This document shows, in pieces, positions 1 through 64,000 of a DNA stretch of 64,000 nt. The DNA lies in contig JAEVLN010000015.1 in NCBI GenBank assembly GCA_018350325.1, positions 2,335,931 through 2,399,930 on the forward strand, read 5' to 3'. The position numbers and the translations under genes were made by a program. The notes beneath the pieces were generated by a model that searched no databases, was not told the DNA's origin, and saw nothing but the letters and a program-made list of their open reading frames with translations. The stretch's first letter is position 1. Every line of letters starts with the position of its first letter. Source of the DNA: Globodera rostochiensis. Lineage: Eukaryota; Nematoda; Chromadorea; Rhabditida; Heteroderidae.

Positions 1-447
1 TCAAATGAGCAATCTAAAAATTATAACAACAAAAACAGCGATTTGCAAACAAACTTCTTGCTTGGACGAGACCAACGGCTGTGTCTTCCGAACCTGAACA
101 GAAACTATAGTAAGTTACAGAAGTTTAGTAAAAATTCGTCCCTTAGCCTGTAACCCAAACATATACACACTTTAAAAAATCCTCTGTGTGGGAGTGTCGC
201 TTATTAAGTTATATGTTTCCCGGAGTGCAAATAGGCTCCACTATGGTGAAATTTAGCCAATTTGTTTTAGTACAATCGATTAAACAATTACCTCGTCTTC
301 AATTTCCTGTTGGTATTGCTGCGATCGCTCATACATTTTGCGCTCGTCTTCCGCAACCTGTTGCGCCAAAGTTAAGCTCAGTTTCTCTACTTTCTGTTGA
401 CAATGAGTCTGATCATTGCTGGTAGAAGAAACGGTCGGTGGATCCAT
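1..447 (-). CDS. Otubain-type deubiquitinase, 5' exons (partial)
   Basis: Three exons read leftwards and run off the window: 447-292, 93-55 and 13-1, with GT-AG junctions and consistent phase. Exon 1 starts MDPPTVSS and is a hydrophilic, coiled-coil-prone segment. The join gives EIEDEVRKTQPLVSSKQE, which resembles the otubain (OTUB1) N-terminus, where an (I)EDE-type helix is followed by PLV just before the OTU fold. Otubains remove Lys48-linked ubiquitin in the cytoplasm. The catalytic Asp-Cys-His domain lies outside the window, so the family call rests only on this N-terminal signature. Confidence 0.5.
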
Positions 448-1219
448 CGCTAACAATGAGAATTGGATCAAGTCAATGCCCAAGGGTTATTCTTTAGGGC
501 TCAGAATCAATACGGAATACGCTTAAAATTTATAAACTGTCAAATGTAGATCAGGGCCGTAGACAGAAAAAATTTTCGGGGGGTGGGGCAAACCAAAAAA
601 AAAAAGTCGATTCTTAGGGGCGGATTTCCATTTACTATAATGCATTTTTTAAGCAATTTTTTTTTTGCGAATTTTGCTTCTTTTTGGGGCGCGCGTGGGT
701 CGGCGGTGCCGATAGGCGCCGTATGGGTCACAAGCCCAGCAGAGTGGGGGTCGATCGCGTTTGGCCAACGCGTCTCAGTAAAAAAAGCCGACTAACAAAT
801 AAGTCACCAACAAAATTATAAAAGCAAAATTGTCAGACAAAATAAACGATGCGCCAAAAATATGCCATTTTACCACTATTTCAAAAATGAGTGAAAGTCA
901 CAGTGTCAGTATTAAAACCCGCGTTTCTTCCATAATAAATAACCCTTTTTCCACATGGGCCGGCGGTGCCGGAAATTGAAATTTCGACTGTTACGAAAAT
1001 ACTTTTACAATATACAAAACTGGTAGGCAAAAGGGCACAATTTGGCATATACATTTAATGTAATAGATCTAATTATCCCACGACTCTCGACTTCACATCT
1101 TTCTCCCCGTTTCATGAACCACAATTCGAAAGGGATCTTTCCTCCCTCCATTATTTGGCAGCTCTATCTGATGACGTTCACCACCTTAAATGTTTCATAT
1201 TTACGCAAACAATTGTATT
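448..1219. other. Intergenic, with a MITE-like fragment
   Basis: I see no gene here. About 552-735 begins CAGGGCCGTAG and contains a TTTTCGGGGGG block and a GGCGGTGCCG block, like the MITE-type elements at 8821 and 18446. Its right end is not clean, so it is probably a decayed copy. Confidence 0.4.
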
Positions 1220-2857
1220 TTATGAACTGAAGGAAGTTCCGCTTGGTTTGAAGAAGAACAAATCTTCTTCCTCATTCTCTCCCTCTGCGAATTCGTCTTC
1301 CTCTTCTGCTGATCGTTCCCTTTCTCCAAGCAATTTTTTGTTTTGAAATGACGATGACGGCACCGTTGGAGTTTCTGCTGCTTCCGTAGCGAGTGAAGGC
1401 GGGTCGACCATCACTGGCCCGCTGTCCGTCTCATTGACTTCTTCGTCACCCTGGACTTGTTCATAATCATCCAAAAACAGAATTTGTTTCAGTGGTTGAT
1501 CGTTCTCAACTGCTGGTGCCTTCATGGCTTCCACCCATTGGCTGTGCTCACTCGATCTCTGAGAATTTGACATCAGCTCGGCATTTTGCAAAATCATCAA
1601 TAGTGGAGATGAGACTGTCATTGGTGTTGTCGTGGCTGATTCCTCCGTCGTTGGCGAATTTTCTTCCGCAAGAGGCCCTTCGGTTGTACTGAATGAATTG
1701 TCGCTTCCCATCGTCCCGATGAGTGGCGGTTTTGCTGCTTTCGGTTGGTCTTCGTCCATCTCCTGTTGCTGTCCTGGTTCCGCGTCCACTTGCTGAGGCT
1801 GCTCTCCATCCCTAAAGGGTTTTATGTGGTCGTTTTACCTTAATAAACAACGTACAACTGTTGGGGAAGAGCGTCCTGATCCGTCGTGTACAAATAGGGC
1901 GGGGGACGACGTGACACTTGGTAGATGCGCGTTTGTGGGCTGTACGTCTGAATGAATAGTAAGGAAAGACTTTGTCAAATATTTGGCCTTAAAACCACGT
2001 AATAGCGATTCTCCGGTTCTCTGTCAGTTTGAGTTGAGGAATGGCCACCTCCACTGAATTTTATGACACTTTCTATGCGACACAAAAGTTTCCTGCCTTA
2101 TCAGAAGTGGCGGAATAAATCGCGTGCGCACTTTTTCCCCCTTTAAGCGCCTTTTTAGCTCCATTTTCCATTGTCGCCTTTTTTCGGCATAGCTTAATAC
2201 TGACGAATTTGTGGGCCAACGACGGAAAGGCGTTTGACGAAGTTCTTTCACGCGGCTTTGAGCTGCCTAAAACTAAATAAAAATGATGTGCTTCCAAAAT
2301 TAAATTTATTTGAGCTTATACCCTCAAATAGCTTGGAGTTTGTGACGCCAATTGCTTCATGCTTTATGCAAAGGGGAATCACTGGCATTCTTATGAATTC
2401 CATACCGGTTCCTTGCAATGTGTTGCTTTATAAGCTGACTAAGCGTTCTCGTAGGGATTGCCTAAATTGGGCATTGCCTTAAGGGTGAACTCAGATAAGC
2501 CATAATTCAATTACTAAATTATCCCATTGATTACACCTGAAGTTGATTGCCCGCGGGTGCCACAAACGGTATGGGAAGATAAAAGCTTGGCCGTGTGAAT
2601 TCTGTCTCTGCGAATTCCAAGTATCGTGTCTTCGACTTCGTCCCCCCTCCGTCCTCCTTCTGTTGTTGTTGTTGTTGTTGCTGTGTCCGGTTTTCGAGCC
2701 CCTGAGGCGCCTCATAAGTCTCAAAGTGTTCTCGATAATTGGCCGCTCTATCAATCCGCGTATTTGTCGTAAACTCTTCCGCTGTTTGTCTATCATTTTG
2801 TCGAGAACTCTTCGAAATGATCAGAACGAAAAAGAGCGGAAATATAAGTTGAGTCAT
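1220..2857 (-). CDS. Unknown secreted protein, poly-Gln and acidic tail (407 aa)
   Basis: I do not recognise a family. The phase-consistent model has exons 2857-2537, 2266-2070, 2020-1999, 1947-1856 and 1811-1220, totalling 408 codons with stop. The protein opens with a clear signal peptide (MTQLIFPLFFVLIISKS). Next come a run of eight Gln, a basic middle part rich in Arg/Lys (KRRQWKMELKRRLKG), a Gln/Pro/Asp-rich segment and a Ser/Thr/Glu-rich C-terminus ending in a strongly acidic stretch. There are almost no cysteines, so a disulphide fold is unlikely. It could be a secreted matrix or effector-like protein; function is unknown. Intron 3 (2069-2021, 49 bp) and the TT|GTACGT donor at 1856 are the least certain junctions. 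Confidence 0.6.
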
Positions 2858-3259
2858 CGGTGCTTAATGAGGGTAATCTGTCGGCTGTTCCATCAAAAGA
2901 TAACGCCGCCATCACACATTCATTGGATTTGCAACTGAAGTCGGAGAATTGGCGAAGCCGACTGTTGGAGGTCCCACATTAAAACCAAAAGAGCGGGATC
3001 GATTAAGCACTGACGGCCTCGATAAAATAATAACTCTTGGCCAATCTTCTGCTAGGGAAAAGAATAATCGACGAACATCGAAGCGTTTGTCGTTGGAAGA
3101 AGCAAAGCTTTTCCCGAGCACATACTGTAGAAACGGAAAGGGAACTGGATTTAAATTCAATTTTGGCATTGATGAAGAGGCATGTAATCGTTAGCCTTCT
3201 GTCTTTTGGACTTAAATCATTTCACAAAAATTCATTTACAGATCGGGTAACGGACAAAC

Positions 3260-4552
3260 ATGAGCGGAATATTGGAAGATCCAAATTTTGTGTCAGAAAA
3301 ACGAGTTAACGAAGCTGGCTTGGTTTTAAATGACCCAAGGTGATAATTTTTCGGTGTCAGCAATTTTTGTTTTCTTTAGCAAAAGTTTGGCCGTACGTTT
3401 CCGTGCACTTTTTCTTCTTAGAAGTGTCAAAAATGAAAATGCCGTTCGATGGATTTGCAAAGGCTTTTTGGACCCGTCAGCACTTCTCAAGCATGAACTT
3501 GCTTATTGTCTGGGTCAGATGCAAAATCCTGCTGCAATTCACAAATTAATCTCCGTTTTACAAGACACTGGACAAGGTGATGCTGACACTTTAAATTAAA
3601 TTTAAAAAATTTATTATTTTAAATTTTGATGTAGAGCCAATGGTCAGACATGAAGCGGCGGAGGCACTCGCAGCGATTGGAGACCCATTGGATGACAATG
3701 GATTATGCAAAATATTTGAACATTACAGCAATGATCCGGCCCGCGAGGTGGCAGAGACTTGCCATTTGGCTTTAAAACGAACGCAATGGATCAAAGAGAA
3801 TAAATTGGATGCTGACAAAAGAAGCATTTATGACTCAATTGGTAAGTGCATTTTTAATCAAATATTTCTGAATTAAACGTTAAGCTTAATATTAGACCCG
3901 GCGCCCGCTGACAATGAAAATGCCGATGTTTTGGAGCTCGGTCGAATTTTAGTCAACCAGGACTTGGTTAGTCAGTTTTGTCGTTCTTATTTCGACTCCA
4001 TATTTGTGTTGGGAATTGCGTTTTTTAGACTCTGTGGGACAGATATCGCGCAATGTTTGCCCTCAGAAATATGAACAACGACCAAGCCACAAAAGCTTTG
4101 GCCGATGGTATAATTTACTTAACAAAAGTCGAACATCCCGGAACTTAACTTTATTAAGGGTTATTTTGCAATGACAGCGCCCTTTTCCGGCATGAAATTG
4201 CTTACGTCCTCGGCCAAATTCAATCGCCCGTTGCTATCCCGGCGCTTTTGGCCCGGCTACAAATGGACGAGGAGAACGGAATGGTGAGGCACGAGTGTGC
4301 CGAGGCCCTTGGCTCAATTGCAACCGACGAATGCCAGCGGTTGTTGGTACAATTTGTCCATGACAGAGAGGTTTGGATTTTGAATATGCAAAAGAAATCC
4401 GGATGGGCTTTTTGGTATTTTTGAGAATTAAAAACTTTTGTTTTTGGTTAGCCGACATTACTTAACCAAACATTCAGAGAATTGTGCGGGAAAGTTGTGA
4501 GGTTGCATTGGATATTGCTGAATTGAATCGGAAAGACGAGAAAGCTGAATAA
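3260..4552 (+). CDS. DOHH: Deoxyhypusine hydroxylase (HEAT-repeat di-iron enzyme)
   Basis: It performs the second step of hypusine formation on eIF5A: hydroxylation of the deoxyhypusine side chain, in the cytosol. Exons 3260-3339, 3380-3576, 3635-3841, 3896-3966, 4029-4107, 4159-4370 and 4478-4552 join in phase to 306 aa, the usual size. All four His-Glu iron-binding motifs are visible: [10 protein letters not shown] and RHEAAEAL in the N-terminal half, [10 protein letters not shown] and RHECAEAL in the C-terminal half, each within HEAT repeats. The two halves are separated by the expected acidic linker ([11 protein letters not shown]). An AATAAA signal lies at 4582. DAP3 follows on the same strand about 290 bp downstream. 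Confidence 0.96.
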
Positions 4553-4838
4553 GAAAGAGGAAGGAGAAAGGTCTCATAAAGAATAAATTATCAATCACAA
4601 TTTTGTTGTTATGTTGTTGTTGTATACCATAAATTTTTAATAAAGGAAATTTGCCTTTCTTATGCTCATTTCAAAAACTGAGTTCTTTTGCTTGGCTTAG
4701 TGCAAATGTTTTTTGCTCGAATATAGAACCATTTTTTGCATTAAAATCTGCCGTTAACGCAATAACCAATATTTGATTCGCACGTTTTGAGGCGTTCTTT
4801 TATTCGAAAAGGTCTTTGGGTCCTTAGAGACTTTGTCG

Positions 4839-6635
4839 ATGCTGTTTTGTCGCAGAATTCTGTCAAAAGGACGTCCAGTTGCTGTTTCTGGTGGGTTTTG
4901 TGGCGATTGACGTCGCTTCTATAATTTTGTCTTCTCATAGTTTCCTACGGGAGCCGCGCCACTTATTTGACGACCTCAACGAATGAACCGGTCGGATGCA
5001 TTTACAGTAATTTTATTGGAAATAGTCTCAGGCAGAATTGGGTCCGGAAGACGTTGGGAAACTGTACAGAGTGCCCGAAAGTCTGTTCGGCACGCTGAAT
5101 TTGCCTTACTTCTACAACAAACAATTGGAGACGTTGCGCGAGTGCGTTTGGCTTTACCGGCAGCAAACGCACGAGGTCAAAACAATCCTAAGAAAACATT
5201 GCACCGAAATTTGATTGGAATTTTAGAAAAATATGAAACGCTAAAATTTGAGGTTTTCAACTGCTTGCATGAGGTGGACGTGGCCCAGCGGCCCGCCCTT
5301 CGTCTCGTTCTTTGGGGCAGATTTGGCACCGGGAAAACAATTACATTAAATCAACTCATCCAATTGGCACATTCTCGGGGATACATCATCTTCACCGTAC
5401 AAGATGGTAAATTCGGGTATTCATCTGAATTGTCTAAAAAGATTTAGGCAATTCCGAGTTTATTTTTCTTTGTCAAAATGACATTAAATTTAGCGATGAA
5501 ATGGTCCCGTGACAATTATCGGCCCATACAAATGTCCACCTATAAGCCCGGCCGGGTTGACAGTCCGTGGTGGGCCGTCCGTCTGCTGAACAACTTCAAA
5601 AGACAAAATTCCGCCTCGTGGGATAAACTCGCGGTAATTAACGACTATACTAAAACAATAATCTCCCAATGACTCAGTCTTATACTATAAATTCACATTT
5701 TAACTTTTCATATCTACATTTAATTTCGGCTTTGATTGAAGACTTTAAATGTTTTTGATTTTGCAAGCTGCGTTTTTTCATGTTTTTTTAAATTTTATTT
5801 GCAGCAATTGAAAACAACAAAGTTCTACCAATGGACAAAGGCGGAGACCACACCGGAAGGAAAGCCTTTGACGGACATTGTCGAAATGGTAATTAATTTC
5901 GAAATTGTGCCCCAAACTCAAACTTTCGTCTGGTATTCAGCACGGAATTCCGCGTCAGTCTGCTTATTGTTTCTTTCTTTTAGGGTCTAACCGCGCCTTA
6001 CCTTGCCACTGACTGTCTGGGCGCGCTTTGCAGGGAATTGCGAGCGCACGCATCAGCCGGCTCAATAAAGCTTTTAGTAGCCATTGACAAGGCAAACGGT
6101 CTCTTCGGCAAATGTGTGGTAAAACGAGCAGATCGGAAAATAGTTAAGCCCGTTGCCTGTTTCATTGGATACAACTTGAATTACACTCTCATTAAGGCAT
6201 CGTCTGAGGAATTGTCGCTGAACATTTCCATTCGGAAGTTTCTGATGCCAATTTGGTCAAATGGTCTCTGTGCGATGATTGCAGACAAAGCGGCGATAAG
6301 CGATGCCCGAGACCATTTGTCAGTCTGTCCGACTGACCCGCGCAGTTTGTTCGGCGACAAAGTGAATAAAATTCCAATGTTACTGTCAGAAATTGTCGCT
6401 TTAGGGCTATGAGCAAATCGAGCCTTTTGTGTCGGTGGAAACGAAGTCCTATTCGGAGTCCGAGTTCAATGTGATTCATGACTACTATTTGGAGAAAAAT
6501 TGGATCAGACAAAAGAAAGGGCCCGATGGAGAGGAAGCCAAGCGTCAAATAATGTATTTGAGTGCATTCAACCCGTTCTTCTATGAAAGATTATGTTCAT
6601 TTGCATGGGACATGGGCTGTCGTGTACCGTCTTAA
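4839..6635 (+). CDS. DAP3: Mitochondrial small-subunit ribosomal protein mS29 (DAP3)
   Basis: GTP-binding component of the mitochondrial ribosome small subunit. The N-terminus MLFCRRILSKGRP is basic and suits mitochondrial import. Assigned exons are 4839-4890, 4941-4990, 5026-5175, 5253-5406, 5494-5633, 5805-5888 and 5984 onward. Later exons include ASSEELSL and a C-terminal piece with YYLEKNWIRQK and LSAFNPFFYERL, which is the family ending. The Walker A motif is GRFGTGKT. LLVAIDKANGLFGK carries the Walker B region. The 4991-5025 intron is only 35 bp, so naive reading frames break here; the HE|VFNCLHE junction across 5176-5252 restores the family alignment. Exon borders around 6110-6200 and 6400 were not fixed. 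Confidence 0.9.
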
Positions 6636-6686
6636 TCAAATGAAGATTCAAAATTTACACATGTCATTGGATAAATTGGCACATTG

Positions 6687-7185
6687 ATGATAGTGCGTGA
6701 ATTTTACAATTCGGGCGGGATACGTATGTTCATTCTGGGCGTTCCATCCGACTTCAAGTGATTGTAACGGAACTAATCCCGCTGCTGCTCACGGAAGATG
6801 ACGAGGAAGTACGCGTCAGTGGTCGGTTCCGCACCGCAAGTCCGGGATCCGTTTCCTCGCGTTCGTCGAGCAGTTTTCGCTCCAAAATAACGCGGCCTAA
6901 AATTCACGCAAGTCAAGCAGGCAAGTGCTTGCCGCTCTTCCCTTCTTTGTACTGCTGCTGTGGCTCATGAGCGAATTCGTACATCCATCCCAATTTAAAG
7001 TTGCAGGTTTTGCAGAAGACATCGCGGACCATGTGTTGTCCGGTTATCATGAAGCGCGACTCGACCTAAACCAAACGGGATTGGCAACTAAAAGAGCTGC
7101 TGACCTTAGCAGTGACGATGTTCACAACAGTTCTAAAAAGGTATGCCTGTCCAGTCGCACCTATAATGATCAAAGCACATATTAA
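6687..7185 (+). CDS. Small unknown Ser-rich protein (125 aa)
   Basis: No family is recognised. Exons 6687-6723, 6759-6920 and 7007-7185 join in phase. The first intron is 35 bp, and the second starts with GC (CAG|GCAAGT) and ends in AG. The protein begins [13 protein letters not shown], continues with an acidic loop ([13 protein letters not shown]), then a Ser/Arg-rich linker and a polar C-terminus. The start lies about 50 bp after the DAP3 stop on the same strand, so the two may be co-transcribed as an operon. A GT follows a Lys-Lys pair near 7139, so further 3' exons are possible. Confidence 0.5.
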
Positions 7186-7551
7186 AATTACTTAATATTT
7201 TTATCACCCCTGAAAGTCTGCGAAAGAACCTCCCGCTTGTTGGTTAAATAAGTTTTACAACGGAAACCTTAACCAATTTAACTTTAAAACATTTACAATA
7301 CATTACAACGCGTACATGTGTAATACTTCTTGCCGCCCATATGCTCCAAAAATGGTCGACCCATGCCCGCCGGTCTCAGAGTATTTTAGATAAATTACAA
7401 AAAATAATTTAAAAGTAATGCGACATAAAATAACATGCTCGATTATAAATACGAGTGAGTGAATGTCGGTGAAATAAATAAATATTTGATTGATTTCATT
7501 AATTCACGAAAATTTATACGGAAGACTCGTCGGATCGATTTGGCTCATCCA
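7186..7551. other. Intergenic, AT-rich
   Basis: No coding signal is seen. This is the shared 3' region of the + gene on the left and the - gene on the right. Confidence 0.4.
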
Positions 7552-7815
7552 TTACATTTCCTTTTTGTTTTCCTGCTCCCCTCCGTCACAGACGTCGCCG
7601 GCAAGCTCAACAGGATTTGCACTTCCTTTCGAGTCTTCACTATTCTTTTCCATTTTTGCAGCATCCGTCGTGGGTTTGACTGGGCAGGTCGGGTACAGAA
7701 CGGAATCGAACCAAAGCTTCCATCTCTGTGGCACAAAACGCAGAATGAAGGGTTGGACAAATTTGAGGTAAATGGCCAACACAAAGGGCAGAATTATGCA
7801 CGGAACACAAACCAT
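7552..7815 (-). CDS. C18orf32/UPF0729-like small protein (87 aa)
   Basis: Single-exon reading frame starting MVCVPCIILPFVLAIYLKF, which closely follows the conserved N-terminus of the UPF0729 family (human C18orf32, MVCIPCIVIPVLLWIYKKF). That segment is a hydrophobic hairpin or lipid-droplet/ER-targeting segment with the invariant Cys-Ile-Pro-Cys-like start. The C-terminus is polar and variable, as in the family. Human C18orf32 is linked to ER/lipid-droplet localisation; its molecular activity is not settled. The stop codon of ATG5 lies 100 bp upstream on the same strand. Confidence 0.88.
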   Translation of the reverse strand: MVCVPCIILPFVLAIYLKFVQPFILRFVPQRWKLWFDSVLYPTCPVKPTTDAAKMEKNSEDSKGSANPVELAGDVCDGGEQENKKEM

Positions 7816-7914
7816 CTGAGAGCTAAAACGTTAAAACGAGGCACAACTTCGCTAACAATAAAAACAATTCGAAAGAAACGAATAAAACGCAGAAATTCAA
7901 GAATATTTATTAAT

Positions 7915-9504
7915 CTAATCGTTCTTTAATTTTTGCCGCAATATAATGTGAATGAAATTATCGGGATAAACGAGATTTCTGGCGAGCCAAATGATCGGAG
8001 TTTCCAGTGGCAAAACGATCCCATGTGTCACAGCTTCAAAACCCGTTTCAATCAAATATCCGGGAAACGCCTTCTGCAACGTGTCGATCAACAACGTTTC
8101 ACTCGAAGTCCCATCTTCGAAATGGTTTCTCGAATTTAATAACAATTGCCGAAATGAATGTGGTGACTAAAAGGGAGAGAGTTTGGAGCCAAATACAAAT
8201 TTGTACAAATGGTAAATCAAATTGGCCCCAACCTTTGTTTGGGCCAATATAATGAAACCCAAAGTCTAGTCTACTTTGTTTGGTATGGTTGGCGGTCTGT
8301 TAAACCCAATCAAAAACCTCGTAAAATCGAGCAGGAATTTTGCCGAACTCATCGCCGCTTATAGGGCTTTTGAAACTCATCAGCCTCTCATTGACCTCCC
8401 AGAAGTCGTTAAACCTCTCTGAATTTGTAAGAAATTGAAGTGGACTAATAAAAATAAAACAAAAAACCGTTGTAAAGCCCGTCAAATAGCCGCGCGTGCT
8501 CATCCTTGGTCATCGATGAGGCAATGTTATGCCGGTGTTTGAGTTGGCACGCTTCTTTTAGAGATTGCAAAAAGTAAAATTTTAGTGTTTCTTTTGTACG
8601 GCATCGAATGAGTTCATCGGGGAAATTCTTAAATGAAAGGCGCGTATTAATTTTAAATTTTAATATGCCCGACGTTTGCAAAAATTTATGTCTTCGGGTA
8701 AATTTAATGCTTCACTTCCGACTATTTTAAAATAAACAAAATTTTCGATGCTCTTCCTCCCAAAATAAAGCGGCTTTTTTGAAACTTTCCAACAATAGAG
8801 TAAAAACGGAAAACGCACCCCAGGGGCGTAAATAGGGGAGAGGCAAGCGGGCCATGCCCCCCCCCGAAATTTTTTTTTGGAGGGAGAAAAATAATCCCAG
8901 GGGGTACCCTTTGATTGGCACCGCCGTGAAACCGTTGAAAAAAAAATTGCTAAGAAAAATGAAATAAAGCACAAAAATGCACCCCAAGAATCGCGACTTT
9001 TTTTGGCGTGGCCCCGAAAAATTTTTCTGCATACGCCCCTGACCAGCCCGCATTTTATGTTTTTTTTTGGCTCGGATCGACTCGTTATTTTCAGTCTTGT
9101 TAGTGGAAGGAATAACCTTTAAGTGCACAATGATTGTCCAGGGAGACGTTTGATCAAAAACAGTTCCATGGGCAATATCGTAGAGAACTCCGATCGGATA
9201 ATGCCATTTAAGAACTTGTCCGTCGTACTGAAGCCAGGCATTCAGCAATTGTTCTTCGCTTGCATCTCCACCGGTCAAAATTCTGAGTGCTTTGTCAAGA
9301 TAAACAGGAAAATAGGAGGCACGGGGAAGCATCATCTGAAAGTAGAAAATGGATATATAGGCATTGAATCTAAGAGAGGAAACCCACAAAACACGACTGT
9401 TGTGTGGCTAAGACGGATTCCGAACTGTCCAATGCAAATTCCACCGGTATTTTGCTGTCCCAAATTGTTCTTCGCGCCTCAAAGTCATTTGATGTTGGGT
9501 CCAT
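7915..9504 (-). CDS. ATG5: Autophagy protein ATG5
   Basis: Acceptor of ATG12 and part of the ATG12-ATG5-ATG16 complex that promotes LC3/Atg8 lipidation. Exons 9504-9388, 9335-9117, 8627-8468, 8418-8318 and 8166-7915 give 282 aa, close to the 275 aa human protein. Diagnostic stretches are RTIWDSKIPVEFAL near the N-terminus, LKWHYPIGVLYD in the first ubiquitin-like fold, the helix LQSLKEACQLKHR, and PLETPIIWLARNLVYPDNF near the C-terminus. The conjugated lysine expected in the helical region is plausibly in KEACQLKH, judged from the family alignment only. The 489-bp intron 9116-8628 carries a MITE-like insertion (8821-9041). Confidence 0.96.
8821..9041. mobile_element. MITE-like element inside an ATG5 intron
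   Basis: The 221-bp element opens CAGGGGCGTA and closes TACGCCCCTG, a perfect 10-bp terminal inverted repeat. The inside is non-coding with C/G and A/T homopolymers. Flanking 8-mers (ACGCACCC and ACCAGCCC) match at only 5 of 8 positions, so a target duplication is weak here. A related element with a better duplication is at 18446. Confidence 0.7.
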
Positions 9505-10076
9505 TTACACTGAAAATGACAGTCGACATTAGACTAATCACAAATGTAAAAATATCAGACAGAAATAAAAAATATATCTCTCCAAGAAGCGACAATAATG
9601 GCCTAAAAAACTTTTTTTTTTCATGGTAAAATTACCAATCCGTAGGGTTGCTACTTTTAAGCAAGAAAAACTGCAAATAGGCGCCTAAAAAGCCCGAAAT
9701 TATATGAAGAATCCTGACAAAAATTTCGATAATTTTATTATATTTTTCATGAAAATTTTTCAAAAAATTAGTGATCTGGGCAAGAAAATTCGAATTTTTT
9801 TAAATAAATTTTTTGAAAAAACGCCAAAATAGTGGCGAAAATAGGGACGAAAAGCCATTTTTTGCCAAAATAGTTTTGTCACTATTTTAGGGACGAAAAC
9901 CCCGAAATAATTTTTTAAAGTTACGAATAGTGACGTTAAAACGACAAAATTTTCGGCTAAAAACATGTTTTTCGTGCATAACTCGTCAAAACAAAGCTGC
10001 AGAAAAATAGTTAAATAACTAAAAATCCCCACCCTATTTATGAGCACATAACATTTTTTTAATTAGAAAGCATAAA
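9505..10076. promoter_or_regulatory. Divergent intergenic region between ATG5 and proteasome beta-2
   Basis: The two genes start head to head, so this 570-bp AT-rich stretch must contain both promoters. No defined motif was recognised. 9650-10000 has several variants of an AAAAT-rich repeat with imperfect inverted parts. Confidence 0.35.
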
Positions 10077-11945
10077 ATGGACAAATCTTGCGAAGTTCTG
10101 AACAAGCCTATTGGAGGATTGGGTGAATTTGATTTCTCAATGTGCGAGCGTAATCTTGCACTGAAGCAGCAAATGGATGAAGAGGGCTTAGGAGAGGAGT
10201 TCAATAATATGACGAAATTGACAAGCTCAGGGACAACCATCGTCGGTTCAATTTTCCAGGTAAATGGCTGTTACTTTTTTCAAATCTCGAAAAAACTACG
10301 AGGCCTTCTCTGCTCTTTATTTAAGATAAAAAAGAAGCTATGGTCAAAAACAGTCAATAAGACTGCTTTATTACAGTTGAGGAATAAGACTGCTTTATTA
10401 CAGTTGAGGACTAGTGCAGGGCTCGGATCTCAAAATTTTTAAAATCCGCATCGAAGGATTAAAAAATCCTCATTTAGTACCTAAAATCCGCATATTTAAT
10501 TTCTTCATTAGAATCAAAAATAAAGTTAAATTTTGCTTCATTCGTTATATTTATAGGTACAAATAAAACTTTTTGAATTTTTGACTCAATTTGTTACCAT
10601 TTGCATCCAAAATTGCAAGGAATGTGATGCTTTTTTTGCATTAAAAAACCCCAAACTTTTGAAACCATATAATGAAAGAGGTCCGGCGAGAAAATTTTTT
10701 TGAAGATTTTTAATTGTTATGAAAAATGCTTTTTTATTGTCCTTTCCCCAAAAAAAACACAAAAAGTCCACAAGGATCTCAAAAGACCACAAAAATCCGC
10801 ATTTCAAAAAAAAATCCTTATTGGCCTTTCCAAAAACAACAGGATGAGGTAAAATCCGCAGATATCCGAGCCCTGGTTTAGTGCCACCAATTCTGGCATT
10901 GATCCGTGCGGCACTGAACTGATTTGTATCCGGGGGCTTGAGGTGGCAGAAGGGGGTGGGTAACTAAGTTCTTGCAGAGATTAAATTTAAAATGGTTCAA
11001 ATCATTGGTTAATAAGGGCGGTGTTGTTATGGGCGGTGATTCGCGTGCAACGCAAGGGAACCTTATAGCGGACAAAAAATGCATGAAAGTCCTTTGCCTT
11101 ACTGACAAAATATATGTTTGTGGAGCTGGTGGTTCTGCTGATATTACTAAGGTTAGTTCGGGTTTCTTCTTGGTTGAATTGTTTTGACAGGTTGCCCAAA
11201 TCACCAGTGCTGAATTAAAACTTTTCGAGCTGAACAGCGGGCTTCAGGCTCGAGTTGCCATGGCGGCTCGTCGTTTGCGACAATACCTCTTCAAAGTATT
11301 TTTGGCTTTTCATCGGAACGAATATTCCCTTTTAGCATATGGGATACGTCCGATGTTATTATTTGGTCGGCGGCGTCGACGTCACGGGGAGCCATATATA
11401 TTCTGTCTCTGCCAGCGGTGCCGGTATTCGAAAGGCGTTTGATGCCGACGGGTCTGGGTGCTACTGTGCGATTGCTGAGATGGAGGCTATGTTCAAGCCT
11501 AACATGACGGTCGTTTCTTTACTTTTGCGGGGAGGGGGTAGTTGGGAAATATCCGGAAGTACCTCCCGTTCCCTTACTTGAATCCCGGGTTTAACGTCTC
11601 TCATCTTACATTGTTTTTAGGAAGAGGAATGCATTGCTTTAGTGAAAAAAGGGCTTGAAGGCGGGATGCGTGGTGACAACATGTCTGGGTATGACAAGGA
11701 AAGACTCCATGCTTTCGACCAATATTCTTTAAGGAACTCTTATAACCTTACCATCGGCACGGCTGACGGGTTCAGATGCGAGGGACCCTTTAAGCCATCA
11801 TTCGTGAAGGCGGAGAAGGCAGAAAACAAATTTATGTTCGGTCCTGAGTCAATGTAAGACAAACACTCGTCGAAAGGATCTTGTCATGTTTTATTATTAT
11901 TTCAGCACTGTGCTCAGCAAATGCGTATCTATGCAAAAAATCTGA
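10077..11945 (+). CDS. PSMB7: 20S proteasome subunit beta-2 (PSMB7/pbs-2 type)
   Basis: Catalytic trypsin-like subunit of the 20S core. Exons 10077-10259, 11017-11151, 11191-11295, 11336-11509, 11621-11853 and 11906-11945 join in phase to 289 aa. The propeptide ends in TSSG|TTIVG, placing catalytic Thr1 at about residue 53. Asp17 lies in MGGDSRAT and Lys33 in NLIADKKCMKV. YLVGGVDVTGSHIYS and DGSGCYCAIAEME follow the beta-2 pattern, and the final exon supplies the short ITVLSKCV arm equivalent to the family's TAVLTEK tail. The first intron holds a 459-bp transposon-like insertion. An AATAAA motif is near 12009. Confidence 0.96.
10417..10875. mobile_element. Non-autonomous hAT-like element in the proteasome beta-2 intron
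   Basis: The element begins CAGGGCTCGGATCTC and ends GATATCCGAGCCCTG, an inverted repeat of about 15 bp with one mismatch. Flanking 8-mers are GACTAGTG (10409-10416) and GTTTAGTG (10876-10883), 6 of 8 identical, as expected for an old 8-bp target duplication. The inside is AT-rich and non-coding, with repeated AAAATCCGCA blocks in both orientations. Confidence 0.75.
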
Positions 11946-12165
11946 CGATGGAAGGGCGATACGTTTATGCCAATTTGATGACTTCGTGTTGTTTGCTATT
12001 ATTTAAGAAAATAAAGAAAGTTAAAAAATAGTAAATACGACTCAAAGATCCCAGAGTTCACAACCCACTTTATAAATCACCATGAGGTGGTCCTATTTTT
12101 GTCTCGCAAATATCAATTACCATACCTAATCAATTTTTGATCCCAACGGAAAAGCGTCCGTTTTG

Positions 12166-14204
12166 ATGCACGTTTGTGGTGGCCAGCGCATTCTGATGAG
12201 CCTGCCGCCGTCGTCTTCCTCCGCCGCACTATTTAATCGCTTCCCAATATTCAGCTTTTCGGCATTTTCTCGCCTTCGTTTTAGTAGGGGTGGTTTTCAG
12301 GAATGGCACAGTCTTCGCGAGCTTTCGACCTGCCAACGGTTGGACCAGAAAAGATTCTTTTTAATGCAACCAAATAGCTTTCAGCAAGAACCTTTACAAG
12401 GTGTTGGGTGTTGCCCCAACAGCTTCGCAAGCGGAGATTAAAAAGGCTTATTACACATTGTCCAAAAAAGTGAGTTTAAACCAAAATTAAACTCACTTTG
12501 TTGTTAAGTATCATCCCGACGTCGCTGGTTCCAATGTTTCGTGTGCTCAAAAATATATGGAAGTCAAAGAGGCTTATGATATTCTACGAGATGAACAGGT
12601 GGGAGGGAAAGTCCCCGCCTTAGTGCTTATCCATGGGTTGCTTTGGTCTACGTCGTGCCCTTAACCCGGTCGTGTAGCCAGATAAAATTTTCGGGGGGAC
12701 GTCTCTGTCGTGACTTCGCGGGGTTAGGGGGAAGGTGTTCAGTGGGGTGGGGAATTTCCAAAGACCGGCGACTTCAAGGCAAATTTATTTTTTCTCAGCA
12801 ACCGAAAGGCACGATTTTAAGCGAGCTGTGAATAAAGCGAAGGGTTTTCCACAAAGGAGAGTAAAAAACGAAAGTGAGAAGCGTTCGGGTAAACTCGGAG
12901 CGGGGGCGGGGAGTGGGGGCGGGTCAATTCAAAATCCGTTTTTAACACCTGCGGACATGGCTCGGCCAAAGAAGAACACAAAAAGGGGGGAGGGGGCTGG
13001 GCAAAGCGGGGGTTACGAAATCCTTTTACTTTTCGGGACGCGACATCTCAAACAAACACTTTTTTTGGGGGGGGGGGGGGATATTCGGTCTTTTATGGTT
13101 TATGTTCATCTTTTTTCTTTGTTTATCACTTCTTTTAAATGTTTTTCTGAAATTTATTCTTTTCTTTTCTGTAGAAGCGAACTGAGCACGACCGATGGTT
13201 GGCGGCGGAAGAGTTTTACCGGCAGCAAACGGCCGCCGGACGTCACGGGGCCCACCCGTTCGAAGACCGACAGCAAACGCAAAACGATTGGATTAACAAA
13301 CGCGCGCCGAGAGGCGCTTTTGCGGAGGAGGAACTCCAAAGAGTAAAATGAGTCCCCAGACCGTGCGACATTGAAACTTACCCTTTACCCACCCAAGATT
13401 TTCTTATAGAAAAAACTTTTTTAGTCTTTTTCATTCTCCATTAAAACCCAAACTACCGTCTAGTTTTAGCCATAAAACCAAACTTAGGATGCCAAAAAAT
13501 AATACCATTTTCAGATTTGGCGGAACTTGAGTGAGAATGCCGAGTTCAGACAATCGCACAAAGACTTTGAGGCGGCAGTGAGGAGAAGGCGGCAAATGGC
13601 TTATGAGGAACAGTTGAGACGGAGGAGCGAATGGGCAAATAATGGCTTCAACAACAAGAAACGGTGGACGGGGGAGGGGGGGGGGGGTTAACGAACCTTT
13701 GATTTTGAATTTCTTATCGCAAACGAGAAAAGAGCAATAATACGCATTTATGTCAAACAACCAACGCTTTAGGGATTGGACTGACGGGGACCAAACGCAG
13801 CTTGTTGGCCAAATAATATTTATGTATGTGCTGATTGGTCTCCTCGTTTCAGCTGCTAGGTAAAGCGTTCCACGAATGTTGAGGATATTTCCCGAGGGAA
13901 AATCGGTTCCGGCTATACTTTGCCGAGAACCCGTCCTGATAGTGAGGAGCGATCAAGTATCGGAGGCAAAATTCAGTAGAATCTCGATTTTTGGAATTGC
14001 GAGACCTAACAAACAATCAAGCTTATAAAACTATTTTTTATTAGGACCAGTAAAAATAACTATTACCATCCGATTTGTCATAAGACATTATCATATATGA
14101 TTTATTTTAGGTCTTTCCATCGGAGCGTCTTTCCGCAAACAACAATTAGGGAAGAAGACTACAGAAGAAGAATGATTGATGAAATGACCAGAAGGATGCC
14201 TTAG
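12166..14204 (+). CDS. Membrane J-domain protein, DNAJC30-like (281 aa)
   Basis: Exons 12166-12338, 12385-12469, 12509-12598, 13175-13342, 13515-13663, 13773-13859 and 14111-14204 join in phase. The N-terminus is Ser/Arg/Phe-rich without acidic residues, like a mitochondrial presequence. The J domain follows directly (NLYKVLGVAPTASQ), with the HPD triad in KKYHPDVAG; it should stimulate an Hsp70. A charged Arg/Gln-rich region leads to one predicted membrane span (IIFMYVLIGLLVSAA), then a basic tail. One J domain followed by a single C-terminal transmembrane helix matches DNAJC30-type mitochondrial inner-membrane proteins; the orthology is inferred. The 576-bp third intron contains a TTTTCGGGGGG segment like the MITE family. 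Confidence 0.85.
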
Positions 14205-14405
14205 TTAATACGAAATTATAAGCCTGGTGCTGCTTCGTTTGCGATAGACATAACTTTTAAAAATAAAATTTCCCTCAAAACACGTCACCTAAGGGGAAGG
14301 TGTACAAATGAACAATTTATCAGACAATGAATTGCAGACAAAGTTTGCAAAATAGTCTCGACATTACTCTGGACAAAATAAAGTCGCATCATGGGATTTT
14401 CCCTT

Positions 14406-17372
14406 TTACATTCGCTCGAGGGCGCGGATTCCGAGAATGTTGAAACACCTCTGCATGACGTCGGCGGTCACTTCACAAAGCACCAATCGGTTGAAGTTGA
14501 CTTTGGTGACAGTTTGTTCGCCTTCTGACAGAAAAATCTTACTAATTTAACACCGTCAAATTACCTTCCACCGGCAATTTGCTGACAACGTAACAATCTT
14601 TGTAAAAGTCGTGGAACATTGTGGCCAATTCGTAAACGTAGTCGCAAATCTTGTTCAGTTGCAGGCCTTCGATAACTGACAAAAGAACGTCCGAAAACTT
14701 CAGAATTTGTTTTGCCAATTTAATTTCGCGTGGGTGGTCCAAAGGGACTCCGTCTGAGGTGAGCCCTTTGATGTAAAGGTCGATCTCGTCTCGAGTAACT
14801 TGGGCATTTCGAGCAATCGAACTGTAATTAAGGGGAGATGAGAGTATAAATATGAACCGTAGGAGATTTAGGAAAAGAAACAAATGAGTCGTTTCAACTT
14901 TTTGAACACTCACCGGATACGTGCGTAAGCGTACAATAAATAAACGGCCGTGTTGCCTCGGTCGTCCAACATCTTTTTGGGGGAGGTGGGGGAAAAGTCA
15001 TTAAAAATTAGGCATTCATCGGCCAGTCACCCTGTCGAATGAGAAAACGTAGTCACCGGTCCGAGACTGGGACATGTCCGCATACCGAATGCAGCCATAT
15101 GCGACTGACTCGGCGACCTCTCTGAACTGCTCCGAAGTGAACTCCTGAGACAGCCCGAGTAAAATGCAGGAAACCAGCCGTTGGCTTCTTACCTCATCTC
15201 GGCCCTTCGATCGCAATTTTTCCTCTGCCCGACGTACGCCTTCGTCCAGTAAATCCATTAGCTTGACATTATCTCCAGACCGAGTTTTAAATTTCTTCCT
15301 AAAATGGTTTCTTGAATTGACAGGAACAGACGAACTTCAAATGGCATCTATTTCTAACTTCACTCTGCACACATACTTTTCTTTTCCCATATTTGTTAAG
15401 GGCGTGTTTAGTAGTGCTGCTCGAGAGTCCTCGGGCTTTTACCCCTCCCCCCCTTTAGGAAGATGGATTTCAATGTCACCAGTCATAAATACGTCCCTGG
15501 CGTAACGACCTGTCTTCTCCAAGCACCAATCCAAATTGGACATGTTCAACCCGCTTCTGTTCAGCTTCATACCATCTTAGCTGGAGACCAGCAGCAAAAA
15601 TATTCTTCAAAATCAGATATTTACATATATTTCTCTCGCAAAAGAAAGGGTACCTCTAAATGTTCGGATTGGCCTCGGTCGACCACGTAAAGGACCCAAT
15701 CGGCCCTCTCCTCAAACAGTCGTTGCTTCAAAGTAGCCAAATCGCTCGTGTCGTAAGTGAAACCGCCGTCACTTTTGACCACCGTCAGGGGAATGTTGCA
15801 GCCCTCCGGGAAGAAAAGCTTTCCTGAACATAATTAGATGGTCCAAATGCTACGACAACAAATCGCTCACTTCCGTCGTCGTCGCAGAGGACCCCCGCCT
15901 GTTCCAATTCCTGGACAACCAATTGCATGCGCGACTGGTAAAAGGATTCGCCCCGCTCAACCAGTGAAGAACTTCCCAACCTCTCGTAAATTTCGGCAAA
16001 ATCTTAAAACGCAACAATTGGCATGCATCCCACGGGGTCTCAACCCTTTCGGCTGACATCGCAAATCATCTTCCAAGCCTTCACAATGTCCGGCTCAAAG
16101 TTCTGAAGCTGGACAACACATCGATAAGCCTCGGCCTTGAATTGCGGGTCTTCATCGAATTTCACTTTCGATTCCTTAAAAGTTGAAGAAAAATGATCAA
16201 AAATTAATGTTAGGGTTGCCTTGTAAAACTGTTGCAAGTCTTGGATGGGCGGGGTCTCATTCAGATAATTTGGAAAGCACTTCTTGAGATGAGCGATTAG
16301 CATTCCGAACTGAGTGCCCCAGTCGCCAATGTGATTCAGGCGAAGGACCTGTGGAAAAATCCGAATTTGTTGTAGGCGCCTTTAAAAATGCCTCTCCCAA
16401 ACTCACTGACCGAAAAGCCAACGTAATCCAAAAGTCGCGAGATTGCCTCCCCAATGATTGTGGAGCGAAGGTGCCCGACGTGCATTTGTTTGGCAATGTT
16501 CGGTGACGAATAGTCAACGACCACGTGCTTCTTGGCAATTTTTGGGGTCACAAAGCCATGTTTGAAAATTTCGGCAATTCTCCGTCCCAAATGTTGTCGG
16601 CTGATGAACACATTTACGTACGCATTGACGGGTTTGTACTGGAATAAACTTTGGAGGTTTCTCCATGGCCCTACCGCGCACCTTTTCCACCAACGCAATG
16701 TTCTCCAACCCCGCGACTATTTTCTTTGCCACTTCCCCCGCTGTCTCTTTCACACTGTGCTCGCTGAGAAGACGACGTGAAATTTGCATTGCCATGTCGA
16801 ACTGGTAATCGCCGAATTTGGGGTTGCTTGCCTCTTTGACGAACGCGTCCAAACTCAGCATCGGATAGACCTTCACAGAAAAGTTGCAAAAAAACATAAA
16901 TCTGTTCCCACCGTTTTTACGGCTTTCGAAAAAACGCTGTTCAATCGCTCAATGATCGAATCACCAAAGTCTTCAATTTTCAAATGGCCACTTGTCCCAA
17001 CTTCGTTCCGATTTGTGCGAATGCTGTCGCCATTTGTCAGTTTCTTTTTGATTTGTTGTTCACTGCCCGTGGAGTCATTGCCATTAGTCTAACAAATTAA
17101 ATACTTTTCAATGAATGGCCCGTTAGTTTACTACGCGCACCCCGCAACACAACACCTCACCCTTTTCAGGATGTTCAGCTGGTACTCTAGCTTGTCCCTC
17201 TCCTGCAACTTAGCGGCCAAATCCGGACATTCTTCCATGAGTTCCTGTCCAAGGTTTCCTTTTTCCATATCACCCAAAACTTGTTCGATCAGACTTATCC
17301 TTTTCTAAATTTTCATTCGGTGAAAAGATATATTTGTAGAAAACTCCTGACTTTATCGGCAGCAAAATCCAT
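14406..17372 (-). CDS. RARS1: Cytoplasmic arginyl-tRNA synthetase
   Basis: Class I synthetase that charges tRNA-Arg. The first exons are 17372-17352 (MDFAADK) and 17304-17161, the latter a coiled-coil leucine-rich leader ([12 protein letters not shown]) like the human multisynthetase-complex segment. Then come the Arg_tRNA_synt_N domain ([15 protein letters not shown]) and the catalytic domain with the HIGH-type motif HVGHLRST in [19 protein letters not shown] near 16470. [18 protein letters not shown] and [14 protein letters not shown] follow. The C-terminal anticodon-binding DALR-type domain ends [14 protein letters not shown] and [11 protein letters not shown]. About a dozen exons are present; I did not fix every junction. 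One 5' exon pair near 16900 carries the class-typical KTVYPMLSL-like join. Confidence 0.95.
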
Positions 17373-17484
17373 TGAACAGTACAAAATAATTGCTAAACTA
17401 TTAAATCAGATTTAAGAGCTTTCTTCGTGATAAAATTAAGATTAATTACTGGAGGTTATAAAAACAAAAATATTTAATGGTTTA

Positions 17485-18111
17485 TCAGTTCGGAACTTTC
17501 TTCAACAACAAATAAATGTTCTTATCCTGCTCAAATCCATTCAAATTGTTCGCCTCTCCCTGAATCCGCATCAGAAGACCTCCAAATGAAGCATAAGCCG
17601 TCAACCGGCTCGTCTCCGCGCTTCCCTCGTCGTTTTCGATCAAATATATTTTTCCATACATTACATACTCAAACATTCGAACTCGAGGGATGTTTTCGAT
17701 CTGAATAGACATTAATCGAAAAGATCGCTAATTCTCTGTAAATTACGCAATTCCTCAATATGGGACCGCCTGCTAGCCCCGGGCTGGTAACTTGCCATCG
17801 GTTAATTATTTATTTGGTTTTCTCCAATTCTTGGACGACCCAAACCCGCCCCTAAACTCCAATTTCACTAAATTTACCGATTTGTCGTATTCGCCCTCTT
17901 CTGTGAGTCCGTCGTCACGAATTGAAGTGCAAAGCATCAGCCGAAATTTGTCATTGATGCCCAAGCTGTACAGCTGTGTGTTCACATCCAGAATAAGGTC
18001 CATTTTGAATGATTCGCTGTCGCAAAAAAGTCGGCTCACACGATCAAACTTTTTCCCCTCGGGGTCGATGTTCTTTACGGTGAACAAATCTTCGAAGTAT
18101 AGGCTGTTCAT
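17485..18111 (-). CDS. POLR2H: RNA polymerase I/II/III shared subunit RPB8
   Basis: Shared small subunit of all three nuclear RNA polymerases. Two exons, 18111-17878 and 17700-17485, give 149 aa against 150 in human. The first exon contains [20 protein letters not shown] and [12 protein letters not shown]; the second has [28 protein letters not shown] and the ending YLLLKKVPN. These are the RPB8 OB-fold signatures. The gene lies just beyond the 5' end of arginyl-tRNA synthetase on the same strand (about 110 bp), so it may share an operon with it. Confidence 0.97.
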
Positions 18112-18369
18112 GGAAACTAAAATTAAAATAAACGGGAATGCGTTGTTGATGATGTTTTACAGCCAACATGAAGAAATAAATGCTTAACAACAATGCAGCG
18201 CTAAAATTCGTTGGATAAGCAAATCAATTAAAGATTTAAGAGAATCAGATCAAAACATCAAACAAAAACCATTATGGTACAAAGTCGATAATCGTGTAAC
18301 AACAGTTACAAATAAATAAATAGGCATTCCTTTAAATTGTTAAGCCCATAGATCAAAGTCTTCATTCCT

Positions 18370-21300
18370 TGAGATTCAGTTTCTTAAGCTTCTGGAACTC
18401 GTCGTTCACCTGCTTCAGAAGTTTCTGAAAAGATTGGTACTGAATCAAGGCCGTACGCAGGGGGGGGGGGGGAATTCCCCCCCCCCGAAATGAAATTTGA
18501 GAAAAAAAACAAGAGGGGGGACCCTATTGTTTTACACTTATACAATTTTTTGATAAATTTTCTTAACAAATTGCCATCAAAAATCCAGCAAATTTCCCCG
18601 GCGGGGCCGCTCCTGGCGCGCGCTCAGACGGACCAATTCCCCCCTCCGAATTTTTTTTCTAGGTACGTCCCTGTACTAAATGATCGGGATAAATGCTTTA
18701 ATTTATAAATAACTTAAGCCATAATTATTATTCTGAAGTCAATCACCGGCCAAATGACAAAATCACCTCCAATTCGCCCGCTGTTGCTGAGAATCTGTTG
18801 TCTTGCTTCCCACGCTCCTTCCATTCCTCGATCCACCCCTTTATCTGATCAGAAATCTCGTCCCTTTTCAACCAGAAATGGAGTTGAACAACATTTTCCA
18901 ACTCTGAAAGGATTATTTAACGCATAATACCGCCGCGTCCATCATTAATTCAACAACCAATGGGCGGTCTTTTCAGCTGCTCCAAGATGGCCCATCGAAC
19001 GGTCGCCACTTGAATAACCGCATTGTACCGCTGAGAAGCCTGAGGGTATGAAATAACGGTTAAATTTAAACAACAAATTTTGAATTCAAAATTAAAATCT
19101 ACTCGGTGCCTTCTAGTAGAAAAAGGTAATACCAAATCGCCTTGTTGAGTGTTGTTGTAGCGTTCATAGCCAGGCTCGTTGAAATACTAAGAAAATGTAA
19201 AGAATGCAAATACCAGATTAATAGTATTCACCGGATCGTTGACAAAAATAAGCGACTGAATGGAAATGATCACTTGCAACAACGAAGACCTCTCCGCATT
19301 CCACTGTTCTTCAGGTCGCCCTGGCCAAGTGCCTAATAATTTGTAAATTAACATTCGTCAACTAAAATCGTTTATTACCAAGAATTGAAAGGCAAACTTT
19401 GCCCTCATTATACAAATTCGGATTGAAGCGGACGGTGTTGTTCCCCGTGGTTCTGAGATGTACTTGAGGCGCCGATTGAGGGAAATTGGGCGGAAAAAAG
19501 AAGTCGAATTCGAAGCAGCCATTCTGATAAGGCGTACCCTCCGGGCCGGTAATCAAAACCTTTTTAAAATAAATCCATTTAACACTTATCCAACAGATAA
19601 ACCTTCATCGCGTCCAAATGCTCCTCGCAAGAGCGAACAAAGGCACTGGTACTTTTTGTCAACATGAGATTCGACTGCAACGATTGAATTTCTCGCGCAA
19701 TTCGCCTCGAAGTTGTATTTGCTGCACCCGAAGTTTGCTCTTTTTTGATTTTTTGGCGGTAAAAATAAGCCTCTTTTTTGAAGATTTTCTCAAATGTAAT
19801 TACAGCTAAAATCAAAAGCAATTTTAAACTAAATTTGCAATGCCTCAAACTGTAACTCACCAAACTTCAGCCCTTGCATGGCATTGCAATATTTTTCCGA
19901 CTCATTGTCAGTAGAAGCAGAAGTACCCGCAGTCCCATCCAAACATTCACTCGAACTCGGATCCCTCACTCTCAATTTTTTCAAAATTTCACCGCTGATT
20001 GAACCAATCTCCGACTTGTCTAAACAAATTGTTTTAAAGTTAAAGTAACTTCTTAATAATTCAGATTGACAACTTAGTTCATGGAAAATGGAGGTCACAT
20101 TCTTGCAAATACTGCTCAATTCCTGCAGCTGTTTTTCCTCCTCACGCCCCGCCACTTCCTTTTCCCCGCTCTCATTGCGTACAGAGCCAAAGCCAAAAAA
20201 GGAGAAGAGATCAAAGTAACTGCAAAGTAAAATAATCATTAGGCAAGCAATTATTTTACTCACCCATTTTGCACTTGGCTTGGCTGGTTTGTAATTGTGG
20301 AGCCAATTCGTTTGAGGTAATTGTCAATATTCGTTGAAAAATGTTTAAGCAATTCAATCAGCGCATTCCTTTCGACCTTAAAGCCACCGCCTTCTTCAGT
20401 GCAGAAAATGACGTCAAACGGCAGGATTTCCTGCTTTTCCTCAGCTTTTGTCCTTCCACCAAATGAGAGCCCTTCGTCGTCGGTGTCAATTTCTTCGAGT
20501 CCCAGATTGTCATCATAAAAATTGGCGAATAAAGAGAGAACATCCGTTTTAATTGGAAGCGATTTCGAAAGAGCGACAAGCAATTGGAAGACGGCGTGAT
20601 AACTGGCGATGTTTTTGTGGACCTCCAACAAAGTGTCACTCATCAAATACGAACGGATCACCAAACGGAGACTTGAACGCTGAAGAAGTTTCAAAAACTC
20701 TTCTTCCATTGGAATACTATTGCGATTCGCAAGAGCATCCATCGATTTTGATGGCCTTTTTTGGTCCGAATTTTTTCTTCTGTTATTCTGACCTCTTTTG
20801 GATGTATTCTAAAGATGGTTGGTAAAATATTCAATTCTTTATCGGATTATATACTTTATTCTCAGACGATCTTTCAGAAAGTGTAGAATCCTGTTCATGA
20901 ATGGGCGGCATAATAAATGCACGGAGTATCTGTTGCATTAATGGGTCGGCCTTGAAACTTCCGATGCCCCCGTCCAAAACATACATTCAATAAACACGCA
21001 ATGTTGTCGTCGTCGTATCGAATTTTCTGCGCCGTCTCCTTGTAATCCCACAACTGCCGCATGTCCCCCGACCCATACCCCGTCCCCTTGGCAAAACGAA
21101 TTTTATCTCTGTAGGCGTATTCGGATTTAGAAGGTTCCGCTTGATTTTGATCACTTGGCTCTTTTGGTCGCTTCACATGATTTTCCATGGAAAAGGAAAC
21201 CTTAAAAGAATGAAAACCATACAAATCAAACAATGTGGAAACAAACACTGTATTGAGGCAACGGCATTCGCCAAGATCGGGTTTTTTTGAAGTTCGAGCG

Positions 21301-22662
21301 TTGGTGAGTGAAATGAGAAATGCACTCCAGAACAAAGTCCTAAAAATGATTCTGCAGCATTTAAATGTGTCAATAACTAACAAACCATGACGCCCAATTT
21401 GAGAGCTTGATGGCGGAATTCGGCTGCTTTTTGCGCCCCAACCCGATCGGGCGAAAAACGACATAAAAGCTTTTCCAGAATCAGTAACGGGTAAAAGGCA
21501 AGTTGACGATAATCAAGCTTGTCAAGATCTGCCAGAATAAAATGGTTAAAAAGCATACCCATTCACTCTAAGATCTTACCAGTCTTCACGGACTGCGAAG
21601 AAGTTCGAATCATCGTAGCAATTTGGTCCAAGTCTTCGCAAGAACTGGTAGGTAACAGCTTATTAAGCATGGGCAACAAATACTCCTCTAAAATGCGCGG
21701 AAATAAGTGAAAATGTGGTTGGTGAATGTCAAACTTTGCTGCGGATTGTAATTCACCGTCTGCTTGAGCAGTTCAACCGCCTTTTCTTTATCGGACTCAA
21801 TGAGAACATTGACAAACTGTTCAAGGTTAAGAAACACTTTGAGCAGCTGAATCGAATGAGGACTTGTGATAGATTCCGAATAATCGACGTTTATCAACAA
21901 ATTAACCGTTCTCTAGGATTGGGTGTTAAAGGGATTATAGACAAAAGATGGCTAACCTCGAACGGCGAATCGGACGGAACTTCCAGATTTTTGTTGTATT
22001 TTTGCATAAAAAACTCCTTGAACGCGTTTTCACGCGCTTTAAATTCCGCAAAGGCCTCCGAACGTTCATACAATTCTAAAGATTTAAGTAAATGGGCAAA
22101 TCATTCGCTGTGTTGAACTTGTGTCAATTTCACGCCTTAATATGCGATCAAATAAGTCTGGACTGTTTTCGGTAAGTTGCGAGAGATGTGGCTCATCTTC
22201 AGCTCTTTTCTCCCACTCCGCTCTCTGTTCATCTAATATCACCTTTTTCCACTAAAATTGCAAGGTGTATTAAAAAAAATGTAGATCGTCTTTTTATCAG
22301 TGAGGAATTAATTTTAGATTTTTTTGCAGGGTCGAAACTTTTGTAAGCTTAATCTTAAAAGAAAACTAGAACTAACCACCGCTCTTATAAGGTAAAAGTA
22401 GCGAAGATGAGACGGCACATTCTTTTGATATTTGTCAATTTCTTTGCTGAAAAAGCATTAAGTTTTTTGTTTGATTCGCCCTAATTACATTAAACAATTA
22501 CTTTTTAAAGTAGCTGACAAGCATGTCATCAGTGAATCTGCTTATGAACATCCCAAATCCAGGAGTAACGTATTTCATCACAGGCTCGGCATCCAAACGG
22601 AACAATTCAATTCTTTTGTCCGGAGATGGGAGATCGAATGTCATTGCAGTAATCTCGTTCAT
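18370..22662 (-). CDS. BIRC6/BRUCE-like ubiquitin-conjugating enzyme
   Basis: Large multi-exon gene read leftwards from ATG 22662 ([16 protein letters not shown]). Helical repeats follow ([34 protein letters not shown]). The BIRC6-type segment [16 protein letters not shown] then [18 protein letters not shown] precedes a UBC fold with [35 protein letters not shown] (catalytic Cys), RPEEQWN and NEPGYERY, and a helical tail ending KLKKLNLKE. Vertebrate BIRC6 is an anti-apoptotic E2/E3 hybrid; I see no BIR zinc domain here. That resembles shorter nematode BIRC6-like E2 proteins rather than full-length BRUCE. The 5' third is joined by phase and sequence feel only and could be a separate gene. The last intron hosts the MITE at 18446. 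Confidence 0.8.
18446..18673. mobile_element. MITE with 8-bp target-site duplication
   Basis: The 228-bp element has ends CAAGGCCGTAC and GTACGTCCCTG, which are imperfect inverted repeats related to those of the 8821 copy. It is flanked by TACTGAAT (18438-18445) and TACTAAAT (18674-18681), 7 of 8 identical. An 8-bp duplication plus CARGGVCGTA-type ends suggests a non-autonomous hAT-superfamily element. It contains a G12 then C13 palindrome-like stretch. It sits in the last intron of the BIRC6-like gene. Confidence 0.8.
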
Positions 22663-22739
22663 TTTTACTGAAATTTGGTTGTTTGTTTATGAAATTTTCA
22701 TATTAATAAGCATTAAATAAAAACTGATTTTTTAAAACG

Positions 22740-23094
22740 GTTTTAAGCTTGTTAATTATAGGCACGGAATGCGGAAACGAAAGTAATTTGAAGCTCATAA
22801 AAAGCGGTTTTAAATATCTTGATTCGAGCAATAATTTTGAAAAATTAAAACAAAATGCCAATTCTAAATTCGCTAATTATTCAATTTTAAATCAAGCGGT
22901 AACCATTAGGAAGCAGGATTTGCCATGAAATACTTAAGCCTTTTTATCCTTTGGCAAATACTTTTTCTTCTGGGATTTTCCCTTTTAGCATTAGCATCTT
23001 TTGTCGCTTATTCTTTGAACCCTTTTACTTGGCTCTTTTAGAGATAATTTATCTAAATTTGTGGCACTCCGAATTAGCAGCCAATCAGATACAT
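22740..23094. promoter_or_regulatory. Divergent spacer between the BIRC6-like and POT1-like genes
   Basis: AT-rich, with both flanking genes reading outwards, so it should hold their promoters. A short hydrophobic frame (ATG 22925) ends after about 38 codons and is not convincingly coding. Confidence 0.35.
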
Positions 23095-24997
23095 ATGATT
23101 GAGAGGAACCGTTATTATTATACCAAACTTGGAGATCTTAAGATTAAGGATAATGTGAGTGTATGGGCTGTTGTTGCATTCATTTCTCACGCAGGAGGTA
23201 ATTTAATCGCAACTTTCTAAACTACAACCAATTTTTTTCAGCTGAAATTAAAATGATGTTGCTTGATGAGTGTGAATCTCCAGTCTTTTGTGTTTTAGGC
23301 ATGGACAAATGCTCAAATTTCGGAAGTATTCCCTTATCCAATAGTATGATTGTTCGAATTCACCGCTGCAGAGTGAGTTTCATTTTGTCGTAACTGGCAA
23401 TTATTTAAATAAAAATAACCTTACAAATTAGGTGCGTATTGCTAGCAATAATCAAGTTACGATCATTGGACGAATAAGTTTTTGCAACTTTTCGATATGT
23501 AAGTCTTTTTTTAACTCAGATTGTGCTGGTTTACATGTCGTCGCTTGGTGTGTGGATGATTTGGATTGTTCAACACGGTACAATAGTTCGAATGGGTTCA
23601 CTTTCGATCCACAGTTAGACGCCCAGCGGGTGAGTTATATTGGAGAGAGGTTTTCCGTCTTCACAAAAGAAATAAATCTACCGTAGAAAAAGGGAAAAAT
23701 CGATATAAAATGTTTCAGAATTGGATTGTGTTTGTATTATTTTGGTTTTTTATTTAAATTTACGTCTCTTTTTTAGTTGGATGAATTACGCAGGTACTGG
23801 AAAGCAAGGATTGTCGATGATGGCATGGCTAGAAAATTGTTTTTTGGAATGGTCAATCATAGCCAACTCTTTACTCGTGAACGGTTAGCAAACGATGCCG
23901 GAATTACTGAGCAGCTTCGGCAGCCTTCCGAAGTCTTTCAAAACAGCTTTGATCTATTTGCTTGCAATGCGATCAAAGGCAACGCTACTGACAATAACAA
24001 TGAGCAACACTCCGCCAATTGTGATCAGAACCAAATGAATGTTTTGGAGGCAGAAGACGCTTTCCTCGGAAAGCTCAAGGAAATTATCAGAAAAATTACA
24101 TGCGAATCGACATGCATTTCTTTCTCGCGAGTTAGGCCGAATTGTTACTTTGATGTGGTTTGCCAGGTACATATTGAGAATGAACAAAATATTACAAAAA
24201 TAACTTGTCCATTAGTTCAACGATTTTTGCAGTTACAGCTTCTTACTGTTGTTTTTCTTTTCAGATAGTAGCGGTCCACGTTCCATTTGAAGGTTTCGGA
24301 GGTGCGACGTACCTGAGTGTTTGTGACGGTACAAAGTCTCAAATGTAAATAGCTTTTATTTATTTTTTACTCTTAGCACTCGAAAAACCCGGGAAAGGGT
24401 GGCTTTGCGCTGTTTTCTTTTTCGATTTAGCGTTGATATGATAGCATTTGAAGTTTAGAAATTACAATTAAATCTGTTTTGAACCCCCCAGTGATGGCAA
24501 TTTCTATTGTGTCGGAGGAACGCACACAACGCAAAGCCAAATGTTTTCTGATAGCGAGCACATTAAGGACTTTGTCTACGTAATCGGATGTTGGGGTATC
24601 TTTGCGCCTTAAAACTGGAGATCAGACTGTATCTGTATTTATTTTGTACTTCGGAATGGATTCTTTGCTTTCTTTAGACGATTATGCTGAAAAGGCCAAA
24701 AAATTCGAGGTAAAGAAAGCAAATCCGGTTTAATATATTCCAAAAAACGTTCAGGCGGGTGACATCGTTAGGATTTTGAATGCCAAAGTTGGGCCTAAAG
24801 ACGCGAACGGTCAGTTTCATCTCTCTCTGCACGGGCACACAGCGAACAGCGTAAAGTACAAAAGAGGCATTGAATGTGTGAGGAAGGCGAAGAGACGACC
24901 TTCGGACCGGTGTGCAGAGGACGGCGCAACGGAGGCGGAAAGTAACGCCCATCCGAGCGGAAAGAGGACGCGACAGCGGGAGGACGGGGGAGATTGA
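23095..24997 (+). CDS. POT1-like telomere single-strand DNA-binding protein (426 aa)
   Basis: Exons 23095-23197, 23242-23372, 23432-23629, 23777-24166, 24265-24344, 24492-24595, 24678-24709 and 24755-24997 join in phase. The N-terminal domain (YYTKLGDLKIKDNVSVWAVV, then SNSMIVRIHRCRVRIASNNQ) follows the first OB fold of POT1 (Telo_bind). LDELRRYWKARI opens a second part, in which NCYFDVVCQIVAVHVPFEGF, YLSVCDGT and AGDIVRILNAKVGP suggest a second OB-like domain. The C-terminus is Arg/Lys/Glu-rich. POT1 caps telomeric 3' overhangs in the nucleus. Nematode POT homologues are usually short single-OB proteins, so the double-OB layout is noteworthy. Family identity is from pattern recognition. Confidence 0.8.
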
Positions 24998-25103
24998 GGC
25001 GGAGTTTTGGAAAGCTTTGACCTTTGACACCCAATCTTCCTTTTTATGAACATTTTAAACATGATGATATGCGAGGAGGAGGTCATTTTATGATATTGTA
25101 GTT

Positions 25104-25994
25104 TCATGAATTGAAACCTTCTAGTATAAAACGCAAACAGAATTGGAAGAACTTCCTAAAAAGCATTTCGGCCTTCTCATTGAATCTGTCCTGAAGGATT
25201 TCGCTGATCATGTACAGAAAGGGCGCTTCCAGCTGTTGGAAGTCGTCGAATTTGATGCCATTCACTTTCGAACGGTGCATTTTTCCGACGGACGAAAGAC
25301 GTTGGCACGCCGATGATGCGTCGGAGGGCGTTTGCTCGACGGCAGTTATGACCTCGTCGAACACCTGGCAGATGAAAGGGGGGGGGGTGTATTGAGAAGG
25401 GCTTACGATATTTCATATTTTCTTGACAACGGATATTTGAATTGCTGAATAATAAATGATGACTGCCCCCCCCCCCCTCCGGCGTCTTTTCGCTTTCCTT
25501 TACGAAGAATGTTATCAACAGTTAAAGTGTCGGACCCACTTTCAAGTAATTTGAGGCTATTGTTTCGAAGGCCGGCTCGGAGCACTCGGGAGAATCGATG
25601 TTCAGCCCGTTCAGCTTTTGGTAGCGTTCTTTCGCCTCAGGGCATGTTTTCAGATACCTGAAGAGAGAAGAACTAATTAGACGTTTCGAGATGAGTTCGC
25701 ATGGAATGCCTATGATATGCCGTTCCCCGCCCCGCAATCGTGTGATTGATTAGTGATGGAGTCCAACCCCGAAAAGTCCGGTTCCGCATCCCCTCACTTA
25801 TAAAGCATTGTCTTCCCGCACGCCACATCATTCCTCCTCACTGTTTTCCAATAGTTCTTTAGCGTGAACAACTCCCGAAAGTCGGTGTACGGAAGCCGGG
25901 AGTCCATTTTTATTTTCTCCTGCGGTTCACCATCGGCGAGAGACTGCGCTATGGCTACGGCCTGACCGACGTTTTTGCTGGCACCGGTACCCAT
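25104..25994 (-). CDS. Nematode globin (191 aa form)
   Basis: Exons 25994-25798, 25657-25540 and 25364-25104 join in phase. MGTGAS at the start is a potential N-myristoylation signal (Gly2), seen in several nematode globins. A/B helices include FTLKNYWKTVRRND; the C/D region is YLKTCPEAKERYQKL. The E helix FETIASNYLKVFDEV places Ile where the distal His/Gln is expected. The F helix SSVGKMHRSKVNGIKFDDF supplies the proximal His, and the G/H helices end FCLRFILEGF. It should bind haem; oxygen carriage, sensing or redox roles cannot be separated. An alternative 5' end lies at 27368-27109. Confidence 0.88.
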
Positions 25995-26734
25995 TAATGA
26001 GCGAATGGGAGGAAATTATGTGCACTTGGGGAACAGAACGGAGTGGGGAATGAATGCTTAATGACTGAGTTTTGGGTCAATTAAACGTAGAAGAAAAAGG
26101 CAATTGTATGGAAAGGTGAAACAACGAACGCATTTGTTCTATGAAATAAAAACTGAAAGTGGGCAAGCCCCCCGGGGGGGGGGGGAAGTGTGCGATGGCA
26201 CCAATCAATGGGTGAATTGGAGAATTAAGGACGGACGAATGAATGCTGGCGGCGACAAATTAATCTCCAACTTCCGAGGGGATTTGAAAGCGAAAAGAAA
26301 GAAAGAAGACGGCGGGGAGGGGGCGGCAATTACTAATTAGTGGTAATAAATCAACCAGACAATCATTCAAATTCAAAGAGGATCATTTTCATTATTGGCA
26401 CATTTGGGGGGGGGGGTAACAAAAAGGAAGGGACGGCAAAACAACGATTATGAAACCCCCCAATAAACTTTAAACCTTTTGATCATGAAAGACGGCCGGG
26501 CGAGGCCCTCACATAATTGGGCTCTTTCCCAATGGCCTGGATAGATCGATCGATGCCCGCTTTGTCCCCCGGGGCGTTTCCCGGGCAAAAACACAATTAG
26601 CCGCTCTCTTAGCAGAAAGCGAGGAGCATTGGCTTTGGCCGCCTTTTTATTGAATTTCACGCATGCCTTTCCTTCTTAGGCAGCGCGCAAATTTTACATT
26701 ATTTCGGCAGAGAGTTGGTGGGAAACTGAGCGAA

Positions 26735-27050
26735 TGCCCTCGAGGGCCGATGTCCCCGCCCAAAGTCTCCCACCCCCCCCCCACCTGCCCCGAGGGCCGA
26801 TGTCCCCGCCCAAAGTTCCCCCCCCCCCCCCCCCCCCCACCTGCCCCCGAGGGCCGACGTCCCCGGCCAAAGTCCCCTCCCCCCCACCTGCCCCGAGGGA
26901 CGATGTCCCCGGCCAAAGTCCTCTCCCCCCCCTCCCCGCTCAAAGCCCCCCCCCCACCTCCCCGGGGGGCCGATGCCCGCCCAAAGTTTCCCCCCCCCCC
27001 CCTGCCCGAGGGCGATGTCCCCGCCCAAAGTCCCCCCCCCCCCCTCAACG
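26735..27050. repeat. C-rich minisatellite
   Basis: About six degenerate copies of a roughly 45-55 bp unit of the form CGAGGGCCGATGTCCCCGCC followed by AAAGT and a long C run. It lies between the two alternative globin 5' ends. Long proline or glycine frames here are a by-product of composition. Confidence 0.8.
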
Positions 27051-27108
27051 AGGCAATAACGACAAACACATAGCGGCCCCCACCCCGGGCACAAAGACCA
27101 ACACCAAC

Positions 27109-27368
27109 CTGTACATGAACAGTCCATGCGACTCCTTCCAACGTCGATTCACCGTCTTCCAATAGTTTTTCAGCGTGTAGAAGTCCCTGAAAAGCTTTAC
27201 GTTAAATCAACAACCGGCCAAAAGAATTGCTCACCTGTAACCGTCCATGCCCAGTCGCGAGTCCAACTGCTTGACCGGCTGCGTTCCAAAATCGTCGGTT
27301 GACGCCGCAACAGCCGAAGGCGCGTTGTCGTTGTCGCGTTTTTTAATGGATTTTTTGAAGACGGGCAT
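27109..27368 (-). CDS. Alternative 5' exons of the globin gene
   Basis: Exons 27368-27235 and 27186-27109 encode MPVFKKSIKKRDNDN..., then RDFYTLKNYWKTVNRRWK and SHGLFMY. The second is paralogous to the globin exon at 25994-25798 (FTLKNYWKTVRRND, TMLY). Both end in phase 2 with a donor, so either can join exon 25657-25540 and keep the globin frame. No second copy of the downstream globin exons is visible, which favours an alternative promoter/first exon over a second complete gene. A truncated duplicate gene is the other reading. Confidence 0.65.
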
Positions 27369-27439
27369 TTAACCAAAACAAATATTGGTTTAACTTTAAA
27401 GACACAATTATAGTTGTGAAATGGAAAATTCAAAGGCAC

Positions 27440-27885
27440 ACGACGCAGAGGAATTGGGAATCGGGTGGGGGGGTGGGAGGCGGGTGCCAACCCGGGGATG
27501 GGGAAGGGGGGTGGGTGGGAGACGGAGTGCCAACACGTTTGGGGGAAGGGGGGGGGAGGATGGGAGACGGAGTGCCAACCCGGGCATGGGGAGGGGGGGG
27601 GGGTGGGAGACGGAGTGCCAACACGTTTGGAGGGAGGGGGGGGGGGATGGGAGACGGAGTCCAACCCGGGGATGGGGAGGGGGGGGGGGGTGGGAGACGG
27701 AGTGCCAACAGTTTGGAGGGAGGGGGGGGGGATGGGAGGCGGAGTGCCAACCCGGGGATGGGGAAGGGGGGGTGGGTGGGAGACGGAGTGCCAACACGTT
27801 TGGAGGGAGGGGGGGGGGGAGACGGAGTGCCAACCCGGGGATGGGGAGGGGGGGGGGGAGACAGAGTGCCAACCCGGGGTTTGAT
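27440..27885. repeat. G-rich minisatellite
   Basis: About eight copies of a roughly 55-60 bp unit (GGTGGGAGACGGAGTGCCAA then CCCGGGGATGGGGA or ACACGTTTGGAGGGA, then a G run). Two unit types alternate. It sits just upstream of the distal globin start. The G runs on the + strand could form G-quadruplexes. Confidence 0.85.
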
Positions 27886-27889
27886 TCGA

Positions 27890-29961
27890 TGTTTCCATTC
27901 CAACCCAATACGTCCCTAAGATCCATTTTCAAAATACGCCGCTTTCCCTCCCCCCCCCCCCCCGGCAATCACTCGCCCCGCCCGCCTCCTCCCAATTGGC
28001 CGCGGCCTCGCCTCTCTTCCCGACCATCCCTTTCTGCATAAATAACGAATAATCGGAGGCACTTTGTGTGTTTTGCTAAACAGTGGCGGAAACCGGGAGA
28101 GAGTGGTGTAAAGCGATCACTGTGTCCGGAGGTAACAATTTACGAAAAATCAATTCATGATGAATTTGGAGGCATTTAGGAATGCTTATAATTGTGCCAA
28201 TGGGCCATCGACGGCACCAAACCTTCGCGAGAGCATTTAAATGAGTATTGCTGGATGAATGGGGTGGTGGTTCTTGGAAGAAAGCCCATTAGACAGCGCC
28301 GAAGGAGGCATTACGAGCTGTCGACGTCACGAGAAATGGAAACGGATGGGAGAGGGCGGCGGGAGGGCGGCGGGAGCGGGCGGGGGGGGGGGCGGGCGCG
28401 GCCGCAAGGGGACGGACGGAGAGGAAAGCGACGGACGGCCGACGGATTGATTTTGTCCCTTCGGGCGAGCACCGACAAAACATTGGAAGGTCTAACGGAG
28501 GCAAACACAAAAACAAACAGAACAAACGATCCATCCGCGGAGGCGGCATTCCGAATTACGTTACGACGGACGGGCGATATAACTTTGGCCATTATCCTTG
28601 GTTTAAAAATAGCGCCATCCGTTGATGGCACTAATTGGAGTTTGACGTGTGGGCACAGGAAATGTACCGCCGACCGGATTTGGGACATAATTGCCGCCCG
28701 CCGCAGCCTTTGTGGGTTGGTGGGAGGGGGGGGGGGGTGGGGGGGAGGGGGGGGGGGAGGGGGGGGGGGAGGGGGGGGGGGGGAGGGGGGGAGGGGGCTC
28801 ATATTTCCCAACAATTTATTGTTCTCAAAATGGCACAGAATGTGAGGGGGGGGGGACTCTGTTAATTAATTATTGTCGAAGCAATTCATTGGACGAGCCA
28901 TCGATGAAGTAAGTGTTAAGCATAGTCTAATTTCTGTGGGCAAAGGGATTGAAATGTCGGGGAGGGGGGAGGGGGGGTTGGGAGAGAGTGTTTGGGCGGG
29001 GAGGATTTGCTTCGTCCTTAGGGTTGGTCCACAAAGTTTGGCCCCTTCCGGCGATTTCCATGAAAATGCCATTTCAATCCGTCGGCTTCCCATTCAGCCG
29101 AGCCGAATAATTTGGCTGGGGCCCAATTTGTTTCGCTGGCATTGTCTTTCTTTCCTTTCATTTTTAATTTGCCCATTTCTCTTTCCCCCCCCCCCCCCCC
29201 TCCGTTTTGGCTTAAATCCACGGGATTCCGGAGTTAATGCTGCACAAATATTCCATTTCTCAGTTGTCATCAACCCTTTTTCGCGTGCAAAGTCGCCGCT
29301 GGCGTATTCTTTCTCTCGCAAAATGCCCGCGGGGCCGTCGTCTTCATCCTTCTGCTACCCTCCTCCATTATGCCGCCCTCTCCCCCCCGGGGGGCTCAAC
29401 CGGAAGACCGACCTTCGGCGTTTTCCAATCGACTTCCAATTCTTCCTCGAGATGTGTAATTGCCCGATTTAACCCATCCGTTCTATTCGTTCGTTCTCTC
29501 ATCATTTGAGTCGAGATTCATTGTTACAGTATTTTAGAATCTGATTGTAGGTACGGTAACTTTTGTGCCCGCTGTGTGTGGAGGGAAATGAAGAGGGAAG
29601 AAGAAAAGTGTGATAAACGACGCCACATCTGAACATTGACCGTGACATGAACAATCACAGACAATAAATATGGGACAGACAATGGGGGGGGGGGGAATTG
29701 GGGGGAATGGGGGGGGGGGGGGAATTGGGGGGAATGGGGGGGGGGGGGGAATTGGGGGGAATGGGGGGGGGGGAATTGGGCGGGGGGGGGGGAAGAATGG
29801 AGGATGGGCGGATGCTTTATGGATGACGGGCGGGGGAAGAGACGCCGAGAGTGAGCAAAACGAACGGACGTCGCCGCCCACCGCGCCAACCAAATTCGGA
29901 AACGGATCCCTTCCCACTTAAAACCAATTTCTGAGCCAAAATTGTTCGAATAGCCCATAAA
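27890..29961. other. Long gene-poor spacer with G tracts
   Basis: No supported gene. It contains a dense G-run block (28720-28800), a C run at 29184-29202 and a GGGGGAATT-type minisatellite at 29680-29795. Several long frames on both strands are compositionally biased (Gly, Pro, Arg) and overlap each other. Confidence 0.5.
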
Positions 29962-31035
29962 ATGCGTCTTTTGCTGTCTCTTGTCACCGCTTTCTTTTCT
30001 CTGTTCGCATTGATCCGACGAAACCGCGCCCAAAATGGCATTTGTCCTCTGGGCTTTGTTTGGGGAGGACGTAAGTGAAGTTCCTCCCACTTTTGTCTGT
30101 CCTCAGGGTTTTCTTGGGAGTTTAATTATGCAATTATTGTTACAAAATGTGCATTTGCCAATTTGCTTCACCTCCCCCACAGAATGCGGCTTCGGCGTCG
30201 TCTGTCCTCCGTCTTTGCCGCCTTTTCGCGTATGTAAAGATCGTTTGTTATTTTATAATTGAAGAAATAGGCCCAAAACTTTGCATTGGTCGTGGGTGCC
30301 GCCAATAATGAACAAAAGCAAAAATAATGTCATAATTACCACGGCTTATGGGGGTAGGCATTTCGTCCTGCGAGAGTTGCGCCGGGTCGAGAAAAAGGTC
30401 GGGCCGGGGGCCGAGTTTAGAAGCTTCAGCTCTTGGCTTTTTGGTTGTAAATTCGCCTATTTAAAGGAAGCTGAGATTTATAAGCATTTTTGTCTTGAAT
30501 TGTTCCCTCCTTCTAAAACCCCCCCCCCCCCCCCCCCCCCCCCCCTCCCCCCTCCGTTACAGTGTCTCAGAGGCTCTTGTTGTCGGGACCAGCGCCCGCT
30601 GTTTGCCCGTCTCGGGCCCATTGTGTACCCGCAAGACTTGCTGGGCGGGTTCGGCGGCATCTCTCCGGGGACATTCGGCGGCGGTCTGAACAGTCTCATA
30701 GATCTGACCTGCTTCGACAGCGCCCTCAACTGCTACTTGTTCCAGCCCTACTGCTTTGTACCCATCTACCAATTGTGCATGTTTACGAACTGCAGAAGAA
30801 CGTGTGGATACTGTGGGCTCGGCACTTTTAGCGCTTTTGGTGGATTTGGTATCGTTGGGAACATTATGCCTTGTTGGTAGGCTAAAACTGTTATGGATTG
30901 AGCATTTTAGGTGGACTTGGGGCCGGAAACCTCGGTGGATTTGGCGGTGGACTTCTCGGAGGGACTGGAGGATTAAATGGATTTGGGGAACTCGGGGCAT
31001 TTGGCGCCTCCCCCGTCGCGCCGGGAATTGGTTGA
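29962..31035 (+). CDS. Secreted ShKT-domain protein 1, Gly-rich tail (188 aa)
   Basis: Exons 29962-30070, 30183-30229, 30563-30848 and 30911-31035 join in phase. Signal peptide MRLLLSLVTAFFSLFALI, then a Cys-rich module (CPLGFVWGGQCGFGVVCPP, ending SCC), a linker, an ShKT domain (LTCFDSALNC ... LCMFTNCRRTCGYC) and a Gly/Phe-rich tail (LGGFGGGLLGGTGGLNGFG). The ShKT fold is common in nematode secreted, cuticular and effector proteins; it is a disulphide fold and does not itself imply toxicity. The intron before the third exon has a very long C tract as its polypyrimidine tract. Confidence 0.85.
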
Positions 31036-31240
31036 CGCATAAATAAAGTTACGGATTGATTCACTGTCGACTTTGTGGTCGGCCCCCCCCCTCCGTTATT
31101 CTCGGCTCTTCCCATTCCGATGTCATAGATCCCGAGTCCCAAACGGCAATTGAATAAGCTGCCCAAACAAAAGCATTAATTCGTCACGTTCAACGCTTCG
31201 ACAACGTCAACTTCATCAGCAGAACCATCCCAATGCTCAA

Positions 31241-31744
31241 ATGCCCTCCCCGCACATCTCCGCCAACGCGTTCCCCTCGTCCCTTGTGCTTCTCCTCCTC
31301 TTTGCGCCCTTTCCCCCGACCTCCTCCCAATTCATCTCCTCCTCCTCCTCTGCCCTGCTCGCCCTTTACTGTCGGGACAATTCGCCCCAGTGCCCGTTGT
31401 ACTACAGCTACTGCTTCATCTCCCTCTATAAGTGGTGCATGTCAACGCACTGCCGTCGAACTTGCGGTTACTGTGCGCGACAGTCCCTCTTCCCCAGTGT
31501 ACCGTATGTGCAGCAACAGCCCGGCGTAATGCAACCGATCATCCAGCCAATAATCCAACCCGTCCTACCACTAACGCCCATCGGCAACACTTTCGGCGGC
31601 ACATTTCCAACTATCAACACTTTCCCATCTGCCAATACTTTTCCCGGTGGCACAACATTTACCAATTTTCCTGGGCGGCCAAACATTCCCACAGTGTTCT
31701 CCAACAATTTTCCATTTGGAAATGGCGGCGGATTTGGGAGATGA
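31241..31744 (+). CDS. Secreted ShKT-domain protein 2 (167 aa)
   Basis: Single-exon gene 205 bp downstream of ShKT protein 1. The signal peptide has a Leu-rich core (SLVLLLLFAPFPPTSSQ). The ShKT domain reads YCRDNSPQCPLYYSYC, then WCMSTHCRRTCGYC, with the usual six Cys spacing. The C-terminus is a low-complexity Pro/Ile/Asn/Thr/Phe tail (PIIQPIIQPVLPLTP, then TFPSANTFPGG) without cysteines. It lacks the extra Cys-rich module found in the other three paralogues. It is probably extracellular; the role is unknown. Confidence 0.88.
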   Translation: MPSPHISANAFPSSLVLLLLFAPFPPTSSQFISSSSSALLALYCRDNSPQCPLYYSYCFISLYKWCMSTHCRRTCGYCARQSLFPSVPYVQQQPGVMQPIIQPIIQPVLPLTPIGNTFGGTFPTINTFPSANTFPGGTTFTNFPGRPNIPTVFSNNFPFGNGGGFGR

Positions 31745-31841
31745 AGCAAAAGATCTAATCGTTATTACCAACTTTTATCCGCTCAAAATTTGAAAAAATG
31801 ATTAAAACTGAATTTATCCATTTCATCCGACCTAAATCCGT

Positions 31842-32801
31842 TCAGAAGAGAATCTTTGTGTACCAAGCGGTGTAAGATTCTGTCTGAAAGGACGTTTCGG
31901 CACGCACTTTGAGCGTCATCGAGTGGAAGCCGGACAGTTCAAATTGGCGTTCAAACTGAATAATTTACTGGCATTAGCGGAGAAATAATTACGTTTAACC
32001 GATCAATTTCTTATGCTTTGATCCCCCCCCCCCCCTCCTCCCATTTTCACACCTCTCTAATGTCCAAATTCCCTCCGGCGCCTCCTGCACCAAAAGATCG
32101 TTTCAGAAATCTGCAGATAAAGCTGATTATTCACTGCACTTGGGGGCAATGCTCCATGTAACTAACTGTTTGAGGTGCAAAATTAGCTTTCCGTCCTTGA
32201 AGAAGCCCTGCTCCATCATGGACCAACCTTCGAATTGATCACTTTATTCTAAATCAGTCTCTCTAAGCCGACCGACCTTCGCTGCTCGTTGTCAGATAAG
32301 CCACATGGACCCGGGGGTCGCGTCGGGTGGCATTCTTCACCGGCATGAAGCCATAATCGCCTGACATTGTCCCGAAGTGTTACAGAAATCAATGAAAGTT
32401 TACTTCGAATGACATTTCGACCCGCATCAAAGTAAGTGTGCCTTGGACGTTCCTTTTTTTGGCATTTGTTCCATCCCTAAACCCACGTAATGTTCACGGT
32501 CCGTGCCCCAAACTTCGGAATTGGGTTGATTGCCAAATCGATCAAATTTGGAGCTGGCAATTCCTTGAAGTTTCCGCTACTACGGTCCATCTGCCAAAGG
32601 CCGATGAAGTCCTGGACCGGTCGGAGATCCCAGGGGAGCATGTTCAGGTTGTAGCCTGGGGAATGAACGAACGAACGAACAGTGGGCACCCCCAGGACCC
32701 GGGACTGAATTCTTACGGTCTTCATAACGAGAACGGACAAGTGGAAGTGAGACAAAGAGGATGAGCAACGAGAACAGAAGCTGATGAGAGGTCGAAGTCA
32801 T
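31842..32801 (-). CDS. Secreted nitrobindin/THAP4-like beta-barrel protein
   Basis: Start ATG 32801; exons 32801-32717, 32655-32487, 32441-32404, 32360-32277, 32227 to about 32170, and 31955-31842, with one junction in 32170-31956 unresolved. A signal peptide (LLFSLLILFVSLPLVRS) precedes the nitrobindin/THAP4 C-terminal type fold: PVQDFIGLWQMDRSSGNF, AINPIPKFGARTVNIT, FDAGRNVIRSDYGFMPVKN, DPRVHVAYLTTSSEG and finally SMTLKVRAETSFQTESY with AWYTK. Family members bind haem or small hydrophobic ligands in a 10-strand barrel. A secreted form suggests extracellular ligand binding, which is inferred. It is tail-to-tail with ShKT protein 2. Confidence 0.82.
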
Positions 32802-33533
32802 CCCAATTGCCTGCAAATAGGAGATAAAAAGACCATAAAAATGCAATTAATATGAATGGGTGCACGCTCAATCGATTAGTGATCGGATGGACAAAGTGAT
32901 CAACAACAGATAATAGGCGGTTTGGTTGGAGGAAGAAGTGATTAAGGCGAAGACAATGAATTGGTGGGGGGGGGGGAATAAGAATAATGATGGGATTGAC
33001 CGGTAAATTTGCCCGGTCCTCGTCTTGGCTGTCCCCCCCCCCCCCCTAAAAATCGAAACTTTCCCTGCAAAGTCCAAAAATTGTTTCGCAGACGGAAAGC
33101 GCGCAACCAAATGGGAGAATGGAGAATAACCAATGCATGGCGGGAGGGTGAAAAGGTTATGCTGGAGCTGAAGGAGGAGGAACGGGTTCCACCTTCCCGC
33201 CACACTTATCAACGCAACGACAAAGGGTCCTCCGAACGAGCGAAAAGTGTGGTAAAAGCAACAGAACACTGGGACCGTGAGGTTTTAAGCAATTTTATGC
33301 GCGCGTACATTTCATTCTATTAACCATTTCAATATGAATTTTGATAAAAACCCGTTAAAATGAGGGTACAATGGCCAGTGACAATGAGGAACATAAAACG
33401 GTGAAAAAGATCATTCTAACAAAAAGTTCAAATTGAATATTGCCCGGCCCCGGGGAATGTAATATGTTATGCATATTCAAGTGATGTACACAGTACAATG
33501 ATTAGTATCCTTCAGAACTACACCCAAAGCGGA
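32802..33533. other. Intergenic
   Basis: No gene supported. It contains C and G runs (32967-32978, 33033-33047) and AT-rich stretches. Confidence 0.4.
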
Positions 33534-34694
33534 TCAATCCGGACTCAAGTGCTGCTTCCACTTCTGACTCTCCTGCCAAGGGTCCGTCTCCTTGACACGT
33601 TCCAGCATGTTCTTAACACATTTACAGTAAAAACTCAGGCAGTTTCAATCGATCTGTACCTTTACGTTGTATTCGCCGGGTCCTTCAGCTTTTTCCAATT
33701 CATCCCAGGTTACCGGTGCTGCAACGGGCGCTCCCTTTTGATTTCGAGTCGAATAAGGCGCAATTGCAGTTGCCCCGCGGCTGTTTCGGAGATAATCAAT
33801 GAAAATACGGTCCTTTCTGTAAATAAAAATGCAAAACATTTGGCTCTACAATTACCGTTTTGCTTTTGCCGATTGCGAAATGTATTTGTCCGGGTCGTCC
33901 TCTTCCATTTGCTTGGCAATCTCCTGAGTGAACTTGTGAACTAAATCCCAATTCGCCTTCGGAATCTTAACAAAGTTTGTAGTCAATTTATATGTTAATG
34001 CCATCGCACCAATGGCGCCACCACATGCACTCCCTTCCCGCCAGTTAACAACGGCAAAGAGTGCAGTCCATTCGATTGAAGCCGTTCTTTGAGTTCAACC
34101 GCCGCACTCTTCACGTGATCAAAGGTGACGCCTTCGCCCGGGTCGATGTCCATCACAATTCGGTCCGGATGTTCCAAGTCACTGAAACGAGAACCCCAAA
34201 TGTGGAATTCGAGCACGCCCATTTGGACACCGGCAATCAAAGAGGCAAGCCCAGTGACACACGCTTAAGTAGAAATAAAACATACAAATTATTGTAAATC
34301 ATTGATAAAAACACCGTAAGAAGACTTTTGCCCAGTGGTTCTTGTTTCCTTCACATTAACAAGTTTCATCGCGTCAGGAAAATTGCGACAGTGCTTCTCG
34401 TACCAACTTTTGCCCTTTCGACCTTCAGTCCGCCCGTCAGGGCATCGGACGACGCTGAGCAGGTGGTCATTCACCTGAATTCTAAAACCTCTGACCGATC
34501 GTATCAACAAAACATTCGAATAAAAATCGATGACATTTGTTTTAAAAACCCACTAAAGGAAGCATCCGATTCGCGACGTTCTGATAATAAACAGCCAAGT
34601 CTTTCTTAGTCAACTCCAACTCCGGGTAAAGCATTTTGTGTAGATTTGAAAATGCCACGCCCTCAATAATATCGCGCTTCTCGGGCGTATCCAT
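33534..34694 (-). CDS. LigD-type polymerase (archaeo-eukaryotic primase fold), bacterial-like
   Basis: Six exons (34694-34554, 34474-34315, 34263-34010, 33965-33856, 33816-33660, 33611-33534) join in phase to 299 aa, the size of a bacterial LigD polymerase domain. The protein shows FSNLHKMLYPELELTKKDL, LLSVVRCPDG, VQMGVLEFHIWGSR, the metal-binding DxD in VMDIDPGEG (Asp139, Asp141), LLTGGKGVHVVAPL, SQSAKAKR, FIDYLRNSRGATAIAPYSTR (third Asp at 229) and a C-terminal DPWQES. In bacteria this domain, with Ku and ligase/phosphoesterase domains, fills gaps and adds ribonucleotides at double-strand breaks. No ligase or phosphoesterase domain is attached. All introns are short GT-AG. Flanking genes are ordinary animal genes, so bacterial contamination is unlikely; transfer from a bacterium is inferred. 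Confidence 0.93.
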
Positions 34695-35465
34695 TGAATT
34701 GAAAACACAACGGTGTTAATAAAGCTTAATTAAACAATGAAATCATTTTAAATCTTTAAGCGAGCAATAAATACCTATGTAGGTGTATATACAACGGACT
34801 TCAAGTTTGGAAACTTCGGACTGAATGAAAAAAAATGAAGGAAATAAACAAGGCAAGCAAATAACAATAAACAGCGATACTTCAGCTGATGCTAGCGGAG
34901 TGTTGGTCTTTAATCCCTTCAAATGATTGAATTTTTTTATTAATGTTTTGCGACGACAAAAATTGATTGTAAAATTGAGAACTCTGGCGCAAAAAAATAC
35001 GTAAAACACGGGTATTTATTTACCAGGGTTCCGATATCTGTTGCTTTAGCAGCTTTTGTGGTTTTTTGAAAGTTTAATGATACTTTTTTTGGATATTTTG
35101 TGGTTTTTTTGGAAAATTAACAAAAAAATTTAAAAAATGTTTATATTTGAATTTTGTCATAATGTTATGTAATAAAAAGTGATTTTCGACAAATTGTTCA
35201 ACAAAAATGCAGTAAAATTGAATTTTTGTTTTACAAATTAGGGTTTTTGGGAAATGCTCAAATTAATTGTTTGTAGCCAGAAACTTGCCAATTCGCTACT
35301 CCCCCCCCCCCCCCCCTCCCATTCCTAAAAAGCTTCAATAAATTACCGTATTTTTAAATTTTTGGTTGCAAATCTCAATAAAATTACTCAAAAATTCAAA
35401 TTTAGCGAGACGATATTTGACGATTCAAATCATTTTTAGATTAATTGAATCATCGCTTTACAATA
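34695..35465. promoter_or_regulatory. Divergent spacer between LigD-like and clathrin light chain genes
   Basis: AT-rich, with a C17 run near 35301. The flanking genes read outwards, so both promoters should lie here. About 35030-35240 looks like a repeat remnant (TTTTGTGGTTTTTT repeated). Confidence 0.35.
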
Positions 35466-36939
35466 ATGTCAACTTCAAATGACCCAGTGTCGGAATTTCT
35501 AGCCCGTGAACAAACTGCTCTTGCCGAGCTTGGCGACGACTTTGTGGCTGCGCCTCTGCCGCAGCCCGACAATGGTTTGGTTGCTTTGTCTTTTTTCTTT
35601 CTTATACTCATCCAAGACACCCGCCGACGGACGTTGTTTAAACGCCAGAATTTTTATTTTGTCAACCAAAACCTGGACTTAGAATAACATCGCCTTCGGC
35701 GAGTTGTCCTTTTTCGTCTAACGCTTAGTTAAAGACCCCCTCAAATGCTTAAAACATGGCGTGCTGTGAAGAATAGGCAAAAACACTACACGGACCAACC
35801 GATTTGCGGCACATAATGCCACAAATGTCCACTTGCCATAACACCTCCTCTTTCTTTACTTCTAATCACTTTTATTTATTAAGAAGGGATTGTGCTGACT
35901 AACGGCGGCTCGGACTTTGGCTCCGATGTAAATTTAAATGCTTTTGACGCGAACGATGTTCACTCTCCCGTCAACGGAATAAACGGTCCGTTTTTTTCTA
36001 AAAAAATAGATTCGATTGGTGCTGTTGTAAAGAATTTAATTCGAATTGATTGAAAAGCACTAATCAAAATTCCTATTTTATTTATGCATTTCTTATTTTT
36101 GGACTAATTTCTCAAATTTAAGGCTCTCTTCGCGGAAGTCCCGCATTTTCCCACTCTCACAGCCAACAGCTCGAGAAAGAGCCCGAAAAAATTCGCAAAT
36201 GGCGTGAACAGCAAAAGGAAATAATTGCGGAGAAAGGCATTTTTGTTTTGGGGACGCACTCGTGGAACTGAATTTTGTGTTATTTTTTCTATCGTTTTTT
36301 AAAACAAATTTGGATTGTTTTTGGAGAAGTTCGGCGAAAATAGAGTATTGTTCTTTTCTTTTGGTTGCGTCCCTGGTTAATTTATTTTGGAAATAACGTC
36401 AACTTCACTTGAAGACAAAATTGAGGAGCAGAAGAAGGAGGATTTGCGTCAGCAAGCCAAAAAAGAGTTGGAACAATTTTATGCTCAACGCAAGGAGGAG
36501 TTGGAGCAGCGGAAGAAACTCAATCGGTCGGTTGGCTTTACCGTCGTTGGCCTTAGCGAGTCAAAAATTATGGCGACGTCCGCAAAAATTAATCTTTAAA
36601 TAAATTTGAGCATTTATAAGTGTCGATTTCCTTCCCCTTTTGTTTGTTAATAATTTAGTTAATTTCAGTGAACGAGAAATCGCTTTGAAGGAGGACCAAT
36701 CTTTGAACAATCAGCAAGAGTCCGCTGCCGTCGTTTGGGAGAGAGTGGCGCGGATGATCGAAAGCGGTGGCGGGACGGGGGCGGCCATTTGCGGCACTGG
36801 CAAAGGTACGAAAGGCGCGCAAAGTGTCGCATCGGGCAAAGACACGTCGCGGATGAAGCAGCTGATTGTGTCTTACGCGAGGGGCGACCAAATGGGCGAC
36901 AAAAGTCCGTCTCCGGACAAAGAGGCGGCGGACGCGTGA
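35466..36939 (+). CDS. Clathrin light chain (234 aa)
   Basis: Coat protein that binds the clathrin heavy chain hub. Exons 35466-35574, 35887-35985, 36123-36236, 36415-36526 and 36669-36939 join in phase to 235 codons. The N-terminus is acidic and disordered (DPVSEFLAREQTALAELGDD). The SHSQQLEKEPEKIRKWREQQ segment starts the long heavy-chain-binding helix, continued by KKEDLRQQAKKELEQFYAQ. The C-terminus (SAAVVWERVARMIE, SRMKQLIVSYA) matches the conserved light-chain ending. The intron after 36236 begins with GC (AAAG|GCATTT); a GT start at the nearby alternative would insert extra residues. Confidence 0.95.
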
Positions 36940-37842
36940 GAGGACGCGACGCGTAAGGGCGGGCGGACGGACGGATCGGTTGTGGACAAATAACCAAATC
37001 CAAAATTGACATTTCTCCTCCGAATGTTGGCGGGATTGCCCTTCTCTGCTGGTACATGCAGCAATGCTTCTCAAGTTTTCCCTCAGTTGGCCATTTCAAA
37101 AATTTTTTCCAAAAATTGAAATGCCAATTGATTTAACTGAGAGTGACATTGACACTTGAGAAGTACCTTCCAACAAATTTATACGACCCGTAAATTGTAA
37201 CTTATCCGTTTTTATCATAATGTTTTCTTGGGTTATGTTTTTCGTGATTGTTCGCATTTTTATGCTTACTTAAAATGAGTGGACTCCTCTCCATGCATTT
37301 GTGGAAAAAGCGCATTTATACAATAATCTGGGCCCATCCTCAATTTGAACTGGAGAAGAGGTAGACGTTCGTGTTGTTGATTATTATTTTATTATTTTTA
37401 TTTAATAAAATTCAAAATCGATAACAAGTATTTGAAGGTTTTGTTGATTTCTGAAAAGTTGTTTGGGGCTAAACGAATTAAACCCCCACCCCCAATTAAA
37501 GCGACGTACAAAAATGACACTAATTAGGCTAAAGCATTGCCTCGAATGCGTAAGGGCTATTGCCTTTTTCCACACGGCGACATAATAAAATATTGCGTCC
37601 ATTCATCTCTTTACCGCCGCTTTTGCGAATGGTCTTGGCCATTCCATTTTTGTTCTTTCATCAACGGCTAGGCCATTCATCGCCAAAAGGGGGCCCCGTT
37701 GTCTGATCGATTCATTCGAGCCAATAATAAGAAAAAGTATTTTATTTATTGCCCCGAACATTCAACAAAAAGCGTACAAAAGGCGCCGCTTTTCCTTCTC
37801 TCACAGTCAGTTTCTGCGCGAGTGCCTTTCCCTCCCCGCCGA
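36940..37842. other. Intergenic
   Basis: No gene supported. It contains the 3' region of clathrin light chain and the presumed promoter of the carboxypeptidase. Confidence 0.4.
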
Positions 37843-40692
37843 ATGATTGTCGCCCATTATTTGTCCATTCTGGTTGTGGCCGTACTTTTGGCACATCCTT
37901 CAAACGGAGAATTTCGTTCATATGACGGGTAAGGGGTGAGGGGGGGGGGTATCCGACTTAAACCGGGGCCTTCCGTCCACCTCCAACTCGATGCCCCCTC
38001 CCCTCCATGGTATCCGACTCAAACCGGTACCTTCCGCCCACCTCCAACTCGATGCCCCCTCCCCTCCATGGTATCCGACTCAAACCGGGACCTTCCGCCC
38101 ACCTCCAACTCGATGCCCCCTCCCCTCCATGGTATCCGACTCAAACCGGGACCTTCCGCCCACCTCCAACTCGATGCCCTCTCCCCTCCATGGTATCCGA
38201 CTCAAACCGGTACCTTCCGCCCACCTCCAACTCGATGCCCTCTCCCCTCCATGGTATCCGACTCAAACCGGTACCTTCCGCCCACCTCCAACTCGATGCC
38301 CCCTCCCCTCCATGGTATCCGACTCAAACCGGGACCTTCCGCCCACCTCCAACTCGATGCCCCCTCCCCTCCATGGTATCCGACTCAAACCGGGACCTTC
38401 CGCCCACCTCCAACTCGATGCCCCCTCCCCTCCATGGTATCCGACTCAAACCGGGACCTTCCGCCCACCTCCAACTCGATGCCCCCTCCCCTCCATGGTA
38501 TCTGACTCAAACCGGGACCTTCCGCCCACCTCCAACTCGATGCCCCCTCCCCTCCATGGTATCTGACTCAAACCGGGACCTTCCGCCCACCTCCAACTCG
38601 ATGCCCCTTACCAGATATCGTCTCATCTTCGCATTGCCTTCCAACCCTTCGCATTTGTCGGCGCTTCGTAATTTCTCCAAACATTATGACGCCTCCGGAC
38701 ACGGGGGCGTTCAGTTTTGGAGACTTCGTCCTCAGTTGGGTGTGCCCTGCGAAATTTTAGCGGGTCCCGAAAGCAGGGAAGAGGTGAAGCAGTACCTGAA
38801 GCACAACCGCATTCCGCATTACACGGCTGTCAGAGACTTTGGAAAGTGAGGGATTGGGAGGGGGAGTGGGCTTGTTTGTTACTGACTATGATGCTTGCGT
38901 GTGATGAAGACAGATAATGAGGGAGAATGAGGCATGGAGAAGTCGGGACGAGCCGATGGAGCAGTACCAGCAGCTGGACGAGTTCGACTTGGGACGTTTT
39001 CACAGCTTTGATTCGGTCAGACGATCGCTTATAATTTTATAGCCCGAGGTTTTCAAAATGTTAATTTTGTTGAACAAAAGGCTATTTCATTAAACGCCCA
39101 AAGTGTTCAGATCCTCCGTTACCTCCAAATGGTGGCACATTCACATCCGGATTTTGCTCGTTTTGGCTCCATCGGACGAACTTTCGAGGGCCTTCAATTG
39201 CCCATTCTGACGGTCAATCCTTTCGACTTGCCTCGCCTCCCTTTCAAATCCCCCCCCCCCCCCGCTCTTTTAGCTCGGATATTCCTCCCGAAACGATTCA
39301 TCTGCTAAAAAGCCCTCTCTGCTGGTTGATGCGGGTATTCACGCCCGGGAATGGATCGCTCCTGCCGTGGCACTTCACTTTGTGAATGCGGTCAGTTCGG
39401 GTGGACTTGAAGTTGATCCCTCCCACCCGTCAACTTCAAGCTGATCAACGATCCCCAATTCCATTCTTTACTCCATCACATCGATGTGCACGTAATTCCG
39501 GTGCTGAACCCCGATGGATACGTTTACTCGAGGGACAAAGACCGTGGGTCCAAAGCAGAGATGGCCAAAATTGCGGATTTCAGAGTTTTGAATAAAATTC
39601 TGTTTTGTGCCCACAAGCATTTGGCCTGCCCTGCCCGAAATGCTTAAAGTGACGGGCACTGAATTCCGTTCCTTTAAGGGCTGTGGAGGGGCACTCGGTC
39701 GGGTCCACGGAAGAGCGATGCGCAGAAATGTCCGGGACGGGAGGAGGACGACGCGTTTTGCGTCGGAGCGGACCCCAACCGGAACTTCCCTTACCATTGG
39801 GTGAGTCTCGCTTTAGCGCATTTAACAGTTCTTCCCTCGACAGGACGAATCGGGGACCAGCCAATGTCCGTGCAGGTGATCGAACGGTGCTATTGGCTTA
39901 TTCCTTCCCCCATTCAGTCAGGTGTTCAGTGGCGATCAGCCGCTCTCCGAGACGGAGTGTGCCGATCTCGCCAAATTCCTGCAAGACAACCGCGGCTCCC
40001 TAAAAGCGTATCTGACGCTGCACTCCTACGGCAACCTCATCATCCACACGTGGAACTTCAAGCCAAAAACGTATCCGGACAATGTGAAGGAATTGGTGGG
40101 TGAGAAATGTTGGCATTTTGATGCTTTTGAGCATTTATAATAAACGGACCAGAATATTTGAGCGATCGTTGGCAAAAAGGATGGCAGAAGCGATAGTCAA
40201 AGCGGGCGGGACGCAATACGAAGTTGGCACTGCTCCAGACATTCTCTGTAAGTGCGGCTAAATTAGGAAGTTGCACTGAGAACAGAACACTTTCGGTGCA
40301 GTCCGAATTTATTGGTTTTGTGTGGTCGTTGGGGCGAACGATCGCTGAGATTCAAATATCCCTGGCGGCGCAAAGCGCCCAATCGTTTTGAAATTTCCTA
40401 AAGATTCGGCGGCCGGCGGAAGTGACGATTATGCGCAGAGTTTGGGCATCAAATACGTGTACACAATGGAATTGAGTTCCGGATATTTTGGGGGAAAATT
40501 CCGCGGATTTTTGTTTCCGGAGGAGCAAATAAACGACGAAGCGGCCAAAGTGGGACGGGCGGGCGGGCATTTGGGCATTTGCCTGCTTTTTCTTGCAGAT
40601 TCTTCCCGGCATCCGAATACTCGCCGAAAAAGTGCGGGACGAGGCGCGCGACGGTCGGCGGAGGGTCGGAGGAAATTCCAATTAAATTTTTG
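37843..40692 (+). CDS. Secreted M14A zinc carboxypeptidase with propeptide
   Basis: Signal peptide (SILVVAVLLAHPSNG) in exon 37843-37928, then propeptide exons 38615-38845 and 38910-39015 (YRLIFALPSNPSHLSALRNF to GKQIMRENE), and catalytic exons from 39111. Zinc ligands are visible in the HxxE of LLVDAGIHAREWIAPAVA and in the TLHSYG histidine. Substrate-binding NPDGYVYSRDKDR and ADPNRNFPYHW and the catalytic Glu in YTMELSSGYFGG are intact. The domain layout is that of pancreatic-type procarboxypeptidases: secreted, activated by removal of the propeptide, cleaving C-terminal residues. The first intron is almost entirely a 61-bp tandem array. Confidence 0.92.
37950..38612. repeat. 61-bp intronic tandem array (about 11 copies)
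   Basis: The unit starts TATCCGACTCAAACCGG and ends TCCCCTCCATGG. Copies are nearly identical (G/T, C/T variants). It fills the first carboxypeptidase intron from 20 bp after the donor to the acceptor at 38614. As 61 is not a multiple of three and the unit has no stop codon in the sense strand, long frames appear in all three sense frames. Confidence 0.95.
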
Positions 40693-43330
40693 AGCCTTTT
40701 TCGTTTTTTTGATTTGAGACGAATGGATTTATAAATAATATTCCGTTACAAATGTTCATCCAAAGACAGCCATTTATTTTTTCTTTTTCCAAAATTTTTA
40801 CTAGAAAATGGGGGGGGCAAAATGGACGGACTCTTCCCCGGAGGGTGTGAAATTGAGCGGAAATTGAAGTCGAGGGCTGGAGAATGGGATGGGTTTACAC
40901 TTTGATCGGGAGTCTCGGTTTCCCTCCGAAAAACACTTCAAAAGCCAAAAGCCCGAGGGGAAATTTGATGCCACCCACCGTTTGTTGTTAGACCATTCCC
41001 TAAAGGGGCCAATCCAGTGCCAAAGTGCCAACACTCACACGCCCTCTATTAAGGTAATTTGGCATTAAAATGTTCATATTTTAACTTCACTTTCGCTGTC
41101 CCGAGTAAAACTTTTTCTTGGCTCCCCCCCCCCCCCCCCCCAAATACAAATTTCGCTTTTTAATCCATTTTTCTTTCCCCTGGTCTCTTACCCATTTTGG
41201 CATTTCTCACATCGTTTCCATTTCGCCGTCCTTTCCATTCGCACTTAGCTTAATTCAATGAATTTTGGCCATTTGCTTCCGCGCTTTTGAGGCCGCCATC
41301 TAAGCCCTAAAATAAATTAAAAATTGCAAATTGAATTGGACTCAACACAAAGTGCCGAGCTCATTGATGCCATTGGTTTCCCACGCAATTTTCCGTTTTT
41401 CCTTTGCCGTTAATTCGAAGGGCCCCCCCCCCTCCCTCTTTTTGTGCCTGCCACCGCCCAATGTTTGACGCAATTTCGCCGCCAAAAAACCGCTTTTGAG
41501 GTTTATTTTGTTGTGCCGTCGGTATCAATTGCCGACGTCAAAAGGCGTCTGAAGGGAAAGTGCCGTCGATTGGATGGCTTTCCAATTGAGGCGGCCGATG
41601 TTTTCAATAAATTTGGTCTTTTTTTTCACGCCGCCAAAAGTTTGCCCTTTAAGACCGGTCAATTTGCTGCTTTTTGTGACTTTTCGAAGCTTTGTGTTTT
41701 GTAGATTTTTTGAAATGAATGAAAAATAAAATAAAATGCTTAACTTCGGCTTTTATCAAAAATTACCGACTTTTTTTCGATCGGTAAAATACCGGTTACC
41801 GTCGATACCGACCCATTTTTAGCTTCCAACCGTAAATTACCTAAAAATTCATATTCCGTACATTAAATTGGACACAGGCAAAGCTTAAATGAATTGTCGG
41901 TGGATGCTGCACAAAAGTTGCAGCAAAGTCTCTCGTGCGCGGCTATTCCCCCCCCCCCCCCCCTCCCGGGGCTATCCCTCCCCTCCCGAGGCTCCCGGGG
42001 CTATCCCTCCCCCGGGGCTATTCCCCCCCGGGCCTATCCCCCCCCCCCCCCGAGGCTATCCCCCCCCCGAGGCTATCCCCCCCCCCCCCCCCCCCGGGGC
42101 TCCCGGGGCTATCCCTCCCCCGGGGCTATTCCCCCCCCCCCCAGGGCTATCCCCCCCCCCCCCCCAGGGCTATCCCCCCCCCCCCGGGGCTTCCGGGGCT
42201 ATCCCCCCCGGGCTATTCTCTCCTCCCCCCTCCCGTCCCGCCTCCCTCCGCCCCATTAGTTGGCATATTCGCGGATTATCCCCCATATGAGAATGATAAG
42301 CCATATTAATGCATTCCTGACCCTTTTCATGCCTTCAAATTTTTCCGTCTCCCAGCGCGCACATAAAAATGCATTGGCTTGGACATCATTCTTTTATCGA
42401 AAAAATTAATTAACGTTAATTAATTCTCATCGTGACAAATGATCTTGTAAATTTGCAAAGATTCGAGGCCAAAGGTCGGCGGCAGAATTTTCCCGAGGCA
42501 TAATAAATTTATTTTATTTTATTCTTTTGATCAAATGCTTCTGATCAGTGCCGGTTGATCGAAGAAGTCTAAGCTTGGCTTAGCTTAGAGCACTGTCCAA
42601 ACATTTCCGTCAATTGAAGCCTTTCCTTTCTGCGGGGGAATGAGGGGATTCCGGCATGGACCCCCCCCCCCCCCCCTCTAATCGGAAGTTGGGGGGAGGG
42701 AGTGTATTTTAGTCCACCCCTCCTCTGCCATCCGTCCCCACCTTTTTCTCAATGCCAATGCCGACTTGGCAATTAATTGAATTCGCAAAATGCGTGCCGA
42801 ATCTCCTCATTTTCATATTTAAGCCCCCAGCAGCATGGCGGCGTTCTTTAGTTTCATTCAATCCGGCTTAATGTTAAAATAGCACAACTTAAACATCGCC
42901 CTCCCCTCCAGCGATACCGTCACTTTGCTTTCGTCCAAAACACTCCGCCCGATCGAATCATTCCATTAATTCATTTTGCCAAATTGTTTGTCTCCCACAG
43001 CGCCCAACGTCGGCTCTTTTTCCCAGACAATTCCAAGCCCAAATTCCCCCCCCCCCGTCCCGTTTATGCAAAAACCGCACAACAACCACCCAATCCCCCC
43101 CCCCCCCCCCATCTCCCGCAATATCCGTTCCCGCCACTCTCGCGCAATAATCTGTCTGTCCGGCTTTATATTTAAGTACATGTCCCAACAATGTTGACGA
43201 ATTGTCGTTTAATCCCCTTCGGCCCATTCTTTGCTTCAGTTTCAGCTCATTTCACTCCGTCGCAGAACAAAGTGCTTTCTTTCATCTGGCTCAACCAACA
43301 TTCGGCGGCACTTTCATTATCCTCCAAAAT
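40693..43330. other. Gene-poor spacer with C-rich repeat
   Basis: No gene supported. It contains C runs at 41127-41142 and 42661-42675 and a C-rich minisatellite at 41948-42240 made of GGGGCTATCCC-type units. Proline-rich frames there are compositional. Confidence 0.5.
41948..42240. repeat. C-rich minisatellite
   Basis: Degenerate units of the form GGGGCTATTCCCCCC or GAGGCTATCCCCCC, about 18-35 bp each, repeated more than ten times in a gene-free stretch. Confidence 0.8.
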
Positions 43331-43891
43331 ATGTCCCCAAATGCTTCATCCCCCGAGGCGGCAGAGGAAACATTTCTTCCCTCTGATCACCACGTCCTGT
43401 TGCCCTCCGATCAGCTCCTTTGGGCGCTTTCGCTTTTCTTTTCACTGCTAATGGCCTCTCTGTGCGTCGTCGGAGCTGTGATGAATTCCATTTCACTGTT
43501 TATTTACTCCCGTCCCGCCTTTCGGAAGCGTTCGATCAATGTGAGGAGATAAATACAAAATTTGATTTGATTTGATTTGATTAATTAGTTCATTTCCTTT
43601 TCCTTCCATTCTTTGAAGGTTTTGCTTTGCGGTCTGTCTGCCTCGGATTTGGCCCTGTGCGTGTTGGCCCTTCCGGTGTTTTCGATGTCCCCGCTGGAGT
43701 ATTTCATGCCCGGTGAGAATTGTCGGGTTTAATTCCCTCGGGGGGGGGGGAATTAAAAAAGGATTAGGCCAAATCACTTCCGGAACAGACGGAGGGTTTT
43801 TGGCTCAACAGAATCGGGGCCATTGGAAAACAATCCTCACCCTTTTTTGCTCAGAAGCTAATCTCTCGTGCCCTAAAATGCCGAGCTAATC

Positions 43892-43924
<33 letters not shown>

Positions 43925-46041
43925 GATTATCCCCCGCAGGACTTCCGCCCGCTCTAACCGGCCACCTGCTGGTGTTCTGTTACCCGGTCACACTGATGGC
44001 CCAGACGATGTCCGTGTGGATGTTAGTCGGCATTACTGTGGACCGGTTCATCGCCGTCTGTTACCCCTTCTCAGTGCGCATTTACTGTACAGTGTGAGTC
44101 CAAAACCCGTCCCAATTCGGTGCATTGTCAATGCTTTAACATTTATTGTCCCTTTAGGCGTCGTGCCCAATTGACCATCGGTGCCATTCTGCTCTTCTCG
44201 GTTGGCTACAATTTAATCCGCTTCTGGGAGTATCGCATCAATCCGTCCGACGTCCCCAGCGAACCGGTGGTCGGTCTGCTGCGCGAAGATTACCTTTACA
44301 TGCTGCTCTACCAGAATGCCGCCACAATGCTTTCTCAGTTTTTGGTGCCGCTTTGTGTGCTTTGTGCATTGAATTTTCAGGTGGCACATTAATCATTGCC
44401 CTTAGGCAATTCTCTTAAGGCATTTTCACTAATTATTCCCCTAATTTGTAAGGTCGCAAGTGCAATTTTAGCGGCGGTGGAGCAAAGAAGAGAAATGTGG
44501 GCCGAAGAACTGAGCGCAGCGGAGCAAAGGGAGCACAAAACAGCCAAAATGATGCTAATGGTCGTGTTGGGTGAGTTGGGAAACCCCCAAATATTTGTGC
44601 CGACGGATCGGGCATTTTATGTCAAATGATCGGGCATTTTATGTCAAATGATCGGGCATTTCATGTCAAATGATCGGGCATTTTATGTCAAATGATCGGG
44701 CATTTTATGTCAAATGATCGGGCATTTCATGTCAAATGATCGGGCATTTTATGTCAAAGCTTGGGGGTTCCTCTGACCTCACGGCATTTATTAACGGCAC
44801 TTTTAGTGTTTCTCTTCTGCTATTCGCTGTCCTTCTGCTTGAACGTGCTGGAAATCGTATTGCCTGATCTGTTCCGTTCTCAAGTCGGCTATTTGCTCAA
44901 CGATGTGAACAATATTTTGATTGTGCTCAATTCGTCTTCATCTTTCGTATTCTATGCCCAATTCTCTTCCAGGTATGTCTTCTGATTTGCTCCATAAATA
45001 ATGCATAAATTTTAACAATTATTTTATTTTGATAGCAAAACGTTTCTATTTACTTAAAACTGAAGGCTTTTTCTGCACCGTACTCTCTCTCTCTGTCTCT
45101 GATACCGTTTAACCCACTCTCATACGTCATAATACGTTACTCTACCGTACTCTCTCTCTCTCTGATACCGTAAACCCACTCTCATACGTCATAATACGTT
45201 ACTCTACCGTACTCTCTCTCTCTGATACCGTAAACCCACTCTCATACGTCACAATACGTTACTCTACCGTACTCTCTCTCTCTCTGATACCGTAAACCCA
45301 CTCTCATACGTCATAATACGTTACTCTACCGTACTCTCTCTCTCTGATACCGTAAACCCACTCTCATACGTCATAATACGTTACTCTACCGTACTCTCTC
45401 TCTCTCTGATACCGTAAACCCACTCTCATACGTCATAATACGTTACTCTACCGTACTCTCTCTCTCTCTGATACCGTAAACCCACTCTCATACGTCATAA
45501 TACGTTACTCTACCGTACTCTCTCTCTCTCTGATACCGTAAACCCACTCTCATACGTCATAATACGTTACTCTACCGTACTCTCTCTCTCTCTGATACCG
45601 TAAACCCACTCTCATACGTCATAATACGTTACTCTACCGTACTCTCTCTCTCTGATACCGTAAACCCACTCTCATACGTCATAATACGTTACTCTACCGT
45701 ACTCTCTCTCTCTCTGATACCGTAAACCCACTCTCATACGTCATAATACGTTACTCTACCGTACTCTCTCTCTCTCTGATACCGTAAACCCACTCTCATA
45801 CGTTATAATACGTTACTCTACCGTACTCTCTCTCAGATATCGAGCCCAGCTGGTGTATTTGCTGCGTCAGTTCCGTTGTGTGGATTTGCTGTTCCGTTGG
45901 ATTTACGGGAAAAAGCCGGTTCCTTACGAGGGCAGCCCCTCCGGTGCTTTGTCTGTCGGTGCCCTTTTAGGCAAACAAAGGCTCTCCACCACCGTTCTGT
46001 CCGAGTGGAGTCATCGGACACCGTCACCCTTTTTGTTGTGA
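43331..46041 (+). CDS. Rhodopsin-class peptide GPCR, FMRFamide-receptor-like (389 aa)
   Basis: Exons 43331-43540, 43619-43712, 43940-44093, 44158-44380, 44453-44570, 44807-44972 and 45837-46041 join in phase. Seven membrane segments are visible, among them LLMASLCVVGAVMNSISLF (TM1), LSASDLALCVLALPVF (TM2), LVGITVDRFIAVCYP (TM3 end, DRF in place of DRY) and FCYSLSFCLNVLEIVLP (TM6). TM7 carries NSSSSFVFY in place of NPxxY. The VCYP and N-V-NN patterns match nematode FMRFamide/DMSR-type receptors. The ligand is unknown. The gene faces a neuropeptide-like precursor whose stop is 207 bp from its own. Confidence 0.9.
44606..44758. repeat. 22-bp tandem repeat in a GPCR intron
   Basis: Seven copies of GATCGGGCATTTTATGTCAA+AT with C/T variants, in the intron 44571-44806. 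Confidence 0.95.
45080..45836. repeat. About 62-bp tandem array in the last GPCR intron
   Basis: About twelve copies of a unit containing CTCTCTCTCTGATACCG, TAAACCCACTCTCATACGTC and ATAATACGTTACTCTACCGT. The number of CT dinucleotides varies between copies. The final partial copy ends TCTCTCAG|ATATCG, which is the 3' splice site and exon start of the last GPCR exon. Confidence 0.95.
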
Positions 46042-46248
46042 AAGAGGGCGGGTTGTAAGCAATTCGAACTGCTTTGTGAAAGTTTCGATCTTAATTAATA
46101 ATTCCAACAATTTGCCGAAAGAATTTCATTCACACAAAAACATATTAATCTGATAAAGTTGTTCAATTCAAAGCCATTCCATTGTCAAATTGCTTTCTAT
46201 CACCGGTACCGTATCGTATCACCCGATACCGTAATGTTTATCGGCTTC

Positions 46249-46842
46249 TCATTCCGCCAAAAGTTGTCGGTTCATCGCCCACAGGTAAGGGTTTTTGGGC
46301 CGACGAAAGCCCATTCCCATGCCGAGAGCGTTCAGTCGTTTGGAGACCAACTCGGAGAAGGGGCGCAGTCTGGTGAACAACCAATCGACGTTGGACTGGT
46401 CGGCGTCCCCGAAGGACATCCACGAGTAGGGGTTTTGGGGACGACGTCCGCCGAACGAAAAGGCGGGGGACGGAGAACGTTTGGAGGGCTTAACAGAGAG
46501 AACGGCCTTTGACGGACGGGAAACAGAAGGATATTCCGGGATGAACAACGAACGACTCACTTCTTCCAGCAATAAATTCGGCAATTCCTCGTCACTTGGC
46601 GACGTATTGTCCATTCCGCTGTGGACGGATCGTTTCTGGAAGAATGGGGCTTATTTGGGAAAGGGGGGGGAGGGAGGGACCTGCAGCTGTGCCATCCACG
46701 AGTACGGGTTGCGCACGGGGAAGCCGCGCTTGTCCTCTTCGGCTTTCTGCCCCACAAAAGAAGGGAACGCAAAAGAGGCGGAGACGAATAAAGCGGAGAA
46801 GATGAAGCCGGTGGTGGACGAGGTAAAGGTAAAGGAGCCCAT
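46249..46842 (-). CDS. Neuropeptide-like precursor with NPY[SL]W repeats (182 aa)
   Basis: Two exons, 46842-46681 and 46635-46249, join in phase. The N-terminus MGSFTFTSSTTGFIFSALF leads into a signal peptide core with likely cleavage after SASFA. Dibasic sites then release peptides: KR-GFPVRNPYSWMAQLQ-KR, KR-SPSPAFSFG-GRR (C-terminal Gly before RR, so probably amidated), RR-PQNPYSWMSFGDADQ and RR-PKNPYLWAMNRQLLAE at the C-terminus. Three copies share NPY[SL]W[MA]. There is no cysteine after the signal peptide. This is the classic layout of a nematode NLP precursor. I do not recognise the peptide family. Confidence 0.8.
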
Positions 46843-48386
46843 TTGGGTGGGTGGGTTGGACTAACAGTGCAAAAGAAAGTGCGAGAATCTGTCCGATTGG
46901 GGATGATCGGGAAGCCAAAATAATTCATAAATAATTCCCCCCCCCCCCCTCCGGTGCCGAACTTCCCCCGAGGGAACACTCGCCCAATCATTGAATGGAA
47001 CAAACAAAGCAAAGCAAACGCTTTGTTTTTTGCTTCTCATTTATCATTGCCAAAAAGACATCATAAAATTTAATTTAATCCAACTAATGATTAATTTAAT
47101 ACTTACCAGAAACAAAATGTGCATATTTTTGGGTAGAATTGGGGGAAAGGGGGGGGGGGAATTTAATTGAACATTTTGTAATTTGTGTGCCTTTCACGAC
47201 AATTCGTCTTTAACTGCAATATGTACACATATATAAATATAAAACATTGCTAGAAGCAATGGGTGGGGGGGGGGAATAACCCCTCGGGGGCTGGCTGATT
47301 CGGTGTGAAAGAAATGCAGCAAATTCGCCCAAATTTGTCCCATCTCTTTCCTTTCCGCTTTGTTTATTCCTTACAAAGCGATTTTGTCGCTTTTTCTGCT
47401 GGAGAAGGCTTTGTTTGGCATTTTGGGTGAGGGGGGGGGGAAGGGGGTGGAAGGGATTATGACGAAAATTTGGGGATGATTTACTCAGGCCGGGGGGGGG
47501 AAGGGATTATGACGAAAATTTGGGGATGATTTACTCGGATGGCCGGGGGGGGGGTATTGGGGCAATGCCGGCATGGGACAAAAAGGACAAAGTTTTAGTT
47601 TTAGTCGCATTGGCATGGCACTGAAAGGCTTTTTGGATTTGAGGCTCAACTTAATTAAGAAAATTGCTCAAGGAATGGAAAAGGAATTGCATCGAATATT
47701 TTAACTATCATCAGCCTTTTCCATTTTTGGTTGGCACAATTCGAACCCAAAAAGTAATGTCCGAAAAGGCTGAGTGAAATATGCCGTTATATGCCGGCAA
47801 ATATGGCCATTTTATTGCTTTTTTGATAACCGTTCGATACAAATTTGTGTCCCCAATTTGGGTCAAATTTTCCAATTTAAAACCCGAGCCCGAATTCTAA
47901 TTATGCACAAATATGGCATTTTCCACTTACAATGCCAACGTTGCATTGGTTGGTGACTGCTGAAACGATCTTTAACCCCCCCCCCCCTCCCACCCAATTG
48001 TTTTGCCCACCTCCCACACTTTTGCTGTCCGAACACCTCCGATTGTTCCCCAATCACTTCTGATCGGGTCCGGATCCCCCATCCTTTCCCCACTTACCCA
48101 ATCTCTAATTGGGCAAGCCCCCCCCCCCGTTTATTGTAACCCCCCCCCCTTTACAATAAACAGATTAGACCATATTTGTGTTTGGGGATGAAGGTTAAGC
48201 GATCGGCCGGTTACAAATATTAAGCATAAAGAGTTTATCGATCAGATCAAAAATTGGTATAATTAGAAAAGGAAAAACAATTCTATCGCTACAAATTAGG
48301 CGGAGAGATCACTGGGCCAAACAAATATCGGAAACGATAAACACAAAACAAATTTGTCGGCTTCGACATTTGTGTCTTTTCGCCCC
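46843..48386. other. Intergenic
   Basis: No gene supported. 47440-47540 contains two copies of AAGGGATTATGACGAAAATT followed by TGGGGATGATTTACTC. Several G and C runs are present. Confidence 0.4.
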
Positions 48387-49144
48387 TCACAGTTCTAAAA
48401 GGACGACGTCCCCCCCTCCGCCGGTACTTTGCTGGCCCCTCGGGCGCTCTCCCGCATCGAAGACCATCAGTGGGGGCTTCTGCTCGTCCTCCTCCAGACC
48501 TTCGTCGTCCATCCTGAGAATGTTTATCATAATCAAGATAAATAAATGCCAAAATGTCTTGCCCCGTCGAGGATGGCACAAACTGCTCGTCCTCGTCGTC
48601 TTGTCCCTCCCGGGCACTTGGCTGCCCATCACCGGCTTCTTCCAGCACATTGTCCTCAATGGACCTTCTGAGGCTATTCCAACGTTGCGCCAACTCTTCC
48701 TGGTCCCGAAGCTGTTCCTCCTCCTCTTCAGCAGCTAATTGTCTCAGTCTGGAGTTCAATTCCCTCCCCAAAAAGTCCATCTCCGGCGGCGCCAATCGGT
48801 CATTATAGGCTAAAAGAATGCATTAGTGGTCATTAAGTAATAAGTCAGTTTAAGAAAAGTGAACGGCGCTTGGGGAAACTTTAAAGCCTCTTTGATGGGC
48901 ACCAACCTGCCGCCTCGACTCTTCGCTTCTCTCTGGTTACGGAGCCTCTCCCCTCGCTGAACTCGTCCAAAAGGTCGGCCGGAACGTATTCCATGCGAAC
49001 AATGTAAAGGGCAGAAGCGATGGAGGGCAAAAGGACGAGAAGGGCAAGGAGTAAAGAGACGGGGGAAGACGAATAAAGGCGCGGGGGCGAGGCGTGGGGG
49101 ACGGGGGAGAATAAATCCTTTTGTCGGAGGTAAGGGTTCCGCAT
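48387..49144 (-). CDS. Acidic secreted precursor-like protein (203 aa)
   Basis: Exons 49144-48907, 48809-48563 and 48513-48387 join in phase; the second intron uses GC-AG (ACGGG|GCAAGA). The N-terminus MRNPYLRQKDLF is followed by a hydrophobic signal segment (SLLLALLVLLPSIASA). REKRR at about residue 75-79 is a likely processing site, after which YNDRLAPPEMDFLGRELNS leads into a Glu-rich helical segment (QLAAEEEEEQLRDQEELAQR) and an acidic C-terminus. There is no cysteine after the signal. It could be a peptide-hormone precursor or an acidic secreted protein; no family is recognised. Confidence 0.65.
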
Positions 49145-49978
49145 CGGCTAGCGAAGGCGCTAAAACTTATTGATAAAACACCAAAAACAAAATTTCATTG
49201 TTCAAGAGGGCGCGAAGGGAACGGCCTTTACATATTAATTGTGCCGACTTTGACGGTAGCCAAATGAAAAGAGAGACAAAAGGGAAGCGGGAAATGCCAT
49301 GAATGAATAAAGGAGGGGGGGGGGGAATGTAAATGTGGAATGGATACGGCAAAAACAGGCCCTTGGGGGGGGGGGGGGGGGTCTCGCAGCGCCTCCCTTT
49401 CCTTCAAAAACCCCGCCCTCACCTCCCAGCCGACCCCCCCCCCCCTCCTCCACCCACCCCCCCCCTTCCCTTCCATGCCCCCCCCCCCTCCCCTTCCATG
49501 CCCCCCTTCCCCTCCCCCTCCCCTCCCCTCCACCCCCACTCCCCTTCCATGCCCCCCCCCCTACCCTTCCGTGCCCCCCCCCTTCCGTGCCCCCCCCTTC
49601 CGTGCCCCCAGCCCCCCCCCCTCCCTTCCCTTCTGTGTCCTCTCCCCCTATTGATCCTTTTGCACCTCAAAGAACAGCATGCAAAACCCAATTTGGGGCT
49701 AATAACAGCAGCAAAGCATGTTATGGAATGGGCTGGTGTATGGACGGCTGACGAAAAGATGAAAGGGGCGCCGAATCTCCGAAAAAGCGAAAGGCCCAGA
49801 GGCAATGCAAATGTCGAGATGGAAGAGAGAGAAAGAGAAACCTAAGAGAGTGTAGAGAGAGAGGGAAAGAGAGGGGGCAGAATGAATGGAGAAAGAAAAA
49901 TCATTTTAATTAGTGCCCGGCAGAACCACCCCCCCCCCCGTCGTCGAAGCTTCAACGTTCCCTCATTCAATTTCCCCG
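49145..49978. repeat. C-rich spacer
   Basis: Intergenic. 49435-49640 is a C-rich repeat built from CCCCTTCCATGCCCCC-type units; a G run lies at 49367-49381. No gene supported. Confidence 0.6.
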
Positions 49979-50652
49979 ATGCCTTCTTCATTTGATTGTG
50001 TTGTACTGCTGCTGTTTCTGATCCTCCTCCTACCCCTTTTTCGCTGTTCAACATTGCCCTCCGCTGTCCGTAACGATTGTTCCGCCGCGGAAGCGTTCTT
50101 TGGACGTGCGGTTATTTGCCTATTCGTTGGCGTGCCAAAACATTTCCAATTCCTTCAGCTTGTCTTCCGGGCACTCCTCGGGCATGTCCGGGTACGTGCC
50201 CACCCGGCTGCCGCTGCACCGTGGACAGCTGTTGTTATCCCCGCACAAATCCGAGTCCCAATCCGGCACCTGCGCCACAGCCTCAAACAAATGCCGGAAA
50301 CGGCATTAATCTGGTCAATCTGGCACTGCTGATGCTTCTTTTTCGGCAAAGGACATTTGGCACCTTTGGAGGATATGGAACGACGGCGTCGGGCTGTCAG
50401 GACGCGGCCTGGAATTGTTGTGAGTCTTTTACCATTGGACAATTGTTGGACTGCCAACCAAATGCGAAAGTGCCATACCCCCCCCCCCCCCCTCTAGTTC
50501 AGTTCGCCCCGATGTGCATGTACTCCTTGCGGATGCTTTCCTTTTGTCCGCGCACTTGCGGCGTCTGTTCCCCCGTCGGCGGTCTTTTCAGCAGTCAGTC
50601 CCAAATTTCAGTGGCCAATGCGTTGGGCAGCAGCGCAATTGGACGGCGCTAA
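49979..50652 (+). CDS. Secreted ShKT-like protein 3 (206 aa)
   Basis: Exons 49979-50105 and 50159-50652 join in phase. Signal peptide CVVLLLFLILLLPLFRCS, then a Cys-rich module (FFGPCLPGTPRACPGTCPPG ending SCC), a Pro/Asn linker, and an ShKT-like domain (GCQDAAWNCCESFTIG, DCQPNAK, CMYSLRMLSFCPRTCGVC). A C15 run within the domain reads as PYPPPPPL in frame; whether this is retained or a removed intron cannot be decided. The phase-1 intron right before the PC of the Cys-rich module is at the same place as in ShKT proteins 1 and 4. Confidence 0.75.
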
Positions 50653-51174
50653 ACGATGGAATTTTGATCGAAAAGAGAAAGGAATTTCATCACTTTGCCA
50701 CTGCCTTTGTGTTCAATTCACCTTACAAAGCTGAATAATCAGCAAATGCAAACAAAGAAAGGGTTCCGTTGGTAGGGGGGGGGGGGGGAGGGATGCCCTC
50801 CCCCTCCCCCCTCACCCCCCCCCCCCTCCCTTCCCCCTCCCCTCCCCTCCCCCTCCCCTCTCCCCTCCCCTCCCCTCTCCTCTCCCCTCCCCTCCCTTCC
50901 CCCCCCCTCCCCCTCCCCCTCCCCTCTCCCCTCCCCTCCCCTCTCCTCTCCCCTCCCCTCCCTCCCCCTCCCCCTCCCCTCCCCTCCCCTCCCCTCCCCT
51001 CCCCTCCCCTCCCCTCCCCTCCCTCCCCTCCCCTCCCCTCCCCTCCCCTCCCCTCTCCCCTCCCCTCCCCCCCCCTTCCCCTCCCCCACAATATTAGCCT
51101 ATTTTTATCCCCGCGGATTTCCGTCAAAGCTTTCCTTCGGTTTCACCTCCATCCCATCAATTTTTACCGATGCA
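50653..51174. repeat. Long CCCCT-type polypyrimidine repeat
   Basis: 50775-51085 is almost pure C/T on the + strand (CCCCTCCCCTCC variants), about 300 bp. Long frames across it on both strands are compositional. It lies upstream of ShKT gene 4, which starts at 51175. Confidence 0.85.
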
Positions 51175-52320
51175 ATGTCCTCATCCCCATTTACGTCGGC
51201 ACCCGTCCCACCAAACCAACTCCCCCTCCTCCCCCTCCTTCGGCTTCTTCTGTTGTTGCTGCTCCCTCTTCCGCCCACCGTCCGCTGCTCCTCCGGTGTC
51301 TGTCCTGCCGGCCAATTTCGCTTCGGGCGTATGTCCCTCGAATTTGTCTCCCTATTCAACCTTTTCAGCGTGCATCGGAGGCCAATGTCCGCCAACATGT
51401 CCTGGGGTGTGCACGTGCATGGGCGGACAAGACTGCTGTACCAACCAGAACATCGGTGGCATCTCAGGCCCAACTTCAACCGGCGGGTTTGGACTTTACA
51501 GAAACTAATCCAAAACCTTTTACCCTGCTTAAAGCCAAGGTTCAGGGCGTCGCTGACTCGTCTTTTGTTGGCATTCCTTCTCGGCAACGGTCGCCCCGGT
51601 TTGCCCGCCCTCCAATTGGCCCTTTGCCGCGACAACGCCCTGAACTGCCCGCTGTACTTGACATATTGCCAGCTTCCCCTCTACGCTCTTTGCATGTAAA
51701 AAGGCACATATAAAAAAGAGAATTTAAAATGGCATTTTTGCCGATTTGATCAGTCCCCCCCCCCCCCATTTTCGGCGCATTCATTGCACCGCCACTTGCG
51801 GAGGATGCGGCGATGACACTTTGGGATTGCTTTTAGCCCGGCTTTTGTTTGGAGGTCAGAGTTGGGAACCGAAAAGGTTTTTGGACTTCTGCCAAACGGT
51901 TAAGCTCTCACAGGATCGACAACAACGGCACCTCCGCTGGCATCGGCCCAAGTGGCGATCCGCGACAAAATGCCGCCTATCCGTGCAATCCAAAAAGAGC
52001 CCAAGTCGACGAATAAAAGCTCAAGTAAATGCCCGGAGGAAAAAAGAAACGGCACAGATAAAGGCGAAAGTGTAATGAATAGCGCCAAAAAAGCCATTCC
52101 CCGTCCGAATGGCAATCGGACGGAGTCGCCATCCCAAAAGACGGCCCCCACGACGGCACGCCCAATGCTTCAATTCGCAATTCCGCCCGGCTTGGCCATT
52201 CCCAGACAGCAACAGCAACTCCTCCAGGCCATGGCCGGAAGGGCCAGGGAAGGCTCAATTTTTGTGAGGGAAAGAGAGAAAGTGGCCGCGATGTTAATGA
52301 GACGATTTATGGGGGGATGA
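51175..52320 (+). CDS. Secreted ShKT-domain protein 4 with basic tail (309 aa)
   Basis: Exons 51175-51328, 51369-51486, 51546-51695, 51754-51854 and 51914-52320 join in phase. A Leu-rich signal peptide (LLPLLRLLLLLLLPLPP) precedes the Cys-rich module (CPAGQFRFG|PCIGGQCPPT, ending DCC), a linker, and an ShKT domain (LCRDNALNCPLYLTYC, YALC, HCTATCGGCG). A C13 run at the start of exon 4 inserts IPPPPHFRRI between the fourth and fifth cysteines. The last exon gives a Lys/Arg/Pro/Gln-rich basic tail; a shorter alternative frame there ends near 52015. Junctions in the last two introns are less sure. Confidence 0.65.
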
Positions 52321-52769
52321 GACCATTAATGGAGGGGGGGGGGTCAGATCAGAGGATGGGCCTAAAGTTCGGTGCGGGAGGGTCCGCGCGAGATTTCAAA
52401 CCCGGAAAGGGTGGGGGAAGAACCCGGACTAATTGAGGTCTAACTCTGAGTTCGAACTTTCCCTTTTGAAAATTTGGACCTAAAACATTAAATTATATTT
52501 TGTCGCATTATATTTAAAACCATTGTATTTATTATTTTGTGTACATTTGTATCGGGTAAATATTTTTTATCGTTTCAAAGCATCGGCCGAAAAGTGATCG
52601 ATCGATCGATTCCGTCCGTCCTTCTCTGTCCCTTCTCACTGATCAGTGATCGATCGATCGATTCCGTCCGTCCTTCTCTGTCCCTTCTCACTGATCAGTG
52701 ATCAGGCCCCACCGAAATGTCAGAAAACAAAAGTAACTTTTATTTTCAATCGTATTAATTTGGAATGGT
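52321..52769. other. Intergenic, with a 51-bp direct duplication
   Basis: Two adjacent copies of GATCGATCGATCGATTCCGT followed by CCGTCCTTCTCTGTCCCTTC and TCACTGATCAGT lie at about 52597-52702. No gene is seen. Confidence 0.5.
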
Positions 52770-54695
52770 TCAATTCCTGTTCAGAAAAGCTCTCAGACGT
52801 CGGCCCGAATAATACAAATGCCGGTGTCCGGCGAAAACTTTTTTCTTCTCTTTTTGACTGCTAATTCCCGAAGCAATTGCCAATTGGGTGGAACAAACGG
52901 GCGAGAAAACGTAGCAGTTCATGTCCTGGACAGCCATCAGACTGAAATGCCATCGAATTATTGCTTTAAAAATGAGCAAAATTTAATCTTACCAAAATTC
53001 ATCGGTGTGCGCAATGTAACTGAAAAAGCCGGTGCCGCAGATGACATTGTAAAAAGTGCCGAATTGTTGTTCGGCACTTTGTTGGAGACGGCGTTTGGAC
53101 TTTTCGACGTTCGACGGGACGACACTCTGAAGGGGCGAAAACGAACAATTCTGATGCTTTTGAATGCTCCCACTTTTTGGATTAGGGCCCTGAGTCGTGC
53201 CGAGTTGCACATTTCTTTGTTCTCATCCCACAAAATGTGCCGAATTGGCGCCCCGCCGGAAGAGTCTTCGGGAGCTTCAAAGAAAAGGCCGGTGGAAGGC
53301 GTTTTGACGGCGAATTCTCTCCCGATCGCCGCCTTTTCTGTCTTTTGACAGCCCGGGGGGTTGGAGCCGTAAAGAAACGGTCGCCCTCCGCCCGAAGGAA
53401 AAGCGGCGTCTGATCGGTCGCGAAGGCAAGGGAGCTGAATGGAATCGGACCGATCAGCTGATTAAACCGGAAAGAGAAAATGAATGAAATTGATCAGTCC
53501 AAAAGAATTCAATTGCAATTAAGCCAATTAAGCTCCTTTTTAAGAACCCACTCGCCGCTCCTGTTCGTCCACATAGTCTTCCGACACATTTTCCAGCTCT
53601 TTTAGGTAATCGCCCTCGGGCGATTGTGGCAGAGACGAAAGTGTTGTTAGGTAGGGGGAGGGTTTGGCAATGCGCCCGGAAAGTTGGACAGGCGGCGGAG
53701 GGACGACGGTGAGAGAGGGCGCAATTGGGGGCAACAGCGTGGGAAATTGGAGGGGGAGGAGCCCCGAGGGGACGGCCAATGGAAGCATTGGAACAGTCGG
53801 AGGAGCAGGGGGAGGAAGAGGGGGATCAGCTACGGCATTGGGTTGAGGCAGCTGCGGAACGTTTGGAGCTGCTTGGACAACTGTGTCGGGAGTAGAAGAG
53901 GGAAACAAAGAAGTGCGCGGAGTCTAAGAAGGAAGTTTATGCATCTGAGAGGAATACCCCCGAGGGGAAGAAGTTCAATGAACTTGGCCGTTGAATGGCC
54001 CGAAGGCCTTCTGCCGTTTCGTCTGTTCGGCACTTTCTTCCGTTTGCCCGTCAGATGTCGTCGTCTTAGCCTTCAGCAATTTGCGCTTCGTCTTCAATGC
54101 CGGCACATAAACAATTTCGAACCGTTCATTCCCCCCATCGGCGTCCTGCGGATGTTTCTGCTCTTCCTCGACATCCAACAGATCCGTGTACAGGTCGGCA
54201 TCCCCCTCGTCCCCTCTGGGGGGCGGCGGCAATGTCGCCGTTCTTCGGCCGCCGTCCATCGTCCGTAGCTCTGACGAACGCAAATTTTTTCTTCTGAAGG
54301 GGAAGGCAAAGGCTAATTCCCCCAATTCCTTTCCGACTGTCATTCTCGAGGAAACCAAGCCAAAAGTCTGTTTATAATGCCAATACCCACAATGGCACCG
54401 TGCCGACCCCTCTTCTCGTCGTCCCATTATGTGCGTTCTCCACCCCAAACAGCTTGGCCAACTTATTGGCCCTTCGCATGTCGATCACTGATGGAGGCGG
54501 GCCAAACAGCATAAGTGGCTGTTGATGGCGTTGTTGATGGTGTTCATGGCGATGATGTTGTTGCTCCTCCACAGCCGAAATATTCTCACTCTCACGATTG
54601 TTGGCTTTCTTTTCCCGCGACCGTTGTTTGCGAGCCGACTTTAACACTTTGTACCTGAGAAAGGGTAATCCTAAATTGGAAGCTTTTGTTTTCAT
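52770..54695 (-). CDS. Ground-like (Grl) domain protein, 3' exons
   Basis: The C-terminal exons are well supported: 53984 and upstream, 53923-53552, 53341-53174, 53126-52993 and 52941-52770, all in phase. The last three form a ground-like domain: MCNSARLRALIQK, then EKSKRRLQQSAEQQFGTFYN, VICGTGFFSYIAHTDEFC and MNCYVFSP. This is the nematode hedgehog-related Grl family, thought to be secreted and cuticle-linked. Upstream exons are Pro-rich (53923-53552), acidic (DADLYTDLLDVEEEQ) and Gln/His-rich basic (54695 downwards). The start is not fixed; the secretory exon at 56563 may be its 5' end. Confidence 0.75.
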
Positions 54696-56265
54696 TTTCC
54701 TATTTTATTTTCCCCAAATCCGGCACAAATGCCCTCGTCAACTTGCAATTATAATTAATTATTGTCTTTATTACATTCGCCTTCTCCACTCTCCGATCAC
54801 TTCGGCGGCCGTTCTGTTCCATTTGCCCTTTTCTGTCTTTAACTCGCCGATGGGAAATGAACGCGGGGAAAAGGCGGCGGGGGACGTCGACGACTTTTGT
54901 TGGAAGAAACGGCGTTCAGAAAGCGCCGGCGGCGGTGGACGATCTTTTGGGGGAAATTAAATAAAATGAATGATTAAAAAAGAAAGACTTTTAGGAAGAA
55001 TTTGTTGGAAATTGGCAGTGAATGGCGGCGCAAATGTTGCGGGAGTTTGGGGGATGAGAGGGGCCAGCGGTAGCACGGCAAAGGACGGAGGGGGACGGAA
55101 CAGCGCGAGAAGGCCTAAATAGGCCCAAAATAATGAAATACGAAATAAAAAATAAATGAAAAAAACGGACTCGAAATTGGGTCTGCGGGCAATTCAGCGG
55201 GTAGCGGCGACATTGGACTGCCGGGCGCCTGCGGGGAGGGGGAATAGGACAGCGTTTGAATAATTAACGCACTCCGTGCGACGCCCCGAGCGATTCCATC
55301 GGCCCTTCCGCGGCCCGCGAGCCGTGGCCCGAGTATTTGTTCAGGTTGGTCAGCAATTGCGCCTAAAGGGACAGCTGAAGAACCCCCGGGGGGACGCCTT
55401 TTACGCACTTTCAGTCCTTCGCCCTCCGCCTCGTCCATTCGTTGGCCTCCGACAAAAGGCAAAAGCGTGGACAAAACGAGCCAAATTTGTCGGTGGCCCC
55501 ATGACGAATTGCGGCTTATCACCGCAACAAACATTCCGAATTTTGTGCCTGGGATGAAAGGATTTAGTAAAGTTTAAATGGTCGAAAGCTTTGACGTTTG
55601 AATGTTGCAAAAAAAACGTTATTTTCTGGGGCAATCAATTTGTGAACTGTCCATCGACCAATCGATCGATTAATGCGATGCCAAAAGATGTTTTGATCGG
55701 TTGGGTTGGCGGTGGGTTTATGCGGTACCCGAATTTAATATTTTCCCTCACAAACCGCCGAAATTATGTGCGGCGGGCGGACTGACAGGTCACAACCCGC
55801 GAAGAGCCATCTGCCCTCGCCATCCTTTGAGTTTGCACTTGAGGGGAAGGATTGTTCGTCGGGGAATGAAAGTGACAGGAATTGGGGGGGGGCTTTATCC
55901 CACTCGCCGGAGGGGAGGGGCTTTACCGCCGGAGGGGGGGGGGCTTTATCCCACCCGCCGGCGGCGGCTTTATTCTCCTACCCATCCCAGCTGGAAGAAG
56001 GCGGACGGCCCACGCCACGACCATCAGAAACGATTTAGCCGCAAAAGGAAAAGCGTCACAAATAAATTCTTTGTCCTTTAGCCGCCGACCATCGCCTTTT
56101 GACGGTGCCGTTCCCCAAACCAACAAAAAACACCAATCACTTCCGTTTCGCACAACAAATTTATGCCAAACTTTACAGTAACAAACAATCCTAAGCTTTC
56201 CGATCGATCAGTGTCCGATCACGCGGCGGTTCGTCCCCTCCCCCGCTTCTCTTCACTCTCTTTAC

Positions 56266-56563
56266 CTGCGGCTTCACCGTCGCCCAATCTTCAGAAAATG
56301 CCAAAGTTTTAGCAGCGATTCCCGTCGCCCATTCACCGGCAACTCACCGTTCGGATTCACCACTCCAACGGGGCCGCCAACATACGGCGAAATTCCGATC
56401 GGATAGGCCGGATGGCATCCCTTCGATTAAACAAAAGGGACAGAAAATGTTTTGACAATTTAACGAAAAAGAAAGAAACCTTCGCCCGGTCGACCAGCAA
56501 CAGAGAGACGGTGGAGATCAAAAGGAAGAGGAGGAAGCCGAGCTGCTGACGTGCCAAGTTCAT
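56266..56563 (-). CDS. Signal-peptide 5' exons, probable start of the ground-like gene
   Basis: Exons 56563-56480, 56420-56348 and 56288-56266 join in phase. They encode a signal peptide (LGFLLFLLISTVSLLLV) followed by KGCHPAYPIGISPYVGGPVG and NPNGDWATVKPQ. No stop is reached before the last donor, so the gene continues left. The next exons in 54700-56265 were not resolved; a frame with CCGDKPQFVMG near 55530 may belong. Connection to the ground-like exons downstream is inferred from strand and the need for a signal peptide; it could be an independent gene. Confidence 0.5.
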
Positions 56564-57785
56564 TTTGAGGGACGAATGAATTTTGCTGGCGCAAGTGTTT
56601 TATTGGGCCGCATTTATACTCAAAGCCCCCCGCCCCCGCGGGCATTCGCCTCGAAAATGTCCATTTTTGGCTATTGGCCATTCACTGCTTTAAAATGGAC
56701 TCTTTCTTTATTCAGTCACTTTATCGGAGATTTTATTCTTCGTCTAAAGAAAAGCTTTGCTTTTCTCCACCGTTTCCGATTTAAGGCAAATCGTTCATTC
56801 ATTCGGCGGGTTTGGCTCATGCAAAGCAATTGTTGATCCCCAATTTTTATATTTTTATGGAAAATGTTTTTGATTTTTCCTTATGAAAATGTGTCCAAAT
56901 TTGGAAAAGCTTTCAAGTGGCAAATTTGGTCCAATGTCAACAAACTTTGAATAAGTTGCAACAATTTGTGCCCTTGGGGTGTCCTTAAAGGGCAATTTAT
57001 CTTTCCGTCGTCTCTCAAGTCGATTTGCCGTTGTTCTGTGTTGCCTGCCATCTCTTCTTCAGTCGGAACTTGCGAAAGTCAAAGTGCCCGGGGACGAGAC
57101 AATGGAAATAACAACAAAAAAACACCGAATGAGACCAATTGGACATCAAATTCCATTCATTCCTTTTACTGTTTTTGAACCACAAAATTGTCCATATTAA
57201 ATTAATATTGTTTTCTGTCCATGGGAAACAATTGCGCACTTTTATTGACTCCCCGGCGGGGCCGGAAATTTGGGGGGGGGGGGGTGGGACTTTCTTTTGC
57301 TGTATTCCCACCACCCCCAAACTTCCGTCAATTTCTCGCCAAATTAGTGATCGATTACGGTTGAAGAAAACGTTGGTGTCCATTAACATAAAAGACAACG
57401 AAAGTCAACGTAATTAACGTCTGCTGGAATGAATTAATTCGGATTCTGATTCAAATAAATTTGAATAAATTTGGGCCCACTTATTGATGTCCCACTATCC
57501 CAAACCAGCCCACAAACCACTTTTTGTTCTGGCAACACTTCCCAACAATACGCCTCCCCACCAATCTCTGATCACTCTGATCAATCGCTTCCGATTACTG
57601 CGATTAACTCTTTCCACACCAACCCCACCCAATCGACTATGCTTATGCGTGGAGTCAAAGCCTTTCAAAGCAGTCCCATCTGTCAATCCCCCCCCCAAGC
57701 TTTTCCTCCTCCTTATTTAAACCAAACCTTCCCCAAAAGGTAATTTGCATTAATTACACTCTGTTCGTTCGCGCGATCACACAAA
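56564..57785. other. Intergenic
   Basis: No gene supported. It is a divergent spacer between the minus-strand secretory exons and the plus-strand membrane protein gene, with a G run at 57269-57282. Confidence 0.4.
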
Positions 57786-58554
57786 ATGGGCGATGGTCAG
57801 CAGCAGAAGAATCTTCAAGACAGCAGCAGCAGCACTCCGCATTCCCCCGCTTCTCTCCCAAAATTGTCCGTCCATTCCGGAAATGGGAAGCTGCGTGGGG
57901 GTGGAGCTCGAGCAGTACAAGAGCAATCTGTTAGTCCAACATCACAGTGATAAATAAAATCAATTTGTTCAGAAAGTACAGCAACTGGTCTCAAGGCTAG
58001 AACGTCGTTTGGGCATCGTAATGGTGCTTTGCATGGCCGTCCTTTTGACCGTTTTGGTCATCAACGGACTCTTTCACGATAGGGTCCGTGCCACAACCAC
58101 AGAATTTATTGGAGCGATTGAGCGGGAAGTGCGATTGCTTCAGGTGCAAGTCCAATCCCCTAAGGGGAGAAGGCCTAGATTAAGCAAATGCATCAATCCC
58201 GAGTTTGAAGCCATCACTTTCTCAATTAGAAAAGATAGACCAACCCAAATAACGACTTTCCTTCAGCAAAATGAAATTGTGCTGTTCTCAGACGACACAT
58301 TCCCGACAACGCCGCCAGCGAAAGAAATCGCCGAAGGGGAGGAAATTTTACAGGCACAGCCGAATCTCACATCAGCTGCCGATGGAGAGAGGGAGGGGAC
58401 CGTTTTTGAGATTAATAACAACGCCAATTTGTCACTGACTGAGCGACTGCTGCAGCTGAGGTGGCGAGGGCGGCGCCCGGGGGGGGGGGGGTCATTTAAA
58501 AAATACGGTACAATATCAAAGCGCCCACGACGGCGTTGGATTAGCAACAAATAA
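57786..58554 (+). CDS. Unknown single-pass type II membrane protein (241 aa)
   Basis: Exons 57786-57929 and 57973-58554 join in phase. The N-terminus is polar with Gln and Ser runs (MGDGQQQKNLQDSSSS), followed by one hydrophobic span (GIVMVLCMAVLLTVLVI) flanked by Arg on the N side, which predicts a cytoplasmic N-terminus. A helical segment (FIGAIEREVRLLQVQVQS) leads to a variable Arg-rich C-terminus. The opening (polar, TM, helix) is reminiscent of cuticular collagen N-termini, but no Gly-X-Y repeats follow. No family is recognised. Confidence 0.6.
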
Positions 58555-58632
58555 AGTAGTCGCAATTATTTTGTGTGTTCACTGATTGTGAGATACTCCG
58601 TTATACTTTAATTGGTTACATTTTTCTGAAGG

Positions 58633-59536
58633 ATGAGAGCGAATGAGCTGACGGAGTTGGACGAATTCCGGCAAAGATTTGCTGACACGGACGTCACAAT
58701 GTTCGTTGGGAATGAATGTTATGTCCAATCTTTGGACTTAATGCCGCGGATTAAAACCCCTCGACATTTTTTACTTCAATAGATGGACTTTGGTGTTGCT
58801 GAACCTGCTCGGTCTCGTTGTGTTGGTGCCCAGCACGTGCCGGTTCTGGCTTCGGAATTATGGAGCTCAAACTGTGAGCAGAAGTTGCTGTATGGCGTAC
58901 AGAGTTCGTCAACTCTCTCCCATCCAAAACTCTTCCTTTTCGTTAGATTCTGCTTGTACTGCTCGTCCTCCTCTCACTCGTCCAACTTGTTCTCCTCCTC
59001 TCCCTCCTCGATAATGCCTCCAATTTTCCTCCAATTGTTGACAAATTGTTCGACACCTATTTGACTGAAGTGTCGGAAGACAAAATAGGCCGTCTCGTCG
59101 AGCCGATCGAAGACCAATTTTCTTGCAAAATCCGGGTAGAGCACGAACTGTTGGAACGGTATGGACTGCAGGTGGGTGCCCTAATTTTATTTGCGGTATG
59201 TCCCCTCACCCCAAAGTCCGGGCCGAACCCCTTCAAAAGGAATAAGGGAATTGCCACAAATCCCAAGCACAATTAACAGGAATTAGTATAATTAAACATA
59301 ATCTATTTATTATCAATACATTAAAAAAAGACCAAATAAACATTTAGGAAAAATGTGTGCCGAAGATGAAAGACCGTCTTCTCGCCCCGTACATCGTCTC
59401 GTTCCTCATCCTCGTCACCATTTTCCCATTTATTCTCACCATTTTCACTTGTCTTTGGCCAAAAAACATCCAAATTTTGGCACCAATTGAAAAGGCACAG
59501 CGAAAAGTGCAGTTCTTCCCGGGCGAAGAAAGGTAA
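58633..59536 (+). CDS. Unknown multi-pass membrane protein (190 aa)
   Basis: Exons 58633-58700, 58783-58873, 58947-59171 and 59348-59536 join in phase. Three strongly hydrophobic spans are seen: TLVLLNLLGLVVLVPS, ILLVLLVLLSLVQLVLLLSL and YIVSFLILVTIFPFILTIF. A loop with conserved-looking acidic and Cys residues (DQFSCKIRVEHELLERYG, EKCVPKMKDRL) lies between spans 2 and 3. The spacing recalls a truncated tetraspanin but lacks the CCG motif. It starts 78 bp after the previous gene on the same strand, so the two may be co-transcribed. No family is recognised. Confidence 0.55.
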
Positions 59537-59757
59537 ATTACGCTGTTCCTAACCAGGACATTCGAAAGAAGAAAACAGTCGCAACCAAATTTTGACGGAA
59601 ACTTTGGAGGGGGACAGCACGAAGAAAGAAGGGACGAAAACTTATTATATTGACGAAAACAATAAACAAATGTTACTGAATTGTGATCAGTTCAAATGCT
59701 TTAATGATTTAATGAAAAGTGTGTGAATTCATTTTGAAAATAATTCGTTTCAACAAC

Positions 59758-62700
59758 TTAATTCCCGCGCACAAATTCACTGCCCGTCGGCTGATACCCA
59801 TTGGGCTGCAAGTGGAAGCTGGCCATTCCGGAAGACACCGTCCGAAGAGTGCGGGACAGACCCTGCGTTTCTGCCAGTGGAATGTTTGCTTGGACAGTTA
59901 CCACCCGACCTAAAATTCGGGAAATAAATGCGAAAACATTTATCCACAATTATTAACCTTTTGCGCCGTCCATTGAAATAGCCAAAATTGTTGCACGTTT
60001 CTCCGTCAACGATTTGACAACATTTTCCGGGTGCGGCATTTCTGCAAAAAATAACTATATTTTTATCCGAATCAAAACCAGGAGGTTCAGTTTTATTCAA
60101 ATTTCACGATGTTTGTGTCTAATTTGTAAGATGATTACCGGAGGTGTTCGACATCAGCACCACCTCAATGAGCATCATTGGCTCGTAAACCGCCAAATTC
60201 GCCTCTCCGAGTGCCTTTGTTAGGCATCTGCTGGCGCAGGCACTGAGCAAAGTCGACGGAATTTTTGGACCGCTGGTCAAAAGAGAGCTTAAACAAACAA
60301 TTAGTCGGATGCTTTGAGTTGAGTGCCTTTAACCGGAGTAAAACGCGCAAATTAACCACGGGAGAGCCCGAAATTGGGCCGTTGTGCACAGCGACCGAAC
60401 AACCGGCGTTTATGGCCTTCAACCAATCCGGGTGAAGCGTCAGCAAACGCCGTGCCTGGTCCGCCTGTTCGACGTCCTCCGTGTCCAATTGGATGGAAAT
60501 CTGAATAAACAATAGAAGACAAAAACCGTTTCTGACTTTAGTTGCACCTTACTAAATTGATGGATCAAAGCTTCTGTTTTCGAACTTTGGATTGGTTCGA
60601 CCTCCAGTTTCAAGGAACACCATTGCTTTTTGTCGAGAACATTTTCCATGAGTTCGCTGCTGTCAGCTCGTCTCTGAGGAATCTCCTTGTAATTGACCTA
60701 CAACAAATTCAACTGAATAGCGATTAGTCGCATTGCGTCCGCTTACCCGAAGAGGTCCGAAAAAAGCGTTCATTCCGTGCTCCCGCAACAGTCTCTCCCG
60801 CATCACTTCGATGTGCAACTCGCCCATCCCCTCGAGAATGGTCTGTCCCGCTTCTTCATCTTCTATGACTCGAATCGACGGGTCCTCAACAGCTTAACAG
60901 ACGCGTTTAATTTTAAGATTTCCATGAAACAAACTCAATTGCGCAAGAGCATTTCGAAAACCGCGCTCATTTGCCAGATTTGGGGGCTCAATGGTACACG
61001 AAAACACTGCTGGAGGGAAATCGATGCCTAAAACGAAAACCGCCCCAAATTGGACAACGCTACAAAAGCCAACCCTCAAGTGCCAAATGAGCGATGTTTT
61101 TGTGAAAATTTCGCCCGGTAGGAGGAGCCAATGCCTCAAAATCGATGTGTTCTGTCCGCGTAACATTGTGCTTTATGTGAGTGCTTAAGTTTTCGAAGAA
61201 CTTCAAGAATAAATGAGTCGTTTAGAGTAGCGTTTTTCTTTTTGTTTGTTTTTTTGATTCCCTTCCGGCTCCCCACCCTCCATTGAATGCATTTCAATAC
61301 TAACCAATTGACGAGAGTGTCGCCAGTTTTGGTGTTGTTTAAGCCGGTGATGACGACAATGTTTCCTTCCTCCACGGCATCAATTGGCATAAGTAAATCG
61401 CTGAACGGTGCGAAGAGTTGTAAATTCGTTTGGTGTTCTCCTAAAAAAACAAAAGGAAATTCTCGACAAAACAGCGATTTACAATAGGCTAAAACTAAAA
61501 TTATTTTCTCCAAAAAGACTCGACTCACCGGTATTTGCGTTCACCAGAGCCTGACTCGATTGGCCGCGCTGAATTTTGCCTCTGTAAACGCGCGCATAAT
61601 TAAGCTGCCCGCGCTTTTTGTCGTGTCTGACCTGTGGAAAATGTTGCCAAATCGAATCGCGCAATTATTCACCTTAAAAACGAAGGCACAGTCCTCCGTT
61701 TCGTCGGGAATTGGATATTTCCTTTCACGGGGACTCGGCAAAAAGTCGACCACCGAATCCAACAACGGCAGCACACTGGCGCTGCAATGCAATGCCGACC
61801 CACAGACCAGGGGAAACAGTCGTCTCTCCAGGGTATTTCTTCGAATCACTGAAAATGTGGGAGGATTTGAAAAGCCAAAAGATATAAAGTAAAGGACTTT
61901 CTCTCATTCTCAACGGAGAAAGTTCAGGAGAGTTGGAGCCAAATTCCTTCTCGAACGCTTCGTCAACATCCGCCATTCGAATTAAGAGTTCCTCCATTGA
62001 AACCGAATAGACCTCCTCCCATCGACTGTTTTTCTCAAAAAGAGAACAGAAAACAAAACGTTTTGGGAAAATCGACTCTTACCGGAATATCCGTCCACGA
62101 GCCGTTTTCATCTCTTGCAACGAATTCACAATGTCGTGGTCGCCGATTGAACTCCAAATATTTTTGTGAAAGAACTTGACCAAAATAAACTAATTGTATT
62201 GTAAGACTAATTACATAGCTTTTTTCGCGTTGTACAGAAAATATTTATTCGTTTCTTTCCAAAGTCCAAATTTGGCCTATAAACATACCATTAACAAAGC
62301 CTTCCAATTTGTCGTTGCCGAAGACGGGCACGACAATTGGCAACACTAAATAATTATACATTAATTTAATTTGTTGGATTTTTCCCAGCGATTGCCTTTG
62401 GAATTCAAACGGTCTTCGACCGACGAAAGCGAATGGTCAAAATTGGCGTTTGGTTTGTCCATTTTGTTGACAAAGAATACAGACGGAAGGCCGAATTTCA
62501 GCGCCTGTCTCCAAACAGTCAATGTTTGGGCCTGCGGAAATATGAAAATAATAAATTGGGTTTGACAGAATCACCTGAACGCCCGAAGAGGAATCCAACA
62601 CTAAAAACTGATTTTTAAAAAGAATATAAAAAGACATCAGAATTCCAAACAAAGTTTTCAACCTGTAACTGAACCATCGAGGACCCGAAGACTTCTGAAT

Positions 62701-63282
62701 AATATTCTTATTTATTATTATAAAAACCCAAAACATGCTCACCTCTCCACTTCCATGGTAAAATCAACATGTCCTAAAAATTTATTTTTTAAATAAGTTT
62801 TTAAATGTCGAAACCTGGCGTGTCTATCAAATTTATTCGATGATTTCGCCAGTTTGACGAGACTGCTGCGGACTGAATGGTTATACCTAAAATATGAAAA
62901 TTTAATTTTTACATTTTGTTTAGGTATATTTCGTTTTCGCCCAACCGAATTCTGCCCAATTTCTAATAGGGTCTGTTCGCCATGACTAACCTCTCTCTCT
63001 TTCAATTTCCATAAAATCGGTCACAGTGCTGCCATCGTCAACTTCACCAATTGTTGGAATCGTTCCCGTGAGAAAAAGGATTTGTTCCGTCAATGTTGTT
63101 TTTCCCGCGTCAATGTGTGCGATAATGCCAATGTTTCGAATTTTGTCCGATTGATTTGAAGGCACTGCTGGAGAGGGATGATGCTATGCAGAGGACTTTT
63201 TTATAAATTTGAGTAATTTTTAAGCAATATTTATACCTTCATCATCATATAACGACAGGAAACAAACGGAGTCCGTAAGCAT
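59758..63282 (-). CDS. GFM2: Mitochondrial ribosome-releasing factor EF-G2
   Basis: GTPase that, with ribosome recycling factor, splits mitochondrial ribosomes after termination. The N-terminal GTP-binding region shows [17 protein letters not shown] (P-loop), [18 protein letters not shown] (switch I) and INLIDTPG then [10 protein letters not shown] (switch II). Later segments are [54 protein letters not shown] reading near 60820 and the C-terminus [20 protein letters not shown]. These follow GFM2 rather than GFM1. ATG 63282 gives a short leader without an obvious presequence, so an upstream exon may exist. Many short introns; not all junctions were fixed. Confidence 0.9.
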
Positions 63283-63342
63283 GATAAAAATGAATGAGTA
63301 TTAAACAAAGTCATGACCTTAAAAAGTTATATGAATGTGTGG

Positions 63343-63470
63343 CAGGGGCGTATCCAGAGCCCGTAAAAAAAGCGAGGGAACTTTTCCTCCAATTCCAAGG
63401 GAATTCCTCGGCACCGCCGAAATAGGTCGATGAAGTTGCTAAAAAAGATTTTTTAAGTGTTTAATTTCAT
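63343..63470. mobile_element. MITE-like left end
   Basis: Starts CAGGGGCGTATCCAG, sharing CAGGGGCGTA with the element at 8821, followed by a TCGGCACCGCCGA block also present in other copies. The right end was not identified; it may run into the satellite. Confidence 0.5.
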
Positions 63471-63505
63471 TACCCCTCCCCTTCCTCGCAAAGAAGACAT
63501 TTATG

Positions 63506-64000
63506 TCCTTCATTTTGTTGCTCAGCCGTTAGTTTTCAGAAAATAAAACACCAAAAAACCCATAAAAAATAATTCCAGCTCAAAAAAGTCGTACATTTTG
63601 AAAAATTGAACTCATTTAGCAATTTTATGGCCAAATAATAAATTTATTTCCTTCATTTTGTTGCTCAGCCGTTAGTTTTCAGAAAATAAAACACCAAAAA
63701 ATCCATAAAAAATAATTCCAGCTCAAAAAAGTCGTACATTTTGAAAAATTGAACTCATTTAGCAATTTTATGGCCAAATAATAAATTTATTTCCTTCATT
63801 TTGTTGCTCAGCCGTTAGTTTTCAGAAAATAAAACACCAAAAAATCCATAAAAAATAATTCCAGCTCAAAAAAGTCGTACATTTTGAAAAATTGAACTCA
63901 TTTAGCAATTTTATGGCCAAATAATAAATTTATTTCCTTCATTTTGTTGCTCAGCCGTTAGTTTTCAGAAAATAAAACACCACAAAATCCATAAAAAAAT
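63506..64000. repeat. 143-bp satellite, more than three copies
   Basis: Start points at 63506, 63649, 63792 and 63935 are exactly 143 bp apart. The unit contains TCCTTCATTTTGTTGCTCAG and CCGTTAGTTTTCAGAAAATA. Copies are nearly identical and AT-rich, and the array runs past the window end. Confidence 0.97.

Follow-up and report, generated by a model that had tools for sequence, protein, structure and literature searches.

The closest described relatives of the gene analysed here are the polymerase domains (PolDom) of bacterial LigD, in particular those of the Phyllobacteriaceae type, with which the nematode protein has in common the full domain, the catalytic and 5'-phosphate residues and the fold. 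In the free-standing form of the bacterial domain, for which Mesorhizobium sp. J18 is the closest named bacterium found, the N-terminal start position matches as well. The nematode gene differs from its bacterial counterparts in lying in an animal chromosome, in having five introns, in changes at 8 of 65 near-invariant positions and, according to profile searches of the genome, in being accompanied neither by a PE domain nor by a bacterial-type Ku or ligase partner. The non-homologous end joining (NHEJ) polymerase of Methanocella paludicola (5dmu) is a single-domain protein and the best PDB match by both sequence and fold, but it is archaeal and belongs to an NHEJ set with PE and ligase, as described for that system in PMC4797286. 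Mycobacterial Prim-PolC (5op0, 6sa0, 6sa1), a relative from excision repair, is also encoded apart from its ligase and shares the fold (query TM 0.85-0.86). The enzymes of the archaeo-eukaryotic primase superfamily that animals possess, i.e., the small primase subunit and PrimPol, are related to the nematode protein at the superfamily level, with weak similarity through the general primase model PF01896 and a poor fold match (query TM 0.28-0.46 among the 50 matches listed); PrimPol is reported to be absent from Caenorhabditis elegans (PMC4538821).

Domestication of foreign DNA-repair enzymes has been described in bdelloid rotifers (Fpg, AlkD, UVDE and LigK; PMC6264785), which are a different animal lineage, and none of the four enzymes named in that account is a polymerase. 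For Globodera rostochiensis, 519 candidates for horizontal gene transfer (HGT) have been reported, and 70 of the 91 best supported are closest to bacteria; Table 2 of that paper (PMC4901422) assigns the transfers published for plant-parasitic nematodes to the induction of feeding sites, the processing of nutrients, detoxification, manipulation of defence and plant cell wall breakdown, or leaves them without a known function. Genes of bacterial origin in a cyst nematode are therefore of a known kind, and a LigD polymerase in an animal is a new setting. A literature search by title and start of abstract found no report of LigD in a nematode or another animal. The gene is absent from the main-text Table 2 of the G. 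rostochiensis genome paper (PMC4901422), and the word LigD does not occur in the main texts of the G. rostochiensis, Heterodera schachtii and Globodera pallida genome papers, the supplements of which may list the gene.

Gene structure and chromosomal setting

The window, i.e., the whole stretch of 64,000 nucleotides under analysis (G000:C7:2335931-2399930), lies in a G. rostochiensis assembly of 92.6 Mb in 80 contigs, on a contig of 2,531,924 bases. Both of the two LigD-Pol matches in the genome fall in the gene described in Table 1, and no further copies were found in the 92.6 Mb. Its introns have an AT content of 65-80%, compared with 50% in the exons, and retention of any single intron would lead to an early stop at residue 50, 108, 189, 222 or 278. 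The acceptors of introns 2, 3 and 5 (three of the five) read AAG rather than CAG.

Table 1. Features of the LigD-Pol gene and its identified neighbours (positions in the window; length, splice sites and phase are given for introns).
Feature	Position	Strand	Remarks
LigD-Pol gene	33534..34694	-	ATG at 34694, stop ends at 33534; six exons, five GT-AG introns, 299 codons plus stop
exon 1	34554..34694	-	residues 1-47; start codon at 34694; Asn17, Lys20, Lys30 of the 5'-phosphate pocket
intron 1	34475..34553	-	79 nt, GT-AG, phase 0
exon 2	34315..34474	-	Arg57/Pro59 wedge, Trp71/Tyr72
intron 2	34264..34314	-	51 nt, GT-AG, phase 1
exon 3	34010..34263	-	His121, metal-binding Asp139/Asp141, TGGKG with Lys177, His180
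intron 3	33966..34009	-	44 nt, GT-AG, phase 0
exon 4	33856..33965	-	
intron 4	33817..33855	-	39 nt, GT-AG, phase 2
exon 5	33660..33816	-	third metal ligand Asp229, Thr238, Arg246; end at 33666 with the alternative donor
intron 5	33612..33659	-	48 nt, GT-AG, phase 0
exon 6	33534..33611	-	stop codon included
ShK ORF	30263-30880	+	left flank; just over the Pfam cut-off
clathrin light chain gene	35468-36596	+	right-hand neighbour; Pfam matches at 36122-36268 and 36381-36596
M14 zinc carboxypeptidase	37962-40693	+	with activation-peptide (propeptide) domain

At the first four junctions, no gap interrupts the alignment with the database proteins P0001 (G. pallida) and P0002 (H. schachtii). At the fifth, two residues are absent from the G. 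pallida protein, which equals the outcome of the upstream donor in the window: intron 5 has two usable donors 6 nt apart, and use of the upstream one (GTAAAG; intron 33612-33665) would give 297 aa instead of 299. The shorter form is thus that of the G. pallida protein and the longer one that of the H. schachtii protein. The original prediction had given the coordinates and five short GT-AG introns with closing phases exactly (5/5 GT-AG), and its length of 299 aa holds for the exon model of Table 1, with 297 aa also possible through the second donor of intron 5.

To the right, a clathrin light chain gene is transcribed away from the LigD-Pol gene, and its first exon presumably lies near 35468; an M14 zinc carboxypeptidase gene lies beyond it. 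On the left flank, the Pfam scan matched 1 of 12 ORFs, as ShK. The earlier statement that ordinary nematode genes stand on both sides is borne out on the right, by the clathrin and M14 genes, and extends on the left to the ShK match, the other 11 of the 12 ORFs giving no Pfam match. The stretch 26000-32000 that holds the ShK ORF is GC-rich (up to 58%) with long ORFs on both strands, and homopolymer runs flank the LigD-Pol gene (11 G at 32966-32976, 14 C at 33033-33046 and 16 C at 35301-35316).

Domain identity, fold and functional residues

The spliced product matches the Pfam LigD_Prim-Pol model (PF21686) over its whole length (1-254 of 254; 279.4 bits against a cut-off of 27.4; E 3.7e-83) and the NCBIfam ligD_pol model (TIGR02778) with 270.6 bits against a cut-off of 214.7. 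It scores under the cut-offs of the full-length LigD models, as expected for a single domain, and reaches 21.3 bits with the general primase model PF01896, under the cut-off of 26.8. The protein ends after the Pol domain, with no ligase or PE domain. A sequence search of the PDB returned five distinct matching sequences, i.e., the Methanocella NHEJ polymerase (179 bits), the Pseudomonas aeruginosa LigD polymerase domain (157 bits), two constructs of mycobacterial Prim-PolC (133 bits) and the Mycobacterium tuberculosis LigD PolDom (92.5 bits). Prim-PolC, which is absent from the sequences of our tree, accordingly stands under the Methanocella and P. aeruginosa enzymes and over the M. tuberculosis one, and its score falls between the LigD polymerases of different bacteria.

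The structure was modelled with AlphaFold2 on the G. pallida orthologue, which is 95% identical to the window protein, from 38 sequences (pLDDT 91.3, pTM 0.90). The predicted structure has the LigD-Pol fold, with TM 0.88 against 5dmu and 0.86 against 2fao. When the model was submitted to Foldseek, ranks 1-16 were NHEJ-Pol, LigD-Pol or Prim-PolC chains (query TM 0.76-0.88), the Prim-PolC chains (ranks 3-7) preceding every M. tuberculosis LigD-Pol chain (ranks 8-16); ranks 17-21 were CRISPR-associated Prim-Pol and human primase (query TM 0.36-0.41), the human primase standing at rank 21 with 0.40. Identity as an animal primase or PrimPol was rejected, given the PF01896 score under the cut-off and the weak fold matches.

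Alignment to the M. tuberculosis PolDom mapped 16 functional positions. Thirteen are identical (N17, K20, K30, R57, P59, H121, D139, D141, K177, H180, D229, T238 and R246) and three are conservative, i.e., F63W (W71), F64Y (Y72) and S172T (T174), the last being a Thr that is present in 10 of 10 aligned sequences. The roles of Lys175 and Asp227 of the M. tuberculosis PolDom are those that we presume; most of the residue roles are taken from PMC8656161 and PMC4797286. N17, K20 and K30 correspond to the 5'-phosphate pocket (Asn13, Lys16 and Lys26 in M. tuberculosis; PMC8656161), described as one feature that separates these repair polymerases from related enzymes (PMC4538821). Mostly on the basis of PMC8656161 and PMC4797286, R57 and P59 would form the strand wedge, H121 and T238 would contact the 2'-OH of the incoming ribose, K177, H180 and R246 would belong to motif II and the triphosphate site, and D139, D141 and D229 would be the metal ligands.

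The predicted whole LigD polymerase domain is confirmed by the full-length Pfam match and the NCBIfam score above the cut-off, the catalytic signatures named beforehand (His121, Asp139, Asp141, TGGKG and Asp229) are all as stated, and the best matches are LigD polymerases and not a metazoan primase family. We place the protein in the LigD polymerase-domain family, here in a new setting, and outside bacterial Ku-LigD end joining, the other components of which were sought in the genome and not found; its domain identity is well supported.

Relatives, origin and selection

A search of 5.8 billion proteins gave 4097 candidates, 2885 of them within E 0.001. Among the best 120 of these 2885, no named eukaryote appears other than G. 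pallida (95% identity) and H. schachtii (76%), whose proteins carry the automatic names 'ATP-dependent DNA ligase' (UniProt) and niasHS_010205, respectively. Next in the same 120 matches come P0003 (299 aa, 60% identity) and, in fifth place after P0004, P0005, a fragment of 238 aa with 60% identity over 81% of the query; named bacteria reach 44-50% and environmental proteins up to 51%. A search started from P0003 places both H. schachtii (397 bits) and G. pallida (386 bits) ahead of P0004 (379 bits), the best environmental protein. In a GTDB scan, the best 80 of at least 586 loci are Alphaproteobacteria by title plus one Gemmatimonas MAG, and Mesorhizobium sp. J18 tops the loci listed with 52% identity in a free-standing ORF of ~300 aa. 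A viral carrier was rejected, as the viral contigs searched yielded 17 pattern matches and no relatives. The gene had been called not a standard animal protein, which agrees with the list of matches, though two orthologues were already present in UniProt/NCBI; its presence in related nematodes is established by these orthologues.

For the tree, 68 sequences were chosen from 222, and the root was placed at the midpoint. The three cyst nematode proteins form one clade (100/99) and, together with P0003 and P0005, a five-sequence clade (100/100) on a stem of 0.76 changes per column. A branch with support of 100/99 places these five and 31 sequences of the Phyllobacteriaceae type on one side and the 32 others on the other; the named members of the 31 are mostly Phyllobacteriaceae. 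A tree constrained to keep the 31 as a group of their own, apart from the nematodes, is worse by 4.5 log units (AU p 0.40), a value that does not separate a position of the five-sequence clade inside the 31 from one beside them. Among 13 of the aligned sequences, five are free-standing ORFs (301-321 aa) and eight are long ORFs (847-1007 aa, stop to stop), with a Met near the matching place in 7 of the 8 long ones, so that the donor gene may have been either free-standing or the end of a full LigD.

The FYMINK/GARP value of the window protein is 1.01, those of the nematode proteins are 0.95-1.04, and those of P0003 and P0005 are 0.99 and 1.06, while the 217 bacterial and environmental sequences stay at or below 0.80. 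P0003 and P0005 are probably eukaryotic because they share this amino-acid composition with the nematode proteins. Both are also nearer to the nematode proteins than any bacterium is, by identity and by path in the tree, and possibly come from further eukaryotes with the gene.

The donor would have been an alphaproteobacterium of or near the Phyllobacteriaceae, apparently one living in soil, and the five introns would have been gained after the transfer, a reading that is well supported by the sequence comparisons. A single transfer, at least before the Globodera-Heterodera split, is the simplest account. The phylogeny that had been proposed for locating the donor thus leads to the Phyllobacteriaceae-type side (100/99) and not to a donor genus.

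Selection was gauged by a column-conservation test, with conservation taken from the 217 bacterial and environmental sequences. The window protein and that of H. schachtii differ in 70 of 285 columns, distributed 4/12/21/33 over the conservation quartiles, starting with the most conserved, and none of 10,000 permutations was as extreme. The two Globodera proteins have 12 differences (2/1/5/4 in the same order, p 0.054), a comparison that does not decide the matter by itself. At positions at least 95% conserved in the 217 sequences, the window protein is changed in 8 of 65, whereas those sequences themselves have a median of 0 such changes and never more than 6; three of the eight (residues 70, 71 and 73) lie at the DNA-splaying aromatics. 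These near-invariant changes fit a relaxed or changed function as well as they fit a long branch. We read the whole as purifying selection acting on a protein whose role is no longer quite the one it had in bacteria. The original prediction of an old bacterial transfer that gained introns and was kept under selection is supported by the tree, the orthologues, the identified neighbours and the constraint test.

Host repair machinery and possible function

Ku is represented in the genome by a single match, at a locus with separate exons giving the Ku_N and Ku domains. One ligase locus has exons with the N-terminal and catalytic domains and a BRCT domain downstream, and we read it as LIG4-like; a second is LIG1-like, and both carry DNA_ligase_A_N domains. 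We take Ku_N and DNA_ligase_A_N to be as in animal or eukaryotic Ku70/80 and LIG1/LIG4. The LIG4-like locus (G000:C7:2214925-2215555, L090) shares its contig with the LigD-Pol gene, at a distance of ~154 kb, which is probably a coincidence. The LigD PE domain (LigD_N) had no match in the genome, and a bacterial-type Ku was not found in a genome search of limited sensitivity, the sole Ku match being the Ku_N plus Ku locus. This fits the earlier proposal that the polymerase is independent of bacterial Ku and ligase. A separate primase-like locus is present on contig C56, and Y-family polymerases gave two matches. A mitochondrial polymerase of family A is to be expected. The four family-X polymerase domains gave no matches in this one genome when it was searched exon by exon, a negative that is weak because the same search also gave no match to DNA_pol_A, although C. 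elegans has the family-A polymerase POLQ-1 (PMC7744777). In C. elegans, sequence analysis is reported to have revealed no POLB or other family-X member, and POLQ is used instead of Pol beta (PMC7744777).

We favour, with fair though limited confidence, a transferred and selected LigD-type polymerase that would fill short gaps together with host Ku/LIG4 end joining or single-strand gap repair. The free-standing archaeo-eukaryotic primase-polymerase would dock on the 5'-phosphate at a short gap or broken end and insert one to a few nucleotides, probably ribonucleotides by way of His121 and Thr238, with metal ions at Asp139, Asp141 and Asp229. It would leave a nick for a host ligase, most likely as a step of end joining by eukaryotic Ku and LIG4 or of single-strand gap repair, and may take the place of gap-filling polymerases of family X, which appear to be missing in nematodes. 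Our first choice of pathway is end joining with Ku and LIG4, and the gap filling of excision repair is its main rival; the two have the chemistry in common and differ in the partner. The partnership with Ku and LIG4 is a guess, because the protein lacks a ligase domain, a PE domain and any part known to bind Ku, and the single Ku gene found counts against it, as a Ku heterodimer needs two genes. More specifically, and only tentatively, cyst nematodes could have used a bacterial NHEJ polymerase, inserting ribonucleotides beside the eukaryotic Ku and LIG4, to restore the gap filling that was missing from their end joining or base excision.

It is rather unlikely, yet deserves attention, that the same transferred gene serves mainly in excision repair, and less in the joining of double-strand breaks, and fills gaps of 1-3 nt after the removal of damaged bases, as Prim-PolC does together with LigC in mycobacteria, i.e., the role of polymerase beta that is missing in nematodes. 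Mycobacterial Prim-PolC, which is reported to be encoded apart from a ligase, to bind 5'-phosphorylated gaps of 1-3 nt and to interact with components of base excision repair (PMC5663958), surpasses the M. tuberculosis LigD polymerase by fold (ranks 3-7) and by sequence (133 versus 92.5 bits); the 5'-phosphate pocket is intact, and C. elegans is reported to lack Pol beta and to use POLQ in its place (PMC7744777). However, the first two places in the PDB sequence search are taken by NHEJ polymerases (that of Methanocella, 179 bits, and P. aeruginosa LigD, 157 bits), and the neighbours in the tree include full-length LigD genes of Phyllobacteriaceae. We regard it as improbable that the retained gene no longer polymerises DNA in repair, being relaxed, re-purposed (e.g., for binding of nucleic acids or nucleotides) or on its way to loss. 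The long stem (0.76 changes per column) would be explained in this way, as would the 8 changes among the 65 near-invariant positions, a number that none of the 217 other sequences reaches, but the residues mapped for metal, NTP and 5'-phosphate are retained (with Thr for S172), no stop interrupts the frame across the six exons, the changes avoid conserved columns and the gene persists in two genera.

Two further explanations were rejected. Use as an effector is reported for about 8.5% of the genes that G. rostochiensis gained by transfer (PMC4901422), and delivery of this protein into the plant, as for some transferred genes of cyst nematodes, is nevertheless very improbable: its N-terminus is not signal-peptide-like, the most hydrophobic 9-mer of the first 70 residues averaging 1.1 (Kyte-Doolittle) and beginning at residue 40, and the N-termini of both orthologues lie no more than a few residues away from its own. 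A bacterial source of the DNA, through contamination or misassembly of a contig, has nothing in its favour except that the sequence family is bacterial, and can practically be dismissed. The five GT-AG introns are AT-rich relative to the exons, the contig of 2.53 Mb carries the clathrin light chain, M14 carboxypeptidase and ShK neighbours, and the FYMINK/GARP value of 1.01 compares with a maximum of 0.80 in the 217 bacterial and environmental sequences; the orthologues in G. pallida and H. schachtii likewise mean that the gene is not a contaminant.

The favoured reading, that of a transferred gap-filling polymerase, implies that a nematode may be repairing its DNA with an enzyme of bacterial origin, as judged from the sequence. 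If true, horizontal transfer would have reached chromosome maintenance in an animal, through a core DNA-repair polymerase from bacteria. The five-sequence clade suggests that such use has lasted since before the Heterodera-Globodera split, and it may extend to other eukaryotes (P0003 and P0005). This raises the testable question of whether a bacterial NHEJ polymerase can function within the end joining or base excision of a eukaryote and make up for absent family-X polymerases, and predicts a mutational signature in cyst nematode genomes in which short insertions would mark the repaired breaks.
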